DNA of 64,000 bases from Halogranum gelatinilyticum (GTDB taxonomy: Archaea; Halobacteriota; Halobacteria; Halobacteriales; Haloferacaceae): the NCBI RefSeq assembly GCF_900103715.1, contig NZ_FNHL01000001.1, forward strand, positions 601,295-665,294, read 5' to 3'. Positions 1 to 64,000 of this stretch are shown here, one piece after another; within the stretch, counting starts at the first letter, position 1; the number at the start of each line of letters is the position of its first letter. The translations under genes were made by a program, and so were the position numbers. The notes under the pieces were generated by a model. It was given only the letters and a program-made list of their open reading frames with translations, had not been told where the DNA came from and searched no databases.

Positions 1-202
1 CCCTCTCCGTGAGCGACAGGTACATCACGGCCCACGTCGTTTAAATTCGGCAGATGAACCGTCGGACGGCAGGGCGGTCGGCGGCGACCCCGACCGGCCT
101 GCCAGCAGCAGTGTATCAGAACCGAGCCGGGACCGCGTCGTCGCCGAGGCGCGCCCAGTGAGGCGAGCAACCCTTTTCTCACCGGGGCGTAAACGCCGAG
201 TC
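1..202. other. window edge; possible 3' end of an upstream gene
   Basis: No complete gene lies before position 203. On the plus strand, the frame running through codon 3 stays open from the window edge to a TAA at 42-44 and would encode a tail ending ITAHVV. This could be the last 14 codons of a gene lying mostly outside the window, but 14 codons are too few to identify it or even to be sure it is coding. The rest, 45-202, is GC-rich spacer holding the promoter of the next gene; I see no strong TATA box. Confidence 0.35.
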
Positions 203-1411
203 ATGGACCCTCGGGACGTCGAGTACGAGCCGGTCAGTGTGAAGGCGGTGCTCGCGGAGATGAAAGACACCGCAGAGCTGCTCATCGACCTCTCGTACTC
301 CGCCGTCCTCCACCGCAGCACCGACATCGCCGAGGAGGTGCTCGAGCTCGAAGACCGGATGGACGTCCTCCAGCTCCAGGCGCGGATGAGCCTCCTCATG
401 GCCGCCCGCACCCCCGACGACGCCGAAGCGCTCGCGCCCGTCCTCGGCGTCGTCGGCGCGGCCGAGAAGATATCCGACGCAGCGGGCGACATCGCGAAGA
501 TCGTCCTCGAAGACATCGGCCTGCCCGACGCGATGCGCGCGGCACTGCCCGAGGCCGTCGAGACGGTCGTCCGCGGGACCGTCGCCGCCGACTCGGCCTA
601 CGCGGGCGAGACGCTCGCCGCCGTCAACATGGAGACGGAGACGGGCGTCCGCGTCATCGCCATCCGCCGGCAGGGCGACTGGATCACGAACCCCGACCAC
701 GAGACGACGCTCGAAGCCGGTGACGTGGTCCTCCTGCGCGGGCTGGAAGAGGGCATCGCGACGGTCTACGAGACCGCGACGGGCACCGCCTACGAACCCC
801 CCGAGATATCCGAGTCGACCATCGAAGACCTCGAACGCGCGGTCGACTCCATCGTCCTGATGAAGAACATGAGCGAACTCGCGGTCGACCTCGCCTACGG
901 GGCCGTCCTCTTCGACAGCGAGGGCGTCGCCGAGGAGGTCGCGGAACTGGAAGCCGAGGTCGACGCGCTCGAATCGCGCTTCGAGGCGTGGACGCTCCGC
1001 GCCGCGAGTCGCGTCGAGGACCCCATCTCGCTACGCGGGCTAATGCATCTCGCGGGCGCGACGGAGGTCATCAGCGACGCCGCACTCGAAATCAGTGAGG
1101 GCGTCCTCCGCGGGATGGACACCCACCCCGTCGTCGCCGCCGCCGTCGAGGAGTCCGATGAGATCATCGTCCGGCTGACCGTCGGCGCGGGAAGCCCGCT
1201 CGCGAACGCGACGCTCGGCGACAAGATGGTCCGGACGGAGACCGGGATGCGCGTCATCGCGGTCCGCCGGCCCGACGGCGGCGAGTGGGTCGTCTCACCC
1301 GGCCCGGCGACGAAGCTCACGCCGGGCGACGTCATCATCGCGAAGGGGACGCGCGCGGCCGCAGAACAGCTGAGCGAACTCGCGGGCGAACCGCAGGACT
1401 ACCACGACTGA
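203..1411 (+). CDS. duplicated PhoU-like / TrkA_C domain protein (potassium-channel-associated family)
   Basis: This 402-residue soluble protein has the plan PhoU-like helices, TrkA_C, PhoU-like helices, TrkA_C. The two halves are visibly related: each has a segment like ELLIDLSYSAVL or ELAVDLAYGAVL, then EKISDAA or EVISDAA, then a TrkA_C module with GVRVIAIRR or GMRVIAVRR and a closing EAGDVVLLRG or TPGDVIIAKG. TrkA_C domains bind small ligands and gate cation transporters, so a cytoplasmic regulatory subunit for a potassium or divalent-cation transporter is likely, but no membrane partner is visible here. I chose the ATG at 203 over an upstream ATG-like frame because the extra 15 residues are Arg-rich and unlike haloarchaeal proteins. 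Confidence 0.85.
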   Translation: MDPRDVEYEPVSVKAVLAEMKDTAELLIDLSYSAVLHRSTDIAEEVLELEDRMDVLQLQARMSLLMAARTPDDAEALAPVLGVVGAAEKISDAAGDIAKIVLEDIGLPDAMRAALPEAVETVVRGTVAADSAYAGETLAAVNMETETGVRVIAIRRQGDWITNPDHETTLEAGDVVLLRGLEEGIATVYETATGTAYEPPEISESTIEDLERAVDSIVLMKNMSELAVDLAYGAVLFDSEGVAEEVAELEAEVDALESRFEAWTLRAASRVEDPISLRGLMHLAGATEVISDAALEISEGVLRGMDTHPVVAAAVEESDEIIVRLTVGAGSPLANATLGDKMVRTETGMRVIAVRRPDGGEWVVSPGPATKLTPGDVIIAKGTRAAAEQLSELAGEPQDYHD

Positions 1412-1423
1412 GCGATTAGACGT

Positions 1424-1714
1424 CTAGACTTCTTGGGCGAGCCGGTAGGCCGACACCAGCGTCAACAGTGCCGTGACGAGCATCGCGCTCGTCGTCGCCA
1501 GTACGAACGCGAGGAAGACGAACCAGCCCTGCGGCCCGAGAATCGGATACTCGCGCGTGCCGAGGACCGGCCCGAGCAGTTCGAACACCCGGATGAGATA
1601 GACCGAGACTGCCAAGAGAAGGCCGACGGCGACGCCGATCGTGGCGTTCCGCGGGACGTTCAACGCCTGGACGAGTCCGCCCGACGGCGGCCGTTCGGGG
1701 ATGTCGTCGCTCAC
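1424..1714 (-). CDS. small conserved membrane protein, two transmembrane segments
   Basis: Ninety-six residues, starting at a GTG (MSDDIPERPP...). There is a hydrophilic Pro-rich N-terminus, a first membrane segment around residues 25-43, a short loop containing LGPVLGTREYP and LGPQGW, and a second membrane segment around residues 64-88. It ends YRLAQEV. It resembles small haloarchaeal membrane proteins annotated only as domains of unknown function; I do not know its role. It lies downstream of thiDN on the same strand, separated by a spacer holding a 33-bp tandem repeat, and converges with the PhoU/TrkA_C gene, whose stop is only 12 bp away. An upstream in-frame extension runs through the repeat and is very unlikely to be translated. 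Confidence 0.7.
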   Translation of the reverse strand: MSDDIPERPPSGGLVQALNVPRNATIGVAVGLLLAVSVYLIRVFELLGPVLGTREYPILGPQGWFVFLAFVLATTSAMLVTALLTLVSAYRLAQEV

Positions 1715-1790
1715 GACTGAGGGTGAGGAGCGCGACGATATAGGCGCGTCGTCTCGGAGCCGCGCGTCACGTCCGTCCGACTCGCCACCG

Positions 1791-1922
1791 ACTCGCCACC
1801 GACTCGCCAACAACTCCCCACCCACTCGCCACCGACTCGCCAACAACTCCCCACCCACTCGCCACCGACTCGCCAACAACTCCCCACCCACTCGCCACCG
1901 ACTCGCCAACAACTCCCCACCC
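1791..1922. repeat. 33-bp tandem repeat, four perfect copies
   Basis: Four consecutive identical 33-bp units (starting ACTCGCCACCGACTCGCC) occupy 1791-1823, 1824-1856, 1857-1889 and 1890-1922, preceded by partial CCGACTCGCC copies from about 1778. The array sits between the stop codon of thiDN (1938) and the start of the small membrane protein (1714), so it is non-coding. Because 33 is a multiple of three, every frame through it stays open, which produces spurious long ORFs on both strands. There are no spacers, so it is a minisatellite and not CRISPR. Confidence 0.95.
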
Positions 1923-1937
1923 ACTCGCTCGCGGCTC

Positions 1938-3308
1938 CTACGACTCGTTCTCCACCGCGTCCAGCAGCGTGAACGTCCGCTCGACCAACTCCGCGGGGTC
2001 GCGAGCGACGAGTTTGACGATGCGCTCCTTGCCGACCGCGCCGCGGTCGACGACGGCGACGGGCGTCGGCTCGTCGGCGTCGCGCGTGCCGAACGCCTGT
2101 CGCGCACCCCACCCCATCGTGTTGCCCTCCTCGTCGGACTCGGGCTCTACCGAGCGGTCGTACTCCGCGACCGGCCCGTCGAGTGCCGACAGCGCGGTCT
2201 CCACGTCGTCGGCGAACCGACAGTTGACCGCGAAGCGGAGTGCCGGGTCCGACTCGCGGGCGGCCAGCAGGAAGCGCGCGACGTGGCTCGACGCGCCCAG
2301 CCGGACCCCTCGGTTCGGGTTGACCCCCGAGAGCGTCCGGGTGATGCGACCCTCGACGGCCGCGGTCTCGTCGACGGCCTCGGCAGCGGGGGTCGCGCCG
2401 ACGACGTTCATTCCGACCTCGGGGACGAGTGCCGACACGTCGCGGGCGACGAACCGCTCGACCACGCTCGCGACGTCCTCGACGACGCGGTGACGGTCGG
2501 CTTCTTCGCGCAGGCCGACCAGATGGTGGACCGCGCCGGGTCCGTCGCCGACGTCGAGGTTGTAGCGGACCGCCCGCTGGAGGAAGTCGGTCCCGCGCTC
2601 GACGGCACTCACGAGGTCGTCGCCGTGGGCCAGTCGGGCCGCGATGGCACTGGAGAGCGTGCAGCCGGAGCCGTGGGTCGCGTCGGTGTCGACGCGGGAG
2701 TGTTCGAAGCGGTGGACTCCCTCGTCCGAAACCAACACGTCGACCACGCGGTCGCCGCCGAGATGGCCACCCTTCACGAGCGCGGCGTCCGCCCCCAGCT
2801 CGACGAGCCGTTCGCCGGCGGCTTCCGCGGACGCCGCGTCGGTCACGTCGAGACCGGTCAGGACGTCCGCCTCGTCGGCGTTCGGCGTCACGAGCGTCGC
2901 GGCCGCGACGAGGTCCTCGTAGGCCAACTCGGCATCCGGGGAGAGCAGGCGGTCGCCCGACGTGGCGACCATCACCGGGTCGACGACGAGCGGGGCGTCG
3001 ACGGCCGCGAGTCCGTCGGCGACGGTGCGAACCACGTCGGCCGTCGCCAACATCCCGGTCTTGACCGCGGCGACGGCGAAGTCGTCGCGGACGGCGTCGA
3101 GTTGGGCTTCGATCTCCTCGGTCGGCAGGACGTGCGAGGACTCGACGCCGCGGGTGTTCTGTGCGGTGACGGCGGTCACGACGGAGGTGCCGAAGACGCC
3201 GTGGGCCTCCATCGTCTTCAGGTCCGCTTGGATGCCCGCGCCGCCGCCGGAGTCGCTGCCAGCGACGGTCAGCGCGACGGGCGGCGAGACGGGTGCAGGT
3301 CGGCGCAT
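1938..3308 (-). CDS. thiD: bifunctional HMP/HMP-P kinase (ThiD) fused to thiamine-phosphate synthase ThiN
   Basis: The 456-residue protein joins two enzymes of thiamine synthesis. Residues about 10-265 are a ThiD-type ribokinase fold: the N-terminal [19 protein letters not shown] motif, [14 protein letters not shown], and the catalytic [12 protein letters not shown] near residue 235. Residues about 275-456 match ThiN (ThiP_synth), containing [16 protein letters not shown] and ending near VERTFTLL. ThiD phosphorylates hydroxymethylpyrimidine twice; in archaea the ThiN domain replaces ThiE and couples HMP-PP with thiazole phosphate. The ATG at 3308 shares one base with the TGA of the AIR-synthase-like gene upstream (TGATG), so the two are almost certainly cotranscribed and translationally coupled. 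Confidence 0.93.
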
Positions 3309-4360
3309 CAGGCCCCTCCCTCCGTAACCTCGCCCCCTGCCCCCAGCTTCTCCATGTACTCCTCGAACGTCCCCCAGAACGGGTCGACCTCGGGATGGGG
3401 GACGTCCTCGCCGTCGACGCGGAGGCCCGAGCCTTCGACGACGGTGCCGACGGCGGCCGCGGGGATTCCCTCGGCCTCGAGCGAGGCGAGGACGGCATCG
3501 ACGTCGTCGGGGTCGACCGTCGCCAGGAGCGTCCCCTCGCTGATGGAGTGCCACGGGTCGATGCCGAAGAAGTCGCAGGCCTCGCGGACGCCCGGCATGA
3601 CCGGCACTAGGTCGCGGTCGATGTCGATACCGACGTCGGCGGCACGGGCGAGTTCGTACAGCCCGCCGTAGACGCCGCACTCCGTCGCGTCGTGCATCGC
3701 CGTGACGTTTCCGGCGGCCGCCGCGACCAGCGCGTCCTTCACGGGACTCATGTCGTAGAAGCGGTCCTGGGCGGCCTCGACCGTCTCCGCGGCGAGGTCG
3801 CTGTCGCGGAGCAGCGGTTCGAACTGGATGCTCAGGAGACCGGTCGCCTCGATTGCGGGTCCCTTCGTGACGACGACGGTGTCGCCGACGCGCGCACCGT
3901 CCGGGCGGACGAGGTTCGCGTGGTCGCCGACGGCGACGCTCGTCGCGCCGCCGACCATCGGATAGTTACAGCCGGCATAGCGGGCGGTGTGGCCCGTGAC
4001 GATGCTCACGCCCAGCCCGCGCGCTTCGGCGTCGAACGTCTCGAACAGCGTCCGACACTGCTCGTCGGTGATCTCGGGCGGGAGGTTGAAGTCGACGGCG
4101 AGATGCGTCGGCGGAAGCCCGGAGACGGCCACGTCGCTCACGAGGATGTGGAACGCGAACCACGCCGCCCGCTCGAAGCCGAGCGACGGCAGGACGAACA
4201 CCGGGTCCGTCGCCATCGCGACGGCCTTCCCACCCACGTCGACGACGCCGAAGTCGACGCCGTGTTGCGGTGCGAGCCGCACGTCGTCGCGCTCCGCGCC
4301 CAGATTCGGATACACGTACTCGTCGAAGAACGCCCGGTCTATCTTGCCGAGTTCGGACAT
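3308..4360 (-). CDS. AIR synthase (PurM/HypE/ThiL superfamily) related protein
   Basis: 350 residues with the two-domain AIR-synthase fold. The N-terminal half carries [10 protein letters not shown], an Asp-rich region and GHTARYAG; the C-terminal half carries [14 protein letters not shown] and a Gly-rich [11 protein letters not shown]. This superfamily includes PurM, HypE, SelD and ThiL (thiamine-monophosphate kinase). No purine, hydrogenase or selenium genes are nearby, and the stop codon overlaps the start of thiDN by one base, so an ATP-dependent step of thiamine metabolism or salvage is the best inference. The true ThiL may lie elsewhere in the genome. A TATA-like TTTGTACC (minus strand, about 4381-4389) lies some 25 nt before the ATG, fitting a leaderless transcript. 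Confidence 0.85.
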
Positions 4361-4500
4361 ACTCGGTGGTATTCTCTGGTGGTACAAAGCTGTGTGCTTC
4401 GTCGTTCCCTCCGCCGTTCGCTCCGCCACTCCGCGCGAGCGCGCTCCCCTCGCACACCCGACCAACCCTCTTTTGTCCGGTTGGCCACTATCCGACCACG

Positions 4501-5133
4501 ATGAGCCAGAAGTCCGCAGACCAGATCACGGTGTATTCGGACTACGTCTGTCCGTTCTGCTATCTCGGCCGCCACTCGCTGCAACAGTATCAGGAGACCC
4601 GCGAGGAGGCACTCGAGATCGACTGGCACCCGTTTGACCTCCGAAGCCAGAAGCGTAAGCCGGACGGCAGCATCGACTTCTCGGTCGACGACGGCAAGGA
4701 CGAGGACTACTACGAGCAGGCCAAAGAGAACGTCCGCCGCCTGCAGGAGAAGTACGACGTCGAGATGACGCTCGACATCGCCACCGACATCGACTCGCTG
4801 CCCGCCCAGATTGCCTCCTACTACGTCAAGCAGCACTACGACACCGACACCTGGCTCGACTTCGACGTGGCCGTCTTCGAGTCACTCTGGAAGGAGGGCA
4901 AGGACATCGGTGATGAGGAGCTGCTCGTCGAACTCGCCGAAGACGCGGGCGTCGCTGGCGACGAGATCCGGTCGGCACTCGACGACGAGGCGTTGCGCGC
5001 GGAGGTCCGCGAGCAGTTCACCGAAGCACAGCAGAGCGGCGTTACCGGCGTGCCGACGTTCGCCTACGAGGGCTACGCTGCTCGCGGTGCCGTGCCACCC
5101 GAACAGCTCGAACGGCTGGTCGAGGGAACTTAG
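4501..5133 (+). CDS. DsbA family / FrnE-like thiol oxidoreductase
   Basis: 210 residues without signal peptide or membrane segment, hence cytoplasmic. It has the thioredoxin-fold active site CPFC at residues 17-20 in VYSDYVCPFCYLG, a long helical insertion and the cis-proline loop GVTGVPTFAYEG near the C-terminus. These features match the DsbA/FrnE (2-hydroxychromene-2-carboxylate-isomerase-like) subgroup, which handles thiol-disulfide exchange on polyketide or small-thiol substrates; the actual substrate is unknown. A T-rich box (CTCTTTTGTCC) about 30 nt before the ATG is a likely TATA element. Its 3' end overlaps the zinc microprotein on the opposite strand by 4 bp. Confidence 0.9.
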   Translation: MSQKSADQITVYSDYVCPFCYLGRHSLQQYQETREEALEIDWHPFDLRSQKRKPDGSIDFSVDDGKDEDYYEQAKENVRRLQEKYDVEMTLDIATDIDSLPAQIASYYVKQHYDTDTWLDFDVAVFESLWKEGKDIGDEELLVELAEDAGVAGDEIRSALDDEALRAEVREQFTEAQQSGVTGVPTFAYEGYAARGAVPPEQLERLVEGT

Positions 5134-5249
5134 AGCGGCTGGTCACAGCGCGGACACGTCGACCGCGCCTCGGTCGCGATGGGTCTGAACCCGCAGTGGG
5201 CACATTCGTACCACGCGACCATCCCGTCGAACGCTTCCTGTTTGTCCAT
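5130..5249 (-). CDS. 39-residue zinc-ribbon microprotein
   Basis: A short gene encoding MDKQEAFDGM... and ending RCDQPL, with two CxxC pairs: C16-x2-C19 (CAHC) and C32-x2-C35 (CPRC). This spacing forms a single treble-clef or zinc-ribbon site. Haloarchaea encode many such microproteins (40-70 residues, often CPxCG type), several with roles in stress response or biofilm formation; this one is not assigned. Its TAA at 5130-5132 overlaps the TAG of the convergent DsbA-like gene. The minus-strand sequence TTAACTTA around 5270-5277, some 25 nt before the ATG, looks like a TATA box for a leaderless transcript. Four cysteines in a 39-codon frame with a promoter support it as real. Confidence 0.75.
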   Translation of the reverse strand: MDKQEAFDGMVAWYECAHCGFRPIATEARSTCPRCDQPL

Positions 5250-5361
5250 AACGATTTATGGTTATCGACTAAGTTAACCGTTGGCCACGGTTCTCGCTCG
5301 ACGGGAACGAAGCGGCCGGAGGGACCGCTGTGGGGCCGGTGGGGCCGAATCCGAGGACTGC

Positions 5362-5712
5362 TCAGTTCTCGCCGACGAGCGGCTGCTCGAGCCACTCTTC
5401 GGCCCACGCCTCGATCTCCTCGAAGACGGGGGCGAGCGAGCAGCCCTTCTCGGTGAGGCTGTAGTACGTCGCGACCGGCGAGTCCTCCTCCAGCCGCCGG
5501 TTGACGAAGCCGGTCTCTTGGAGGTCTTCGAGGACGCGCGAGAGCGTCCGCGAACTCGCACCCGTCGACCGCTTGAGTTCGTTGAACCGCTTCTCGCCCT
5601 CTTGGAGGTCGTGGAGTACGATGAGTCGCCACTGCGACCCGATCTGCTGGATCGAGTCGATGACCGAGCACGGTCCCACGAGTTCCTCGTCTTCGATGTC
5701 GTTGATCGCCAT
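5362..5712 (-). CDS. HxlR-family winged helix-turn-helix regulator
   Basis: 116 residues. The N-terminal PCSVIDSIQQIGSQWRLIVLHDLQEGEKRFNEL pattern and GASSRTLSRVLEDLQETG (recognition helix), followed by a wing with Y-x-LTEKG, are the HxlR (PF01638) hallmarks. The usual Cys of redox-sensing HxlR proteins is present near the N-terminus (PCSV). It is divergent from a DUF6069-like membrane protein across a 130-bp region and probably regulates both itself and that gene. A TATA box TTTATACTC lies 24-32 nt before the ATG, abutted by a perfect palindrome described separately. Confidence 0.92.
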   Translation of the reverse strand: MAINDIEDEELVGPCSVIDSIQQIGSQWRLIVLHDLQEGEKRFNELKRSTGASSRTLSRVLEDLQETGFVNRRLEEDSPVATYYSLTEKGCSLAPVFEEIEAWAEEWLEQPLVGEN

Positions 5713-5735
5713 CTCTATCCACCCCAACGCCCTCC

Positions 5736-5769
5736 GAGTATAAACCGGTTCGGAACCGAACCTGGTTCG
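5736..5769 (-). promoter_or_regulatory. HxlR gene promoter with palindromic operator
   Basis: On the minus strand a TATA box TTTATACTC (5744-5736) lies 24-32 nt before the HxlR start. Immediately upstream, at the BRE position, is the palindrome GGTTCGG-AA-CCGAACC (5747-5762), with a further GGTTCG half-site at 5764-5769. Such a dyad next to the TATA box is where a dimeric HTH regulator would block TBP/TFB binding, so autorepression is inferred. Confidence 0.6.
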
Positions 5770-5842
5770 AAATCGCGTCTCGTGTCGGATAGCTACCGGA
5801 CTGAGGACGACTATATCTCTGCAGAAGACGTATGAGGGTGGT

Positions 5843-6265
5843 ATGCAATCCGTCTCGACAACTGCCGACCCGGCCGTCAAACCCGTCTCGTCGCTCCCCG
5901 AGCGCGCGCTCGTCGGTCTCCTCGTCGCCGTCGTCGCCAACGGTCTCGTCCGGGGTATCGCCGGGACCGTCCTCGACACCGCGGGCATCGAACCGCTCGG
6001 CTGGGGAGCGATTCTCGGGGCGACCGTCGTCGCGGCAGTCGGAGCCACCGCCGTCTACGCGCTCGTCTCCCGGGTTTCCGCACGCCCCGACTACCACTTC
6101 ACCGTCGTCGCCGCCGTCGTGCTCCTGCTCTCGATGGCACCCGTCTTCACCGTCGCACCCACGCTTCCGGGCGTCACGACCTCGGTGCTGGCCGTCCTCG
6201 TCGTGCTCCACGTCACGACCGCCGCCGGTCTCGTCGCCGGGTTGACCGGCGCGGTCGGCCGCTGA
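5843..6265 (+). CDS. DUF6069-like integral membrane protein
   Basis: 140 residues with four predicted membrane segments (about 23-43, 54-74, 86-106 and 113-136). The order of segments and the short motif RPDYHFTVVAAVVLLLSMAP between segments 2 and 3 resemble DUF6069 proteins of haloarchaea and actinobacteria, whose function is not known. It is transcribed divergently from the HxlR regulator; a TATA-like CTATATCT at about 5811-5818 sits 25-32 nt before the ATG. The pairing of a small membrane protein with an HxlR gene suggests an inducible stress or permeability function, but this is inference. Confidence 0.8.
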   Translation: MQSVSTTADPAVKPVSSLPERALVGLLVAVVANGLVRGIAGTVLDTAGIEPLGWGAILGATVVAAVGATAVYALVSRVSARPDYHFTVVAAVVLLLSMAPVFTVAPTLPGVTTSVLAVLVVLHVTTAAGLVAGLTGAVGR

Positions 6266-6267
6266 CG

Positions 6268-6381
6268 GGCGTCACAGTACAGACGCCCGTCTGCAGCCGC
6301 GAACAGGCGTCACAGTTCAGACGCCCGTCTGCAGCCGCGAACAGGCGTCACAGTTCAGACGCCCATCTGCAGTCGCGAACG
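6268..6381. repeat. 38-bp tandem hairpin repeat, three copies
   Basis: Three head-to-tail copies of a 38-bp unit (GGCGTCACAGTTCAGACGCC followed by CGTCTGCAGCCGCGAACA) occupy 6268-6305, 6306-6343 and 6344-6381. The third differs by two substitutions plus its last base. Each unit contains the inverted repeat GGCGTC-N8-GACGCC, so a transcript would form three successive hairpins. The array starts 2 bp after the stop of the DUF6069-like gene and ends 4 bp before the stop of the convergent thioesterase gene, so it may act as a bidirectional terminator or RNA stabiliser. Confidence 0.85.
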
Positions 6382-6385
6382 GGCA

Positions 6386-6835
6386 CTACTCCTCCTCGCG
6401 CTCGGCCAGACTCCCTTTCGCTCCGGACCCCCACGCCGTCTCCTCGGCCGCGCCGCTCGTCTTGAACGTCCCCCGAGCGGTCGCCACGTCCCGGCCGTCG
6501 GCGTCGCGGACGGTCACGTCGGCCACGGCGACGCTACCGCCGTCGCGGACGACCTCGGCCTCGGCGACGAGGTCCGTCCGGGCCGGGGCGAGATAGTCGA
6601 TGCGCATATCGATGGTCGGCGTCGCCGTGTAGTGCAGCGAGATGACGGCCGCGCCGCCGACGGTGTCGGCCAGCGCGTAGGCGACGCCGCCGTGGGCAAT
6701 CGAACGGCCGGGGACCGACGAGTGGTGGTCGTCGAGTGAGAGCGTCCCCTTCGCGTAGCCGTCGTCGGCCTCGGTCACCTCGATGTCGAGATGCTCGGCG
6801 AAGGGCATCCGCGTCAGTAGCTCCTCCAACGTCAT
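6386..6835 (-). CDS. PaaI-type hotdog-fold thioesterase
   Basis: 149 residues with a single hotdog domain. The conserved segment SIAHGGVAYALADTVGGAAVISLH carries the HGG and D that PaaI/4HBT thioesterases use at the active site, followed by T-x-D-M-R-I-D-YLAPAR, typical of acyl-CoA thioesterases. It probably hydrolyses a phenylacetyl- or other aryl/acyl-CoA, but no degradation genes are adjacent. The C-terminal tail from residue 126 (GAAEETAWGSG...EREEE) is acidic low complexity. The start at 6835 gives MTLEELLTRMPFAEHLDIEV, the normal family N-terminus; an upstream in-frame extension is Arg-rich and contains a stray copy of another gene's sequence, so it was rejected. Confidence 0.9.
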   Translation of the reverse strand: MTLEELLTRMPFAEHLDIEVTEADDGYAKGTLSLDDHHSSVPGRSIAHGGVAYALADTVGGAAVISLHYTATPTIDMRIDYLAPARTDLVAEAEVVRDGGSVAVADVTVRDADGRDVATARGTFKTSGAAEETAWGSGAKGSLAEREEE

Positions 6836-6905
6836 TGTCGGCCGTTCACCGGGGAGGGAGAAAACGGTTGTCGCAGGCCGTGTCGCGGTGGCCGCGACTC
6901 CGCGA

Positions 6906-6951
6906 GTGGTCGCCGACGGCGACGCTCGTCGCGCCGCCGACCGTCGGATAG
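6906..6951. repeat. 46-bp copy of a piece of the AIR-synthase-like gene in non-coding DNA
   Basis: Bases 6906-6951 match 3920-3965 with a single mismatch: a 37-base identical run, then one change, then TCGGATAG. The 3920-3965 copy lies inside the AIR-synthase-like gene; this copy lies in the 137-bp spacer between the thioesterase start and the MBL-hydrolase stop. Both are in the same orientation. It looks like a recombination or gene-conversion remnant and not a functional element. Confidence 0.8.
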
Positions 6952-6972
6952 CCGGACGACGGGGCAACGACG

Positions 6973-7608
6973 CTACGACGGCTTGCCGGGGAAGTTGACG
7001 AAGGCGTCGAGCTTGTCCTTCGCTCCCTCCAAGACAGAGGAACCGTGGAAGACGAGTACCGCGTCGAAGTCGTACTTCAGGAGGCGTTCGAGGCTCACCT
7101 CGGCCTCGTTCAGGTCTTCGGAGTAGATCGCCGGTGGAAGAATCAGATAGCCGGCGGGCAGGCCGCGCTGGTCCGACCCGCTGAGCGCGTCGCCAGCGAC
7201 GACCAGGTTTCGAGACTCGTCGACGAGCGCGTAGTTGTCCGCCTCGTGGCCGGGGGTGTGGACCGCCACGAAGTCGCCAACTGCGTCGCGGTGGCCGAAG
7301 CGGACGTCGGGTTCGACGCCGCCGAGCGCGTCGTCGGGGGTCTGCTCGGGGACGAACACCTCGGGTGCGAAGCGGTCGACGACGGCGGGGAGACCGCCGG
7401 TGTGGTCGCCGTCGTGGTGGGTGATGACCACGCGCTCCGGCTCGACACCGAGGTCGTCGAGACCGTCGAACAACGCCTCTGTCGTCGATTCGAGTCCGGT
7501 GTCGACGAGCGTCGGCGTCGGGCCGTCGAACAGGTAGGCGCGGAGCCGTCGCCCCTCGCCCTCCATGACTGTGATGTCGTACACGTCCGGGAGAATCTCT
7601 TCGGGCAT
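6973..7608 (-). CDS. MBL-fold metallo-hydrolase
   Basis: 211 residues, cytoplasmic. The metal-binding signature THHDGDHTGG at residues 63-72 is the H-x-D-x-D-H variant of the canonical HxHxDH motif. The rest of the core follows: VHTPGHEADN (third His), VAGDALSG (bridging Asp) and VFHGSS (final His). This set is typical of general MBL hydrolases related to glyoxalase II and lactonases. The substrate cannot be inferred. It lies 137 bp upstream of the thioesterase on the same strand and may share its transcript. Confidence 0.9.
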   Translation of the reverse strand: MPEEILPDVYDITVMEGEGRRLRAYLFDGPTPTLVDTGLESTTEALFDGLDDLGVEPERVVITHHDGDHTGGLPAVVDRFAPEVFVPEQTPDDALGGVEPDVRFGHRDAVGDFVAVHTPGHEADNYALVDESRNLVVAGDALSGSDQRGLPAGYLILPPAIYSEDLNEAEVSLERLLKYDFDAVLVFHGSSVLEGAKDKLDAFVNFPGKPS

Positions 7609-7661
7609 GGTGGGGGAGACGGCCGCGAGCGGCTTAGCTTCGGGTGTCGCAGAGAGCGAGA

Positions 7662-8471
7662 TCAGTCGGCGATACTGCAGCCGCCGGTGTACTCGACGCC
7701 CTCGATGGAGTCGATGGCCTCGTCGCCACAGACCGGACAGTCGGGGTTCCGGCGGTAGGGCACCGTCTCGAACGTCATGTCCATCGCGTCGTAGAACAGC
7801 AGCCGCCCCTCCAGCACCTCACCGGCGTCCAAGAGGAGTTTGACCGCCTCGGTCGCCTGGATACAGCCGACGGTGCCGGGGAGGACACCTAAGACGCCCG
7901 TCGTCGCGCAGTCGGGGACCGTGCCGGGTTCGGGTGCTTCCGGGAACAGACACCTGTAGCACGGCCCGTCGGGCGTCAGGGTCGTCACCTGTCCCTCGAA
8001 CTTGTAGATGGCCCCGTGGGCGACGGGGACGTCGTGGATGCGGGCGGCGTCGTTGACCATGTAGCGCGTCGGGAAGTTGTCGGAGGCGTCGACGACGACG
8101 TCGTGGTCGGCGACGAGTTCCTCCACGTTCCCTGTGTCGAGGCGCGTCTCGTGCGTCTCGATGGTGACGTCGGGGTTGAGACGTTCGACGAACTTCCGGG
8201 CGCTCTCGACCTTCGGGACGCCCACGTCGGCGTCGGCGTGGATGACCTGTCGCTGGAGGTTCGACCGCTCGACCACGTCGTCGTCGACGACACCGATGCG
8301 GCCGACGCCCGCGGCGGCGAGATACTGGATGACGGGCGCGCCCAACCCGCCCGCGCCGACGACGAGGACGCTGCCGTCGAGGAGCTTCTGCTGGCCCTCG
8401 GGACCCACCTCGTCCATGATGATGTGCCGGGAGTATCTGTCGAGTTGGGTCGCGTCGAGTGCGAGGCTCAT
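7662..8471 (-). CDS. ubaA: E1-like SAMP-activating enzyme / MoeB-ThiF family adenylyltransferase
   Basis: 269 residues. The N-terminal Rossmann ATP site is VLVVGAGGLGAP (residues 36-46), followed by DDDVVERSNLQRQ and KVES. The catalytic cysteine is C188 in PDCATTGVLG, the position known for Haloferax volcanii UbaA. Zinc is bound by C171/C174 (CYRC) and C245/C248 (CPVC). In haloarchaea this enzyme adenylates ubiquitin-like SAMPs for protein conjugation and passes sulfur for molybdopterin and tRNA thiolation. It diverges from a rhodanese gene at 8597, a plausible sulfur donor, and NcsA, its partner in tRNA thiolation, is encoded at 44261 in this window. The minus-strand TATA-like CCTTATCC lies about 30 nt before the ATG. 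Confidence 0.93.
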   Translation of the reverse strand: MSLALDATQLDRYSRHIIMDEVGPEGQQKLLDGSVLVVGAGGLGAPVIQYLAAAGVGRIGVVDDDVVERSNLQRQVIHADADVGVPKVESARKFVERLNPDVTIETHETRLDTGNVEELVADHDVVVDASDNFPTRYMVNDAARIHDVPVAHGAIYKFEGQVTTLTPDGPCYRCLFPEAPEPGTVPDCATTGVLGVLPGTVGCIQATEAVKLLLDAGEVLEGRLLFYDAMDMTFETVPYRRNPDCPVCGDEAIDSIEGVEYTGGCSIAD

Positions 8472-8596
8472 TACCGGAGGTTTGCGATACGGCGGGATAA
8501 GGGTACGGCTCGGTGGTGTGGCCCGTACCACACCCGGCACTCGGTCTCACCGTCTCGAACCGACGAGCATTTCCACAATTGCACACAACTGCGAGT

Positions 8597-8920
8597 ATGG
8601 TCAGGGAACTCTCGCCGTCGGAGCTACAGGAGAAACTGAACGCCGACGCCGACCTCGCCGTGCTCGACATCCGCGACCCGCAGTCTTACGCGGACGGCCA
8701 CATCCCCGGCTCGGAGAACCGCCCCGCCCAGCGACTGGACGCCTCGGTCTTCGAGGAGGAGTGGCCCGACGAGGTCGTCGTCTCCTGCTACGTCGGCAAG
8801 AGTTCCAAGCGTATCGCGGGGGTGCTCGACGCGAACCTCGCTGCCGACGTGGCGAGCCTCCGCGGCGGTTTCGACGGCTGGGAGGGCGACGTCGAGCGCG
8901 CGAGTCCCGCCTCGCGGTGA
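8597..8920 (+). CDS. rhodanese-like sulfurtransferase
   Basis: 107 residues, a single rhodanese domain. It shows VLDIRDPQSYADGHIPGSENRP (the CH2A-like region) and the active-site loop SCYVGKSS with the catalytic Cys at residue 64. A one-domain rhodanese like this carries persulfide sulfur between proteins. It is divergent from ubaA, which suggests a role in loading sulfur onto SAMPs, or in tRNA and cofactor thiolation, though this is inferred from position alone. Confidence 0.92.
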   Translation: MVRELSPSELQEKLNADADLAVLDIRDPQSYADGHIPGSENRPAQRLDASVFEEEWPDEVVVSCYVGKSSKRIAGVLDANLAADVASLRGGFDGWEGDVERASPASR

Positions 8921-9027
8921 CGGCCGCTCCCGAGACGGCTACTGGCGGAACCGTCTGCCTGCTGGCGTAGAGCTAAACGTATTCGGAGCGTCCTGTGGTG
9001 TATCTCCCGTAACGGAGACCCGTTCTC

Positions 9028-9468
9028 ATGAGCGACGAGGCAATCACCATCGACGTCGAAGACGAACAGACGAGCGCGCAGCAGACCGGCGGCAGCGACG
9101 GCGGGATTCTCTTCCTTCTCGCGCGGCTGGCCTTTGCGATTCCGCTTGCGGTCACGGCACTTGACCACTGGAAGGACATGGAGGGCACCATCGGCTACGC
9201 CGATGCGATGGGCGTCGACAAGGCCGATCAGGTCGTCCCCTTCGCGGTCGGGATGCTCTCGTTCGGCAGCGTCGGAATCGCGCTCTGGCGGCTCCCGACA
9301 CTCGCTGCCGGTGCGGTCGCGGCGTTCCTCATCCCGGTCTCGATCAAGATGCATCCCTTCTGGGAGGTCGACGAGGAACAGAAACAGAGCGAGCGAACCA
9401 ACTTCCTGAAGAACATCGCCATCTTCGGCGGCGCGATTGCCTTCCTCATCAAGGCCCAGCGCGACTGA
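9028..9468 (+). CDS. DoxX-like membrane protein
   Basis: 146 residues. After an acidic N-terminus come four membrane segments (about 27-45, 66-84, 88-106 and 125-142). The pattern of an early DHW motif, the central GSVGIALWRLPTLAAG, a loop H-PFW-x-VDEEQKQSERTNFLKN and the final membrane segment is that of DoxX/DUF417-type proteins, where FxKNxA precedes the last helix. DoxX proteins are associated with thiol or sulfur redox systems, which would fit the nearby rhodanese and UbaA, but no specific reaction can be named. It converges on rpl15e across a strong hairpin. Confidence 0.8.
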   Translation: MSDEAITIDVEDEQTSAQQTGGSDGGILFLLARLAFAIPLAVTALDHWKDMEGTIGYADAMGVDKADQVVPFAVGMLSFGSVGIALWRLPTLAAGAVAAFLIPVSIKMHPFWEVDEEQKQSERTNFLKNIAIFGGAIAFLIKAQRD

Positions 9469-9497
9469 CTCGGACGCCAACCCGCCCGGGCGTCCGG

Positions 9498-9586
9498 GCC
9501 GTTCTCTCCACTCGACGACCGCCAAGAGCCGTGGCTCCGTGTCGACGAGTGGAGAGAACGGCGTCGTCACTCAGCGACTGAAAAAA
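9498..9586 (-). terminator. long hairpin plus T-run between convergent genes (rpl15e terminator)
   Basis: Arms 9498-9514 (GCCGTTCTCTCCACTCG) and 9546-9562 are perfect inverted repeats, extending to 22 pairs with one mismatch; the loop contains a smaller GAGCC/GGCTC stem. On the minus strand, the run TTTTTT at 9586-9581 follows the rpl15e stop (9623) by about 37 nt. Archaeal RNA polymerase terminates at such T-runs. The hairpin also lies just after the DoxX-like gene, so it may serve both strands. Confidence 0.65.
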
Positions 9587-9622
9587 GACAGAACGTGTGT
9601 GGTGGACGCGTTGCGTCCGCAG

Positions 9623-10213
9623 TTACTTGCCGCGACCCTGGCCCTTGTGGACGCCGGGGCGGACGTGTTCCGTCCCCTTGCCGCGGTTCTGGAGCCCACG
9701 GTTGTCCTTGCCAGCGTTGGTGAGACCGCGGAACGCGCGGCCCTTGTGCTTGTCCGAGCAGATCCAGTTGAGCTCGTCGTCGTTCTCGATCGCCGGATGC
9801 TCCGGGTCCACGAGAATCACTTCGAACCACTTCTGCGAACCGTCCTCACCGACCCAGTAGGAGTTGAGGACACGCAGGTTGGGGTACTTGCGGGAGACGC
9901 GCTCCTCGCCGATGCGCTGGATGCTCTTACGCCGCGAGATGCGGTTGACACCCTGACGCTTCGAGCGGCGACCCGCCTTGTGTCGCTGCTTGCGCGCGGT
10001 CCCCTTACGGACGGAGACGCGAGCCACGACGATGCCCTGCTTGGCCTTGTAGCCGAGTTCGCGGGCCTTGTCCAGACGCGTCGGGCGCTCGACGCGCTCG
10101 ATCGCGCCCTCGCGACGCCATTCCTGTTTTCGCTGCCACTGGAGTTCGGCGAGCTTGCCGTCGCCGGGCTGCCTCCAGGCTTCCTTGATGTGGGAGTAGA
10201 AGCTTCGTGCCAT
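9623..10213 (-). CDS. rpl15e: 50S ribosomal protein L15e
   Basis: 196 residues, highly basic and well conserved: MARSFYSHIKEAWRQP at the N-terminus, YKAKQGIVVARVSVRKG, GVNRISRRKSIQRIGEERVSRKYPNLRVLNSYWVGEDG, and the C-terminal RPGVHKGQGRGK. This is the archaeal/eukaryotic large-subunit protein L15e at its full family length. A GGTGAT sequence (minus strand, overlapping the TGA of a short upstream frame) lies about 7 nt before the ATG and can pair with the 16S rRNA 3' end, so it is a good ribosome binding site. A T-run terminator follows. Confidence 0.97.
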   Translation of the reverse strand: MARSFYSHIKEAWRQPGDGKLAELQWQRKQEWRREGAIERVERPTRLDKARELGYKAKQGIVVARVSVRKGTARKQRHKAGRRSKRQGVNRISRRKSIQRIGEERVSRKYPNLRVLNSYWVGEDGSQKWFEVILVDPEHPAIENDDELNWICSDKHKGRAFRGLTNAGKDNRGLQNRGKGTEHVRPGVHKGQGRGK

Positions 10214-10219
10214 TTGTAA

Positions 10220-10339
10220 TCACCACGGACGCTTGCGATTCAGTTGCGAACGCAACCACATTTCGTCCCGTTCCCGTCTTGGACGGGTCACGGGTGCCCA
10301 CTGGTGGTCCGTCTGCCAGCGAGTTACCTCTACTTCCAT
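10220..10339 (-). CDS. possible 39-residue ORF just upstream of rpl15e
   Basis: A frame from ATG 10339 to TGA 10220 encodes MEVEVTRWQT... ending RKRPW, rich in Arg and Trp. Its stop lies 6 nt before the rpl15e start and overlaps the ribosome binding site of rpl15e, so translation would be coupled. Against it: only about 64 percent of its codons end in G or C, less than neighbouring genes, and I do not recognise a family. It could be a real small protein, or simply the rpl15e leader. Confidence 0.42.
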   Translation of the reverse strand: MEVEVTRWQTDHQWAPVTRPRRERDEMWLRSQLNRKRPW

Positions 10340-10406
10340 ATCTCCGCCTTTAACGACTTCGGAACTCCCGTTCGTGTGTGTCGGCGTCGCATCCGCGACC
10401 ACTCCC

Positions 10407-12467
10407 TCAGTCGACGCGCAGGACAGCCACGTCGTCGACGCGGACGCCTTTGTCTGAATTGACGTCACTCCCGGAGAACAGATCCACCGTGTCGACGGCG
10501 CGGTTAAGGGCGACAGTCGCGGATTCGTCGGCGAAATTGAGCACGACGACGACCACGGTGTCGTCCTCACCATCCGTCCGCTCGTAGGCGACGACAGCCT
10601 CGGAGTCGCCCCCGACGACGTCGCAGCCAACTCGGTCTACTTCGCGCGCGCGAAGCGCGGGGACCTCGTCGCGCAGGGCCACGAGTCGCTTGTGAAACGC
10701 CGTCAACGCGGCGTCGCCGTCGTGCCAGCGCATCGGCCCGCGCTGTTCGGGGACGCCTCGCTCCTGACCGTAGTAGACCAGCGGCGTGCCGGGAAGGGTG
10801 AACGTCGCCGCCGCCGCGGGGCGGAGCGTCCCGTCGTTGCACTCGGTCGCGTAGCGGTCCTCGTCGTGGTTCTCGACGTAGCGCATGTGGACCGCCTCGT
10901 CGGGGAACCCCATCGCCTCGGAGGCCCGCAGCGCGTCGAAGATGGCCGTCGCGGGTGCGTCGCCCGTGCCGATATCACGGAGCGCGAAGTAGAGGTCCGT
11001 GTCGTAGTGCAGGTCGAACTCGTTCTCGCGGAAGCCAACCCGTCGAGGAACCGTCTCGTCGAGTAGCAGGAACTCGGGGTCGTCGGCTTTGACGCGCTCG
11101 CGGACCTCCTTCCAGAAGCCGTGGGGGACGCCCCACGCGACGTCACACCGGAAGCCGTCGACGAGCGGTGCCCAGTGGTCGACCACGTCGAGCATCCACT
11201 GCCGGACTGCGAGCGAGTCGTAGTTCACGTTCGGAATCGACGCCCAGTTGAAGTAATGGCCGGGAGAGTCTTCGCCCGCCCAGTCGACGCCGGTGGTGTC
11301 CTGCTCGCGCGGAATCCGCTCGTAGTAGTCGGCGTACTCGGGGACGCCCGCGCGGTGCAGTTGGAACGCGGGGTGGTCCCGCGAGGTGTGGTTGACGACG
11401 AGGTCGAAGAGCACCCTGATTCCCGCCTCGTGGAGCCGGTCGACGAGCGACTCGAACTCTTCTTGGGTTCCGAGGTCGTCGGCCGTGTCGAACAGGTCGG
11501 TGATATGGTAGCCGTGACGGGTCGGACTGCCACAGACCGGCGTCAGCCACAGGGTGTCGACGCCGAGCGATTCGAGGTAAGGGACGCGCCGCTCGATTTC
11601 TTCAAATGTCGTATCGACCGTCTCGCCGGCGAACTCGCGGACGAATATCTGGTAGACGGTCGCGTCGCGGACCCACTCGGGCGCGTCGGCAGGGTGGTCG
11701 AAGCCGACCGACCCGTCGGCGGCGACCTCGATGGTCAGCGTGTCGGCGATGCTCGGCCGCTCGGCGACGGCGACGGCGTGAACACGCGAGAGCACGGGCA
11801 GGTCCTCGACGGCGACGCGGAGTTCGTCGCCGTCGACGACGACGTCGCTCTCACCGAGCGCGTCGCGGTCGTCGAGGTGGAACTCCACGTCGGGTCCGCC
11901 TCCGTCGGGTGCGGGCTGGGCGGTCGCGGTGACGACGACCTCCTCGGCCTCGCGGCAGCCGTCGAGCCGAATCCGAGGGCGGCCTGCACCGTCGACGGTG
12001 ACCTCGGTCCTCGCGTACGGCTCGAAGCCGTCCTCGAAGGCGAAGATGGCGTCGTGGTCGCCGGGCGGTAGCTCGACGTCCAGCGTCCACTCGTCGCCCT
12101 CGCGGGTGACGCGGTGGCTACCCATCGTGAAGTCGTTGAACGGGCCGATGACGGAGGCGGACTCGACGCCGTCGAGGTCGCCGTCGACCTCGTCCGCGGC
12201 GACGGAGAGCTGCGCGGGCTTCCGGGTCGCGGGGAAGACGCGGACGGTCTGGCGGTGCGTCCCGTCCGGCGCGTCGAGTTCCGCGACGTAGGTGCCCGAT
12301 ACGTCCGGGTCGAGATGGACGACGGGGCCATCGCCGAGTTCGACCGTGGACGCCTCGGGTGCGGACGCGAGCGTCCAACGGTAGTGGGTCTCGGGGTCGG
12401 GGTCACGGGGAGCCAACTCAACCGGCTCGCCGACGGTCGTAAACCGGGGTGGTCCGGGGTGGTGCAT
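10407..12467 (-). CDS. GH13 alpha-amylase family protein with N-terminal beta-sandwich domains
   Basis: 686 residues, no signal peptide, so a cytoplasmic alpha-glucan hydrolase. Residues about 100-160 resemble an E-set/CBM48 module (GPFNDFTMGSHRV...GDHDAIFAFEDG). The GH13 barrel begins near residue 265 (WVRDATVYQIFVREF) and carries VVNH at 357-360, the nucleophile D442 in GFRCDVAW, the acid/base E471 in LLLDETV, and N-H-D at 533-535. A C-terminal beta domain follows. It probably cleaves maltodextrins or cyclodextrins imported by the ABC transporter encoded next door. A TATA box GTTTATCC lies about 30 nt before the ATG; an in-frame upstream extension was rejected as Arg/Ser-rich. Confidence 0.9.
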   Translation of the reverse strand: MHHPGPPRFTTVGEPVELAPRDPDPETHYRWTLASAPEASTVELGDGPVVHLDPDVSGTYVAELDAPDGTHRQTVRVFPATRKPAQLSVAADEVDGDLDGVESASVIGPFNDFTMGSHRVTREGDEWTLDVELPPGDHDAIFAFEDGFEPYARTEVTVDGAGRPRIRLDGCREAEEVVVTATAQPAPDGGGPDVEFHLDDRDALGESDVVVDGDELRVAVEDLPVLSRVHAVAVAERPSIADTLTIEVAADGSVGFDHPADAPEWVRDATVYQIFVREFAGETVDTTFEEIERRVPYLESLGVDTLWLTPVCGSPTRHGYHITDLFDTADDLGTQEEFESLVDRLHEAGIRVLFDLVVNHTSRDHPAFQLHRAGVPEYADYYERIPREQDTTGVDWAGEDSPGHYFNWASIPNVNYDSLAVRQWMLDVVDHWAPLVDGFRCDVAWGVPHGFWKEVRERVKADDPEFLLLDETVPRRVGFRENEFDLHYDTDLYFALRDIGTGDAPATAIFDALRASEAMGFPDEAVHMRYVENHDEDRYATECNDGTLRPAAAATFTLPGTPLVYYGQERGVPEQRGPMRWHDGDAALTAFHKRLVALRDEVPALRAREVDRVGCDVVGGDSEAVVAYERTDGEDDTVVVVVLNFADESATVALNRAVDTVDLFSGSDVNSDKGVRVDDVAVLRVD

Positions 12468-12522
12468 CGTCCTATTCGAGCGTCCGCGTCGCGGATAAAC
12501 CTCTTCAGAAGGGTTCTTCTGT

Positions 12523-12545
12523 TCGCGAGACCGGACGTCTCGCGA
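12523..12545. promoter_or_regulatory. palindrome upstream of the amylase promoter
   Basis: TCGCGAGAC-CGGAC-GTCTCGCGA: nine-base perfect arms (12523-12531 and 12537-12545) around a 5-bp spacer, 56-78 nt before the GH13 start and just upstream of its TATA box (about 12495-12503). Its position fits an activator or repressor site for the amylase gene, or a local hairpin. No regulator is assigned. Confidence 0.4.
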
Positions 12546-12735
12546 CCGTCGTCGTTCCGGCGTCGTCTTGGTGCCGTTCCGACGTGGTTCCGGTTGTTCC
12601 AGTGTCGTCCGCGCGTCTCTCTCGACGTTCCCGCGCCGTCCCGTCGTCGCTGGCGCGCCAGTGGCCGCTCGCTGTGAAGGTTTCTTCACCCCCGGAGTAG
12701 ACAGCTTTTCACCCGACCGGCTCCCTCTCTCGGAC

Positions 12736-13623
12736 ATGACCGAGGACGCCACAGACGAGGGCGAGCGGGCCGCGGACGTCGACGTCGCCCGCGCGGCGTC
12801 GGCGATGGGGTCGCTCGCGGACGAAGACCGGCTGGCGATCCTCCTCGCGCTCCGCAACTGGGAGACGCTCACGTTCGTCGAACTCCAGCGGGCCGCGGGC
12901 TTCGCCGACAGCGGCCGGTTCAACTACCATCTCGACCGGCTTCTCGGACGGTTCGTCCGGAAGGTCGAAGACGGCTACGAACTCCGCGCCGCCGGAGCGA
13001 AAGCCGTCGACATCGTCACCGACGAACGGTTCGGGGAGTCGCCACCGCCCGTCGAACGCGCCGTCGACGCCGACTGTCCGACCTGCGGGGCGACGCTCCG
13101 CGCGACCTACGCCGAGGAGAACGTCGAAGTGGGCTGCCCCGACTGCTCGACGCTCGTCCACTACGGCTACTTTCCCCCGCGTGCGCGCACGAGTCGGGAC
13201 CCCGAGGAGCTGTTCGACGCCTACGCCAAGGGAGTCTGGCGGGATTTCACGCTCGCCGACGAGGGCGTCTGTCCCTACTGTAGCGGGCGGATGGAGACCC
13301 GTGTCGAACGGGGGTCGGACCACCATCTCCAGTATCCGGCCGTCAGCGACTGCCACGACTGCGGGGCCGAAGTCGCGACGGCCATCGGTCTCCGCCTGCT
13401 CGCGGACCCGGCGGTCGTCTCGTTCCTCCACGACCACAGAATCGCGGTCGACGACCGGCCGTTCTGGACCTTCGACTTCTGTCTCGACGACGGCGACGTG
13501 GCCGTCGTCTCCGAGGACCCGTTCCGGGTCGCAGTTCCCATCGAGCAGGGAGACGAGACGCTACGCGTGACCGTCGACGCCGCTGGCGACGTGGTGGAGA
13601 CGGTGCGGCGGCGACGACGGTAG
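12736..13623 (+). CDS. winged-HTH (ArsR-like) regulator with zinc-ribbon sensor domain
   Basis: 295 residues. Residues about 20-100 are an ArsR-type winged helix (ASAMGSLADEDRLAILLALRNWETLTFVELQRAAG, then FNYHLDRLLGRFV). Residues about 105-295 hold two CxxC pairs early (CPTC, CPDC) and more in CPYC and CHDC, forming zinc ribbons, then a beta-rich C-terminal domain. This fusion is common in haloarchaea (proteins annotated ArsR/DUF7351) and of unknown ligand. It is divergent from the amylase gene and convergent with the maltodextrin permeases, so it may be a second regulator of sugar use, but nothing in the sequence proves this. The ATG at 12736 is preferred because upstream in-frame sequence is low quality. 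Confidence 0.85.
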   Translation: MTEDATDEGERAADVDVARAASAMGSLADEDRLAILLALRNWETLTFVELQRAAGFADSGRFNYHLDRLLGRFVRKVEDGYELRAAGAKAVDIVTDERFGESPPPVERAVDADCPTCGATLRATYAEENVEVGCPDCSTLVHYGYFPPRARTSRDPEELFDAYAKGVWRDFTLADEGVCPYCSGRMETRVERGSDHHLQYPAVSDCHDCGAEVATAIGLRLLADPAVVSFLHDHRIAVDDRPFWTFDFCLDDGDVAVVSEDPFRVAVPIEQGDETLRVTVDAAGDVVETVRRRRR

Positions 13624-13653
13624 ACGGCTGAAAAACGAGTGGCGGTCGGCGGC

Positions 13654-14802
13654 TTACCCTTCCATGCCGCTGAACGACAGGCCGCCCTCGATGTAGCGCT
13701 GGGCGAACAGGTAGACGAGCATGATGGGTGCCGCGAAGGTGAGCGCGAACGCGGAGAACCGCGCCCACGGGATGGAGTACTCGCTGACGAGCGAGTACAG
13801 CCCGACCGGGAGCGTGTAGTTGTCGGTCCCGAGCAGTGTCTGGGCGACGACGAACTCCGTCCACCCCGTCAGGAAGGTGAAGATGAAGACCGTCGCGAGC
13901 CCCGCCGCCGACAGCGGCAGGATGACCTCGGTGACGACACGCCACGGCGGCGCGCCGTCGACGACGGCGGCCTCCTCGTAGGAGACGGGGATACCGTCCA
14001 TGTAGGTCTTGAGCAGCCACGTGTTGAACGGGACCGCGGTCGCGGCGTAGTAGACCGACAGTGCCAGCTTGCTGTCGTTGATGCCGAGCTGGACGTAGAC
14101 GGTGTAGAGACCGATGAGCAGCGCGATGCCCAGTCCGCCGCCGACCTGCGTCAACAGGACGTAGACGAACAGGATCTTCCGGCGGAAGATGAACTCACGG
14201 CGCGACAGCGCGTACGACGCCGGAATGATGAGTGCCATCGCGATGATGACCGTCGGAATCGCCACCGTCAGGCTGTTGGCGAAGAACGCCTTGAACCCCG
14301 AAGGGTTCTCGACGGGCCCGACCGCGAAGCCGGGGAACAGCTCGAACGAGCCGAGCGCGAGCCGCCCGACCGTCCCCTGTTGGATCGCGCTCACGTCCAG
14401 GAACGCCAGCTGTGGCGTGCTGAACACGACCGCGAGATCCGTCAGCGGGACGTTGACCGTAATGTCGTACGCCGGGACGATGAGGTCGCCGACGACCCAC
14501 AGGAACGGGACGAACGACGGCGACTCGGGGAACAGCCGGAGGCCGCCCGACGAGTAGATGGAGCCGCCCGTCCCCGACAGTCCCGCGATGAGGATCCAGT
14601 AGATGGGAAACAGCAGGAGCGAGACGAGCACGAGCGCGCCGACCGTCGCCCCGAGCGTCTTCAGCGGTTCGACGGGCGAGGTCTCGCCGCGGCGGATCGC
14701 ACCGACGGTGTACCGGGCGTCGCGAGCAGCGTCGATTGGTGCTTCGGCGGCGTTCTGCGCGTCCTCCTTGAGCTTGCGGCCGATGCCGTCCAAGAGGCTC
14801 AT
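13654..14802 (-). CDS. ABC transporter permease, maltose/maltodextrin type (MalG-like)
   Basis: 382 residues. A cytoplasmic N-terminus of about 55 residues is followed by six membrane segments. The large extracytoplasmic loop after the first segment (about 75-185) is longer than in many MalG proteins. The EAA loop that contacts the ATPase is EEAAVVDGAPPWRVVTEVILPLS. The C-terminus ends FAQRYIEGGLSFSGMEG, the classic MalG-type tail. Its start overlaps the stop of the malF-like gene by 4 bp, so the two permeases are cotranscribed and pair in the membrane. Confidence 0.93.
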   Translation of the reverse strand: MSLLDGIGRKLKEDAQNAAEAPIDAARDARYTVGAIRRGETSPVEPLKTLGATVGALVLVSLLLFPIYWILIAGLSGTGGSIYSSGGLRLFPESPSFVPFLWVVGDLIVPAYDITVNVPLTDLAVVFSTPQLAFLDVSAIQQGTVGRLALGSFELFPGFAVGPVENPSGFKAFFANSLTVAIPTVIIAMALIIPASYALSRREFIFRRKILFVYVLLTQVGGGLGIALLIGLYTVYVQLGINDSKLALSVYYAATAVPFNTWLLKTYMDGIPVSYEEAAVVDGAPPWRVVTEVILPLSAAGLATVFIFTFLTGWTEFVVAQTLLGTDNYTLPVGLYSLVSEYSIPWARFSAFALTFAAPIMLVYLFAQRYIEGGLSFSGMEG

Positions 14803-15818
14803 GCGTCACTCACCCCGTCGGCGAGTTTGCCGCGCTTGACGTTCAGCCACATGAACGCGCCGATGAACAGCAGCGCGATGATGCTGATCGCCGCGCCACG
14901 GCCGTACTCGGAGAACGCGAGTGCCTCGCGGTAGCCGTAGACGACGATGAGTTCGTTCGCCCGCGCAGGCCCACCCTCGTTGAACACGTAGGGGATGAGG
15001 AACTGCTGGAACGACGCGGCCGAGGTGAGGATGGTCGCGAACAGGACCGGCTTCTTGATCGACGGCAGCGTCACGTGGAAGAACCGCGAGAAGTATCCCG
15101 CGCCGTCCACCATCGCTGCCTCGTGGAGTTCCGCCGGGACGTCCTGCAGCGCGCTCACGGTGATGATGACCATGAACGGGTAGGCCAGCCACGCCTCGGT
15201 GACGTTGTAGGCGAGAAACGCCATCCAGCGTTCGCTGAGCCACGAGACCGTCCCGAGGCCGAGCGAGCTGAGGATCTGGTTGGCGAGACCGAACTGCGCC
15301 GAACTGAAGATACCGCGCCACACCGTGATGGTGAAGATAGCCGGTAGCCCCATCGGGAGGATGATGAGCGAGCGCATGAACCGCTTGCCGCGGACGCGGT
15401 CGCCCGTCACGACGAGGGCGATACCGAGGCTCAGCGCGATCTTCAGCGTCACGCTCGTGGCCACGAACAGCCACGTCACGCCGAAGGAGTTCCAGAACCG
15501 TCCGTTGATGGGGAGCGTGAGCAGCGTCTCACCAAACAGTACGACGGTGAACGTTCCCTCGAACAGTACCTCTGTATAGTTCTGTAGCCCGACGAACGTC
15601 GCCTCGCCGAACGTCAACACCGACAGCGCGCCCTCGCCCGCAAACAGGTTTCCGGGGGCCGCGTCGGTGAAGGAGATGCCGATCAGGTAGACCACCGGAA
15701 ACAGCATGAACGCCGAGAAGACGAACAGCCCCGGCAGCACGAAGAGGAGCGATGTGTCTTGCTTGTCGAGGAAGGGAACCTCTTCGATCCGACGGGCGAA
15801 CCGTGATGCAGTGCTCAT
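14799..15818 (-). CDS. ABC transporter permease, maltose/maltodextrin type (MalF-like)
   Basis: 339 residues with six membrane segments. The first is FVLPGLFVFSAFMLFPVVYLIGISF; the EAA loop reads HEAAMVDGAGYFSRFFHVTLPSIK near residue 235. The family insert between segments 1 and 2 is moderately long. It lies 12 nt downstream of the substrate-binding protein gene and overlaps the MalG-like gene by 4 bp, completing a binding-protein, permease, permease operon on the minus strand. Confidence 0.93.
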   Translation of the reverse strand: MSTASRFARRIEEVPFLDKQDTSLLFVLPGLFVFSAFMLFPVVYLIGISFTDAAPGNLFAGEGALSVLTFGEATFVGLQNYTEVLFEGTFTVVLFGETLLTLPINGRFWNSFGVTWLFVATSVTLKIALSLGIALVVTGDRVRGKRFMRSLIILPMGLPAIFTITVWRGIFSSAQFGLANQILSSLGLGTVSWLSERWMAFLAYNVTEAWLAYPFMVIITVSALQDVPAELHEAAMVDGAGYFSRFFHVTLPSIKKPVLFATILTSAASFQQFLIPYVFNEGGPARANELIVVYGYREALAFSEYGRGAAISIIALLFIGAFMWLNVKRGKLADGVSDA

Positions 15819-15830
15819 TGGTGGCTGTCC

Positions 15831-17120
15831 TTAGTCCCAGTTGCCGCGGATCTCTTCGGCGGCGGTCTGCATCGCCTGTTCGACGTCGTTGCCGTTGAAG
15901 CTCTTCGTGAGCGCGTCCTTCACGGGCGTCCAGACCTGGTTCATCTTCGGGTCCGCGGGCATCGGATAGCCCTGCGCGACCGCGTCGGCGAAGCCCTGCA
16001 CGTCCGCGGGGAGGTCGCCACTCTCGGCGACGCTCTGGAGAACCGGGATGCTGCCCGTCTCCTGGGCGGCCTCCTGCTGGATCTCCTCGTTCGTGACGAA
16101 CCACTCGACGAACTCCTGGGCGGCGGCCGTCGCGGGACCGTCCTCCTCCATCGACTTCGTGAAGTACCAGAGCGTGATGCCCGTGTACGGCTGGGGCGAC
16201 CCACCCTCGGGTGTCGGGAGTTCGACGACGCCGTAGTCGACGCCCTTGTCGTTGAGCGTGTTGAGATACCACGGGCCGTTGATGGCGAAGGCGGCGTTGC
16301 CCTCGGCGAAGACCGACGCCTGCGGCTCGTAGGCGGGGTCGTTCGGCATGTACGGGACGAAGTTGTCGACGGCGAACTGGACGCCCTCGATGGTCTCGGC
16401 GTTGTCGACGCCGAGTTGGTCCTCCTTCGTCGAGTCGAAGTAGTAGCCGCCGAAGGCGTGTGCCCACGCACTCAGGAAGTACGCGTCCGCGAAGGGCATC
16501 CCGAGCCCGTACTGGTTGTTGTCAGGGTCGTGGTACTCCTCCATCGTCGCCGTCATCTCGGCGACGGTCGAGGGAGCCTCGTCGACGATGTCCTTGTTGT
16601 AGACGAGCGCGACCGTCTCCGCGCTGTGCGGGAGACCGACGACGTTGCCGTCGAACTGCGCCGCCTCGGCGGCGGTGCCGGTGAACGCGTCGAGGTCGAC
16701 GGTCAGCGAGTCGCCCTTGCCGACGATGAAGCCGCGGTCGAGGTAGCCGCCGGCGAGGTCGTGTGCCCACTCGAAGGTCTTCGGCCCCTGACCGGCCGGG
16801 ATGGCACTGGTCGTCTTCTTGCGCATATCGGCGATGTCCGCACCCTCGATGGTGTGCTTGGACGCCTCGTTGAACGCCTCGATGTTCGCCTCGCGGATGG
16901 GGAGCTCCGTGTCGGAGAGCGCGTACCACGCCTTCGCGGTGCCAGCCGGGGCACTGTCCTCCTGGTCGGCCGTCGAGTCACCGCTCGACTCGCTCGAACC
17001 GCTCCCGTCGTTCGCGGGCTGTTCCGTACTCTGCTCTTGGACACCGACGCAGCCTGCCAGCGCGCCGAGCGTTCCTGCCACACCAAGGTTCTTGAGAACC
17101 GTTCTGCGATCCATTGTCAT
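15831..17120 (-). CDS. extracellular solute-binding lipoprotein, maltodextrin type (MalE-like)
   Basis: 429 residues. The N-terminus MTMDRRTVLKNLGVAGTL...LAGC has a twin-arginine motif and a lipobox, so the protein is exported folded and anchored by lipid. A Ser/Asp/Glu-rich linker follows, then a family 1 solute-binding fold: FNGNDVEQAM at the C-terminus and NGPWYLNTLNDKG, where binding proteins place aromatic residues on the sugar. The start could be the ATG at 17120 or the one six bases later at 17114; both fit. A TATA box (minus strand GGTTTAAGG, 17159-17151) is placed for transcription starting close to the ATG. Confidence 0.92.
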   Translation of the reverse strand: MTMDRRTVLKNLGVAGTLGALAGCVGVQEQSTEQPANDGSGSSESSGDSTADQEDSAPAGTAKAWYALSDTELPIREANIEAFNEASKHTIEGADIADMRKKTTSAIPAGQGPKTFEWAHDLAGGYLDRGFIVGKGDSLTVDLDAFTGTAAEAAQFDGNVVGLPHSAETVALVYNKDIVDEAPSTVAEMTATMEEYHDPDNNQYGLGMPFADAYFLSAWAHAFGGYYFDSTKEDQLGVDNAETIEGVQFAVDNFVPYMPNDPAYEPQASVFAEGNAAFAINGPWYLNTLNDKGVDYGVVELPTPEGGSPQPYTGITLWYFTKSMEEDGPATAAAQEFVEWFVTNEEIQQEAAQETGSIPVLQSVAESGDLPADVQGFADAVAQGYPMPADPKMNQVWTPVKDALTKSFNGNDVEQAMQTAAEEIRGNWD

Positions 17121-17492
17121 GGTGAATACTGGATGAATAATGTGTTCACACCTTAAACCTTCGGATACGACACGATTGTTCATCCGTTATTTGATGTCAC
17201 TGTGGCGACGATATGAGCCAGTAGAACGCCTCTGGCGGCCGAATTCGGGCGATAAAGTCAGTCGACGGAAACCGTCACCCGGCCTCGTGCGGTCGCGACG
17301 TGGGCGTCGGCGGGGCTCCCGTCGACAGGCCAGGTCCCGTCGTCAGTGCGATTCGGGTCCGCGTGGGTCGTTATCGTCACCCGTGTTCGTGTCACCTGGC
17401 GACGACGACCGTAAAAATACTACGAAATTGTGCATCACAAATCCTGATTCGAGGGTAAGACCTATTACAGATGCTCCCAACTCGGTGAGATA
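17121..17492. other. 372-bp divergent promoter region of the maltodextrin operons
   Basis: No gene is supported here. It holds the promoter of the malEFG-like operon (TATA at 17151-17159, minus strand) and that of the ABC ATPase gene (plus strand; TATTAC at about 17462-17467, some 27 nt before ATG 17493). Two dyads are notable: TGTG-TT-CACA at 17141-17150, just downstream of the malE TATA box, and TTGTG-CAT-CACAA at 17428-17440, 53-65 nt before the ATPase start. GGATGAA (17131) and TTCATCC (17179) form a further inverted pair. Confidence 0.6.
17141..17160 (-). promoter_or_regulatory. malE-like operon promoter with TGTG-N2-CACA dyad
   Basis: Minus-strand TATA box GGTTTAAGG at 17159-17151, 31-39 nt before the ATG at 17120, directly followed by the inverted repeat TGTG-AA-CACA (17150-17141). 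A protein bound there would overlap the transcription start. Control by the TrmB-type regulator encoded at 21451 is inferred. Confidence 0.55.
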
Positions 17493-18617
17493 ATGGGAAC
17501 TGTAACGCTCGATAATCTCAGAAAGGAGTTCGACAACGGACAGATCGTCGCCGTCGACGACGTCTCACTCGACGTTGCAAACGGTGAGTTCATCACCGTC
17601 GTCGGTCCGTCAGGCTGCGGGAAATCGACGACGCTGCGGATGCTCGCCGGGCTGGAGTCACCGACGTCGGGACGAATCACTATCGACGACGAGGACGTGA
17701 CGGACGTCCACGCCCGCCGCCGCGACGTGGCGATGGTGTTCCAGAACTACGCGCTCTATCCGCACAAGACCGTCCGCCAGAACATGGCGTTCGGCCTGCG
17801 GATGAGCACCGACCTCTCGAAAGAGGAGCGCAACGAGCGCGTCCGCGAGACGGCGGAGATGATGGGTATCGAGGACCTGCTGGACGACAAGCCGAACGAA
17901 CTCTCCGGCGGCCAGAAACAGCGCGTCGCACTCGGCCGTGCCATCGTCCGCGAACCGGACGTGTTCCTCTTCGACGAGCCGCTGTCGAATCTGGACGCCA
18001 AGCTCCGGACGACGATGCGGACGGAGATCCAGCGGCTCCAGAACGACCTCGCCACGACCTCCATCTACGTCACCCACGACCAGGAGGAGGCGATGACGAT
18101 GGGTGACCGCATCGTCATCCTCAAAGACGGCGAACTCCAGCAGGTGGGTAAGCCGAAGGACGTCTACGAGAACCCGGCCAACGCCTTCGTCGGCGGCTTC
18201 GTCGGCTCACCGTCGATGAACTTCATCGAGGTCCGCGCGACCGTCTCCGAGGGCACGGTGACGCTCGAAGACGATTCGGGGCGGTTCGTCTACACGCTCG
18301 ACGCGGCCGACTACCCCGACATCGAGGACGGCGACCATCTCTCGTTCGGCATCCGGCCGGAGGACGTGTTCGTCGCCGACACCGGCGGCATCGACACGGT
18401 CGTCGAGGTCATCGAACCCATCGGCAGCGACAACTACCTCTATCTCGACCTCGCGACCGACTTTATCGCCCGCGTCGACTCGGACATCGAACCCGAGACG
18501 GACGACACCGTCGCCATCACCTTCGACGAGGCCGACATCCATCTGTTCGACGCCGAGTCAGGCGAGTCACTGACGTTCGACGACGGCGAGCGCGAAGTGT
18601 TCGCGGCTGCGCAGTAG
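17493..18617 (+). CDS. ABC transporter ATP-binding protein, sugar type (MalK/MsmX-like)
   Basis: 374 residues. Walker A GPSGCGKST, Q-loop in VFQNYALYPHKT, signature LSGGQKQR, Walker B VFLFDEPLSNLD and the switch His in VTHDQ make a complete ATPase (residues 1-240). The remainder is the TOBE/regulatory domain of MalK/UgpC-type proteins (GIRPEDV near residue 285). It energises the MalEFG-like importer encoded divergently across the 372-bp promoter region. The gene probably has a leaderless transcript (TATTAC 26-31 nt before the ATG). Confidence 0.93.
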   Translation: MGTVTLDNLRKEFDNGQIVAVDDVSLDVANGEFITVVGPSGCGKSTTLRMLAGLESPTSGRITIDDEDVTDVHARRRDVAMVFQNYALYPHKTVRQNMAFGLRMSTDLSKEERNERVRETAEMMGIEDLLDDKPNELSGGQKQRVALGRAIVREPDVFLFDEPLSNLDAKLRTTMRTEIQRLQNDLATTSIYVTHDQEEAMTMGDRIVILKDGELQQVGKPKDVYENPANAFVGGFVGSPSMNFIEVRATVSEGTVTLEDDSGRFVYTLDAADYPDIEDGDHLSFGIRPEDVFVADTGGIDTVVEVIEPIGSDNYLYLDLATDFIARVDSDIEPETDDTVAITFDEADIHLFDAESGESLTFDDGEREVFAAAQ

Positions 18618-18680
18618 GCCGCGATACCTGACTCCGACCTCTTCTCTCTGACACCTCCCCTCCGAGAGCCAGCAGTCCGG

Positions 18681-19091
18681 CTACTCACACGAGATGTCGG
18701 CGATCTCCGCGAGTTCAACTTCGTCGTCGTCGACGATGTGATAGTAGAACACGAAGCGAAGACAGACCGTTTCGCTCCCGAAATCGATGCGTCCGAGACT
18801 GGCTCGAACCGGCTCGTTACCGACGACGCCGTGGACTGCGGCAGGGACGCGCTCAGTGGGTGAGTCGAGCGTGACCGTCCGGCGTGTCTCCGGCGGGACG
18901 GTCCACGTCTGCCACTCGCCGAGACCCTCGTCCGTCTCAAGGGCGACGTGGAACTCCTGGGCTTCGGTCTCGCCGTTGGCGAGTTCGACTTCCACGGACT
19001 CGACCGTCGCGTCCGGCTCGACGAGTTCGGTACAGCCCGAGAGGAGGGAGAGACCACCGCTGGCGAGGAGGAGTTGGCGTCTGGAGGGCAC
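18681..19091 (-). CDS. small Tat lipoprotein of unknown function
   Basis: 136 residues. MPSRRQLLLASGGLSLLSGC combines a twin-arginine motif with a lipobox, so the mature protein is a lipid-anchored exported protein of about 115 residues. The rest is beta-rich (VESVEVELANG, TWTVPPETRRTVTL, LRFVFYYHI) and resembles an immunoglobulin-like fold. It lies between the ABC ATPase gene (convergent) and the glucoamylase gene (same strand). I do not recognise a family. Confidence 0.8.
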   Translation of the reverse strand: MPSRRQLLLASGGLSLLSGCTELVEPDATVESVEVELANGETEAQEFHVALETDEGLGEWQTWTVPPETRRTVTLDSPTERVPAAVHGVVGNEPVRASLGRIDFGSETVCLRFVFYYHIVDDDEVELAEIADISCE

Positions 19092-19161
19092 ACGTCGAGC
19101 GACGAAGAGAGCAATAAAAGTCGTGTCGGCTGTCAGCCGAGTCGTCAGCCGTCAGGGATGC

Positions 19162-21285
19162 TCAGTCGTCGGCGAGTGCCGGTGTCTTCGCGCCGACCGT
19201 GATGTCGAGTTCGTCGGCGAGCGCGACCGTCGCCAGTCGCAGCGCGTGCGGCCAGCCGAGCGGCGTCGCACTGTCGGGCGTGCCGTCGTCGAACAGCTGT
19301 TCGGGCAGATAGCCCGTGTCCATGCAGAGCGGGCCGTCGGGGAGGACGAGCGAGAGCAGGTCGTCGGTGCGCGCGGCGAAGAACTCCGCGCGGCTGTCGC
19401 CCTCCTCGCGGAGGAGTGCGGTCATGCTCGCGGCGGCGTGGGCACCCCAGGCGGTCGAGACGGTCCAGATCTTCTCGTGGCCCTGGCCACGCTGTCGCCA
19501 GCCGTCGCCCTCGTAGCGGACGAGTCCCTTCACGTCGCTCTCGGCGGGGTCGTGCCAGAGGTCGTCGACAACCGCTTCGACGTGCGAGACGAGGCGGTCC
19601 AGCCGTGCGTCGTCGACGTCGCCGACCCGCGCGTACTCGCGGTGGGCAGCGGCGAGTGCCAGCGCGGCCGAGTCGGCACGTTCGTCGAGGTCACCCGCGG
19701 CGAGTCCCTCCTCCTCGTCGGCTTCCTCGCACTCCCGGAGCGCGTAGATACCCCGCTCCTCGACCCAGAGGTCGTCCAGCGCGTCGTAGACGCGGTCGGC
19801 CTGGGCCTTCGCGTGAGCCGTCGTCTCCTCGTCGAGGTCCGCGGCCGCGACGGCGGCGTAGGCTTCGAGGAACGTCGCCGCCGTGTGACTGAACCGGCCG
19901 TTCATATCCTCCCAGGCGTTCTGGCAGGCGATGGGGCGGCCGTCGTCGGCGAGCGTGTCGTCCAGCCCGTCGAGGGCGACGTCGAGTGCGGCGACGACTT
20001 CCTCGCGCAGGTCGCCGTCGGCCTCGCCGAGCACGGAGGCGAGGAACGTGACGACGCTCCCCGTCTGGTCGGCCTGGTAGTCGACGCCGTCACCGGCTTC
20101 GAGACGGCCGTTCGCCCAGCCGGGTGCGAGGCTGCCGTCGTGCGGCCAGACGCGGTGGGGCCACGTGCCGTCGGCCTCCTGGGTGGTGAGGTAGGCGCGG
20201 GCACTGCGCTCGGTCCACGCGTCGAGGTCGAGACCCAGATACTCGGACGCTTCGTCGACGAACAGCGAGATCTCGGCGTCGTCGCGGAACCAGGTGTAGC
20301 CATACCCGCCAGAATGGGCGTAGTAGGGGTCGAAGTCCGGCCCGGCGATGCGGAGACCGGTCGCAGCCGAGAGCAACTGGAGCACGCGGACGTCCGTCGC
20401 GACGGCGTCGGCGTGGGGCGCGTCCTCGGGGACGGCAACGGTCTCCGCCTCGGCGGCCCGTCGGAGCGCGTCCGCGTCGACGTGGGTCGAGGTGAGTTCG
20501 TCGAGTCGGCCGAGCGCGGCGTCGCGGGGCGTCGCGTTCTCGTCGGTCAGGAGCGTGACGAGCGTCGCGCGGCCCGACTCGACGGGCATCGAGGCGACGA
20601 CGTCGCCGCTGAGTCGGTCCTCCTCGTAGCGGTCCTCCGAGACCGGGCGCGGGAGGTCGACGGCCGCCGCGTCGAGCAGTTCGTCGAAGCGTGCGGGGAC
20701 CTGCCCGGTGAGGTCCGAAAAGCCGGTCGCGCTGCCGACGAAGTCGTGCTCGTCGGTGTGGTAGACCTCGACCGCGTCGCCGTGGCGGAGCTGGCCGATG
20801 CGGGTGTCCTGGGCGTTCGGCGCGAGACCGACGTAGGCGACGAACTCGGCGTCGTCGTACTCGCGCTCGCTCTCACTCTCACTTTCGCGCTCGATGTCAG
20901 CGTCGATGTGTGTCACGTGGGCGTCGCCGACGGTTAGGTCGTACTGCGTGACGGTGCCGACCGGCGTCTCGCGTTCCGTGACGACGAGTGCGGTCGCTTC
21001 GTGGTACGTCTGTGAGACCGTGTCGCTGGCGTCGAACCAGTAGACCTCGCCGCTGCTGTCGCCGCTGCGGTCGGCACCGACACGGAGACCGAGCCGGCAG
21101 CGGTCGATGCCGTTGCGGCCGGTCAGCGGATAGCCGAAGTCGCGGAGCGAGCCGTCGGGGTCGACGTGGACGAGCCGCCCGTCGAACCCCGAGAAGAGAC
21201 CGGTCGTCGAGCGTCGCTCGCCCGGAAACCGGGTGTCGTGTCCCTCGTGACGTTTGTAATCGTCGAGGGCGTCGCGAAGTTGCAT
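19162..21285 (-). CDS. GH15 glucoamylase-type glucosidase
   Basis: 707 residues, no signal peptide, so cytoplasmic. Residues about 1-270 form the N-terminal beta-sandwich found in prokaryotic GH15 enzymes. The (alpha/alpha)6 domain begins near 290 with YTWFRDDAEISLF (330-342). The likely catalytic acid is E459 in QNAWEDMNGRFSHTAA and the base E662 in GYLPEQLFDDG. A short Glu/Ser repeat at about 132-142 (ERESESESER) is low complexity. It releases glucose from imported maltodextrins and works with the GH13 enzyme. A TATA-like TTATTACC (minus strand, about 21315-21308) lies about 25-30 nt before the ATG. Confidence 0.9.
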   Translation of the reverse strand: MQLRDALDDYKRHEGHDTRFPGERRSTTGLFSGFDGRLVHVDPDGSLRDFGYPLTGRNGIDRCRLGLRVGADRSGDSSGEVYWFDASDTVSQTYHEATALVVTERETPVGTVTQYDLTVGDAHVTHIDADIERESESESEREYDDAEFVAYVGLAPNAQDTRIGQLRHGDAVEVYHTDEHDFVGSATGFSDLTGQVPARFDELLDAAAVDLPRPVSEDRYEEDRLSGDVVASMPVESGRATLVTLLTDENATPRDAALGRLDELTSTHVDADALRRAAEAETVAVPEDAPHADAVATDVRVLQLLSAATGLRIAGPDFDPYYAHSGGYGYTWFRDDAEISLFVDEASEYLGLDLDAWTERSARAYLTTQEADGTWPHRVWPHDGSLAPGWANGRLEAGDGVDYQADQTGSVVTFLASVLGEADGDLREEVVAALDVALDGLDDTLADDGRPIACQNAWEDMNGRFSHTAATFLEAYAAVAAADLDEETTAHAKAQADRVYDALDDLWVEERGIYALRECEEADEEEGLAAGDLDERADSAALALAAAHREYARVGDVDDARLDRLVSHVEAVVDDLWHDPAESDVKGLVRYEGDGWRQRGQGHEKIWTVSTAWGAHAAASMTALLREEGDSRAEFFAARTDDLLSLVLPDGPLCMDTGYLPEQLFDDGTPDSATPLGWPHALRLATVALADELDITVGAKTPALADD

Positions 21286-21307
21286 TAGCTGTGTGAGGCC
21301 GCGCCGG

Positions 21308-21322
21308 GGTAATAACTCTTGG
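21308..21322 (-). promoter_or_regulatory. TATA element of the glucoamylase gene
   Basis: Minus-strand AGTTATTACC sits 25-35 nt before the ATG at 21285, which is the normal BoxA position for a leaderless haloarchaeal transcript. The region 21286-21450 is shared with the divergent TrmB-type regulator gene. Confidence 0.5.
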
Positions 21323-21420
21323 TGTAATTGTCGTTCATAGTTTCTGGCAGCTGCCGGTCGCCCGCGCGTGGCACACTTCGGCGGCGTCCGTCCCCGACGA
21401 CGTCACGGCCGCACACCGTC

Positions 21421-21430
21421 GCTTAAGTGC
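21421..21430 (+). promoter_or_regulatory. TATA element of the TrmB-type regulator gene
   Basis: GCTTAAGTGC lies 21-30 nt before the ATG at 21451, consistent with a leaderless transcript. No TACT-N3-AGTA site, the TrmB motif described in Halobacterium, is present in this intergenic region by eye. Confidence 0.45.
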
Positions 21431-21450
21431 CCCGCCGAGTTCTTCTCGAT

Positions 21451-22521
21451 ATGGACGACACCGCGCTCAGGCGGATTCTACAGCAGTTCGGGCTTTCGGA
21501 CAAGGAGATCGACACGTATCTGACGCTCTTGGAACACGGGGAGGCGAAGGCGAGCACCGTCGCCGACGCCGCGGGTGTCTCGAAGCGCTACGTCTACAGC
21601 ATCAGCGAGAAGCTCGAAGACCGGGGATTCGTCTCGGTCAACGACCACGTCGTGCCGACGACGATCCGAGCCAACCCGCCGGAGGAGGTCATCGCGTCGC
21701 TGACGGACGACATCGAGACGATGCGCCCCGCGCTCGAAGAGCGCTACTCCCACGCCGCCCCCGAGACCGAACGCTTCGAGGTCATCAAATCCCGCGTCAC
21801 CGTCCTCAAACGCATCCGAAGCCTCATCGAGGACGCCGAAGAGGAAGTGACCCTCTCGATTCCGAAGGACAACCTCGACGAGGTCGCCGACTCGCTCCGT
21901 GCGGCCGTCGACCGGGGCGTCCTCGTCCTCCTCGTCGTCGCCGACCCCGACGGCACGGCCGACCTCCCGCTCGATGGGGTCGCCAGCGTCGTCCGGGCGT
22001 GGACCGAGCCGATGCCGACGATGCTCACCACCGACCAGCGGGTCGGGCTGGTCGCCCCGACGGAGATGATCATCCGTTCGAACAGCGGCGCGCGCGCCAT
22101 CGCCTTCACCGAACCTCGTCTCGGCCCGGTCATCGTCGGCTCCTTCCTCGGCAACTACTGGCCGATGGCCGAGGAGGTCTACGTCGCAGAGCCGGTGACG
22201 CTCCCCGAGACGTACACGAACTTCCGGCAGACGGTGTTTCAGGCGACGCTCCATCTCCGGGCCGACACCCCGCTTCGCGCTCGCATCCGCGGCCGACGCA
22301 CCCGCGGCGGCGAGACCGAAGACGAACTGGTCGGCCGCGTCGTCGACGTCCGCCAGGGGCTGACCGAACCGGCGAACAACGCCTTTCCGGTCGAGAACAC
22401 GCTCGTCGTCGAGACGGACGACGGTCTCGTCACCGTCGGCGGCGGCGGCGCGTTCATCGAGGACTTCGAGGCCGAATCCGTGACGCTCGACGTCCTCGAC
22501 GAAGCCATCGACGAGGAGTGA
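21451..22521 (+). CDS. trmB: TrmB-family sugar-responsive transcriptional regulator
   Basis: 356 residues. The N-terminal winged helix (LRRILQQFGLSDKEIDTYLTLLEHGEAKASTVADAAGVSKRYVYSISEKLEDRGFV) is the TrmB HTH. A long helical linker leads to the C-terminal sugar-binding TrmB domain, with ITVLKRIR-like coiled segments, a phospholipase-D-like fold region (SIPKDNLDEVAD) and the closing beta domain with VVDVRQGLTEPANNAFPVENTLVVETDDG. Such regulators bind maltose or glucose and control alpha-glucan uptake and glycolysis. Its position beside glucoamylase and the MalEFGK genes makes it the likely regulator of this cluster. Confidence 0.9.
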   Translation: MDDTALRRILQQFGLSDKEIDTYLTLLEHGEAKASTVADAAGVSKRYVYSISEKLEDRGFVSVNDHVVPTTIRANPPEEVIASLTDDIETMRPALEERYSHAAPETERFEVIKSRVTVLKRIRSLIEDAEEEVTLSIPKDNLDEVADSLRAAVDRGVLVLLVVADPDGTADLPLDGVASVVRAWTEPMPTMLTTDQRVGLVAPTEMIIRSNSGARAIAFTEPRLGPVIVGSFLGNYWPMAEEVYVAEPVTLPETYTNFRQTVFQATLHLRADTPLRARIRGRRTRGGETEDELVGRVVDVRQGLTEPANNAFPVENTLVVETDDGLVTVGGGGAFIEDFEAESVTLDVLDEAIDEE

Positions 22522-22685
22522 CACCACTCTCAGGGCGCGAACCACGCGTCTCTGTCCGACCACCCACCGCTCGTTTTCGAGTGCTCTCAGTTTGACGCTC
22601 GAAGTGGACGAACCGGGAATCGAACTGGTATCCTGTCCACTTCCCGGAAAAGTGCACGCCATCGATGGTTTATTTCACTGACAAT

Positions 22686-22730
22686 TTTATTAATGCTCCA
22701 ATAAATTATCAGAACGTGTATTTGGGAGGG
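22686..22730 (+). promoter_or_regulatory. promoter and strong Shine-Dalgarno of the chemotaxis transducer gene
   Basis: The 22660-22737 stretch is AT-rich for this genome. It has TATA candidates TTTATTAATG (22686-22695) and ATAAATTATC (22701-22710), then GGGAGGG (22724-22730), seven bases before the ATG at 22738. A near-perfect GGAGG site is unusual here, since most genes in the window look leaderless, and indicates a leadered mRNA. Confidence 0.6.
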
Positions 22731-22737
22731 AATACAT

Positions 22738-24699
22738 ATGGACTGTTGTTCGGATACGAACCGTATGGAACGTCCCAGCTGGCAGTCTCGGACTGTCCTC
22801 TCGGCAGTCGAGAGATGGCGGCAGAAGATACGCGAGGACCTCAAATACACACCGAACGGGTCGTCGATACCGGAGGATGTCTGGCGGTCACGTCACAAGC
22901 GGATTCTCATCGGCGTCGTCGCTCACATCCCCCTGTTGTTGGCACTCGGCCTGTACGAGGGGACCGAGTCGGTGGTGACCGGAGCGACGATTCCCTCGAT
23001 TCCGACGTGGCTCGTCGTCGGCCAACTCAGCATCGTCCTCGCGCTCGCCCTGTTGTCGAACTGGTCTCGGTTTAGCCGACGGACGCGTACCGCTATCGGC
23101 TCCTTCGGGTTGATGACCACGTCGACCCTGCTCGTCCAGTTCTCGGGTGGGTACATCGAAGCCCACTTCCACTTCTTCGTCGTCATGGGAGTGATCGCAC
23201 TCTACGAGGATTGGCTCCCGTTCGCGATCGGGCTGCTGTACGTTGCGACCGGCCACGTCATCTTCAGCATGATCGACCCGACGAGGGTCTACAACCACAC
23301 CGCTGCGATCGAGTATCCGTGGGCGTGGGCAGGAATCCACGCGGTGTTCATCCTCGGGCTCTCCGGCGCGCTCATCTCGAACTGGTACTCCATCGAACGC
23401 TCCAGAGAGGAGTCCGAAGCGCGACTCCGGGAGGTCACAGCGCAGACCAACCAACTCCAGGACATCGAGGAGGCAAAGGCGGAAGCAGAGCGACAGCGCG
23501 AGGAGGTCAAAGAGCTGGCGACGACCATCGAGCAGCGTGCGAACGAGTACGGTGAGGTGATGCGGAAGTGTGCGAACGGTGATCTCACGCAGCGGATGGA
23601 CACCAGTTCGGACCACGAGGCGATGGCCGACATCGCAACGACGTTCAACCGGATGATGGACGACCTCTCGGAGACCATCGTCCGCATCCAGGAGTTCGCC
23701 GACGAGGTCGCTGTCCAGAGCGAAGAGGCGACCGCGAGCGTCGAATCCGTCCAGTACGCCAGCGAAGAGGTTCGCGGGTCGACGCAGGAGATCGCCACCG
23801 GTGCGGAACACCAGACCGAGCAGCTCGTCGAAACCGTCGACGAGATGAACACGCTCTCGGCCAGCGTCGAGGAAGTCGCGGCCGCTGCCAATCAGGTCGC
23901 CGCGACGTCCGAGCAAGCGGCTGACCGTGGCGAGGACGCACAGGACCACGCACGGAACGCGATCGCGGAGATGAGCGTGATCGAGCGGCGTACCGAACAG
24001 GCGGTCGAGGACGTCGAATCGCTCGACGACGAGATCAAACGTATCAGTGAGATCATCGAGCTGATCAACGGCATCGCCGAACAGACGAACCTGCTCGCGC
24101 TCAACGCTTCCATCGAAGCCGCACGTGCTGGCGAGGCCGGTGACGGCTTCGCCGTTGTCGCCGACGAGATCAAGCAACTCGCCGGAGAGGCAAGTCGGGC
24201 GACGACAGACATCGAAACGCTCATCGGCGAAATCGTCGCCTCCACCGAGGGAGCCGTCGACGACATGCAGGCGACCGGCGAGAGTATCACCGACGGTGTC
24301 GAGACCGTCGAAGAGACCCTCGACGCAGTCGAGGACGTCGTCGCTCAGTTCGACGAAGTCAACCAGGGCGTCCAAGAGATCAGCAAGGCCACCGACGAGC
24401 AGTCGACCTCGACCGAGGAAGTCGTCGGGATGGTCGAAGAGGTCACGGGAGTCAGCGAGCAGACCGCCGCCGAGGCGTCGACCGTCTCGACGGCCTCCGA
24501 ACAGCAGTTGGACTCGCTCGAGGAGGTGTCGACGAGCGTCAACGCGCTGTCTGCGCGCGCCGACAGACTCCACGCGCTACTCGACGCGTTCGAGGTCGGC
24601 GACGCCGTTCCCGTGTCCGGCGAGCCGGTAGCCGCCGACAGGACGAGGACCTCCAGTATGTCCGTATCAACCGACGGAGGGTTTCGCTTCGAGAACTGA
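22738..24699 (+). CDS. methyl-accepting chemotaxis transducer (Htr) with six-helix membrane sensor
   Basis: 653 residues. Six predicted membrane segments (about 57-215) contain the conserved sensor motif [15 protein letters not shown] and no large extracellular domain, so it probably senses a membrane or intramembrane signal. A coiled coil and HAMP-like region ([19 protein letters not shown], about 262-330) follow, then the cytoplasmic signalling hairpin with tip [28 protein letters not shown] near 439-470. It ends [14 protein letters not shown]. It would relay to CheA/CheW. The ATG at 22738 follows a GGAGG site at the right distance; a second ATG at 22762 is possible. It sits behind the sugar regulator, suggesting but not proving sugar taxis. 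Confidence 0.92.
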
Positions 24700-24869
24700 G
24701 ACCACGGGCGACCCGCCCTGGACCCGCTGACTCCAGGTGAGGGGGCGTACCGTCGCAGAAACGACTCTTTCCCGGTCGGTCACCTGCCCGGCCTCGTCGA
24801 GACGGACGACGAACTCGTCACCGACGCGCCGTTGCCTTCTGTCGCCTGAACTGCTCGTGAGCGGCGGCC

Positions 24870-25241
24870 TCAGTTCCGCCGCAGGAGGAGAACGAGGACG
24901 ACGACGAACGCGACCTGGACCGCCTTGTCCGCGAGACCGAGCGGGCTGAACGACGGCGCGTTCACGACGTACCAGGCGACGATCTGTCCGAGAGTGAACG
25001 GGATTCCGAGGAGGTAGAACAGCCGCCGACGGTAGTCGACGACGATGGCCGCCGCCCCGCCGAGGAAGGCGATTCCGGCCACGATGAAGCTGATGCCGAA
25101 CCCGCTGAGTCCGAACGAGGCCCCCAGTCCGAGATGGAGGACGCCGGTGACGACCGCGAGCACCACCCCGATCCAGTGGAGCGGTGTCATCGATTCCGTG
25201 GCGAGCTGTAGCCCGCTGTTTGCCGTGTTTTGTGTTGCCAT
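24870..25241 (-). CDS. conserved haloarchaeal membrane protein, four helices
   Basis: 123 residues: MATQNTANSG..., then four membrane segments (about 23-40, 44-62, 72-90 and 103-120) with the motif VDYRRRLFYLLGIPFTLGQIVAWYVVNAP between the second and third. I know similar unnamed haloarchaeal proteins but no function. The start at 25241 is preferred over an in-frame extension to 25325 that would add Arg/Gly-rich residues. Minus strand, divergent from the oxidoreductase fusion gene. Confidence 0.75.
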   Translation of the reverse strand: MATQNTANSGLQLATESMTPLHWIGVVLAVVTGVLHLGLGASFGLSGFGISFIVAGIAFLGGAAAIVVDYRRRLFYLLGIPFTLGQIVAWYVVNAPSFSPLGLADKAVQVAFVVVLVLLLRRN

Positions 25242-25428
25242 ACCTCTTCTTTGACCGCCAGCCGCTTCTATCTTCATGCTGCTGGGGACGTGTTCGGCTC
25301 CCGGTGGCGACCCGTTTCGTCTCACTTCGTCTCGAACCGGCCGGGGCCGCCAGTTGGACAGTCCGGCTCCGAGCGGGGGTCGAATCCCGGGAATCCCGGC
25401 ATCGTCGGCCGGAAGACCGAGCTACTTT

Positions 25429-27435
25429 ATGCGTATCCGCTTACGAACAGGGGTGGATTGTGCGTTAGTCGGAGCGGGGAGCATCGCGGAACAGTACGCA
25501 GACGGACTCCGGGAGTCCCCGCTTCGGGTCGTCGCGACCTGTGACCTGGACGAGGACCGCGCGGAGACGCTCGCCGCCCGCGTCGACGACGCCACCGCCT
25601 ACACCGACTTAGAAGAGTTGCTTGCGGCCGAGTCGGTCCCGCTCGTGGTGAATCTGACCAGCCACGGCGCGCACGCCGCTGTCACCCGGACGTGTCTCCG
25701 GGCGGACCGACACGTCTTCTCGGAGAAACCGCTCGCGCTCGACGCGGAGACCGCTGCCGACCTCGTCCAACTGGCCGCCGACCGCGGTCTCGCGCTCGGC
25801 TGCGCGCCGGAGAACCATCTCGCTGACGCCCAGCGACACGCCCGGACGCTCGCCACGGACGGACGGCTCGGGACGGTCCGCTTCGCCAGCGCGACGGCCA
25901 ACGTCGGCCGCGTCCGCGAGTGGCACGACCGGCCGGCGTCGTTTCTCGCCGTCGGCCCGTTGTTCGACGGCGCGGTCTATCCGCTCTCCGTGCTCGTCGC
26001 CTGGTTCGGCCGTGTCGACCGGGTTCGGACGGCCGACGCAATCGACGTCTGGCCCGGCGAGCGACCGGCCGACGCCTCGGCACCGCCACACGTCGAGGCG
26101 ACGCTCGAGTTCGCCGACGGTCCCGTCGTCGCGCTCCGCACGAGCTTCTACGTCGACCACCGGAGCCGCGAGTTCTACGGGCTGGAACTCCACGGCGACG
26201 ACGGGACGCTCTATCTCCGCGACACGGGCGCGCTCGCTGCCGACCGTGACGCCGTGACCGTCCGCGGCGGCGACCGCGACCCGACCGTCGCTCCCCATCC
26301 CCGTCCACGACGCGAACGCCCGCACGCCGCCGGGCCAGCCCGCCTCGCCGAGACGGTCGAGCGTAGCCGCCCGAGCAGGGCGAGTGCCCGCCGTGCGGCA
26401 CACGTGGTCGCGGTCTGTGAGGCCGTCCTGGCCGCCGCAGACGAGTGTGGACCGGTCCCGGTCGAGAACGGACTCGACGACGCGCTGGGGGGACCAGCGT
26501 CCGAGGGGGCGGTCCCGGTCCGCCCGCCGACGGCGACGGAACTCGACGATTGCCAGGCCGCGATGCGGCTCCCGCCGGTCGGGTTCGGCTGCTCGCGCTA
26601 CCGCGGCGACGGCTACGTCGAACCGGCACTCGGCGCGGCCCTCGACGCGGGCTACCGGCTGTTCGACACCGCGGAGCTGTACGGTAACGAGTGGCGACTC
26701 GGCGACCTCCTCGCCGCACCGGGCGCGCCGGACCGGGAGTCTTTGTTCCTCCTCGGCAAGCCCTGGCGGACGAACCACGGTCCCGGCCATCTCAAACGGG
26801 CCTGTGAAGGCTCGCTCGCGGAACTCGGCGTCGACGCCTTCGACTGCTACGCGCTCCACTGGCCCGACGCGTGGGCCCATCGTGGGGAGCTGTCCGAACT
26901 CTCGCAGCTCCCGCTCGCCGAACAGGAGCGTCGGACGTTCCCGACCGACGACGCGGGCGATCCAGTCCGTGCCGACCACTCGCTCGTCGAGACGTGGGAA
27001 CGGATGGAGTCGCTGGTCGAGGAGGGGCTGACACGGACGCTCGGCGTCTGCAACGTGACGCTGCCGCAGCTCTCCCGCCTCGTCGATGCGGCGCGCATCC
27101 CACCGGCACTCGTCCAGATCGAGCGGCATCCCTACCGCCCCCAAACCGACTTGGTCGAGTGGTGTCACGCGCGTGGTATCCGCGTCGTCGCCCACTCCCC
27201 GCTCTCGGCACCGGGGCTGCTGTCCGCCCCGGTCGTCGAGTCGGTCGCGGCGGACGCCGGTGTGACACCGAGCGAGGCGGTGCTCGCGTGGGACGTCGGG
27301 CGGGGCGTGGTCCCCATCCCGTCGACGACCGAGCGGGAGCACGCCGTGTCGAACCTCGCGGCCGCCCGTTGTCGGCTCGACGACAAGGCGATGGCTCGGC
27401 TGGACGGACTCGCCGACCCGGAGTTCGAACGATGA
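25429..27435 (+). CDS. fusion of Gfo/Idh/MocA oxidoreductase and aldo/keto reductase
   Basis: 668 residues joining two NAD(P)-dependent oxidoreductases. Residues 1 to about 360 are Gfo/Idh/MocA: a Rossmann site VDCALVGAGSIAEQYADGL, then HVFSEKPLALD with the EKP catalytic Lys, and a C-terminal beta sheet domain. Residues about 375-668 are an aldo/keto reductase barrel with the tetrad Asp/Tyr in FDTAELYGNE, Lys in LLGKPWR and His in ALHWPD, and the NADPH-binding IPSTTEREH near the end. Sugar or polyol oxidation and reduction in one chain is implied. Its stop overlaps the start of the CDP-alcohol transferase gene (ATGA). Confidence 0.9.
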   Translation: MRIRLRTGVDCALVGAGSIAEQYADGLRESPLRVVATCDLDEDRAETLAARVDDATAYTDLEELLAAESVPLVVNLTSHGAHAAVTRTCLRADRHVFSEKPLALDAETAADLVQLAADRGLALGCAPENHLADAQRHARTLATDGRLGTVRFASATANVGRVREWHDRPASFLAVGPLFDGAVYPLSVLVAWFGRVDRVRTADAIDVWPGERPADASAPPHVEATLEFADGPVVALRTSFYVDHRSREFYGLELHGDDGTLYLRDTGALAADRDAVTVRGGDRDPTVAPHPRPRRERPHAAGPARLAETVERSRPSRASARRAAHVVAVCEAVLAAADECGPVPVENGLDDALGGPASEGAVPVRPPTATELDDCQAAMRLPPVGFGCSRYRGDGYVEPALGAALDAGYRLFDTAELYGNEWRLGDLLAAPGAPDRESLFLLGKPWRTNHGPGHLKRACEGSLAELGVDAFDCYALHWPDAWAHRGELSELSQLPLAEQERRTFPTDDAGDPVRADHSLVETWERMESLVEEGLTRTLGVCNVTLPQLSRLVDAARIPPALVQIERHPYRPQTDLVEWCHARGIRVVAHSPLSAPGLLSAPVVESVAADAGVTPSEAVLAWDVGRGVVPIPSTTEREHAVSNLAAARCRLDDKAMARLDGLADPEFER

Positions 27436-28382
27436 CCGCCGAGTCAGTCCCGGCCGCGCTCCGCGGTCGCTGGTGGCTGACGACGGCCGTCGCCGCCCTC
27501 GCAGCCGTCGCCGTCGCGTCGGCCGCGGCGGATGCATTCTCGCCCACGGCCGGCGTGTCGTGGTTCCTCGTGGCCGCGGTCCCGCTGGGCTACGTCCTGT
27601 GGTTCCTGCGGCAGTCGCTGGGGCTGAACCATCCCCCGGAATCGGCCGACACAGCCGACATAGCCGATGCAACCGACGCAGTGGACGCGACCGACGCAGT
27701 GGACGCGACCGATGTGGCCGACGCGACCGAAGGGACCGAAACGACCGACGCGACCGACACTGCCTCAGACGGTGGGTCGTCGGTGTATCCGACCCTCGGA
27801 CTGGCGAACGGCATCACCATCGGCCGTGGCTGGCTCTACGCTGGCGTGGCAGGCTTCCTCCTCGTCGTCCCCGCCGTCGACAGCCTCTGGCGGTGGCTAC
27901 CAGCGCTTTGGTACGGCGGTGGTGCCGCGCTCGACTGGGTCGACGGCTTCGTCGCCCGTCGGATCGGCCGCCGGACAGTCCTCGGGGAGCGACTCGACAT
28001 GGCGTTCGACACGATGGGCTTTCTGATCGCGCCCGTCGTGGCGGTCGCCTGGGGGGCACTGCCGGTCTGGTATCTCTCCGTGTCGGCGGCGCGGTACTGC
28101 TACCGGTTCGGCTGCTGGCTCCACGAACGCCGTGGCGGGACGCTCGGTGAGCTCCCGGAGAGCCGCGTCAGACGGCCGCTCGCCGGGCTTCAGATGGCAG
28201 TCATCACTGGCGCGCTGCTTCCGGTGACGCCACCGCGTCTCGTCTGGCCGCTCGCGACGCTGGCAGTGGTTCCCTCGCTGGCAGTGTTCTGCCGGGACTT
28301 CCTCTCGGTCACCGGCCGACTCGGCGGGTCGAACACACACGACTCGCCGCCCCTTGGTGAGGAGCGTGAACGAACTTCATGA
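27432..28382 (+). CDS. CDP-alcohol phosphatidyltransferase family membrane enzyme
   Basis: 316 residues. The family signature D-x2-DG-x2-AR-x8-G-x3-D-x3-D is complete: DWVDGFVARRIGRRTVLGERLDMAFD (about 178-203). Two N-terminal membrane helices precede an acidic, Ala/Asp/Thr-rich stretch (about 75-115, repeating TDAVDA), then four or more helices. The enzyme joins a CDP-activated lipid or alcohol to an alcohol acceptor in the membrane, as in archaeal phosphatidylglycerol- or inositol-phosphate-type lipid synthesis. The 4-bp overlap with the upstream oxidoreductase fusion suggests that fusion makes its alcohol substrate. The exact head group is unknown. Confidence 0.88.
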   Translation: MTAESVPAALRGRWWLTTAVAALAAVAVASAAADAFSPTAGVSWFLVAAVPLGYVLWFLRQSLGLNHPPESADTADIADATDAVDATDAVDATDVADATEGTETTDATDTASDGGSSVYPTLGLANGITIGRGWLYAGVAGFLLVVPAVDSLWRWLPALWYGGGAALDWVDGFVARRIGRRTVLGERLDMAFDTMGFLIAPVVAVAWGALPVWYLSVSAARYCYRFGCWLHERRGGTLGELPESRVRRPLAGLQMAVITGALLPVTPPRLVWPLATLAVVPSLAVFCRDFLSVTGRLGGSNTHDSPPLGEERERTS

Positions 28383-28406
28383 AGGGCGCGAGATGACTGA
28401 GCCGTG

Positions 28407-28958
28407 ATGGTCATCACCCACGTCGCCGTCGCGTTGGCGTTCGCGGTGCCGGTCGCGCTGGTCGCCCCCGAGTTCGCGACGGCCGCGGCCGTCGGCGCGA
28501 CCGTCGGCGGGGTCTTTCCGGATCTCGACCTGCTCGTCGGCGAACACCGGCGGACACTGCACTTTCCGGTGGTCGGTCCCCTGCTTGCGGTTCCTGCGGT
28601 AATACTCGCGTTTCTGGTTCCGACGGCGGCGACAGTCGCGCTCGCGCTCGCTCTCGTCGGCTTCGGCGTCCACAGCGCGAGCGACGTGTTGGGTGCGGGT
28701 GAGGAACTCCGGCCGTGGGAACGGACGAACACGGACGCGGTCTACGACCACGTCGCCGGACGCTGGTGGCAGGCGCGGTACGTGATTCCGTACGACGGTT
28801 CGCCGAAGGACCTCCTGTTGGCAGTCGCCGCCAGCCTCCCGGTCCTTCTCGTGTACGAGGGGCCGGTCCGCTGGGGACTCGCCGCGGCTCTCGGTGTCGC
28901 CCTCGTGTACGCCGCCCTTCGACGTCGACTCGTGCCGTACTTCGAGCGAATCCTGTAA
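28407..28958 (+). CDS. YdjM/DUF457-like membrane-bound metal-dependent hydrolase
   Basis: 183 residues, hydrophobic, about four or five helices. Metal-binding pattern: H of VITHVAVAL, D of FPDLDLL, H of EHRRTLH, and H/D of VHSASDVLGAG. These fit the LexA-binding-inner-membrane/YdjM family (DUF457), membrane hydrolases acting on phospholipid-related substrates. It starts 24 nt after the CDP-alcohol transferase; an alternative GTG is one codon upstream (28404). The context suggests a shared pathway with the two genes before it. Confidence 0.8.
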   Translation: MVITHVAVALAFAVPVALVAPEFATAAAVGATVGGVFPDLDLLVGEHRRTLHFPVVGPLLAVPAVILAFLVPTAATVALALALVGFGVHSASDVLGAGEELRPWERTNTDAVYDHVAGRWWQARYVIPYDGSPKDLLLAVAASLPVLLVYEGPVRWGLAAALGVALVYAALRRRLVPYFERIL

Positions 28959-29072
28959 CTCGTTTTCTCGTTGGGCTGGAGGAACGACCGAAGAGCAGCC
29001 CGCACACTCGGCTCGGAGGTGGAGTCGGACTCCGACAGGACAGAATGGCGATTTGCTATCGCGTTATGCAGT

Positions 29073-29987
29073 TTATTCTCCCGCGAACGCGCGAGCAGTC
29101 TCGAACTCGCCGCTGGCGACTGACGCTGCCAGCGCGCTGATATCGAGCGAATCGGGCGTCTCGGCGGGATACTTCCGGCCGAAGTAGCCGACGATGTTCT
29201 TGACGTCGCGTTCGAGCAGTTCGTCTGCGTTGTCGTGGTCGGTCGGGACCGACTGCGGCCAATCGAAGACCGTGACCCCGTTCTCGCTGATAGCGACGTT
29301 GTACTCGCTCATGTCGGCGTGGACGTAGCCCGCCTCGTAGGCGGTCGCCATCTCCCGGAGGACGAGATCGAGGACGCCGACGACCTGTTCGGATTCGAGT
29401 TTCGCGCGGCCGAGTTCGACGCCGTCGAGTTTCTCCATGATGATGGCGTGGCGGTTGTGGTCGACGGGGCGGGGAACCGAGACGTCCGGATAGAGAGTTT
29501 CCAGGGCCTCGTACTCGCGTTCGGCCGCCTTCCGGGCGGTGTAGAGCCACGAGACGTGCTGCTTGTCGGAGGTGTAGTCGCGCTCGCGGTCGACACTCCG
29601 GAAGTTGGTGTAGCCCTCGCGGTGGAACTTCAGTGCCATCGGCTTGAACGACTGGACCTCGTAGACGTCGCTCTCCTTGCCGACGCCGAGGGGTGCACCG
29701 ACGCCGTCGATGGTGTCCCGCTGGGAGAACGTCCGCAGGGCGAGGGCGTCGTAGCCCTCGAACTCCAGCTGGTAGCCCTCGTACTGGATTGTCTTACGGG
29801 TGATGAGGTCGCGTTTCATACAGCGGTCGATGCGGTAGTCGACCTCCTCTTTGGTGAGATTCGCGTAGTCCGGGATCTTCTCCCGGTTGACCCACTTGCT
29901 GAAGCGCATGCCGTGCTCGACCCCCGAGAGGAGATAGAAGTCCTCGGGCTCGAGTTCGGCCATCACGCTCGCGATGTTCCGAACCAT
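29073..29987 (-). CDS. rio2: RIO-type serine/threonine protein kinase Rio2
   Basis: 304 residues. An N-terminal winged helix (about 1-90: EPEDFYLLSGVEHGMRFSKWVN) precedes the RIO kinase domain with GVGKESDVYEV (nucleotide loop), ALKFHREG (catalytic Lys), the catalytic loop VHADMSEYNVAI and the metal-binding FDWPQSV. This is the Rio2 arrangement, an essential archaeal/eukaryotic kinase in small-subunit ribosome maturation. The ATG at 29987 gives MVRNIASVMAELEPEDFY, the usual N-terminus. Confidence 0.95.
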   Translation of the reverse strand: MVRNIASVMAELEPEDFYLLSGVEHGMRFSKWVNREKIPDYANLTKEEVDYRIDRCMKRDLITRKTIQYEGYQLEFEGYDALALRTFSQRDTIDGVGAPLGVGKESDVYEVQSFKPMALKFHREGYTNFRSVDRERDYTSDKQHVSWLYTARKAAEREYEALETLYPDVSVPRPVDHNRHAIIMEKLDGVELGRAKLESEQVVGVLDLVLREMATAYEAGYVHADMSEYNVAISENGVTVFDWPQSVPTDHDNADELLERDVKNIVGYFGRKYPAETPDSLDISALAASVASGEFETARAFAGE

Positions 29988-30081
29988 ATCGGGTGGTCGT
30001 GACGTGCCGGTAAAAGGGCCGCGAGTCGGCATCGGGCTGCCAAATGAATCAGATGGCGCGATACCCAATCAGGATGAGCGG

Positions 30082-30681
30082 CTATAGCCGGACCGAGTCC
30101 TCACCACGGTGCAGTCGCTCGGTCCACTCGTCGTGTTCCCGCGCCGTCGCGAGCGACGTCGGCGGCGACGGTGCTTCGGGATGCTCGCCCAGCGACAGCG
30201 ACCACCAGCCGACGTCGTGCCACGCGCCGCTCTTGTATCCCATCTTCTCGAAGCGGGCGTCGTGCTCGAAGCCGAACGCCTCGTGGAGGGCGACGCTCCC
30301 CGGATTCGGGAGGGTGACGACGGCGTAGACGTTGAGATAGCCCTGTAGGTCGAGCAGTGCAAACAGCGACTCGTAGAGACCGCGAGCGACGCCGTTTCGG
30401 TGCGCCGACTCGGCGACGTAGACCGAACTCTCGACGGACCACTGGTAGGCCTCGCGCGTCCGGACCGCCCCGGCGTAGGCGTAGCCGACGACTCTGCCCT
30501 CGTGCTCACAGACCAGCCACGGGTAGTCGACGAGTTTCTTTTCGATACGCTCGCGAATCTCCTCGGCCGTCGGCGGCTCCAACTCGAAGGTGATGGCCGT
30601 CTCCTCGACGTAGGGGCGGTAGATCTCGGCGATTGCCTCGGCGTCGTCGCGCGTGGCGAGGCGGATTTCCGCCTCGCTCAC
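30082..30681 (-). CDS. GNAT N-acetyltransferase, phosphinothricin/YncA type
   Basis: 199 residues starting at a GTG (MSEAEIRLATRDDAEAIAEIYRPYVEETAITFELEPP), the usual opening of the phosphinothricin/methionine-sulfoximine acetyltransferase group. The acetyl-CoA loop is SVYVAESAHRNGVARGLYESLF, and GYKSGAWHDVGWWSLSL is the typical C-terminus. The substrate is unknown. A tail rich in Ser/Pro and charged residues follows. Upstream of rio2 on the same strand; in-frame extension to 30768 rejected. Confidence 0.9.
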   Translation of the reverse strand: MSEAEIRLATRDDAEAIAEIYRPYVEETAITFELEPPTAEEIRERIEKKLVDYPWLVCEHEGRVVGYAYAGAVRTREAYQWSVESSVYVAESAHRNGVARGLYESLFALLDLQGYLNVYAVVTLPNPGSVALHEAFGFEHDARFEKMGYKSGAWHDVGWWSLSLGEHPEAPSPPTSLATAREHDEWTERLHRGEDSVRL

Positions 30682-30804
30682 GGGGTTCCTCCTGCCGACG
30701 GCGAGACGTCGGTGTCTGACACGGATACGAACATACCGGATGGTCGCCGGAACCGGACATAAGCCCACCCGTCTCGGTCGGAACGGCGTTCGTCGCTCGC
30801 CGCC

Positions 30805-31674
30805 CTACGCTTCGCGGTACTCGCGGACGCGTTGGATGTTCCACGCGAAGCCCTTGCCGTCCTCGGTCGGAGTCTCCAGCGCCATCGGAACGTCAGCGAG
30901 GTCGGGATGGTTGATGAACGCGCGCATCCCCTCCTCGCCGATGAGGCCCTCACCGATGAGAGCGTGTTCGTCCTTGTTCGTGCCACACTCGTGTTTGGAG
31001 TCGTTGAGGTGGATGTACTTGAGATGCTCCAGCCCGACGATGTCGTCGAGTTCCGCGACCGTCTCGTGGACGCCCTCCTCGGTCGAGAGATCGTAGCCCG
31101 CAGCGAAGGCGTGGGCCGTGTCGAGACAGACGTCGAGGTCCTGTTCGGACTCCTCGAGGACGGTCGCGAGATGCTCGAAGTCGCCGCCGAGTTTGGTTCC
31201 GCTCCCGGCGTCGCTCTCGATGAGCACCGTCACGCCGTCCGGGATGTCGAGTTCGTCGAGCGCGCTGGCCGCGTTCTCCAGGCCGCCTTCGACGCCCGCG
31301 CCGGTGTGGGCACCGAGATGGACGTTGACGTAGGGGACGCCCAGCGTGGCCGCGGCGTCGACCTCCGTCTGCATCGAGTTGATGGACTTCTCGCGCAGGC
31401 CGTCCTTGGGCGTACAGAGGTTGACGAGATAGGAGGCGTGGATGACCCACGGCCCCGCCAGTTTCTCTTCGGTCTCGCGGCGGAACGTCTCGGCCTCGTC
31501 GTCTTCGATATCCGGCTCCTGCCAGACGCGCGGAGAGGTGGTGAAGATCTGGCCGCAGTTGCCGCCGAAGGCGACCTGTCGGGAGACGGCGTTGGCGATG
31601 TTGCCGTGCGGCGGCGTCTCCTCGTCGCTGTCGACCTTCGAACTGGAGATGGATACGTGGGCTCCGACTTGCAT
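30805..31674 (-). CDS. nfo: endonuclease IV (AP endonuclease)
   Basis: 289 residues. Metal-site motifs run in family order: [59 protein letters not shown] and [23 protein letters not shown]. This is a TIM-barrel, three-zinc endonuclease that cleaves at abasic sites in base-excision repair. The ATG at 31674 gives [10 protein letters not shown], the family N-terminus. It is divergent from the redoxin gene at 31779. Confidence 0.95.
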
Positions 31675-31778
31675 GGCCGAGGGGAGGGGGTGGCCGCTAA
31701 AAGGGACTTCGGAGTCGGCGGCGCGAGCGGGCGACCTGTCCGTAATACACATTGTCCTCGCGCCCAGAGTCCGAACCC

Positions 31779-32309
31779 ATGGGTAGCTCATCCGGGCTTG
31801 CGGTCGGCGAGCAAGCACCAGATTTCACGGCACCGCTAGTCAGTGCGGAGCGCGGGACGGAAGACGTCTCGTTCTCCTCGCTTCTCGACGACAAACCGGT
31901 GTTGCTGTCGTTTTACACGGCCGATTTCAGTCCCGACTGCATCGACGAGTGGTGTGCCTTCCGCGACTTCGATTGGTTCTCGACCGGCGAGGACGTCCGC
32001 GTCGTCGGCATCAGCAAGTCGGGCGTCAGACTCCACAAACGGTTCATCGACCATCTGGGTCTGAACTTCCCGCTCTACTCGGACCCCGACCTCGACGTCG
32101 CGTCGGCGTTCGACGTCGCCTACCGCGCCTTCGGCATCTCCCGGCGCGCCCGCCGGTCGTGTTTCCTCGTCGACGAGGACCGCACCGTCCGGTACCGGTG
32201 GATCAGCGACCACTGGCTTGACCCCACGCGCGACACGCCGCCCGTCAGCGAGATCCACGACGCGATTCAGCAAGAACTCGGCTCCGAAAACCGCAGCTTC
32301 GGCTTCTGA
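31779..32309 (+). CDS. redoxin / peroxiredoxin-like protein
   Basis: 176 residues with an AhpC/TSA-redoxin fold: [13 protein letters not shown] at the N-terminus and, in place of the usual T-x-x-C, the motif [15 protein letters not shown] with C54 and C59. Those two cysteines may form a local disulfide. [14 protein letters not shown] is the central strand. It probably reduces peroxides or acts in thiol redox. It is divergent from nfo, so two oxidative-damage genes share one intergenic region. Confidence 0.9.
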
Positions 32310-32364
32310 TCGGCCTCTCTCCGCCGACTACCGGTCGTCGGGTCGACCGGCTTCTTTCCGCCGA

Positions 32365-33204
32365 CTATCGGTCGTCGGGTCGCCGCCGGACCCAGTCGTC
32401 GGCCGCGTACTTCTCCTCGGCTCGCTCGCGTGCCCGTTCGAGTTCGTCGTCCGTCCACGACCCCTCCCTCGCGTCGGTCCACTCGGCGAGGGCGTCTTCG
32501 ACGGCGGCGACGGCGTCGCCGCGGGTCGCCGCGCTCTCCTCGTCGATGCCGGTGACGCGCTCGCGGAACGTATCGGGGGACACGTCGTGGCCCGCAAACG
32601 TCGCGAGGTGACGCTCGGCGTCGACGGCGTAGGTCAGCGAGCCGTGTTGGATGACGGCGTCCTTCCGTCGGTACTGGGCGTTGCCACTGATCTTCTTCCC
32701 GCCCGCGACGACGTCGTGGGCTGGGTGCAACTCCCGCAGATAGCACGCGGGATGGTAGATTTCGGGGAACCCTTCGTCGGCGAAGTCAGCGGCGACGTCC
32801 ATCCGGCGGAAGGCGTCGAGGACGGGCGTACACAGCAGATGATAGCAGTCCATCAGACTCGACGGCAGTTCGGCCTTCGGCGCGATGATGGAGTAGGAGA
32901 CGTCGCCGTGGGCGTCGTGGTAGATGCTGCCGCCGCCGGTCTGTCGGCGCGTGACCTCGATGCCCTCGCGCTCGCAGAACGCCCAGTCGACGGTGTCGGG
33001 GTCCTGCCGGTAGCCGAGTGAGAGGGTGCTCGGCTCCCAGCGGTAGACGCGGACGGTCCGCGGGCCGCCGTCGGCGGCGGTCTCGGCGGCGATCTCGTCG
33101 AGTGCCATGTTCATCGCACCCGACCACGACTCCTCGCGAATCAGCCGCCACTCCCGGTCTCGGACGTCGATGTCGTCGCTGGCGTCCGGGTCGCCTCCAG
33201 TCAT
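32365..33204 (-). CDS. lplA: lipoate-protein ligase A family
   Basis: 279 residues of the BPL/LplA/LipB fold. RRQTGGGSIYHDAHGDVSYSII is the ligand-binding loop, and GGKKISGNAQYRRKDAVIQHGSLTY contains the catalytic Lys and the acceptor-site motif. It would attach lipoate or octanoate to E2 or GcvH proteins. The C-terminus is a charged tail. A biotin-ligase role is less likely because no HTH or biotin-type GRGR motif is present. It is divergent from znuA. Confidence 0.88.
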   Translation of the reverse strand: MTGGDPDASDDIDVRDREWRLIREESWSGAMNMALDEIAAETAADGGPRTVRVYRWEPSTLSLGYRQDPDTVDWAFCEREGIEVTRRQTGGGSIYHDAHGDVSYSIIAPKAELPSSLMDCYHLLCTPVLDAFRRMDVAADFADEGFPEIYHPACYLRELHPAHDVVAGGKKISGNAQYRRKDAVIQHGSLTYAVDAERHLATFAGHDVSPDTFRERVTGIDEESAATRGDAVAAVEDALAEWTDAREGSWTDDELERARERAEEKYAADDWVRRRPDDR

Positions 33205-33280
33205 ACCGCGGAGTTACCCCGCACCGGCCATAGCGGTTGCGACGGCGCGCCGTTAACAACAGCTGGTGTGTGGATAGCAG

Positions 33281-33315
33281 ATTTTATTAACTAAAACGCC
33301 AAAATTGTTATCAAG
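33281..33315 (+). promoter_or_regulatory. znuACB promoter
   Basis: An AT-rich block before znuA: TTTTATTAAC (33282-33291), 25-34 nt before ATG 33316, is the TATA box of a leaderless transcript. TTTTA-TTAAC-TAAAA (33282-33296) is an imperfect dyad and CCAAAATTGTTATC follows. A metal-responsive regulator could bind here; no known Zur or DtxR box is recognised. Confidence 0.55.
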
Positions 33316-34341
33316 ATGTCTTCCCCCACCCGACGCCGTTTTCTCGCCGCTGCGACAGCCGGGACGCTCGCCGCCGTCTCCGGCTGTCTCGGCGGTTCGG
33401 CCGCCCCTGACAGTCAAGCCGCAGATGGCCAGCAGTCGCCGAACGGCCACGACGTCCAGTCGTCGTTCTTCGTCGCGGGCGACATCGCCCGCCACGTCGC
33501 GGGCGAGGAAGCGACCGTGAGCGACCTCGTCCCGTTCGGCCAGCACGGCCACGGCTGGGAACCCGGTCCCCAAATTCAGCGGGCCGTCGCCGACGCCGAC
33601 GCTTTCGTCTACGTCGGCGAGGGCTTCCAGCCGTGGGCCGACGACATCGTCGCCAACCTCGCGACCGACGCGCCCGACCTCCCGGTCGTCGCCGTCCGCG
33701 AGGGCATCGACCTCCTGCCCGCGCCGGAGTCCGACGAGCACGCCGACGAGGATTCTCACGACGAGACCGACGACCACGAGAGCGAACACGACGACGACCA
33801 CGGCGCGGCGGACCCGCACTTCTGGCTCGACCCCCAGCGCGCGAAGCAGGCGACGATGAACGTCCGCGACGCCTTCGCCGACTTCGACGCTGGCAACGAG
33901 GCCACGTACGAGACCAACGCCGAGTCGTTCGCGGCCGCCCTCGACGACCTCGACGCCGAGTTCGAGGAGACGCTCGCCGACCGCGAGCGCGACGTCGTCC
34001 TCGTCGCCGGCCACAACGCCTTCCAGTATCTCGCGGAGCGGTACGGCTTCGAGGTCCACGCGCTGGTCGGCATCGCTCCCGACGCGACGCCGTCGCCGCA
34101 GGCCATCCGCGAGGCACAGGCGGTCATCGACCGCCACGACATCGAGCACGTCCTCGCGCCCGTCTTCGAGTCCGACCGCGCGGCGACACAGCTCGTCGAG
34201 GAGACGGACGCAACGGCGACGCTGCCCGTCACGCCCATCCCGACGCTCACGGCCGAGTGGGCCGACCAGGGCTGGGGCTATCTCGACGTGATGCGCGAGG
34301 TCAACCTCGACTCGTTGGCGACGGCACTGGGAGCGAAATGA
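33316..34341 (+). CDS. znuA: zinc ABC transporter substrate-binding lipoprotein (ZnuA-like)
   Basis: 341 residues. MSSPTRRRFLAAATAGTLAAVSGC is a Tat signal with lipobox. The mature protein is a cluster A-I metal-binding protein: ligand His in GQHGHGWEPGP, a His/Asp/Glu-rich loop (about 135-160, HADEDSHDETDDHESEHDDDH), H of DPHFWLDP, and the conserved GHNAFQYLAERYG. The His-rich loop favours zinc over manganese. Its stop overlaps the ATPase start by 4 bp. Confidence 0.92.
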   Translation: MSSPTRRRFLAAATAGTLAAVSGCLGGSAAPDSQAADGQQSPNGHDVQSSFFVAGDIARHVAGEEATVSDLVPFGQHGHGWEPGPQIQRAVADADAFVYVGEGFQPWADDIVANLATDAPDLPVVAVREGIDLLPAPESDEHADEDSHDETDDHESEHDDDHGAADPHFWLDPQRAKQATMNVRDAFADFDAGNEATYETNAESFAAALDDLDAEFEETLADRERDVVLVAGHNAFQYLAERYGFEVHALVGIAPDATPSPQAIREAQAVIDRHDIEHVLAPVFESDRAATQLVEETDATATLPVTPIPTLTAEWADQGWGYLDVMREVNLDSLATALGAK

Positions 34342-35183
34342 CGCCCGCAGACGCTGGGTCGGCAGACGACTCGACAGCTGTCGGAAGCGGGGACGACCAC
34401 CCCGTCGCCCGCTTCGAGGACGTCACCTTCGGCTACGGCCCGACGCCCGTCGTCGAGGACGTCTCGTTCACCGTCGAGCCGGGCGACTTCCTCGCGCTCG
34501 TCGGCCCGAACGGCAGCGGCAAGAGCACGCTGCTCCGGCTCTTTCTCGGACTGCACCGCCCCGACTCGGGGTCGGTGCAGCTGTTCGGCGAGCCAGCCCA
34601 CGAGGCCGCGACGGGCACCCGCGTCGGCTACGTCGCCCAGGACGTCGCCAGCGGCGGGCGGGCGATGCCCATCACCGTCCGCGAAGTCGTCCGGATGGGC
34701 CGGTATCCGCACGTCCCGCGCGGGCGGTTCCGGCGGGAAGACCGCGAGGCAGTCGAGGAGGCGTTGGCGACGGTCGACGTGACAGACCTCGCCGACCGCC
34801 GCGTGGGAGCACTCTCCGGCGGCCAACGCCAGCGGGTGTTCATCGCCCGCGCGCTGGCGACCGGCGCGGACGTGCTCGCGCTCGACGAGCCGACCGTCGG
34901 CGTCGACGCCACCTCCCGAGCGGCCTTCTTCGACCTGCTCTCGGAACTCAACCGCGAGGGGCTGACGGTCGTCCTCGTCGAACACGATATCGGCGTCGTG
35001 ACGACCCACGCGACTCGGGTCGCTTGTCTGAACCGTCAGCTCCACTTCCACGGCTCGACCGACGACTTCGTCGCCAGCGACGCGCTCTCGGCGGCCTACG
35101 GCGCGAACCACCACGTCGTCGTCCACGACCACGACAGCGAGGCCGAGGGCGCGACTGGCCGAGACGGAGGCCACGGCCAGTGA
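34338..35183 (+). CDS. znuC: zinc ABC transporter ATP-binding protein (ZnuC-like)
   Basis: 281 residues. Walker A GPNGSGKST, signature LSGGQRQR, Walker B VLALDEPTVGVD and H-loop VEHDI. The N-terminal 20 residues and the C-terminal His-containing tail (ANHHVVVHDHDSEAEGATGRDGGHGQ region) are low complexity; the latter may bind zinc. It overlaps znuA and znuB by 4 bp each, so the three are one operon. Confidence 0.93.
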   Translation: MTPADAGSADDSTAVGSGDDHPVARFEDVTFGYGPTPVVEDVSFTVEPGDFLALVGPNGSGKSTLLRLFLGLHRPDSGSVQLFGEPAHEAATGTRVGYVAQDVASGGRAMPITVREVVRMGRYPHVPRGRFRREDREAVEEALATVDVTDLADRRVGALSGGQRQRVFIARALATGADVLALDEPTVGVDATSRAAFFDLLSELNREGLTVVLVEHDIGVVTTHATRVACLNRQLHFHGSTDDFVASDALSAAYGANHHVVVHDHDSEAEGATGRDGGHGQ

Positions 35184-36151
35184 CCGACCCGCTGACGACG
35201 CTTCTCCTCGCCGACGTCGTCACCGGACTGCTCGCCGTCGCCGACCCGTTCACCGCCGTCCTCGACGCCTTCTCGGCCGTGCTCGGGGCTGTCGGCGACC
35301 TGCTCTGTCGCCTGCTCGCGCCGCTCGGCGTCGATCTCGTCTGCTATCCGTTCATGCAGCGGGCACTGGTGGCGGGACTCTGTGTCGGCGTCGTCGCGCC
35401 GCTCGTCGGCTCGTTTCTCGTCCACCGGGAACTGGCGCTCATCGGCGACACGCTGGCGCACGCCGCCTTCGCTGGCGTCGCCGTCGGTCTGTTTCTCGGT
35501 TCGCGGCTCGGTCTCCCGCTGTCGCCGTCGCTGACCGCGCTCGTCGTCGCCGTCATCGGCGCGCTCGTGGTGCAGGTCATCGCCGAGCGGACCGACGCCT
35601 ACGGCGACGTCTCGATGGCCATCGTCCTCTCGGGCGGCTTCGCCCTCGGAACGGTTCTCGTGAGCCTCACCGACGGCGGCATCGCGGTCAGTATCAGCCA
35701 GTATCTGTTCGGCAGCCTCGCGACCGTCCGCTGGGAGGACACGCTGTTGCTCGTCGTCCTGAGCCTCGTCGTCGTCGCGGTCGTCGCGCGCTACTACCGG
35801 CAGTTCCTCGCGGTCACGTTCGACGAGACGGCCGCCGCTGTCGGCGGCGTCGACGTGACCCGCACGACGCGGCTGCTCGTCGTCCTCACTGCACTCGTCG
35901 TCGTCGCGGCCATGCAGATTCTGGGCGTCATCCTCGTCGCCGCGATGCTCGTCGTCCCCGTCGCGACCGCCGCGCCGGTGGCTCGGAGCTTTCGGGAGTC
36001 GGTCGTCATCTCGGTCGTCGCCGCCCAGCTGGCCGTCCTCGTCGGTATCGCGCTGTCCTACGGCTACGGGCTGGCGGCCGGGGGGAGTATCGTCCTCGCG
36101 GCCATCGGCGGCTACGCCGTCGTCGTCGGCGTCACCGGGCTGTCGAAGTGA
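35180..36151 (+). CDS. znuB: zinc ABC transporter permease (ZnuB-like)
   Basis: 323 residues starting at GTG 35180 (MTDPLTTLLLADVV). Nine or so membrane segments of the ABC-3 family, with FMQRALVAGLCVGVVAPLVGSFLVHRELALIGDTLAHAAFAGVA, which is the conserved core, and later GVILVAAMLVVPVATA. The N-terminal about 55 residues add an extra hydrophobic segment. It forms the channel for the ZnuA/ZnuC system. Overlap with znuC is 4 bp. Confidence 0.92.
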   Translation: MTDPLTTLLLADVVTGLLAVADPFTAVLDAFSAVLGAVGDLLCRLLAPLGVDLVCYPFMQRALVAGLCVGVVAPLVGSFLVHRELALIGDTLAHAAFAGVAVGLFLGSRLGLPLSPSLTALVVAVIGALVVQVIAERTDAYGDVSMAIVLSGGFALGTVLVSLTDGGIAVSISQYLFGSLATVRWEDTLLLVVLSLVVVAVVARYYRQFLAVTFDETAAAVGGVDVTRTTRLLVVLTALVVVAAMQILGVILVAAMLVVPVATAAPVARSFRESVVISVVAAQLAVLVGIALSYGYGLAAGGSIVLAAIGGYAVVVGVTGLSK

Positions 36152-36346
36152 GACCGCGTCGGCGAACTGATATTCAAGAAGGCTGTCACGTCTTCATCGA
36201 CGTCGGCCCGAGCGACCTGTCCTGACCGCCCTGTTCTGTTGTCCTGACTCCGGCAGAAATGACAGTTCGGGAATGTTCCATAGTGAATAGATTTTTGAGT
36301 ACGTAGCCGTTGTAGCTGTTGAAGGGATACCAAGGGCTACTACCAG

Positions 36347-38008
36347 ATGGAACACAGTACGGAAAATTCAGCCGGGTCAAACACCGGTACCGTTCCGACA
36401 GCGGGGACGTTCGAGACACATCCGTTTGCGCAAGCGACGCTCGACGCGCTCCCGACCCAGGTCGCGATTATCAACTACGATGGCGATATCGTCTACACGA
36501 ACCGCTCGTGGCGGGAGTTCGCTCGCGACAACGACTATCCGGGCCCCCCGGAGATGATGGGGGAGAACTATCTCTCGGTCTGTGACGGCAGCAGCGGTGC
36601 CGACGCGACGGACGCCGCGACGGGCATCCGCTCCGTCCTCGACGGCGACCGTGACGAGTTCTCGCTCGAATACCCCTGTCACGGTCCCGACGAGCGTCGG
36701 TGGTTCACCATGCGAACCATCCGGTTTCGCCACGACGGCGACCGGTTCGCGCTCGTCCTCCATCTCAACGTCACCGAACGGAAGCTGTCGGAGCTGGCCG
36801 CCCAGCGTCACAACACCCAGCTCTCGACGGTCAACCGCATCAACGTCCTCATCCGCGAGATCATCCAGTCGCTGCTCGAAGTCGACACGCGCGACGAGCT
36901 GGAGACGCTCGTCTGCGAACGGCTCGCCGAATCGGAGTATTACGACTCGGCGTGGGTCGCCGGCCGCAACACCCACCACGGCGGGCTGGAGATGCGCGCT
37001 CACGCCAACACGACCCAATCGTTCCGCGACAGCGTCGAGGCTATCGATGCCGACGACGTCGACCGGACGGGCGTCGCCACCGCGCTGAACGGCGAACGGC
37101 CGGAGGTCGTCCGCGCCAGCCACCGGACCGCGGGAGCCATCGAGTCGCTCGCGCTCGAAGAGGGCAACCAGTCGTATACGGCCGTCCCCATCCGCTACCG
37201 CGACGCCGAGTACGGCGTCCTCGTCGTCCATTCGACGACCCAGGACGCCTTCAGCGAGTGGGAGCGCGCCGCGTTCGAGGTGCTCGGCGAGACGCTCGGC
37301 CACGCGAGCAACGCCATCGAGAACCGCCGGCTGCTCTTTTCGGATTTCGTGACCGAGGTCGAGTTCGCCGTCAGCGACCCCACCTCCTTCCTGACCCAGC
37401 TCTCGGCGCGCTGTAACTGCGACGTCGAGCTGACGGGGTTCGTTCCGTTGACGACCGACGCCGTCCTCCAGTACGTCACGGCCCAGGGCACCGACGCCGC
37501 TCTCGTCGAGGTGCTCGCCGACGAGATCGAGACCGTCGAGAACGTGAGTATCATCTCGGAACACGACGACAGCGTCCGGTTCGAATACGCCGTCAGCGAC
37601 ACCTCGCTCGTCGCGCTGCTCGCCGAACACGGCGTCAACGTCCGGACGGCGACCGCGGCCAATGGCGAGGTGCGCGTCGTCGCCGAGGCCGTCGCCGACG
37701 CCGACATCCGCGAGGTCGTCGAGGCCGTCAGCGCGCACTTCGACAGTGCCGAACTCGTCGCCAAACGCGAAGTCGAACGCGAGACGCGGACCATCGACGA
37801 CTACTGGGACGAGCTGACCGAACGGCTGACCGACCGCCAGCTGTCGATGTTGCAGGCGGCGTACCACGCCGGCTTCTTCGAGTGGCCGCGCGAGAGTTCC
37901 GGCGAGGAGGTCGCCGAGTCGTTCGATCTCTCGGCGGCGACGTTCCACGAACACACCCGCGTCGGCCTGGAGAAGATGCTCCGACTGCTGTTCGAACGCG
38001 ACGCCTGA
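36347..38008 (+). CDS. PAS/GAF sensor with bacterio-opsin-activator HTH-10 domain
   Basis: 553 residues: PAS (about 28-150, ending VLHLNVTERKLSELA), GAF (about 165-325, LVCERLAESEYYDSAWVAG), a bacterioopsin-transducer BAT_GAF-like region (about 330-480, VEFAVSDPTSFLTQLSARCNCDVELTG), then HTH-10 (about 490-550, LTDRQLSMLQAAYHAGFFEWPRESSGEEVAESFDLSAATFHEHTRVGLEKML). This is the Bat family of haloarchaeal one-component regulators, some controlling bacterio-opsin or redox genes. The sensed signal is unknown. A 195-bp upstream spacer holds its promoter. Confidence 0.92.
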   Translation: MEHSTENSAGSNTGTVPTAGTFETHPFAQATLDALPTQVAIINYDGDIVYTNRSWREFARDNDYPGPPEMMGENYLSVCDGSSGADATDAATGIRSVLDGDRDEFSLEYPCHGPDERRWFTMRTIRFRHDGDRFALVLHLNVTERKLSELAAQRHNTQLSTVNRINVLIREIIQSLLEVDTRDELETLVCERLAESEYYDSAWVAGRNTHHGGLEMRAHANTTQSFRDSVEAIDADDVDRTGVATALNGERPEVVRASHRTAGAIESLALEEGNQSYTAVPIRYRDAEYGVLVVHSTTQDAFSEWERAAFEVLGETLGHASNAIENRRLLFSDFVTEVEFAVSDPTSFLTQLSARCNCDVELTGFVPLTTDAVLQYVTAQGTDAALVEVLADEIETVENVSIISEHDDSVRFEYAVSDTSLVALLAEHGVNVRTATAANGEVRVVAEAVADADIREVVEAVSAHFDSAELVAKREVERETRTIDDYWDELTERLTDRQLSMLQAAYHAGFFEWPRESSGEEVAESFDLSAATFHEHTRVGLEKMLRLLFERDA

Positions 38009-38057
38009 GCCGGAGCCTGAAAACGACGGCCGTGTCGGACATTTGGAAACGACGGTC

Positions 38058-38173
38058 ATGTCCGACACTGGAAACGACGACCTGTTGACGCGCTTTTTCA
38101 TCGACGCCTACGGGGACCGTCGAGGAGACGACTCGTCCGACCCACTTTTGCCGAGCAGTCGCGAAGCGCGTCT
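38058..38173 (+). pseudogene. detached N-terminal coding segment of the following methyltransferase (frameshift)
   Basis: From ATG 38058 a frame encodes MSDTGNDDLLTRFFIDAYGD... up to SSDP. Beyond the CCC at 38141-38143, the plausible continuation (TFAEQSRSASVRRFTAEYL) lies in another frame and runs directly into the methyltransferase at 38174. Adding one C to CCC would join the two into one protein of about 305 residues. Either a real frameshift, a sequencing error or an unusual recoding event separates them. Confidence 0.6.
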
Positions 38174-38971
38174 GTGCGCAGATTCACTGCCGAATATCTC
38201 CGTCGGACGCGCGAGGGGATGTGGGACGACTCGCGAGCGGCACTGTCGGATCTCGGCCTCGACTCGCGGACACGGATTCTCGACGTCGGCTGCGGAACCG
38301 GCGAACTCTCCCGCGTGCTCGCCGCCGAGAGTCCCGCCGACGTCGTCTGTCTCGACGCCGACCCGTCGCTGCTCTCGGTCGCCCGCGAGGAGACCGGCCT
38401 GCCGACCGTCGCTGGCGACGCGACTCGGCTGCCCGTCGCCGACGACAGCTTCGACCTCGTGGTCTGTCAGGCACTCCTGGTCAATCTCCCCGACCCGGCT
38501 GCGGCACTCCGCGAGTTCGCCCGTGTCTCTACGGACCTCGTCGCCGCCGTCGAACCCGACAACGCCGACGTCGACGTCGACTCGACCGTCGAGAGCGAGG
38601 TCGACCTGGAAGCACGCGTCCGCGAGACCTATCTGCGCGGCGTCGAGACGGACGTCGCCCTCGGCGAACAGGTGCCCGAACTGTTCGGCGATTGCGGGCT
38701 GTCGGACGTCCGGACGCGGCGGTACCACCACCGGAAGGTCGTCGAGCCACCGTACGACGAGATGGCGTTGCAGGACGCTGCGCGGAAAGCGAGTGGGGCG
38801 GGGCTCGCGGACCACGAAACCGAACTCCGACGCGTGCTCTCGGCCGACGCGTACGACGACCTCCGACGCGACTGGCGCGAGATGGGTCGGGCCGTCGCCG
38901 ACCAGATACAGCGCGAGGCGTACCGCCGCGTCGAGGTCGTCCCGTTCGACGTGACCGTCGGCCGAGTGTGA
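38174..38971 (+). CDS. class I SAM-dependent methyltransferase (apparently frameshifted 5' end)
   Basis: From a possible GTG at 38174 this frame gives 265 residues: VRRFTAEYLRRTREGMWDDSR..., then SAM-binding motif I ILDVGCGTGELSRVLAAE, motif II VVCLDADPSLL and LVVCQALLVNLPDPAAALRE. A methyltransferase of this class with small-molecule or lipid substrate is likely. In-frame coding sequence continues upstream of 38174 to about 38142 without a good start, and the expected N-terminus is in another frame (38058-38141), so the true gene was probably 38058-38971 and has lost or gained a base. Confidence 0.8.
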   Translation: MRRFTAEYLRRTREGMWDDSRAALSDLGLDSRTRILDVGCGTGELSRVLAAESPADVVCLDADPSLLSVAREETGLPTVAGDATRLPVADDSFDLVVCQALLVNLPDPAAALREFARVSTDLVAAVEPDNADVDVDSTVESEVDLEARVRETYLRGVETDVALGEQVPELFGDCGLSDVRTRRYHHRKVVEPPYDEMALQDAARKASGAGLADHETELRRVLSADAYDDLRRDWREMGRAVADQIQREAYRRVEVVPFDVTVGRV

Positions 38972-39347
38972 CCAGCGCGCGCTGTCGTGACTACTTACCT
39001 GTCGGGAGGTTCCCAAATTCGAGCGGGAGAAATCAGCCCGACGCACACCCCCACGTGTTCTCCTCGAAACGCGTATTTCTGTGCCAGTCTTTGTCACGAC
39101 AGCGAAAACGCCGCTACGGTTCGTTTTCGGACGTTTACGCTCGAAGCGTGGAGTCGCGGTGTAGGCTCACAGACGGGCACGCAGGCCAGCCAGCGCGACG
39201 CCGTCTTCGAGGAGTTGTACTGAGGAGGCCTATCGGAGCCATAAGCACCGATTAAACCGCGTCACGGCGGCGTGTCGTCGCGATGGGACGCCGTCGAGAA
39301 ATCGTGGCGTCGAGAAGGCGTCTCGGATGCCGTGGCGTCGAGAAGAT
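38972..39347. other. 376-bp intergenic region without a supported gene
   Basis: The part 39050-39140 is less GC-rich. A 78-codon plus-strand frame (38987-39223, ending RDAVFEELY) exists, but the first two thirds have non-haloarchaeal codon use and unusual composition, and no family is recognised. It may hold a gene remnant. The DUF7095-like gene converges from the right. Confidence 0.5.
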
Positions 39348-39998
39348 TCAGATGACGTCGCCGCGGACGGTCGAGCCGGTCTGTTCGGCGCGGTGCTGTC
39401 GCATGGCGTCGGCCGCCTCGCTCGCCTTCTCTTCCTCCAGCCCGAGCATCTCCAGCGCGCCCGAGAGCGTCGGGAACGGCAGTTCGCCGCCGCGGAGTTT
39501 CGCCATCGTCTCCTCGGCGTAGGTACCGTCCATCCAGAGACACACGCCGCGCGGGTCGAGAATCTGCTCGTAGGCGTCGCGGGCAACCGCGCCGCGCAGC
39601 CGTTGGGTGACGTTGTCCTCGAAGCTGGCGTTGCAGACTTCGAGATGGATCGGCTCGCTGTCGTCGACGAGATGGGCGGCGAGACATTTCTCGGGGGCGG
39701 CGTAGCCGTTGTCGTTGGCGCGGAGATGGTCGGGGAACTGTTCGGCCCAGTCGGCAGAGACACTCTTGCCGACGCCTTTCACCCCGTACTCGGTCTCGAA
39801 CCGGGCTTCTTGCTCGTCGCTGCCGTCGCCGCGGAGCATGAGGTCCTTGGTGACGTAGACGTCGAGTCGCTCGATGGGGTCGAGACCGAGCGCGACGTCG
39901 CCGTAGACCCACACCTCGCGGATGGGGACGGCCATGGGTTCGGACGCGACTGTGTCGACGATGGTCTCGACGCGGTCGAGGGCGGCGGCTCGCTCCAT
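39348..39998 (-). CDS. conserved haloarchaeal protein of unknown function (DUF7095-like)
   Basis: 216 residues, cytoplasmic, no repeats. Conserved blocks: VWVYGDVALGLDPIERLDVYVTKDLMLRGDG, EYGVKGVGKSVSADWAEQFPDHLRANDNGYAAPEKCLAAHLV, HLEVCNASFEDNVTQRLRGA and CLWMDGTYAEETMAKLRGGELPFPTLSGALEMLGLEE. The nucleotidyltransferase-like opening (YGDVALG) is suggestive but not diagnostic. I recall similar proteins across haloarchaea as DUF7095, with no function. It is divergent from the histidine kinase at 40097. Confidence 0.78.
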   Translation of the reverse strand: MERAAALDRVETIVDTVASEPMAVPIREVWVYGDVALGLDPIERLDVYVTKDLMLRGDGSDEQEARFETEYGVKGVGKSVSADWAEQFPDHLRANDNGYAAPEKCLAAHLVDDSEPIHLEVCNASFEDNVTQRLRGAVARDAYEQILDPRGVCLWMDGTYAEETMAKLRGGELPFPTLSGALEMLGLEEEKASEAADAMRQHRAEQTGSTVRGDVI

Positions 39999-40096
39999 TG
40001 GCGGTCTCTTGCCGACGGACGCGCAAAACGGTTTCCTCCCGCGACAGTCGGCGACTCGTGCCCAAATTTCATGTCCACGTCGGGGAAAGCAGACAC

Positions 40097-42820
40097 ATGG
40101 TTTCGCTCTCGACTCGTCTCCGCCGGTCGTCCGTCACCGGCCTCGGTCTCCTGCTCGTCGTGCTCTCGACGGTCACCTACGTGACGAGCGCGGAGCCTGG
40201 CGAGCGGCTCTTGCTCTTTATGCCGGTGCTCCTCTCCGTGGCACTGGTCGGGTTCGGCGTCCGGCTGTCACGGCTGGCCTTCGACCCGGACGAGATCGTC
40301 CGTATCGCCGCCTGGACCGCGAGCGGACTCGTCGTCTTCGGCCTGTTGACGGTGTGGGGGGGCTACCATCTCCTCTTCGACGACCTCCCGTTGGCCGAGG
40401 CGTTCGAGCAGAGCGTGATGTATCTCACGGCGGGCGGGCTGGTGAGCGCGCTCGTCGGCTACTACGAGGTCCGCCAGCAGGCGAACGCGGCCATGGCAGA
40501 GCGCGTCCAGATGGCGGTCGACGCCGCCACGGACGGCATCGCCGTCCTCGACGACGACTTCACGTTCCGCGCCGTCAACCAGGCGTATCTGGACATCCAC
40601 GGCATCGACAACGAGTCGGCGTTTCTGAACGACCACTACGAGGAGTATCAGCTCGTCGCCGACGTCGACCGGTTGACCAACGAGGTCGTCCCGGCCGTCC
40701 AGGCGGCCGACCACTGGCACGGCGAAGTGACCGGCAAGCGAATCGACGGGTCGACGTTTCCGAAGGAGCTGACGGTCAACCGGACCGACGAGGGTGGACT
40801 CGTCGTCGTCGCCCGCGACATCACGCGACGCAAGGCGCGCGAGCGACAGCTCGAAGCGCAGGCGACGGCGATGGACAGCGCCACTGACGGGATGGCCATC
40901 CTCGACGAGGACGGCAGATACGTCTACGTCAACGACGCCCACGCGGAGCTGTACGGCTTCGACGACGCCGACGACCTCCTCGACGAAACGTGGCGGCTCC
41001 TCTACGACGACGAGGAACTCGCCCGGTTCGAGGAGGAGGTCATGCCCGAACTGTGGGAGGCGGGCCAGTGGCGGGGCGAGGCCGTCGGCCGCCGCATCGA
41101 CGGGACGACGTTCCCCCAGGAGGTCTCGTTGACGACGCTCGACGACGGCGGTCTCGTCGGCGTCGTCCGCGACATCACCGAGCGAAAGCAGTGGGAGAGT
41201 CGGCTCAAGGCACTCCAAGAGGCGACGCTCACCCTGCGGGACGCCGACTCGGAGACCGAGGTCGCCACCACCGTCGCCGACATCGTCGAGGAAGTCCTCG
41301 ACAAGCCGCTCGCCATCGTCTGGTCGTACGACGAGACCGAAAAACGGCTCGTCCCCATGGCCACGTCGACGCAGGCGGCGTCGCTGTTGGCGTCGCGTGA
41401 CCTGCCGGTCGAGTCGCTCGTCGTCCACGAGGGGATGCGACAGATGGCCGCCTTCCGGGGCGAGGAACCCGAGTTCCTGGAGGACTACCAGGACGTCGAC
41501 CGGAGCAAGCGGTTCGACCTGCCGCTCGAACGCGTCCTCTACGAACCGCTCGGCGAGCACGGACTGCTGGGAATCGCCGCACAGGACGGCGGGGAGTTTA
41601 CCGCCGCCGACCGCTATCTCGCAGACATCCTCGCGCGCAAGGCGACGGCGACGCTGGACCGCGTCGCTCGCGACCGGACCATCGACGCGCTCCAGTCGGC
41701 CATGCGACGGATGGTCCAGGCGGGCGACGCGGCCGAGGTCGCCGAGCTCGTCACCGAGACGACCGACGAGATCCTCGGCTACCCCATCGCCGGGGTCTGG
41801 TTCGTCGACGACGACGAGACACAGCTCACGCCCGTCGCGTCGACGGTGCGGTCGCAGGCACTGTTCGACGAGCTACCGACGTTCACCGCGGCGGGCGAGA
41901 GTCTCGCGTGGGCCACTTTCGAGACCGGCGACCCGCTCGTCTTCGACGACGTCCGAACCGACGACCGGGTCTACAACCCCGACACGCCGGTCCGCAGCGA
42001 ACTGCTGTTGCCGCTCGGCCCGCACGGCGTGCTCATCATCGGCTCGCCCGAACCGGCGCAGTTCGACGAGCACGACGTGAGTCTCGCAACCATCCTCGCG
42101 GCGAACGCCGAGGTCGCCCTCGGGCGGGCGGCCCGCGAGACCGACCTCAGGCGACAGCGCGACCGACTGGAGTTCCTCAACAGCCTCCTCAGACACGACA
42201 TCCTCAACGGGATGATGGTCGTCGACTCGCGGGCGGAGTTCCTTCTGGAGACCGACCTCGACGAGGAGCAGACGCGGTACGCCGAGACCGTCTCGCGGTG
42301 GGCCGACGACATCGTCGACCTCGTGCAGAACGTGCGGGCACTGCTCGATACTTTCGCCGGGTCGGGTCGGACGGAGACGGAACCGACGGACCTCTCGGCG
42401 GTCGTCGAGGCCGAGGTCGACCGCGTCCGGACCACCTATCCGGACGTCGGCTTCCACACCGACGTCGCGGACGGCGTCACCGTGGCCGCCAACGCCGTCC
42501 TCCCGGAGGTGGTCGGCAACCTCGTGACGAACGCCGTCGAGCACAACCGGGGCGACGACCCCGAGGTGACGGTGGCCGTCGAGACCGACCACGACGCCGG
42601 GACGGCGACGCTCTGCGTCGCCGACAACGGGCCGGGCGTCCGTCCGGAACTCAAAGACGGCATCTTCCGGCGCGACGAGACGGGCCACGTGAAATCCGCC
42701 GGTACCGGCTTCGGTCTCTTCTTCGTCGACACGATGGTCGACGCGTACGGCGGCAGCGTTCGCGTCGAGGACAACGAGCCGACCGGCGCGGTGTTCGTCG
42801 TCGAACTGCCGCTCGCCTGA
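40097..42820 (+). CDS. membrane PAS-GAF sensor histidine kinase
   Basis: 907 residues. Four N-terminal membrane helices (about 12-122), two PAS domains (about 135-250 and 255-375; repeated GKRIDGSTFPKELTV and GRRIDGTTFPQEVSL), two GAF domains (about 385-530 and 540-690), a DHp helix with phospho-acceptor His in NSLLRHDILNGMMVV, and a HATPase with N box VVGNLVTNAVEHN, G1 VADNGPGV and G2 GTGFGLFFV. It probably phosphorylates the response regulator encoded 88 bp downstream. The start at ATG 40097 is chosen over an in-frame Arg-rich extension. Confidence 0.92.
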   Translation: MVSLSTRLRRSSVTGLGLLLVVLSTVTYVTSAEPGERLLLFMPVLLSVALVGFGVRLSRLAFDPDEIVRIAAWTASGLVVFGLLTVWGGYHLLFDDLPLAEAFEQSVMYLTAGGLVSALVGYYEVRQQANAAMAERVQMAVDAATDGIAVLDDDFTFRAVNQAYLDIHGIDNESAFLNDHYEEYQLVADVDRLTNEVVPAVQAADHWHGEVTGKRIDGSTFPKELTVNRTDEGGLVVVARDITRRKARERQLEAQATAMDSATDGMAILDEDGRYVYVNDAHAELYGFDDADDLLDETWRLLYDDEELARFEEEVMPELWEAGQWRGEAVGRRIDGTTFPQEVSLTTLDDGGLVGVVRDITERKQWESRLKALQEATLTLRDADSETEVATTVADIVEEVLDKPLAIVWSYDETEKRLVPMATSTQAASLLASRDLPVESLVVHEGMRQMAAFRGEEPEFLEDYQDVDRSKRFDLPLERVLYEPLGEHGLLGIAAQDGGEFTAADRYLADILARKATATLDRVARDRTIDALQSAMRRMVQAGDAAEVAELVTETTDEILGYPIAGVWFVDDDETQLTPVASTVRSQALFDELPTFTAAGESLAWATFETGDPLVFDDVRTDDRVYNPDTPVRSELLLPLGPHGVLIIGSPEPAQFDEHDVSLATILAANAEVALGRAARETDLRRQRDRLEFLNSLLRHDILNGMMVVDSRAEFLLETDLDEEQTRYAETVSRWADDIVDLVQNVRALLDTFAGSGRTETEPTDLSAVVEAEVDRVRTTYPDVGFHTDVADGVTVAANAVLPEVVGNLVTNAVEHNRGDDPEVTVAVETDHDAGTATLCVADNGPGVRPELKDGIFRRDETGHVKSAGTGFGLFFVDTMVDAYGGSVRVEDNEPTGAVFVVELPLA

Positions 42821-42908
42821 GACCGCGAGGTGGCCGTCGACAACGCTGTCCGCGAGATAGTTCGGGGAAACGGTCATTACGTCGGCGAGCAACTGACGAC
42901 ACGAATTA

Positions 42909-43511
42909 ATGAACGACCCCGCCGAAGCAGTCGTCCTCCTCGTGGAAGACGAACCCGATGTCGCGGAGACGTATCGGCGGTGGCTCGACGACCGCTACGA
43001 CGTCCACCACGCCCCGGACGGCCAGCGCGCGCTCGACCGACTCGACAGTCTCGACGGAGCGGTCGACGTCGTCCTCCTCGACCGGATGATGCCCGGGCTG
43101 TCGGGCGAGGAGGTGCTGGCAGCGATCCGCGACCGCGGCTACGAGTGCCGGGTGGCGATGGTGACCGCCGTCGACCCCGACTTCGACATTCTGGAGATGG
43201 GCTTCGACGAGTACATCCAGAAGCCGCCGACGCGCGAGACGCTCGTCGAGACGATCGAGGACCTGCTGGACCGCAGCGACTACACGGCACAGCTCCGGGA
43301 GTATTACGCGCTGCTCGCCAAGCGGTCGGCGTTGGCGTCGGAGAAGTCGCCGGACGCACTCGCGTCGAACCGCGAGTACGCACGGCTCGAACGCGATATC
43401 GAGGAAGTAGCGGCCGAACTCGAAGAAGACCAGACGGACCTGCTCGACGATGCGACGTTCGTCGGTACGATCCGCGATATCGCGGGCGAGCGAGGTGAGA
43501 CCAGTGAGTGA
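42909..43511 (+). CDS. HalX-type response regulator
   Basis: 200 residues: receiver domain with the phospho-acceptor D58 in VDVVLLDRMMPGLSG, acidic pair E13/D14, and K in YIQKPP near 107. A C-terminal HalX domain (about 125-195) with ALLAKRSALASEKSPDAL and ARLERDIEEVAAELE coiled helices follows, ending GERGETSE. HalX output domains are found only in haloarchaea and their target is unknown. It overlaps the RecA-like gene by 8 bp and follows the histidine kinase, so the three form one signalling operon. Confidence 0.9.
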   Translation: MNDPAEAVVLLVEDEPDVAETYRRWLDDRYDVHHAPDGQRALDRLDSLDGAVDVVLLDRMMPGLSGEEVLAAIRDRGYECRVAMVTAVDPDFDILEMGFDEYIQKPPTRETLVETIEDLLDRSDYTAQLREYYALLAKRSALASEKSPDALASNREYARLERDIEEVAAELEEDQTDLLDDATFVGTIRDIAGERGETSE

Positions 43512-44220
43512 ACAGCCTCCCGCGACTCGGTCGGCAGACACGAACCGGTCGGCGTATGACGTCGCCGACATCGTCCCCGTCGACGGCTTCGACGCGGTGT
43601 CGGCGGGCACCAACGTCCTCGTCAGCGGCCCGCCGCAGTCCGGCAAGACGCGGCTCGCGCTCCGGCTGCTCGCCCGCGGGACGGCGACCGGTGAGCAGGC
43701 CATCGCCGTCACGGCCGACGTCGACGGCACACGCCTCCGCCAGCGGTTCGAGGCGGTCGACGGCGACCCCTCGCGGCTCCACGTCGTCGACTGCTCGGGT
43801 GCCAGCGGCAAGGAGTCGTTCGACGACGCCGAAGGGGTGAGATACGTCTCCTCGCCTGCAGACCTCACCGGTATCGGACTGGGTGTCGTCAAATGCACCA
43901 GACAGATCGTCGCGGACGCCGACGCCGACGACGATGGCGTTCGGCTGTCGACGCTCTCGCTGTCGACGATGCTCCGCTATACGGAGATGAACCGGCTGTT
44001 CGGTTTCCTGCACGTCCTGACCGGCCGGGTGTCGGCGGCGGGCTACCTCGGCGTCTCGACGGTCGACCCGACGGCTCACAGCGACGAAGAGCGTAACACG
44101 CTCCGCTCGCTGTACGACGTGGTCGTCGAACTCCGGGAGACCGACGACGGCAGCCGGGAGATCCGGGTCGTCGGCGACGAGGACGTGCCGAGCACGTGGC
44201 GGACGCTCGCGCCTCCCTGA
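43504..44220 (+). CDS. RecA/KaiC-like P-loop ATPase (HTR-like protein, DUF7504-like)
   Basis: 238 residues from GTG 43504. Walker A GPPQSGKT (42-49), later TVDPTAHSDEE, and a degenerate RecA core (VGVVKCTRQIVADADADD, LSTMLRYTEMNRLFGFLHVLTGRVSAAGYLGVSTVD). Such proteins are called HTR-like and are associated with haloarchaeal signal transduction, but no output is known. It overlaps the HalX gene by 8 bp, implying translation coupling and possibly a shared complex. Confidence 0.85.
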   Translation: MSEQPPATRSADTNRSAYDVADIVPVDGFDAVSAGTNVLVSGPPQSGKTRLALRLLARGTATGEQAIAVTADVDGTRLRQRFEAVDGDPSRLHVVDCSGASGKESFDDAEGVRYVSSPADLTGIGLGVVKCTRQIVADADADDDGVRLSTLSLSTMLRYTEMNRLFGFLHVLTGRVSAAGYLGVSTVDPTAHSDEERNTLRSLYDVVVELRETDDGSREIRVVGDEDVPSTWRTLAPP

Positions 44221-44260
44221 GACGAAACGGTCATGCCCACTCGTCGGCAACGACTCGGTA

Positions 44261-45238
44261 ATGGAGTGCGACAAGTGCAGTCGCGACGCGGTGATGCACG
44301 CGGGCTACTCCGGGGCACATCTCTGTGAGGACCATTTCTGTGCCTCGGTCGACAAACGCGTCCGCCGCCGCATCCGCGAGGATAGTATGCTCCCGTCCGA
44401 CGCGACACCCGAGGACCCAGAGACGTGGGTCATCGGTCTCTCGGGCGGAAAAGACAGCGTCGTGCTCACCCACATCCTCGACGAAACATTTGGAAAAGAC
44501 CCGCGCATCGAGATGATCGCGCTGACCATCCACGAGGGTATCGAGGGCTACCGCGACAAGAGCGTCGACGCCTGCGTCGAGCTGGCTGACGACCTCGATA
44601 TGCGCCACGAACTCGTGACGTACGAGGACGAAATCGGCGTCAAGATGGACGACGTCGCCGAGAAGGACCCGATGGACATGGCTCCCTGCGCCTACTGCGG
44701 GGTCTTCCGTCGCGACCTCCTCGAACGCTTCGCCGACGAGTACGGCGCGGACAAGCTCTTGACCGGCCACAACCTCGACGACGAGGCCGAGACGGCGCTG
44801 ATGAACTTCCTCGAAGGCGACGTCAAACAGGTCGCCAAACATTTCGACGCCAGCATCGGCGGCTTCGACGACCGCAACGAACAGGACGACTTCATCCCGC
44901 GGGCGAAGCCGCTGCGGGACGTCCCCGAGAAGGAGGTCGCGCTGTACGCCCACCTGAAAGACCTCCCCGCACACATCACCGAATGTCCCCACGCCAGTGA
45001 GGCGTTCCGCGGCGAGATTCAGGAGCTGATGTTGAAACTGGAGGAGAACCATCCCGGCACGCGCCACTCCATCATGGCCGGCTACGAGGAACTCGCGCAT
45101 CTCGCCGCCGAGCGGTACCGTGGCGACGGTGACGACGGCGAGGGGCCGGACCTCAACGAGTGCGAGCGGTGTGGGTCGATGACCGCGCGCGACGTCTGTC
45201 GGAAGTGCAAGCTGGTCGAAGCCATCGAGGCCGTGTAG
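44261..45238 (+). CDS. ncsA: tRNA 2-thiolation protein NcsA (TIGR00269 family)
   Basis: 325 residues. An N-terminal zinc finger (MECDKCSRDAVMHAGYSGAHLCEDHF), the PP-loop ATP site GLSGGKDS (59-66), a CAYCG pair, TGHNLDDEAET, and a C-terminal zinc ribbon (CERCGSMTARDVCRKC). These are the features of NcsA/Ncs6, which adenylates U34 of tRNA-Lys/Gln/Glu and inserts sulfur delivered by a SAMP activated by UbaA, itself encoded in this window at 7662-8471. It converges on ftsZ2. Confidence 0.93.
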   Translation: MECDKCSRDAVMHAGYSGAHLCEDHFCASVDKRVRRRIREDSMLPSDATPEDPETWVIGLSGGKDSVVLTHILDETFGKDPRIEMIALTIHEGIEGYRDKSVDACVELADDLDMRHELVTYEDEIGVKMDDVAEKDPMDMAPCAYCGVFRRDLLERFADEYGADKLLTGHNLDDEAETALMNFLEGDVKQVAKHFDASIGGFDDRNEQDDFIPRAKPLRDVPEKEVALYAHLKDLPAHITECPHASEAFRGEIQELMLKLEENHPGTRHSIMAGYEELAHLAAERYRGDGDDGEGPDLNECERCGSMTARDVCRKCKLVEAIEAV

Positions 45239-45355
45239 TCGAGACGGCTGTAAGACGTGTCTCGTCGTCGGCTCCCTTCACACCGTATGACAGCGTCGTC
45301 GCTCGTGGCTGTCGCTCGCGACTGTAAAAACGAAGTAGAGAGTTCGAGTCGTGGC

Positions 45356-46543
45356 TTAGCGGATGACGTCGAGACCGTTGTTCTTCTCGACCTCGTCGCG
45401 TCCGCCGTCGGACTGCCACGCTTCGTTGGTGTTCTGACCGCTACTCGAACTCGAGCTCGAACCGAAGTCCGAAGCCTGATTGTCGAGGCTCGCGCGGGAC
45501 TTGTCGGCCTGTTTCTGCGTCGTCGGGCCGAGCACCTGCGCGCTCTGGACGCCGGTCATGATGGCCATGACGCGGACCTTGCCCTTGTACTCCTCGTGGA
45601 TGCGGGCACCCCAGATGACGTTTGCGCTCGCTTCGAGCCGTTCGGTGATGTTGTCCGCGATGCCCTCGGCCTCCTTCAGCGTGAGGTCGGGGCCGCCCGT
45701 GATGTGGACGAGGCCACCCGAGGCCCCCCGGTAGTCCACGTCGAGCAGCGGATGGTTCATCGCGTCGTTGACCACTTCTTGGGTCTTGTTCTTGTCCTGT
45801 GTCTCGCCGACGAGCATCACCGCGACGCCGCCCTGGTTCATGATGGTCGACATGTCGGCGTAGTCGAGGTTGATGAGCGACGGCTGGGTGATGGTCTCGG
45901 AGATGCCCTTGACGGTCTCGGCGATGATCTGGTCCATGACCGAGAACGCCTTGCCGATCGGCAGGTTGGGCACGTAGTCGAGCAGGCGGTTGTTGTCGAG
46001 GACGATGATGGAGTCCGCCTCGTTGCGGAGGTTCTCCAGCCCTTCCTCGGCCTTGACCGTCCGGGCACGCTCGACGTTGAACGGGGTCGAGACCATGCCA
46101 ACGACGATTGCGCCCTGCTCCTTTGCGATCTTGGCGACGACGGGTGCCGCACCCGTCCCGGTTCCGCCACCCATACCGGCGGTGACGAACACGAGGTCGG
46201 CGTTGCCGAGGACCTCCTTGATGGTACCCTGTGCCATCTCCGTGGCACGTTCGCCCATCGAGGGGTCGCCACCGGCACCGAGCCCCTGCGTCAGGGACTT
46301 GCCGACGAGGATCTTCGTGTCGGCCTCGATCATCTTGAGGTGCTGCTTGTCGGTGTTGATGGCGACGGTATCTGCGCCCTCGACACCGATGTTGTACAGT
46401 CGGTTGATGGTGTTGTTACCGGCACCACCGGCGCCGACGATGACGATTCGCGGTTCCCCGAAATCGTCGTCGTCGTCGTCGATATCCATGTCACGCTGCT
46501 CGGCTTCCGCGTTGTCGAGTGCGTCTTGAACGATGTCTTGCAT
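45356..46543 (-). CDS. ftsZ2: cell division protein FtsZ (FtsZ2 type)
   Basis: 395 residues. Nucleotide-binding motif [12 protein letters not shown] (38-48), tubulin signature [10 protein letters not shown] (125-134), T7-loop NLDYADM (225-231) and the FtsZ C-terminal domain. The Ser-rich C-terminal tail (SSSSSSSGQ) is typical. In haloarchaea FtsZ2 constricts the division ring assembled by FtsZ1. It is preceded 3 bp upstream by cdrS, which controls it, so both are in one operon. The N-terminal extension [12 protein letters not shown] is acidic, as in the haloarchaeal proteins. Confidence 0.95.
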
Positions 46544-46546
46544 CGG

Positions 46547-46738
46547 TTACACCCTCGCCCAGCTGCGCTTGGTGGTCTTCTCTTTTTTCTGGGCGTCGCG
46601 GCTCTCGCCCTGTTCGTTGAGCATCTCACGGACGGCCGAGCGAATCGCCTCGCTTCGGTTCGGGAACTTCCCCGTTTCGACCATCTGTTCGACCTCTTCA
46701 ATCTGCTGCTTCGGAATTCGTAGTGTCACACGCTCCAT
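46547..46738 (-). CDS. cdrS: ribbon-helix-helix regulator of cell division CdrS
   Basis: 63 residues, a single ribbon-helix-helix unit ([40 protein letters not shown]). The first strand RVTLRIP contacts DNA and the dimer is completed by the two helices. In Halobacterium and Haloferax, CdrS is the RHH regulator cotranscribed with ftsZ2. Here it ends 3 bp before ftsZ2. The strongly charged C-terminus [14 protein letters not shown] may help DNA binding. The GTAAGAC palindrome upstream is its likely target. Confidence 0.92.
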
Positions 46739-46838
46739 GCTTACATTCCCCCGGTAAGACGGCGGGTCTGCCCCGTGCGGACGTCAGACACACCAAAACC
46801 CCATGACGGGAGGGTCATCCCCCGCCGGGTTCTGCCGT

Positions 46839-46908
46839 GTAAGACAACCGTCTTACGCAGAAGTAGGCACAGACCGACAGGTTATAAAGGTATCGGCGGT
46901 TGTAAGAC
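46839..46908 (-). promoter_or_regulatory. cdrS-ftsZ2 promoter with GTAAGAC palindromes
   Basis: GTAAGAC-AACC-GTCTTAC (46839-46856) is a perfect dyad. A minus-strand TATA box CTTTATAAC (46889-46881) lies just upstream, so the dyad covers the expected transcription start. A further GTAAGAC at 46902-46908 and another at 46754-46760 (within the leader, followed by a weak GGTCTGCC) flank it. RHH dimers bind such palindromes; autorepression by CdrS or control by CdrL is inferred. Confidence 0.65.
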
Positions 46909-46946
46909 AAATCCCGAATACGCCGTTTACAGAGCGTCTACTGGGA

Positions 46947-47486
46947 CTATGAGCGGTCGAGCACGTCTGCCGCCGGCGTCCGCCTTCCACAGCTCGGGCA
47001 GAAGGCCCAGTCCGACCGGACCTCGTCACCACAGTCACAGAAGGCACGTCTCGCGGTTTTCTCGCCACAGTTCGGACAGTAGACGTGGTCACCGTCGACT
47101 TCCTCGCCGCACTGTCCGCAGGCGGTCGTCGCGGTGTCTGCCGTCGTCTCCACCGGTGTCTTACGGACGCTGTCGTTCGGTTCCGGCTCTCGGTCGACGG
47201 CCGTGTCTGCCGGGGCGACGCCGTCGAAACTCACGTTGACGTTGACGTCGCTCGTCCGACGGTCTCTCGGCTCGCGCTCGGCCATCGCCGCGTCCAGTCG
47301 CTCGGAGATGAGTTCGTCGACGCGGGCGGCCAGGGCGTCGTCGACCGTGGCCGACTGTCCCGCGTCACGTTCCGCACCGTCGAGATACGCACGAAGTGCC
47401 TCGCGCATAGCCTCGCTCTTCGAGGCATCGAGCGCTTCGAGACGCTCGACGAGGTCTTCGTCCGCACGGAACGTGATCTTGCTCAT
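46947..47486 (-). CDS. cdrL: CdrL-like ribbon-helix-helix protein with double zinc ribbon
   Basis: 179 residues. The N-terminal RHH (MSKITFRADEDLVERLEALDASKSEAMREALRAYLDG, 1-37) resembles CdrS. A coiled, disordered middle leads to a C-terminal double zinc ribbon: CGQCGEE...YCPNCGEK, then FCDCGDEV...FCPSCGRR (from residue 123). CdrL is the longer partner of CdrS in haloarchaeal cell-division control and lies beside cdrS-ftsZ2, so this assignment is from position and domain order. TATA-like ATTAAAATA lies about 27-35 nt before the ATG. Confidence 0.82.
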   Translation of the reverse strand: MSKITFRADEDLVERLEALDASKSEAMREALRAYLDGAERDAGQSATVDDALAARVDELISERLDAAMAEREPRDRRTSDVNVNVSFDGVAPADTAVDREPEPNDSVRKTPVETTADTATTACGQCGEEVDGDHVYCPNCGEKTARRAFCDCGDEVRSDWAFCPSCGRRTPAADVLDRS

Positions 47487-47572
47487 CGTCTGTGCGGCAC
47501 ATTAACGCGGGACTATTTTAATCTTCCCTCATGTCAGACGATACCGTGGCGGTCACGAGCGAAAAACAGTAA

Positions 47573-47582
47573 TCGTTAAACG
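47573..47582 (+). promoter_or_regulatory. tRNA-Tyr promoter TATA element
   Basis: TCGTTAAACG, with GTTAAAC centred about 29 nt before the tRNA 5' end at 47607, is well placed as an archaeal BoxA. Confidence 0.5.
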
Positions 47583-47606
47583 ACAGTGCCGGATACGATT
47601 CAGTGA

Positions 47607-47680
47607 CCGCTCTTAGCTCAGCCTGGCAGAGCAGCCGACTGTAGATCGGCTTGTCCCCCGTTCAAATCGGGGAGAGCGGA
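47607..47680 (+). tRNA. tRNA-Tyr (anticodon GUA)
   Basis: A 74-nt cloverleaf: acceptor CCGCTCT pairs with AGAGCGG plus discriminator A; D arm GCTC/GAGC; anticodon stem GCCGA/TCGGC around loop CTGTAGA, so the anticodon is GTA at 47641-47643; T arm CCCCG/CGGGG with TTCAAAT. The C1-G72 first pair is the archaeal tRNA-Tyr identity element. CCA is not encoded. No intron interrupts it, and no integrase or duplicated 3' end is adjacent. Confidence 0.97.
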
Positions 47681-47732
47681 CTTCTCTAATTCCGACCGGC
47701 GAGCACTGCGTCGACCCCCGACCGTCGCCCGC

Positions 47733-48335
47733 TCAGTCTTTGTAGACCCAGTCCCGTTCGACCGTGAACGGCTCCAGTCGCGCGTAGTACGACCCCGAGA
47801 GGCGGCCGACGGCGTCGACCTTCTCGATGTCGATCTTCCCGTCGGTCAGGAGTTCGTCGTCGACGTGGATGCGTTCGATGCGGCCGAAGACGACGGTGTG
47901 GTCGCCGACCTCCATCGTGTCGTGGAGCGAGCACTCCATCGTCGCCTTCGCCGCCGCGACGAGCGGGACGTCTATCGTGGTCGCCTCCCGGCGGTCGAGG
48001 CCGACGACGTCGAACTCGTCGGTCTCGGGGTCGACGGGGCGGCTCGTCCCGTCCATCTGTTCGACGAGGTCGGCCGTGACGAGGTTGAGACCGAACGCCT
48101 CCGTCTCGACGGCGTTGCGTGCGGAATCCTTCAGCGTCCCGTCCGACCGGTGTTCCGCCGAGAACATCACCACCGGCGGGTCCGCCTCGATGACGCCCAT
48201 GTAGAAACTGAACGGCGCGAGGTTGTCGACGCCGTCGGTGCTCCGGGTCGAGACCCAGCCGATGGGTCGGGGGACGATGAGACTCGTGAGCAGCCGGTAC
48301 ATCTCGTCGACGGCCTCGTCGGGGTCGATATCCAT
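47733..48335 (-). CDS. flavin reductase family (FMN-binding split barrel) protein
   Basis: 200 residues: MDIDPDEAVDEMYRLLTSLIVPRPIGWVSTRSTDGVDNLAPFSFYMGV is the classic FMN-binding N-terminus. SARNAVETEAFGLNLVTADLVEQMD and FGRIERIHVDDELLTDGKIDIEKVDAVGRLSGSYYAR complete the fold. It binds FMN and may supply reduced flavin or act as a two-component oxygenase partner. It is divergent from the aldo/keto reductase at 48506. Confidence 0.9.
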   Translation of the reverse strand: MDIDPDEAVDEMYRLLTSLIVPRPIGWVSTRSTDGVDNLAPFSFYMGVIEADPPVVMFSAEHRSDGTLKDSARNAVETEAFGLNLVTADLVEQMDGTSRPVDPETDEFDVVGLDRREATTIDVPLVAAAKATMECSLHDTMEVGDHTVVFGRIERIHVDDELLTDGKIDIEKVDAVGRLSGSYYARLEPFTVERDWVYKD

Positions 48336-48505
48336 CGTCCTCTCTCTGCAAACCAGCCTGATAACTGTTCTCGCGGCTGAGCCGACACGACGGCGTTCCG
48401 GAGGCACGGTCTGTCCGAGATCGCTCGTCCCGACGCCGCCCTCCCGACACCGTCTATCTCTGCCGCAGCACAGACGTTTACACGCCTCCAGCGAGACGTC
48501 CGACC

Positions 48506-49495
48506 ATGGACCATCGGACACTCGGTAGCACGGGGTATCGCGTCACAGAGATCGGCCTCGGCACGTGGAACATCGGCAGCGACTGGGGCGACGTGAGCGA
48601 CGAGGAGGGCCGCGAGGCCATCCGGACCGCGCTCGACGCCGGTATCGACTTCCTCGACACCGCCGACGTCTACGGCGACGGCAAGAGCGAGCGCAACATC
48701 GGCGACGTGCTCGACGAGCGCGACGCGTACGACGACGTCACCGTCGCGACGAAGGCCGGCCGTCGCCTTGACCCGCACGAACCGGCGGGCTACAACGCCG
48801 AGAACTTCGAACAGTTCGTCGACCGCAGCCTCGACAACCTCGGCGTCGACTCGCTGGACCTCCTCCAGCTGCACTGTCCGCCGACCGAGGTCTACTACCA
48901 GCCCGAGGTCTTCGACGCCCTCGACGACCTGAAAGCCCGTGGGAAGATCGACGCCTACGGCGTCAGCGTCGAGAAGGTCGAAGAGGCACTGAAGGCCATC
49001 GAGTATCCGGGCGTCGAGTCCGTCCAGATCATCTTCAATCCGTTCCGCCAGCGGCCCTCGGAGCTGTTCTTCCGCGAGGCCGCACGCCGCGACGTGGGCG
49101 TCATCGTCCGCGTGCCGCTGGCGTCGGGGCTGCTGACCGGCAAGCTCGACCGCGACACGGAGTTCCCCGAAAACGACCACCGCAACTACAACCGCGACGG
49201 CGACGCCTTCGACGTGGGCGAGACGTTCGCGGGCGTCCCCTTCGAGGCGGGGCTGGACGCCGTCGACGAGCTTCGGCCCGCTGTCCCCGAGGGGACGACG
49301 ATGGCACAGTTCACGCTGCAGTGGATCCTCTCGTTCGACGCCGTGACGACGGTGATTCCGGGGTCGACGTCGCCGGAACACATCGAAGACAACGTCGCCG
49401 CCGCCGACCTCCCGCCGCTCACGGCGGACCAGCACCACCGCGTCGCCGAGGTGTACGACGAGTACGTCCGCGAGCACGTTCATCACCGCTGGTAA
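48506..49495 (+). CDS. aldo/keto reductase
   Basis: 329 residues with a TIM-barrel AKR fold. The catalytic tetrad is D in FLDTADVYGDG, Y of DVYG, K in VATKAGRR and H in LLQLHCPP. NADPH-binding IPGSTSPEHIEDNVAA lies near the C-terminus. It reduces aldehydes or ketones, with substrate unknown. It differs clearly from the AKR domain in the fusion at 25429. Confidence 0.93.
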   Translation: MDHRTLGSTGYRVTEIGLGTWNIGSDWGDVSDEEGREAIRTALDAGIDFLDTADVYGDGKSERNIGDVLDERDAYDDVTVATKAGRRLDPHEPAGYNAENFEQFVDRSLDNLGVDSLDLLQLHCPPTEVYYQPEVFDALDDLKARGKIDAYGVSVEKVEEALKAIEYPGVESVQIIFNPFRQRPSELFFREAARRDVGVIVRVPLASGLLTGKLDRDTEFPENDHRNYNRDGDAFDVGETFAGVPFEAGLDAVDELRPAVPEGTTMAQFTLQWILSFDAVTTVIPGSTSPEHIEDNVAAADLPPLTADQHHRVAEVYDEYVREHVHHRW

Positions 49496-49646
49496 CTCCG
49501 GCCGTCTTACGGTCGGCGACCGTCCGATCTCGACCTGCGTGCGTACGGCCCGCCGCACCCCGCGTGAACGCGTGCTCGTGCTCGCGTGACAGACTCGTGA
49601 ATGACTCTCTCGGAACGCCTATACGTCTCCTTCTCCACGCACCTCT

Positions 49647-50255
49647 ATGGACTATCAAGCCAGTCTCGACCGAGCACTCGACGAGGTCCCCGACCTCGGC
49701 GGGTCCGACGAGCGTCTCTCCGTTCCCGACGCGCAGGCACAGAAAGACGGGGCGTTCACCCGACTGACCAATCTCTCGGCCATCGCCGACGCCCTCTCGC
49801 GTGATCCCGAGCATCTCCACAGTGCCATCCAGCGCGAACTCGGGACCGCTGGCCAGTACTCCGACGGCCGTGCCCGCTACAACGGCAGTTTCTCCGGCCA
49901 GGACTTCGACGCCGCCGTCACGAGCTACATCGCGGAGTACGTCACCTGTTCGGAGTGTGGCCTGCCCGACACCCGCCTCGTCATGGAGGACCGAAACCAG
50001 ATGCTCCGCTGTGAGGCCTGTGGTGCCTTCCGGCCGGTCGCAAAGCGTAAGCGCGCCAGCCAGCGTTCCAGCGGGCCCGAGGTCGAAGAGGGCAAGACCT
50101 ACGAGGTCAAGATCACCGGCACCGGCCGCAAGGGCGACGGTGTCGCCGAGAAGGGCAAATACACCATCTTCGTCCCCGGCGCGCAGAAGGGCGACGTCGT
50201 CAACATCTACATCGAGAACGTGAGCGGCACGCTCGCGTTCGCCCGGCTGGCCTGA
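49647..50255 (+). CDS. translation initiation factor aIF-2 beta with C-terminal TRAM domain
   Basis: 202 residues. Residues 1-140 are aIF-2 beta: the RALDEVPDL opening, a helical core with TNLSAIADALSRDPEHLHSAIQRELGTAG, and a zinc ribbon CSECGLPDTRLVMEDRNQMLRCEACG. Residues about 145-202 are a TRAM domain (GKTYEVKITGTGRKGDGVAEKGKYTIFVPGAQKGDVVNIYIENVSGTLAFARL), an RNA-binding beta-barrel that also occurs alone in haloarchaea. This fusion is seen in haloarchaea. It is part of heterotrimeric aIF-2, which delivers initiator tRNA. A TATA box CCTATACGTC is about 25 nt before the ATG. Confidence 0.93.
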   Translation: MDYQASLDRALDEVPDLGGSDERLSVPDAQAQKDGAFTRLTNLSAIADALSRDPEHLHSAIQRELGTAGQYSDGRARYNGSFSGQDFDAAVTSYIAEYVTCSECGLPDTRLVMEDRNQMLRCEACGAFRPVAKRKRASQRSSGPEVEEGKTYEVKITGTGRKGDGVAEKGKYTIFVPGAQKGDVVNIYIENVSGTLAFARLA

Positions 50256-50292
50256 TCTTTCACCCGACGACTCCGCTGTCTTTCCGTTTCTC

Positions 50293-50339
50293 GGCTGTCT
50301 GACGCTCGTGGCAAGCGGTGCCTCAACCGTCGGACAGCC
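50293..50339. repeat. hairpin downstream of aIF-2 beta
   Basis: GGCTGTCTGAC (50293-50303) and GTCGGACAGCC (50329-50339) are inverted repeats with one mismatch, and a smaller GGCA/TGCC stem lies inside. It is 38 bp after the aIF-2 beta stop and could stabilise or end its transcript. No T-run follows. Confidence 0.5.
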
Positions 50340-50447
50340 TGTTCTCCGCCTGTTCTCCCGCTCATCGACCCCGAGCGGTTCGCCCGCCCGGACGGAAGCT
50401 TGAGGTAGTCAGCGGCCGGAGGTGAGCGTACCCACACGGTTCTCATC

Positions 50448-51497
50448 ATGTCTTCTTCACCGCTCGTCTTCGACGGCCACAACGACACGTTGCTCGACCT
50501 GTTGCACGGTCGGAGCGGCGAGCGGTCGTTCTTCGAGGCGTCCGAGTGCGGCCATCTCGACCTCCCGCGTGCCAGAGACGGCGGCTTCGGCGGCGGCTTC
50601 TTCGCCATGTTCGTCCCCAGTGAGGACGGCCTGGACCTCGTCGAGACCGACGAGGGCTACGAGGTCCCCCATCCCCCGGCCGTCCGTCACGAGTGCGCCC
50701 ACGAGATGACACAGCGACTGTTCGACCTGTTGACGACCCTCGTCGAGGAGTCCGAGGGCCAACTGCGACTCGTCCGCACCGCGGCCGAGTTGGCGGACTG
50801 CTTCGACGGCGACACGCTCGTCGCGCTCGCGCATCTCGAAGGGGCGGAGGCCGTCGCCCCCGACCTCTCGAACCTCACCGACCTGTACGACGCGGGCATC
50901 CGGTCGATCGGTCTCGTCTGGAGTCGGCAGAACGCCTTCGGGTACGGGGTCCCGTTCCGCTACCCTGCCTCGCCGGACATCGGTCCCGGATTGACCGACG
51001 CCGGGGAGGAACTCGTCGCCGCCTGTAACGACCTCGGCATCGTCGTCGACTGCGCCCATCTGAACGAACGGGGCTTCTGGGACGTCGCCGAAACGTCCGA
51101 CGACCCGCTCGTCGTCACCCACACCGCGGCCCACGAACTCTGTCCCTCCTCGCGCAATCTGACCGACGAACAGCTCGACGCCGTGGCCGACTCCGGCGGC
51201 GTCGTCGGCATCACCTTCGGCGTGAGCGACCTCCGACCGGACGGGGAGTTCGACGCCGACGTGCCGCTCTCGACGCTCGTCGACCACGTGGCGTACGTCG
51301 CCGACCGCCTCGGCGTCGACCACGTCGCGCTCGGCTCGGACTTCGACGGGACGACCGTGCCCGACTCCCTCGGCGACGTCAGCGGACTCCCGGCAGTCTT
51401 CGACGAACTCCGAGCCCGCGGCTTCGACGCGGACGGGGTGGAGAAGGTCGCCCACGACAACTGGCTCCGCGTGCTCGACGAGACGCTGGCGGTCTAG
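50448..51497 (+). CDS. membrane dipeptidase / renal dipeptidase family (M19)
   Basis: 349 residues. Zinc ligands of the M19 family: DGHND (H11, D13), E of HLEGAEAV, H of VTHTAAHELCPSSRNLTDEQ and D of ALGSDFDGTTVPD. It cleaves dipeptides, including D-amino-acid-containing ones, or beta-lactam-like bonds. No signal peptide is visible. A perfect GGAGGTGA (50418-50425) lies 22 nt before the ATG, too far for normal ribosome binding to this start. It converges on the PQQ lipoprotein gene, 4 bp away. Confidence 0.92.
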   Translation: MSSSPLVFDGHNDTLLDLLHGRSGERSFFEASECGHLDLPRARDGGFGGGFFAMFVPSEDGLDLVETDEGYEVPHPPAVRHECAHEMTQRLFDLLTTLVEESEGQLRLVRTAAELADCFDGDTLVALAHLEGAEAVAPDLSNLTDLYDAGIRSIGLVWSRQNAFGYGVPFRYPASPDIGPGLTDAGEELVAACNDLGIVVDCAHLNERGFWDVAETSDDPLVVTHTAAHELCPSSRNLTDEQLDAVADSGGVVGITFGVSDLRPDGEFDADVPLSTLVDHVAYVADRLGVDHVALGSDFDGTTVPDSLGDVSGLPAVFDELRARGFDADGVEKVAHDNWLRVLDETLAV

Positions 51498-51501
51498 CCG
51501 C

Positions 51502-52821
51502 TCACGGCGGGAGTTCGTAGACCGTCGCCGTCGAGTCCGCGACGTACACCGTCCCGTCCAGTGGTTCCACGTCGAACAGTGTCGACCCCGGCTGGAATCG
51601 GCCGCGGACACTGCCGTCGGCGGCGCGGATCCCGTAGAGGATGTCGTCGATGGCCTCTTCGGCGAGACAGAGCTCGTCCGTCGCCGCCACCTGGTTGAGG
51701 ATGGGTGGGTCGGGGTCGAACGTCCACTCCACTGACCCGTCGGCCGTCGACAGCGACTCGACGTACTGGTCGTTCTCTTTGCCGTTCCGCCCGACGTAGA
51801 GATGGCCGTTCCGGGGCGATGCCCACCGGGCACTCCCGAGCTCTTCGTGGTGCCACGCGACGCTCCCATCGGCCTCGATGGCGTAGATACCGTCGCTGCT
51901 TACGTAGACTCGGCTGTCGCCGGCAACGCGGTGGAAGGCACCGCGGGGAAGCGACTTCGTCCACCGCGTTTGGCCGTCGGGTTCGTGTGCACGGACCCCG
52001 GCGTCGGTCGTGAGGTAGACCCCGTGGTCGGTCGCCAGTGGCTCGTTGGTCGGCCCTCCGATGTCGACCGTCCGTCGCTCGGTGCCGTCCCCGGCGAGGG
52101 CGACGAGCTCCGTGCCATCGACTACGAGCGCTGTGTCGCCGGCGACGACGCCGCTGTCCGGCTTCGAGACGTCGTAGCGCCACCGTTCCTCGCCGGTCTC
52201 GACGTCGAGACCGACCACCGTGCCGCCGACGAACGACTCGGCGTGGCTGTGCGTCTCGTCGTTGTACTCGCGGGCGTTGGCGACGACGACGTCGCCGACG
52301 ACGCCGTAGACGTCGAACGAGCGCTCACGCCGCTCCGACCAGCGCGTCTCGCCCGTCTCGCGGTTGAGTGCGTAGAGTTCGCTCCAGCCGAGACCCGGTG
52401 CCTGCGTCCCGCTGACGACGTAGACGCTCCGGTCGGTCACGACACGCTCCCAGTCGAGCGGGCTGCCCTCGAACGTCCGGGACCATCTGACGCCGTCGCC
52501 GGGTGTGATGGCAGCGACGCCCGACGCGAAGGCGTCGTCGCTCGTCGTCGCGTAGAGCAGGCCGTCGAAGGTGTCGAGGCCGACGACGTTGCGCGAGCCG
52601 TCGCCGAGGACGACGCTCCACGAGGGCTCCCAGCGGGGGAACGCCGCCGGGTCGTCCGCGTCGGACGTCTCCGTCTCGGTCGCGGGCTGGTCGGTCGGTG
52701 GCTGTGTCGTCGCCGTGTCGTCAGTGCCGGGCCGGTCGTCCGTCTGGCCGAGACAGCCGGCGAGTGCACCCACGAGGATGCTCCCACCGAGTCGGAGGGC
52801 AGTGCGGCGGTGGAGGGACAT
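51502..52821 (-). CDS. PQQ-like beta-propeller Tat lipoprotein
   Basis: 439 residues. MSLHRRTALRLGGSILVGALAGC is a Tat signal with lipobox. An acidic Thr-rich linker (about 25-65) is followed by a beta-propeller of repeated PQQ-like blades (e.g. SELYALNRETGETRWSE, GLDVETGEERWRYD, RAHEPDGQTRWTKSL, ADGSVEWTFDP). Such outer-surface propellers often serve as protein-binding or assembly scaffolds, with no PQQ bound. Function unknown. It is divergent from the cobalamin operon. Confidence 0.9.
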   Translation of the reverse strand: MSLHRRTALRLGGSILVGALAGCLGQTDDRPGTDDTATTQPPTDQPATETETSDADDPAAFPRWEPSWSVVLGDGSRNVVGLDTFDGLLYATTSDDAFASGVAAITPGDGVRWSRTFEGSPLDWERVVTDRSVYVVSGTQAPGLGWSELYALNRETGETRWSERRERSFDVYGVVGDVVVANAREYNDETHSHAESFVGGTVVGLDVETGEERWRYDVSKPDSGVVAGDTALVVDGTELVALAGDGTERRTVDIGGPTNEPLATDHGVYLTTDAGVRAHEPDGQTRWTKSLPRGAFHRVAGDSRVYVSSDGIYAIEADGSVAWHHEELGSARWASPRNGHLYVGRNGKENDQYVESLSTADGSVEWTFDPDPPILNQVAATDELCLAEEAIDDILYGIRAADGSVRGRFQPGSTLFDVEPLDGTVYVADSTATVYELPP

Positions 52822-52922
52822 ACGACCGCGTTCTGTCGTCAGTCGCACATATCTTGTGGTGGTCGCTCGGTGGGCTCTCGACAGCTGTACGTCGCGTCTC
52901 ACCCCCACCGACCACTATCTTC

Positions 52923-52949
52923 AAGTCTACTTTCGTTAACCACAGTACA
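52923..52949 (+). promoter_or_regulatory. cobalamin operon 1 promoter with AAGTnnACTT element
   Basis: AAGTCTACTT (52923-52932) begins exactly 27 nt before the GTG start at 52950, and TTAAC follows at 52936-52940. The second cobalamin operon has AAGTAGACTT at 58655-58664, exactly 27 nt before the ATG of its leader ORF, with GTAAC at the same offset. The dyad AAGT-N2-ACTT in both may be an operator overlapping the TATA position, or a shared core promoter. Confidence 0.55.
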
Positions 52950-53588
52950 GTGGCAGTCTCGTTCGACCTCTTCGGAACCCTCGTCGACGTCTCGTATCCC
53001 GACGACCCCGCGGCCGTCGTCGCCGACGAACTCGACGCCCGCGGCGTGGCCGTCCCCGACGACTGGGGGGACGCCTACCGCGAGGTCCACATCGACGCCC
53101 CCGAGGGTGCCGAGGTCCCGCTCCCCGCCCACGTCAGTGCCGCGCTCGCCTCCCGCGGCGTCGACGCCCCCAACAACGCCTCCCGCCACGCCGTCGTCAG
53201 TGCCTTCGACCCCGAGGTGACGACTCGCCCCGGCGCACGCGAGGCTCTCGACGCCGCCGCCGACCGCGGTTCTGTGGGACTGCTCTCGAACTGTTCGGTC
53301 CCCGAACTCGTCGCCCGGACGCTCATCCGCGCCGACGTCGACCGCGACGTCTTCGACACCATCACGACGAGCGTCGCCTGCGGCTGGCGGAAACCCCACG
53401 CTCAGGCCTTCGAGACGGTTGCGCGCGGTCTCGGCGTGAACGTGGGCGACCTGATTCACGTCGGCGACGACCCCCGGACCGATGGCGGTATCGAGGCTCT
53501 CGGTGGCACCTTCGTCGACGTGGCGGAGGTCCCGCTGTCTGAGTTCTCCGCGTGGCTAAAAAACCGGGACGGCGGAGGGACCGACTGA
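52950..53588 (+). CDS. HAD-superfamily hydrolase, first gene of the cobalamin operon
   Basis: 212 residues from GTG 52950. HAD motifs: I, VSFDLFGTL (nucleophile D6, acid D/L position); II, LLSNCS; III, K in CGWRKPHAQAF; IV, HVGDDPRTDGG. The nearest groups are haloacid dehalogenase/phosphatase subfamily IA. No other phosphatase for alpha-ribazole phosphate is in this operon, so it could supply that step, but this is inference. It overlaps cbiB by one base (TGATG). Another reading is general phosphoglycolate-type phosphatase activity. Confidence 0.88.
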   Translation: MAVSFDLFGTLVDVSYPDDPAAVVADELDARGVAVPDDWGDAYREVHIDAPEGAEVPLPAHVSAALASRGVDAPNNASRHAVVSAFDPEVTTRPGAREALDAAADRGSVGLLSNCSVPELVARTLIRADVDRDVFDTITTSVACGWRKPHAQAFETVARGLGVNVGDLIHVGDDPRTDGGIEALGGTFVDVAEVPLSEFSAWLKNRDGGGTD

Positions 53589-54490
53589 TGCCCCTGACGG
53601 CGACGGCGGCCGTCGCGCTCGGCGCGGGTCTCGACCGGCTGTTCGCCGAACCCCCGACCCGACTCCATCCGGTCGTCTGGTTCGGCAAACTGGTCGCGCC
53701 GTTCGACCGCGAGTGGGATTCTCCCAAACTCGTCGGACTCGCCGTCGCGCTCGCTCTCCCGCTCCTCGCGGCCGGTGTCGTCGCGGGGGTCGTCGCGAGC
53801 GCAGGTCTCGTGCATCCCGTCGCCGCGGCCGCCGTCGCCGGACTCGTCCTCTTCGCGACGACGAGCCTCCGGATGCTTCTCGACGCCGCGGGCGACGTCG
53901 TCGCGCTGACCGAGTCGGACCTCGACGACGCTCGGTTCGAACTCCGAGCGCTCGCCGGGCGGGACGCCTCGACGCTCGACGCAGCCGAGATTCGGAGTGC
54001 CGCCGTCGAGAGCCTCGCGGAGAACCTCGCCGACGGTCTCGTCGCACCTCTGCTCGGCTTCGCGCTCTTCGCTCCCCTCTCGCTCCCGCTCGCAGCGGCG
54101 GCCGCGGCGTGGGTCAAGGCGGTCAACACGCTCGATTCGATGCTCGGCTACCGCTCGAAGCCGGTCGGCTGGGCACCCGCCCGCCTCGACGACGCGGCCA
54201 TGTGGCTGCCCGCGCGTGTCAGCGCGCTCCTGATCGCGCTCGCCGCTGGCGCGCCTGCGGCAGTTGTCCGTGCTCGCGACGACGCCCGCGTCCCGGCATC
54301 CCCGAACTCCGGCTGGCCGATGGCGACGCTCGCCGTCGTCCTCGGGACGCGTCTGGAGAAGTCCGGCCACTACCGGCTCAACGCGGACGGCGACCTCCCG
54401 ACCGTCGCCGACGCCGAACGCGGCGTCCGCGTCGTCGCCGTCGCGGGCCTGCTCGCCGTCGCGGTCGCGGGGGTGGTCGCGTGGTTCTGA
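53588..54490 (+). CDS. cbiB: adenosylcobinamide-phosphate synthase CbiB
   Basis: 300 residues, several membrane segments. Family motifs: RLFAEPPTRLHPVVWFG, ESLAENLADGLVAPL, AVNTLDSMLGYRSK and RLEKSGHYRLN. CbiB joins aminopropanol phosphate to adenosylcobyric acid in the membrane. The aminopropanol comes from the CobD product encoded downstream. It overlaps cobS by 10 bp and HAD by 1 bp. Confidence 0.93.
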   Translation: MPLTATAAVALGAGLDRLFAEPPTRLHPVVWFGKLVAPFDREWDSPKLVGLAVALALPLLAAGVVAGVVASAGLVHPVAAAAVAGLVLFATTSLRMLLDAAGDVVALTESDLDDARFELRALAGRDASTLDAAEIRSAAVESLAENLADGLVAPLLGFALFAPLSLPLAAAAAAWVKAVNTLDSMLGYRSKPVGWAPARLDDAAMWLPARVSALLIALAAGAPAAVVRARDDARVPASPNSGWPMATLAVVLGTRLEKSGHYRLNADGDLPTVADAERGVRVVAVAGLLAVAVAGVVAWF

Positions 54491-55278
54491 CCGCGCTCCG
54501 CGGCGCGGTTTCGTTCCTCACCAGACTTCCGGTCGGCGGCGGCGAGTCCGGCTGGGACGCCTTCCGTCGGACGCCGATCACCTTCCCGCTCGTCGGCTAT
54601 CTCGTGGGGCTCCTCGCGGCCGTCCCGTTCTTCGCGCCCGACCTGCTCTCGCTGCTGCCCTTCGTCCCGCGACTCCCGCCGCTGCCGCTCAACGTCGCCA
54701 TCGTGGGCTACCTGCTCGCGCTCTACGCCGTGACCGGCATCACCCACGCCGACGGGCTGGCGGACCTCGGCGACGCTTTCGCGGTCCACGGAAGCGTGGA
54801 GAAGCGCGTCGACGTGATGAAGGACTCAGAGACCGGCGTCGGCGGGACGCTCGCGGTCGTCCTCGTCGTCGTCGGCCTCGCGCTCGGCGCGCTCGGCCTG
54901 CCGACGAACGGCTGGGGCGCGCTGCCCGCAGTCCGCATCGTCGTCGCCGCGGAGGTCGCCGCCAAGACGGCGATGGCACTCCTGGTCTGTCTCGGCCGCG
55001 CGCCCCACGAGGGACTCGGCTCGCAGCTCGTCGGCGCGGTCGACGGCTGGTGGGTCGTCCCCGTGCTCACGCTCTCCCTGCCGCTGTTTCTGGTGCCCGG
55101 CCCGGCCGTCTCGGCCGGATTGGCCGCGTTGCTCGTCGCGCCGCTCGTCGCGGGCGGCGTCGGCTGGTGGGCGACGCGGACGGTCGGCGGCGTCTCGGGC
55201 GACGTGCTCGGCGCGGCCAACGAACTCACGCGCCTCGTCGCGCTCCACGCGGGGGTGGTCGCGTGGACGTTCTTCTGA
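54481..55278 (+). CDS. cobS: cobalamin (adenosylcobalamin 5'-phosphate) synthase CobS
   Basis: 265 residues from GTG 54481, seven or eight membrane segments. Motifs: SFLTRLPV near the N-terminus, FPLVGYLVGLL, GITHADGLADLGDAFAVHG (conserved DGLAD), and TGVGGTLAVVL. It joins alpha-ribazole (phosphate) with adenosyl-GDP-cobinamide, the last step of assembly. It overlaps cbiB by 10 bp and cobY by 16 bp. Confidence 0.93.
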   Translation: MVLTALRGAVSFLTRLPVGGGESGWDAFRRTPITFPLVGYLVGLLAAVPFFAPDLLSLLPFVPRLPPLPLNVAIVGYLLALYAVTGITHADGLADLGDAFAVHGSVEKRVDVMKDSETGVGGTLAVVLVVVGLALGALGLPTNGWGALPAVRIVVAAEVAAKTAMALLVCLGRAPHEGLGSQLVGAVDGWWVVPVLTLSLPLFLVPGPAVSAGLAALLVAPLVAGGVGWWATRTVGGVSGDVLGAANELTRLVALHAGVVAWTFF

Positions 55279-55850
55279 TGTGCGGCGGCCGGGGAACCCG
55301 CCTCGGCAGTCGCGTCGAGAAACCGCTCGTCGAAGTCTGCGGGACGCCGATGGTCGACCGCGTGCTCGACGCGCTCGCAGCGAGTCGCGTCGCGAGCGAC
55401 GGCGGCGAAGTCTACGCCGTCGTCTCGCCTGACACGCCCGCGACGCGTGAGCATCTGCGCGGGCGAGACTGCACCGTCGTCGACGCCCCCGGCGAGGGCT
55501 ACGTCGACGACCTCGGCTACGCGCTGGAACGCGTCGAGACACCCGTCGTGACCGTCGTCGCCGACCTGCCGCTGCTCGCGCCCGAGATCGTCAACCGCGT
55601 GCTGGACGAGGCGACGCGCCCCGACCGCCACGGCGACTCGGTCACCGTCTGCGTCCCCGCGGCCGTCAAGCGCGCGCTCGGCGCGAGCGTCGACACGAGC
55701 TTCGAGTCCGAGGGGATCGAACTCGTGCCAACCGGCCTGAACGTCGTGGGTGGAAGCGACGACCACTTGTATCGGAGCCACGACGTGCGACTCAGCGTGA
55801 ACGTCAACCGCCCCGCAGACCACCGACTCGCGGAGGAACTGTGCGACTGA
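55263..55850 (+). CDS. cobY: GTP:adenosylcobinamide-phosphate guanylyltransferase CobY
   Basis: 195 residues from GTG 55263 (MDVLLMCGGRGTRLGSRVEKPLVEVCGTPMVDRV). This nucleotidyltransferase opening, with GGRGTRL and EKPL, followed by VVTVVADLPLLAP, identifies CobY, the archaeal replacement for CobU. It converts adenosylcobinamide phosphate to adenosyl-GDP-cobinamide. No CobU-type kinase is seen, so the archaeal route is used. Overlaps cobS by 16 bp and cobT by 10 bp. Confidence 0.92.
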   Translation: MDVLLMCGGRGTRLGSRVEKPLVEVCGTPMVDRVLDALAASRVASDGGEVYAVVSPDTPATREHLRGRDCTVVDAPGEGYVDDLGYALERVETPVVTVVADLPLLAPEIVNRVLDEATRPDRHGDSVTVCVPAAVKRALGASVDTSFESEGIELVPTGLNVVGGSDDHLYRSHDVRLSVNVNRPADHRLAEELCD

Positions 55851-56833
55851 TTCTCGTCGCCGGGACGACGGCGACCGCCGGTATCGACGGCATCAGCGCG
55901 GCTGGTGCCGACGCGGACCTGCTGCAACATACGCCGGGTGCCGACGCCGAACTGCTGGCCTACGGCGACGTGGTGCGCGCGCCCGAGGTGCCGATGAGTC
56001 CGACGGGCTGTCCGACACCGGCGCTCGTCACCCGCGCCGCCCGCGAGGTCGTCGGCTTCGACGTCGTGACCGTCGACGGCGGCCTGCGCGTGCCGACCGG
56101 CGCGCCGACCGTGACCGTCGGTGCCCGCCCCGGCGACGACATCCGCGAACAGGACCCCGTGCCGTCTGCACCGGGGTCGTTCGTGGCGGCCCGCCAGTAC
56201 GGCCGGAAGCTGCCGAACGAGGAGTTCGTCGTCGGCGAGACGGTCCCCGGCGGGACGACGACGGCACTCGGCGTCCTCCGCGCGCTCGGCGAGGACTGGG
56301 CCGTCTCGTCGTCGCTGCCGGAGAACCCCCAGAAATTGAAAGAAGAGGTCGTCGCCGAGGGGCTGGATGCGAGCGGTCTCTCCCCCGGCGACGCCGCGGG
56401 CGACCCGAAGATGGCCGTCCGGCGGATGGGCGACCCCGTTCTCGCGGTCGTCGCGGGACTGACCGTCGGCGCGCTCGAATCCGGCACGCGCGTCGTCCTC
56501 GGCGGCGGGACGCAGATGCTCGCGGCCGCCGCGCTCGTCCGACACGCGGGCATCGAAGCCCCGCTGTCGCTGGCGACGACGAGCTACGTCGTCGACAGCG
56601 TCCCGGACTTCCGCGAGGCGGCGGCGACGTTCGATCTCGGGCTGACCGTCACCGACCCCGGCTTCGACGCGGTCGACCACGCCGGGCTGGCGAGTTACGC
56701 CGACGGCGTCGCAAAGGAGGGTGCCGGGATGGGCGGCGCGCTCGCGCTCGCGGCTCGCGAGGGGCTGGTCGACGAGGTGACGGGCGCAACGCTTGACTTG
56801 CTCGACCGTCTTGGCACCGGTAATGGACCCTGA
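55841..56833 (+). CDS. cobT: archaeal nicotinate-nucleotide-dependent phosphoribosyltransferase CobT (UPF0284 family)
   Basis: 330 residues from GTG 55841. Motifs: LVAGTTATAGIDGISAAGADADLLQHTPGADAELL, GDPKMAVRRMGDPVLAVVAGL, VVLGGGTQMLAAAALVRHAG and AKEGAGMGGALALA. This is the archaeal CobT-type family TIGR00303/UPF0284, which activates dimethylbenzimidazole or another base with NaMN. Its length fits. Overlaps cobY by 10 bp and cobD by 11 bp. Confidence 0.9.
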   Translation: MRLILVAGTTATAGIDGISAAGADADLLQHTPGADAELLAYGDVVRAPEVPMSPTGCPTPALVTRAAREVVGFDVVTVDGGLRVPTGAPTVTVGARPGDDIREQDPVPSAPGSFVAARQYGRKLPNEEFVVGETVPGGTTTALGVLRALGEDWAVSSSLPENPQKLKEEVVAEGLDASGLSPGDAAGDPKMAVRRMGDPVLAVVAGLTVGALESGTRVVLGGGTQMLAAAALVRHAGIEAPLSLATTSYVVDSVPDFREAAATFDLGLTVTDPGFDAVDHAGLASYADGVAKEGAGMGGALALAAREGLVDEVTGATLDLLDRLGTGNGP

Positions 56834-57833
56834 GGCCCTCTCGGACGTCGACCACGTTCCGCACGGTGGGGTCACCGACGCGGACCTCCTCGATTTCAGT
56901 GCCAACATCAACCCGGTGCGGCCCAGAGGTGTGACACAGGTCTACGACGCCGCCTTCGGCGCGTCGACCCGCTACCACGCCGACGACTACACCGAATTCC
57001 GGCTCGCCGCGGCCGACTACGCCGACTGCGAACCCGAACACGTCGTCCCCACGGCGGGCGGTCTCATCGCCATCCGGCTCGCGCTCGGTGTCACCGTTAG
57101 CCCCGGCGACGCGGTCGCCGTCCCCGCGCCGAGCTTCGGCGAGTACGCCCGCGAGGCGCGCTTGCAGGGCGGCGACCCCGAGTTCGTCGACGCCGACACG
57201 CTGCTCGACCTCGACCCCGAGCCGTACTCGGTGGTCGTCGTCTGCAACCCGAACAATCCGACGGGCCAGCTCTACCCGGCGGACGACCTGCAGCGGTTCG
57301 CCCGCCAGTGCCGCCGGGCGGACACGACGCTGCTCGTCGACGAGGCCTTCCTCGACTTCACCGACTCCCCCTCTATCGCGGGGACCCGCGGTGTCGTCGT
57401 CGCCCGCTCGCTGACGAAGATGTTCGGCCTGCCCGGCATCCGCGCGGGCTACGCCGCCGCCGAGGGCGACCTCCGCGAACGACTCGAAACCGCCCGCCCC
57501 GCGTGGGGACTGAGCACGCCCGCGGCCGACGTCGGCGCGTACTGTATGCGCCAAGACGAGTTCGTCGAGGAGACCAGAGCGCGGGTCACCCGCGAGCGGC
57601 AGCGGATGTACGACGTCCTGACTCACGAGTTCGACGTCCGCGAGTCGCACGCGCCCTTCCTGCTCGTCGACGTCGGCGACAGAGACGTTCAGACCGTCGC
57701 CGAGACCACCCGCAAGCGCGGGGTCGCCGTCCGCGACGCGACGACCTTCCGCGGGCTGGACTCGCACATCCGTGTCGCCGTCAAGCGCGCAGAGGAGAAC
57801 GACCGGCTGCTCGACGCGCTGCGGGACGTCTGA
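56823..57833 (+). CDS. cobD: L-threonine-O-3-phosphate decarboxylase CobD-like aminotransferase
   Basis: 336 residues. PLP-enzyme fold of the HisC/CobD group: HGGVTDADLLDFSANINPV near the N-terminus, NPNNPTGQLY, DEAFLDFT, the Lys in SLTKMFGLPG and RAGYAAAEG. CobD decarboxylates threonine phosphate to aminopropanol phosphate, the CbiB substrate. HisC is excluded mainly by context and by the ANINP motif. Overlaps cobT by 11 bp and cbiZ by 1 bp. Confidence 0.9.
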   Translation: MDPEALSDVDHVPHGGVTDADLLDFSANINPVRPRGVTQVYDAAFGASTRYHADDYTEFRLAAADYADCEPEHVVPTAGGLIAIRLALGVTVSPGDAVAVPAPSFGEYAREARLQGGDPEFVDADTLLDLDPEPYSVVVVCNPNNPTGQLYPADDLQRFARQCRRADTTLLVDEAFLDFTDSPSIAGTRGVVVARSLTKMFGLPGIRAGYAAAEGDLRERLETARPAWGLSTPAADVGAYCMRQDEFVEETRARVTRERQRMYDVLTHEFDVRESHAPFLLVDVGDRDVQTVAETTRKRGVAVRDATTFRGLDSHIRVAVKRAEENDRLLDALRDV

Positions 57834-58561
57834 TGGAGCGTGTCTTCGAGACGACCGTCCGCGAGGGCGTCTGTCGGCTCCGCCGCGAGGGGACGCGCTG
57901 GCTCTCGACGGGCTACGACGGCGGGGAGTCCCGCGGTCCCACGGCCTACAACGTCACCGTCCCCGAGGGATGGCCGGAGACCGACCTCGGCGAGTACGTC
58001 CGCGAGCGGCGCGACCGTGCCGGGTTCTCCGAGCCGGGACCGACACTCCTGACCGGCGTCGAACAGCAACACGCTCACCGCGCGCGACTCGGCCCGGTCG
58101 AGACCGTCGTCACGGCGGGCGTCTCGAACCCGGCGACGCTGCCGCTCGTATCCGAGGCCGCGTCGGCGACAGCGAACGAGACGGCCCCGTCCGACGGCCG
58201 CCCCGTCGGCACGGTCAACGTCGTCGTCGGCACGACCCGGTCGCTCGCGCCCGGCGCGCTCGAAAACCTCCTCACGGTCGCCGCAGAGGCCAAGACGGCC
58301 ACGTTGCTGGCGACGACCGGATTCACGGGGACGACGACCGACGCGGTCGTCGTCGGCTGCGACCCGGCGGGCGAGGAGGCCGCCTTCTCCGGCAGCGCGA
58401 CCGCGGTCGGCGCGGCGACCCGTGCCTGTGTCCGCGACGCGCTGACTGCCTCGCTGGACTCGCGGTACGCGGTGGGTGACGTCGAGTTACCTGAATCCGT
58501 CGCCGACGCGGCCTACGGCGTCGTCACCGACGAGCGAGCCACCGTCTCGCGGCTGGACTAG
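57833..58561 (+). CDS. cbiZ: adenosylcobinamide amidohydrolase CbiZ
   Basis: 242 residues. Motifs: RWLSTGYDGGESRGPTAYNVTVPEGW, LLTGVEQQHAHRARLGPVETVVTAGVSNPA, and NLLTVAAEAKTATLLATTGFTGTTTDAVVVGC. CbiZ removes aminopropanol from adenosylcobinamide to give adenosylcobyric acid for salvage of incomplete corrinoids. It is the last gene of the first cobalamin operon and ends 140 bp before cbiA. Confidence 0.92.
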   Translation: MERVFETTVREGVCRLRREGTRWLSTGYDGGESRGPTAYNVTVPEGWPETDLGEYVRERRDRAGFSEPGPTLLTGVEQQHAHRARLGPVETVVTAGVSNPATLPLVSEAASATANETAPSDGRPVGTVNVVVGTTRSLAPGALENLLTVAAEAKTATLLATTGFTGTTTDAVVVGCDPAGEEAAFSGSATAVGAATRACVRDALTASLDSRYAVGDVELPESVADAAYGVVTDERATVSRLD

Positions 58562-58650
58562 TCGGGTTTCTCTCTCCCATCTCCACCCACCCCGCTCCGC
58601 TTCCACGTCTGCACTCCCACAGCGAGGACGCCGCCCGCGCCGACCATCGA

Positions 58651-58705
58651 ATTAAAGTAGACTTGCAGTAACACAGATTCAATGAAATCCGAGGTGAGAT
58701 CGTGA
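58651..58705 (+). promoter_or_regulatory. cobalamin operon 2 promoter and seven-codon leader ORF
   Basis: ATTAAAGTAGACTT (58651-58664) holds the AAGT-N2-ACTT dyad; 27 nt after its first base is ATG 58682, opening a leader ORF MKSEVRS that stops at TGA 58703-58705, overlapping the cbiA GTG (58702) by 4 bp. GAGGTGA (58691-58697), inside the leader, is a Shine-Dalgarno 4 nt before the cbiA start. So a leaderless leader peptide is probably translated first and cbiA is coupled to it. Confidence 0.5.
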
Positions 58706-60060
58706 AGGGCGTCGTCGTCGCTGGCACCGCGTCGGGTGTCGGGAAGACCGTGGCGACGCTCGCGGTGTGTCGCGCGCTCCAGCGCGAGGGGCGAACCGTC
58801 CAGCCCGCGAAGGCCGGCCCGGACTTCATCGACCCGAGTCACCACACCGCCGCGACGTGGCGCGCGTCGCGGACGCTCGACCCGTGGATGCAGGGCGTCG
58901 ACGGACTCCGCGAGAACTACGCCCGCGGCGACGGCGACGTCTGCGTCGTCGAGGGGATGATGGGGCTGTACGACGGTGCTGGCGACCCCGACACGTCGAC
59001 CGCGCGGGTGGCCGAACTGCTCGGCCTGCCCGTCGTGCTCGTCGTCGACGCGAGTGCGGGGATGGAGAGCGTCGCCGCCACCGCGTTGGGATTCAAGCGT
59101 TACGCCGAGCACTCCGGCCACGACATCGACGTCGCGGGCGTCCTCGCGAGCCGCGCCCACGGCGGCCGTCACGAGCAGGGAATCGAGGACGCGCTCCCCG
59201 ACGACATCGCCTATCTCGGTCGGATTCCCCCGCGTGAGGACTTGACCATCCCCGAGCGACATCTGGGGCTGGTCCTCGGCGAAGAGGAGTCACTGACCGG
59301 CGAGGCACTCGACGCCGCGGCCGACGGTCTCGACACCGACCGCCTGCTCGACGTCGCGCGGGCGGCCACCCCACCGAGCGAGTCCGTCGAGTCCGCGTCG
59401 TCGCGAGCGACGGCCGCGGGTGACACCGCAGACGGGAGCGACGACGGTCCCCGCATCGCCGTCGCCGACGACGCCGCCTTCCGGTTCGTCTATCCGGCGA
59501 CCCGCGAACGGCTCCGCGCGAACGCGACGGTCGTCCCCTTCGCGCCGACGGCGGGCGACGACCTGCCCGACTGCGACGCGGTCTATCTTCCCGGCGGCTA
59601 CCCCGAACTCCACGCCAACGCCCTCGAATCGAGTCCGGGCCTCGCCACTCTCGCCGACCGCGCCGCCAACGGCCTGCCCGTCCTCGGCGAGTGCGGCGGC
59701 CTGATGGCCCTGGCCGAGTCGCTGACGACGGCCGAGGGCGACACATACGAGATGGCGGGCGTCCTCCCCGCCGACGTCCGGATGGAAGACCGGTATCAGG
59801 CCCTGGACCACGTCGAGTTGGAGGGTCGAGAGGGGGTGCTCACCGCCGACGCGGGCGGGACGCTCCGGGGCCACGAGTTCCACTATTCGAGTGCCACCGT
59901 CGCCGACGACGCCCGCTTCGCCTTCGACGTGGTTCGCGGGTCGGGCATCGACGGCGAGCACGATGGGCTGACCGAGTACCGGACGCTCGGAACGTACGCC
60001 CACGTCCACGCCGCGAGCGGTGCGTTCGACCGGTTCGTGGCGGCTGCGGAGGGAGGGTGA
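58702..60060 (+). CDS. cbiA: cobyrinate a,c-diamide synthase CbiA
   Basis: 452 residues from GTG 58702 (MKGVVVAGTASGVGKT, P-loop). KAGPDFIDPSHHTAATWRASRTLDPWM and VVEGMMGLYDGAGD mark the amide-ligase domain; PGGYPELHANALE and the glutaminase nucleophile Cys in GECGGLMALAE (about 331) mark the GATase domain. It amidates two positions of cobyrinate (ATP, glutamine). An insertion with SESVESASSRATAAGDTADGSDDG links the two domains and is low complexity. Confidence 0.93.
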   Translation: MKGVVVAGTASGVGKTVATLAVCRALQREGRTVQPAKAGPDFIDPSHHTAATWRASRTLDPWMQGVDGLRENYARGDGDVCVVEGMMGLYDGAGDPDTSTARVAELLGLPVVLVVDASAGMESVAATALGFKRYAEHSGHDIDVAGVLASRAHGGRHEQGIEDALPDDIAYLGRIPPREDLTIPERHLGLVLGEEESLTGEALDAAADGLDTDRLLDVARAATPPSESVESASSRATAAGDTADGSDDGPRIAVADDAAFRFVYPATRERLRANATVVPFAPTAGDDLPDCDAVYLPGGYPELHANALESSPGLATLADRAANGLPVLGECGGLMALAESLTTAEGDTYEMAGVLPADVRMEDRYQALDHVELEGREGVLTADAGGTLRGHEFHYSSATVADDARFAFDVVRGSGIDGEHDGLTEYRTLGTYAHVHAASGAFDRFVAAAEGG

Positions 60061-60106
60061 TGGGCGGACCGAAAACCCGAACTCCCGCTACGTGGGAGAT
60101 GCTGGC

Positions 60107-61372
60107 ATGACCGACCGACGCGACGAGGCCGTCAGCGTGCTCCGAGAGAACCGCCACGACGGTTACACCATCCCTTCGGCGACGCTCTACCCCTACCAGT
60201 GGAACTGGGACTCGGCGTTCATCGCTGTCGGCCTCGCTGGCGTCGACCCCGAGGCCGCAAAGCGCGAACTCCGGACGCTGCTGTCGGCGATGTGGGACAA
60301 CGGGATGGCTCCACAGATCGCCTTCTGGGCCGACGCCGAGGGCTACTTCCCCGGTCCCGACGAGTGGGAGGCCGGCAACGGCGACGTACAGACCAGCGGT
60401 ATCACCCAGCCGCCGGTAGTGGTGCCCGCCGCCCGCCACGTCTACGAGACCACCGGCGACGACGCGTTCCGCGACGAACTCCTGCCCCTGCTCGACCGCC
60501 ATCTCTCGTGGTGGGTCGACGAACGCTCGTTCGACGGCGACACCGTCTACGTCCGCCATCCGTGGGCGACCGGGATGGACGACTCGCCGGCGTGGCTCTC
60601 GGTGCTCGACTCCTTCGACCCCGAAGACATCACCGACGACCTGGACTACGTCCGCGAGGACCGCAAGTCCGACGAACTCTCCGACCAGCGGCCGACGGAC
60701 TGGGACTACGACCGCTACGTCGCGCTCGTCCGCCAGGGGAAGGCACTCGACTGGGACGAAGCCGCGCTCCGCGAGGCGTGTCCGTTCCTCGTCGAGGACG
60801 TCCTGACGAACAGCATCTTCGTCCGGGCGTGTGACGACCTCGCCGCGCTCTACGCCGCCGCGGGCGACGAATCGAAAGCGAACGAGTGGCGGCGACAGGC
60901 CGAACACAGCCGCGCCGGGATGCGCGAGCGGCTCTGGGACGAGGAGTTGGGGACGTTCGTCTCCTACGACCGTGTCAACGACCGGAAATTGCGAGTGAAC
61001 TCCGTGGCGGGCCTGACGAGCGTCTTCGGCGAGGTGCCGACGAACGAGCAGTTCGCGAGCCTGCGGACGAACCTGCGCGAGAACTTCCTCCGCTACGACT
61101 ACGGCTGTCCGTCCTACGTCGGTCCCGACATGGACTACGACCGCTACTGGCGCGGGCCGGTCTGGATGAACGTCAACTGGCTGCTCGTCGACGGACTGCG
61201 ACGCTACGGCGCGACGGAGACGGCCGACCGAATTGAGCAGGACAGCTTGGAACTCCTCGACCGCGAGGGATTCCGCGAATACTTCAACCCCGAGACCGGC
61301 GCGGGCCGCGGGAGCGACCGTTTCTCGTGGAGTGCCGCGCTGTATCTCGACTGGACGACTGATCACTCATGA
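60107..61372 (+). CDS. GH63/glucosylglycerate-hydrolase-like (alpha/alpha)6 glycosidase
   Basis: 421 residues. The opening YPYQWNWDSAFIAVGLAGVDPEAAKRELRTLLSAMWDNGMAPQIAFW and the end YWRGPVWMNVNWLLVDGLRRYG are typical of the MGH1/GH63-type (mannosylglycerate or glucosylglycerate hydrolase, trehalase-like) family. The catalytic acid and base would be D in NWDSA and E near FREYFNPETG. It lies inside the second cobalamin operon, with its stop overlapping the cobA start (ATGA), but has no evident link to B12. Starts at ATG 60107, 46 nt after cbiA. Confidence 0.88.
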   Translation: MTDRRDEAVSVLRENRHDGYTIPSATLYPYQWNWDSAFIAVGLAGVDPEAAKRELRTLLSAMWDNGMAPQIAFWADAEGYFPGPDEWEAGNGDVQTSGITQPPVVVPAARHVYETTGDDAFRDELLPLLDRHLSWWVDERSFDGDTVYVRHPWATGMDDSPAWLSVLDSFDPEDITDDLDYVREDRKSDELSDQRPTDWDYDRYVALVRQGKALDWDEAALREACPFLVEDVLTNSIFVRACDDLAALYAAAGDESKANEWRRQAEHSRAGMRERLWDEELGTFVSYDRVNDRKLRVNSVAGLTSVFGEVPTNEQFASLRTNLRENFLRYDYGCPSYVGPDMDYDRYWRGPVWMNVNWLLVDGLRRYGATETADRIEQDSLELLDREGFREYFNPETGAGRGSDRFSWSAALYLDWTTDHS

Positions 61373-62136
61373 GCAACAACGAACCCGAGACCACCGAGAC
61401 GACTGACGACGCACCGACCGAACCGACCGAACCGACTGAAGCGACCACGTCGACGGCGACTGCCGCCGACGACGTCCGACGCAACACTCCAGGCAAGGGC
61501 CGCAAACCGGACGCCCGCGCCATCGAAGCCGCCGCGCCCGACGAGTTCGGGCTCGTGCAGGCGTGGTGGGGCGGTGGCAAGGGTAAGACGACCGCCGCGC
61601 TCGGCATGGCCTTCCGCGCCGCGGGCCACGGCTTCCGCGTCCACGTCCTCCAGCTGATGAAGGGCGGTGCGGACAGCGTCGAGGACGTCCGCGGCGAGTA
61701 CAATGCCATCGCTGCGGTTCCAGGTATCTCCTACGAGAACCTCGGCCACTACGGCTGGGCCGGGATGCGCGACGGCAGTGACGAGGCCGACCACGCCACG
61801 CAGGCCGAGGCTGGCTTCGAGCGCGCGAAAGAACTCGTCGCCGCCGCGGGCGAGGCCGACCTCTCCGAACCACTCCCACTCGACGGCGACCCCGAAGACG
61901 GCGTCCATCTGCTCGTCGTCGACGAGCTCCTGTACGCCGTGTCGATGGGGCTGCTCGACGAGTCCGCCGTCGTGGATTTCGTCGAGTCGAAACCCGAGAA
62001 CCTCGAACTCGTCCTGACCGGGAGTCACGATCGACCGGAGTATCTCGACGACGTCGCCGACCTCATCACGCAGGTCAAGATGGAGAAGCATCCCTTCGAG
62101 ACGGGCCAGCGCGCCCGGAAGGGAACCGAGTACTGA
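61369..62136 (+). CDS. cobA: cob(I)yrinic acid a,c-diamide adenosyltransferase (CobA/BtuR type)
   Basis: 255 residues. The N-terminal 45 residues are an acidic Thr/Glu/Pro stretch (EPTEPTEPTEA), probably a disordered haloarchaeal extension. The core has the P-loop GGGKGKTTAALGMAFRAAG, Walker B-like HLLVVDELLYAVSMGLL and VLTGSHDRPEYLDDVADLITQVKMEKHPF, the BtuR/CobO signature. It adds the adenosyl group to the corrinoid cobalt. It overlaps the GH63-like gene by 4 bp. Confidence 0.93.
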   Translation: MSNNEPETTETTDDAPTEPTEPTEATTSTATAADDVRRNTPGKGRKPDARAIEAAAPDEFGLVQAWWGGGKGKTTAALGMAFRAAGHGFRVHVLQLMKGGADSVEDVRGEYNAIAAVPGISYENLGHYGWAGMRDGSDEADHATQAEAGFERAKELVAAAGEADLSEPLPLDGDPEDGVHLLVVDELLYAVSMGLLDESAVVDFVESKPENLELVLTGSHDRPEYLDDVADLITQVKMEKHPFETGQRARKGTEY

Positions 62137-62139
62137 GCG

Positions 62140-63765
62140 ATGCCCCGGACGCTCCTCGTCGCCGGCACCGCCAGCCACGTCGGCAAGAGCACCGTCGCCG
62201 CCGGTCTCTGTCGCTATCTCGCCGACCGGGGTGTCTCGGTCGCGCCGTTCAAAGCCCAGAACATGAGCAACAACGCCCGAGCGGTGCCGCGGCCCGCCGC
62301 CCTCCACGAGGCCGATGGCGACGACGCGCCCGCCTTCGGCGAAGTCGGCGTCTCGCAGTACACCCAGGCGCGCGCCGCCCGCGTCCGACCGACCACGGAC
62401 CACAACCCCGTCCTGCTCAAACCCCGCGGCGACGGCGAGTCACAGCTCGTCGTCGACGGCGTCGCAGTCGGCCACTTCGCCGCGGGCAACTACTACGACG
62501 ACCACTGGCACGACGCCCGCGACGCGGCGGTCGCGGCCCACGGCCGGCTGGCCCGAGACCACGACGTCGTCGTCGCCGAAGGTGCCGGCTCTATCGCCGA
62601 GATCAACCTCCACGACCGGGACCTCGCGAACGTCGAGACAGCGCGGTTCGCCGGCCAAGGGTCGGCGGACCGCGACGGAGCGGCGGAGCCGCGGAGTGGT
62701 GCCGACATCCTCCTCGTCGCCGACATCGAACGCGGCGGCGTCTTCGCCAGCCTCGTCGGCACGCTCGAACTCCTGCCCGACGACCTCCGCGGGCAGGTCG
62801 TCGGCGTCGTGATCACCAAGTTCCGCGGCGACGTCTCACTGCTTCAGTCCGGTCTCGACGCCTTCGAGGAACGCACCGGCGTGCCCATCCTCGGCGTGAT
62901 TCCCTACGACGACCCCGGTCTGCCCGCCGAGGACAGCGTGTCGCTGCCCCCGGTCGGCGAGCGGTCCGTCGTCGGAGACGACGATGGCGTCTCGGACGAC
63001 GAGAGCGTGACCGTGGCCGTCCCGCGCTTACCGCGCATCTCGAACTTCACGGACCTCGACCCGCTCGCGGCCGAACCGGGCGTCCGGGTCGCCTACGTCC
63101 CGCTCGACGACGACCTCACCAACGCCGACGCGGTGGTCCTCCCCGGGACGAAGAACACCGTCGACGACCTGCTGGCCTGTCGCGAGGCTGGTCTCCACGA
63201 GGCAGTCCGCGACTTCGACGGGCCGGTCGTCGGTCTCTGCGGCGGCTACCAACTGCTTGGCGAGCGGATCACGAACGCCGCCGTCGAGAGCGTCGGCAGT
63301 GACGGTGCCGTCGCGGGCTTCGGTCTGCTCCCGGTCGAGACGGCCTTCTCTCCGGACAAGCGCGTCTCGGAGGCGACGTGGCGACTCGATGGGACCGGAC
63401 CGCTGGCTGGTGCCGCGGGCGACGTCTCGGGCTACGAAATTCACGCTGGCGAGACGCGGCCGACGGGAGCCGTCGAAACGCCGTTCGCCCGCGGCGAGGG
63501 CGAGGACGGGTCGGCCGCACTCGGCGCGGCCGCTGGCGACGTGCTCGGCACGTATCTCCACGGGCTGTTCGAGAACCGCGTCGCCCGTGACGCCTTCGTC
63601 GACGCGACATTCGCGGCAGCGGGTCGTGCGCGGCCCACGGTCGACGGCGACCGGGCAGCCTCACCCTACGACCGTGCGGCGGGGCTCGTCGCCGACAACG
63701 TCGACCTCCGCCCGCTCGGCCTTGACGTCGAGTCGGGACACACAGGTGCTGTGGAAACCGATTGA
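62140..63765 (+). CDS. cbiP: cobyric acid synthase CbiP
   Basis: 541 residues. Opens with the P-loop [10 protein letters not shown], then the family motif [30 protein letters not shown] and, in the C-terminal GATase domain, the nucleophile Cys in [13 protein letters not shown] and a final H of YLHGLFEN. It makes four amidations to give adenosylcobyric acid, following CbiA. It starts 3 bp after cobA and ends the operon. Some internal stretches (about 165-185 and 275-290) are haloarchaeal acidic inserts. Confidence 0.93.
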
Positions 63766-63918
63766 GTCTGATAGAGCAAGCGTGCTGAACTGAGAGAATG
63801 AACGCAGCGCGGTCGCTCTCTTCGGTGGCGGCTCCGTCGCGACGTGAAAATGAATCCGAGATGTCTATTCGGTAGGTGGACAGCCATCGGTCAGTGGGGC
63901 CGTCCGTTCGTCGCTCGC

Positions 63919-64000
63919 TCAGGCACCCATGTTCGCCACTTTCTCGGCGAACTCGGCGTGGAGGTCGGCGTGGTGATGGACGATCTTCCACCTGCCGCCT
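63919..64000 (-). CDS. partial SnoaL/NTF2-like protein (5' end beyond the window)
   Basis: The minus-strand frame ending at TGA 63919 encodes a C-terminal fragment, ...GRWKIVHHHADLHAEFAEKVANMGA. The WKIVHHH strand is typical of SnoaL-like/DUF4440 polyketide-cyclase-fold proteins, whose last strand reads (W)KIVHxH. Only 27 codons are inside the window, so the assignment is tentative. Confidence 0.6.
   Translation of the reverse strand, partial: GGRWKIVHHHADLHAEFAEKVANMGA

What the first reader, a model, noticed from the sequence alone, without database searches (positions are those of the whole stretch)
25429..28958. Oxidoreductase fusion, CDP-alcohol transferase and YdjM hydrolase: a possible new polar-lipid head-group pathway
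Seen: a 668-residue Gfo/Idh/MocA-AKR fusion overlaps by 4 bp a complete CDP-alcohol phosphatidyltransferase (D-x2-DG-x2-AR-x8-G-x3-D-x3-D), followed 24 nt later by a membrane metal-dependent hydrolase. Known: this transferase family couples CDP-lipids to an alcohol such as glycerol phosphate, inositol phosphate or serine. Inference: the two oxidoreductase halves interconvert a sugar or polyol that is attached to archaeol, and the hydrolase may remove a phosphate or modify the lipid. I know of no described haloarchaeal pathway with this trio.
Basis: partly seen in the sequence, partly recalled or inferred. Interest (0 to 1): 0.62.

Follow-up and report, generated by a model that had tools for sequence, protein, structure and literature searches.

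The report
Hidden GTP-derived lipid-linking pathway genes
Two of the three flagged genes are a genuine, conserved pair that belongs to a larger, still unexplained biosynthetic gene cluster shared by salt-loving archaea and some bacteria, which seems to start from GTP and probably ends by attaching its product to a membrane lipid.

Summary
In detail: a Gfo/Idh/MocA–AKR fusion overlaps by 4 bp a complete CDP-alcohol phosphatidyltransferase (CAP), followed by a YdjM-like membrane protein. The fusion occurs in 75 of 292 near-complete haloarchaeal genomes, every one of which also has the CAP, within 1.6 kb in 71. YdjM is adjacent in only a few. The main finding lies outside the coordinates. In close relatives the pair heads an operon: GT4 glycosyltransferase | fusion – CAP – GTP cyclohydrolase IIa – Zn-type dehydrogenase – 6-pyruvoyl-tetrahydropterin-synthase homologue (PTPS) – SAM methyltransferase. 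CAP and PTPS co-occur almost perfectly (162 both, 117 neither, 13 discordant; p about 1e-64). The window genome keeps the missing genes elsewhere. Plasmids of Rhizobium, Agrobacterium, Thiodictyon and Streptomyces carry the same set without the fusion, with RibA and/or RibD. So this is not a simple sugar/polyol head-group trio but part of an uncharacterised cross-domain pathway from GTP. I think it most likely makes a methylated, glycosylated pyrimidine or pterin that the CAP attaches to archaeal phospholipid; product and lipid step are inferred. No description was found in the searchable literature.

The parts
24870..25325 (-).
   Evidence: PF24287 E 4e-13; homologues beside or between fusion and CAP in about 17 fusion/CAP loci
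25326..25452 (.). Divergent intergenic region; contains CTACTTTATG at 25422-25431, about 25 nt before the likelier GTG start, a possible archaeal TATA element
   Evidence: Sequence; orthologue starts align to residue 9; the promoter reading is inference
25429..27435 (+). Gfo/Idh/MocA - aldo/keto reductase fusion (668 aa from ATG 25429; 660 aa from the likelier GTG 25453)
   Evidence: orthologues in 75 of 292 genomes, 23 of 76 genera
25456..26463 (+). Gfo/Idh/MocA half: GxG, (E/Q)KP lysine and D180...Y184 (the Lys/Tyr pattern recalled for glucose-fructose oxidoreductase)
   Evidence: Pfam; invariant K100, P101, D180, Y184 in 6 orthologues
26560..27414 (+). Aldo/keto reductase half with tetrad D413-Y418-K444-H477
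   Evidence: Pfam and PDB matches to aldehyde/aldose reductases; tetrad invariant in 6 orthologues but degenerate in L071
27432..28382 (+). CDP-alcohol phosphatidyltransferase (CAP, type A), 316 aa, eight long helices in the model
   Evidence: PF01066; conserved catalytic motif; AlphaFold pLDDT 85, nearest PDB fold phosphatidylglycerol-phosphate synthase 7drk, TM 0.69 by target length
27639..27770 (+). Asp/Thr/Ala repeat linker (TDAVDATDAVDATDV...) between the two extra N-terminal helices and the catalytic core
   Evidence: Sequence; low-confidence segment of the model
27933..28010 (+). CAP catalytic motif D-x2-DG-x2-AR-x8-G-x3-D-x3-D
28404..28958 (+). YdjM-like small membrane protein, putative metal-dependent hydrolase (ATG at 28407 also possible)
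   Evidence: PF04307 below cut-off; orthologues by the CAP in G027, G008, G083, G183 and others; optional member

Best explanation
The fusion and CAP are components of a pathway that starts from GTP. SHOWN by gene order and co-occurrence: they belong with a GTP cyclohydrolase (IIa in archaea; RibA-type II, often with a RibD-type reductase, in bacteria), a PTPS homologue, a BchC-like zinc-type dehydrogenase, a GT4 glycosyltransferase and a SAM methyltransferase. INFERRED: (1) the cyclohydrolase opens GTP to a formamido/diamino-pyrimidine ribotide, the first step of archaeal riboflavin and F420 synthesis; (2) the T-fold PTPS homologue and the dehydrogenase remodel this into a pterin- or pyrimidine-type alcohol; (3) it is methylated and glycosylated; (4) in haloarchaea the fusion adjusts a sugar or polyol part by oxidation at the Gfo site and reduction at the AKR site, for example an epimerisation; (5) the CAP transfers a phospho-lipid group from CDP-archaeol to a hydroxyl of the product, giving a lipid-anchored conjugate; (6) PAP2, YdjM or a similar membrane protein removes a phosphate. 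In the window genome the type-A pair stands apart from the remaining genes, which lie elsewhere in the genome together with a second, type-B CAP. Confidence is about 0.95 for pathway membership, 0.8 for a GTP-derived precursor and 0.5 for lipid attachment.
For: All 75 fusion-bearing genomes have the CAP and the PTPS (p 6e-23 and 9e-22); CAP lies within 1.6 kb of the fusion in 71 and PTPS within 20 kb in 52; CAP/PTPS co-occurrence [[162,4],[9,117]], p 1e-64. In a separate set of 40 relatives, CAP versus PTPS, dehydrogenase and methyltransferase p about 1e-7 to 1e-8. The two closest relatives sampled (fusion 72% and 68% identical) carry GT4 | fusion-CAP-GCHIIa-ADH-PTPS-MT (L182, L183), as do Haloarcula halophila and L088; the window CAP is sister to the L088 CAP (99/96). 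Window genome: GCHIIa-ADH-PTPS-GT4 on C9, MT next to CAP-B on C1. Bacterial sets with CAP: Rhizobium, Streptomyces, Agrobacterium, Thiodictyon, with homologous ADH, PTPS, GT, MT and CAP. Eight of the ten plasmid homologues of the CAP lie near a dehydrogenase of this family on the same plasmid, and a ninth (Halobellus limi) shares its plasmid with one. Fold nearest to CDP-diacylglycerol enzymes.
Against: No product, substrate or mutant data exist for these pathway genes that I could find. Lipid attachment rests on family membership only; the same fold includes DIPPS, which joins two small alcohols (4mnd). The GTP cyclohydrolase next to the cluster is the only copy in many genomes, and its deletion in Haloferax volcanii causes riboflavin auxotrophy (PMC8305020), so its position may reflect a shared precursor rather than a dedicated enzyme. 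Fusions without nearby cluster genes exist (L048, L051/L095, L099, L103), and the window's own copy is separated from the rest.
Confidence: 0.5

Rival explanations
1. The CAP does not act on a lipid. Like IPCT-DIPPS it joins a CDP-activated small alcohol to the GTP-derived product, giving a soluble charged phosphodiester (from memory, charged pterins called halopterins were reported from halobacteria in the 1980s with unknown genes).
For: The same fold includes DIPPS (4mnd); the other enzymes of the cluster are soluble types; Palleronia and Rhodobacteraceae SC52 clusters show no CAP nearby, so the core product can exist without it.
Against: The best structural matches are CDP-diacylglycerol users, PgsA, PIPS and PSS; no cytidylyltransferase was annotated in the clusters read; PAP2, LPG-synthase-TM/flippase-like and oligosaccharide-flippase genes lie near several clusters, which suits a membrane product.
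Confidence: 0.27
2. An ordinary phospholipid enzyme: the CAP is the haloarchaeal archaetidylglycerophosphate (or archaetidylinositol-phosphate) synthase and the methyltransferase next to it makes PGP-Me.
For: CAP and methyltransferase are adjacent in many loci; the archaetidylglycerophosphate synthase of haloarchaea is not settled (PMC8305020); nearest fold is PgsA.
Against: 126 of 292 near-complete haloarchaeal genomes have no match at E 1e-10, whereas PG and PGP-Me are typical haloarchaeal lipids (PMC8305020); the CAP tracks PTPS instead; scores against PgsA, AIPS and AssA models are far below their cut-offs; it does not explain the bacterial clusters.
Confidence: 0.07
3. The cluster serves coenzyme F420 or riboflavin synthesis; the PTPS is the subfamily said (unpublished) to act in archaeal F420 synthesis.
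For: The GTP cyclohydrolase IIa and RibD steps are shared with riboflavin/F420; PMC5041015 mentions PTPS-IV in F420 synthesis as unpublished.
Against: CofD is present in all 30 good genomes tested, including those without the PTPS, so F420 does not need it; a CAP, glycosyltransferase and methyltransferase have no known place in F420 or riboflavin synthesis.
Confidence: 0.06
4. A glycan or S-layer pathway: CAP, GT4, flippase-like and sulfatase-family genes build a lipid-linked saccharide and the PTPS/cyclohydrolase genes are bystanders.
For: GT4 is nearly always present; sulfatase-family, LPG-synthase-TM and flippase genes lie near some clusters.
Against: The PTPS and dehydrogenase co-occur almost perfectly with the CAP and are linked to it in two domains of life, so they are not bystanders.
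Confidence: 0.08
5. The window's own unit is a decaying remnant: the functional pathway of this genome is the type-B set elsewhere in the genome, and the type-A fusion-CAP-YdjM genes no longer do anything essential.
For: The window genome is the only one of the listed 292-genome matches with two copies of this CAP; its type-A locus lacks GCHIIa, ADH, PTPS and MT that its sister loci keep.
Against: All three ORFs are intact, with catalytic residues, 4-bp overlap and close spacing; some genomes run with an unlinked type-A pair as their only CAP (for example G007).
Confidence: 0.1

Closest known systems
Streptomyces coelicolor SCO6650 (PDB 3d7j) and its neighbourhood, an uncharacterised PTPS-homologue cluster
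   Same: The Streptomyces fungicidicus cluster PTPS (L075) matches 3d7j over its whole length, E 3e-79; that cluster has CAP, ADH, PTPS, GT4, MT, creatininase and RibA. From memory, SCO6650 was reported not to catalyse the PTPS reaction and its pathway is unknown.
   Different: The haloarchaeal PTPS keeps an H-x-H pair lost in the bacterial ones; haloarchaea use GTP cyclohydrolase IIa rather than RibA and add the fusion, DUF7475 and YdjM/PAP2.
Haloarchaeal CDP-archaeol 1-archaetidyltransferases (assA; aisA/pgsA2 of the hisC-adk2 operon; pgsA1, pgsA4), PMC8305020
   Same: Same superfamily (PF01066) and catalytic motif; two of them are present in this genome.
   Different: The window CAP is outside the named subfamilies, is patchily distributed and is tied to the PTPS cluster. 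Which H. volcanii gene corresponds to type B was not tested.
Phosphatidylglycerol-phosphate synthase PgsA (7drk)
   Same: Nearest solved fold, Foldseek probability 1.0, TM 0.69 by target length, 18% identity.
   Different: Two extra N-terminal helices and an acidic linker; scores 22 bits against a PgsA cut-off of 109.
Archaeal riboflavin/F420 early steps (ArfA GTP cyclohydrolase IIa, ArfB creatininase-type deformylase, ArfC/RibD reductase)
   Same: GTP cyclohydrolase IIa, creatininase-family and RibD-family genes occur in or beside the clusters.
   Different: The later enzymes (PTPS, ADH, GT4, MT, CAP) have no known place in either pathway.
Gfo/Idh/MocA oxidoreductases and NADP-dependent aldo/keto reductases
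   Same: Both halves have the family folds and catalytic residues.
   Different: The two are fused in one chain and tied to a CAP; the bacterial relatives found match the Gfo half only.

Membership tests
CDP-alcohol phosphatidyltransferase superfamily (PF01066) | Motif D-x2-DG-x2-AR-x8-G-x3-D-x3-D | tested here: met
   Exact at residues 168-193; catalytic residues invariant or nearly so in the alignments
CDP-alcohol phosphatidyltransferase superfamily (PF01066) | Score above Pfam gathering cut-off and family fold | tested here: met
   52.5 bits against 22; model pLDDT 85, nearest PDB 7drk
CDP-alcohol phosphatidyltransferase superfamily (PF01066) | Transfer of a CDP-linked alcohol or lipid to a hydroxyl | not testable with these tools
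   Needs enzyme assay
Archaetidylinositol-phosphate, archaetidylserine or archaetidylglycerophosphate synthase | NCBIfam equivalog/exception cut-off | tested here: not met
   17, 20 and 22.5 bits (the last against the bacterial pgsA model) versus cut-offs 180, 200 and 109
Gfo/Idh/MocA oxidoreductase | N-terminal Rossmann GxGxxA, (E/Q)KP lysine, C-terminal domain | tested here: met
   PF01408 and PF22725 above cut-offs; residues invariant
Aldo/keto reductase | Catalytic tetrad Asp-Tyr-Lys-His and (beta/alpha)8 domain | tested here: met
   PF00248 144.8 bits; D413 Y418 K444 H477. Degenerate in L071
YdjM family (PF04307) membrane metal-dependent hydrolase | Pfam gathering score | tested here: inconclusive
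   20 bits against 29; orthologue 23.6 bits; conserved H/D motifs; model too poor for a fold match
QueD / PTPS-I or PTPS-III (partner gene Y, not in the window) | CxxxHGH or ExxHGH motif and QueD cut-off | tested here: not met
   Haloarchaeal motif E-G-E/D-x-H-S-H and bacterial motif ending H-G-A; 43 bits against 89
SCO6650-type (RibA/ArfA-PTPS-ADH-GT4-MT-CAP) cluster | Homologous ADH, PTPS, GT4, MT and CAP encoded together | tested here: met
   Met at relatives' loci and in Rhizobium, Streptomyces, Agrobacterium and Thiodictyon; in the window genome met genome-wide, not at one locus
SCO6650-type (RibA/ArfA-PTPS-ADH-GT4-MT-CAP) cluster | Product or reaction | not testable with these tools
   None described that I could find

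The most novel reading that the evidence does not exclude
Haloarchaea and several bacterial groups make a previously unseen membrane lipid whose head group is a methylated, glycosylated pterin or ribityl-pyrimidine derived from GTP: a lipid-anchored heterocycle that could act as a membrane redox or light-absorbing cofactor. The window's CAP is an enzyme that attaches it, and the Gfo-AKR fusion tailors its sugar in haloarchaea. (Rhizobium, Agrobacterium and Thiodictyon clusters also hold a cytochrome b gene.)
Probability: 0.3. Interest if true: 0.88.

Novelty: new variant of a known kind. Interest (0 to 1): 0.6.

Why it matters
More than half of sampled haloarchaeal genomes (166 of 292 CAP, 171 of 292 PTPS), and plasmids of rhizobia, a purple sulfur bacterium and Streptomyces, carry this gene set, yet no function was found. 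It combines the first steps of riboflavin/F420 synthesis with a phospholipid head-group transferase, which would link coenzyme and membrane-lipid chemistry. It would give a pathway context to an orphan crystal structure (SCO6650, 3d7j), a function to a CAP subfamily outside the named haloarchaeal ones, and a defined gene list for a direct deletion and LC-MS test in genetically tractable haloarchaea.

Tried and rejected
(1) Trio as the pathway: rejected; YdjM is adjacent to CAP in only about nine of the 292 genomes, while family members exist in 278. (2) CAP as housekeeping archaetidylserine/inositol synthase: rejected by NCBIfam cut-offs and by finding those genes elsewhere in the genome. (3) F420 role of the PTPS: disfavoured by CofD in all good genomes. 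(4) YdjM and the small membrane protein found at the same place in other loci as one family: hhalign aligns only the first 14 residues, probability 1.5%. (5) Fold of YdjM: model pLDDT 62, no significant PDB match. (6) phmmer of the full CAP against PDB hit only the acidic repeat. (7) Literature: searches found no paper on the cluster; Phillips 2012 on COG0720 is not held. (10) Streptomyces anthocyanicus PTPS hit has no cluster around it.
Full report
WHAT IS THERE. The three ORFs exist as described. The fusion is a Gfo/Idh/MocA domain followed by a complete aldo/keto reductase; both carry their catalytic residues, invariant in six orthologues (K100, D180, Y184; D413, Y418, K444, H477). Its stop overlaps the start of the CAP by 4 bp (ATGA). 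The CAP has the exact superfamily motif and a well-modelled fold (pLDDT 85) whose nearest solved structures are CDP-diacylglycerol enzymes: PgsA 7drk, then PIP synthases and PS synthase, with DIPPS among them. The third gene is a YdjM-like membrane protein, below the Pfam cut-off. Orthologue starts suggest GTG 25453 rather than ATG 25429 as the fusion start (inference).

CONSERVATION OF THE PAIR. In 292 haloarchaeal genomes at least 90% complete, the fusion (E at most 1e-50) occurs in 75, in 23 of 76 genera. All 75 have the CAP (166 of 292 overall); it lies within 1.6 kb of the fusion in 71, within 10 kb in two more, and elsewhere or on another contig in two. Sixty-four bacterial loci holding a homologue of the Gfo half have no CAP or PTPS nearby. 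On the CAP tree the fusion label needs two changes against a shuffled mean of 12.9.

THE LARGER CLUSTER. The closest relatives of the window's fusion (G252, 72%; G242, 68%) carry in a row a divergent GT4 glycosyltransferase, then fusion, CAP, GTP cyclohydrolase IIa, zinc-type dehydrogenase, PTPS homologue and SAM methyltransferase. The same order, or rearrangements of it, is seen in MAG QH_7_65_31, Haloarcula halophila, Halorussus marinus, Haloplanus ruber, Halocatena marina, Haloarcula marismortui pNG700, Natronomonas aquatica, Halovenus and Halorubrum. DUF7475, which in the window is divergently transcribed just upstream of the fusion (24870-25325 -), recurs in most of these loci. PAP2 phosphatases and small membrane proteins recur at the CAP or PTPS end.

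CO-OCCURRENCE. CAP against PTPS over 292 genomes: both 162, CAP only 4, PTPS only 9, neither 117 (p 1e-64). In the first set of 40 relatives, CAP against PTPS [[26,0],[2,12]], with similar results for the dehydrogenase and methyltransferase. Genomes are related, so these p-values overstate independence, but the pattern spans many genera and is repeated by physical linkage. In the 292-genome search only the window genome is listed with more than one match to this CAP.

THE WINDOW GENOME. GTP cyclohydrolase IIa, dehydrogenase, PTPS and GT4 are adjacent on contig C9 (48.9-52.3 kb); a methyltransferase and a second CAP (type B) are adjacent on C1 near 1.21 Mb; a second GTP cyclohydrolase IIa is on C2. 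So the genome has the full gene set, but the window's type-A pair is apart from it. Two further CAPs are the standard archaetidylserine synthase and an archaetidylinositol-phosphate-synthase-like enzyme beside an adenylate-kinase-like gene.

BACTERIAL COUNTERPARTS. Plasmids of Rhizobium sp. SL42, Agrobacterium tumefaciens, Candidatus Thiodictyon syntrophicum and Streptomyces fungicidicus carry CAP, dehydrogenase, PTPS, GT4 and methyltransferase, with RibA and/or RibD; Methylosinus, Palleronia and Rhodobacteraceae SC52 carry sets without a nearby CAP. The dehydrogenases, PTPSs, GTs, MTs and CAPs are homologous across the domains, the CAPs, PTPSs and methyltransferases weakly. The Streptomyces PTPS matches the solved but uncharacterised SCO6650 (3d7j). 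From memory, not checked here, SCO6650 lacks PTPS activity and a paralogue SCO6655 of GTP cyclohydrolase II makes a formamidopyrimidine; the creatininase-family gene in the S. fungicidicus cluster would fit an ArfB-like deformylase.

MECHANISM. Shown: gene linkage, gene families and catalytic residues. Inferred: GTP is opened to a pyrimidine ribotide; the PTPS homologue, whose motif differs from QueD, PTPS-II and PTPS-III (motifs in PMC5041015), and the dehydrogenase reshape it; it is methylated and glycosylated; the CAP joins it to archaetidyl phosphate; a membrane phosphatase trims it. The fusion is a haloarchaeal addition: the bacterial clusters read here lack it, and its AKR half is degenerate in Haloarcula halophila, with none detected by Pfam in L052, so its role is probably tailoring of a sugar or polyol part. 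The lipid step is the least certain.

CAUTION. The cyclohydrolase may be only the shared riboflavin enzyme: it is single-copy in many genomes and its deletion in H. volcanii causes riboflavin auxotrophy (PMC8305020). F420 as the end product is disfavoured because CofD is universal in good genomes while the PTPS is not. PGP-Me synthesis is disfavoured because the CAP is missing from 126 of 292 genomes.

VERDICT. Observation confirmed; interpretation partly supported. The pair is one end of an uncharacterised, cross-domain pathway rather than a self-contained polar-lipid trio.

Noticed in passing
24870-25325 (-): DUF7475 membrane protein, conserved beside or between fusion and CAP in most fusion loci; a family of unknown function that can now be tied to this cluster.
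   Followed up: yes
27639-27770: Asp/Thr/Ala repeat (TDAVDATDAVDATDV) inserted between two extra N-terminal helices and the CAP core; related acidic inserts in L047 and L066 CAPs.
   Followed up: partly
L071:5715-7454 and L052:8103-9902: Fusion homologues with no AKR domain detected by Pfam; in L071 the AKR tetrad is lost while the Gfo half is intact, suggesting the AKR activity is dispensable or the half is now structural.
   Followed up: partly
G000:C1:1212235-1212777 versus window CAP: The window genome is the only one listed in the 292-genome search with two matches to this CAP (type A and type B), hinting at a second acquisition or a merger of two cluster versions.
   Followed up: partly
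L069, L070, L074, L075 PTPS genes: Bacterial cluster PTPS proteins end the usual H-G-H motif as H-G-A, whereas haloarchaeal ones read H-S-H; the two groups may differ in metal binding.
   Followed up: no
L067:10996-11865 and 7 other loci: A sulfatase-superfamily-like gene (weak Pfam match), 72-81% identical between loci, sits between fusion and dehydrogenase in Haloarcula/Halorubrum/Natronomonas-type clusters; other sulfatase genes lie near Rhizobium and Agrobacterium clusters.
   Followed up: partly
L169, L170, L074: A cytochrome b gene lies next to the RibD-family gene in three bacterial clusters, a possible hint of a redox role.
   Followed up: no
G161, G199, G155, G129, G108, G236: In one genus a YdjM-family gene lies within 1 kb of the PTPS rather than beside the CAP.
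   Followed up: no
L051 / L095 (MAG A07HR60), L048, L099, L103: Fusion genes with no other cluster gene detected on the fetched stretch.
   Followed up: no
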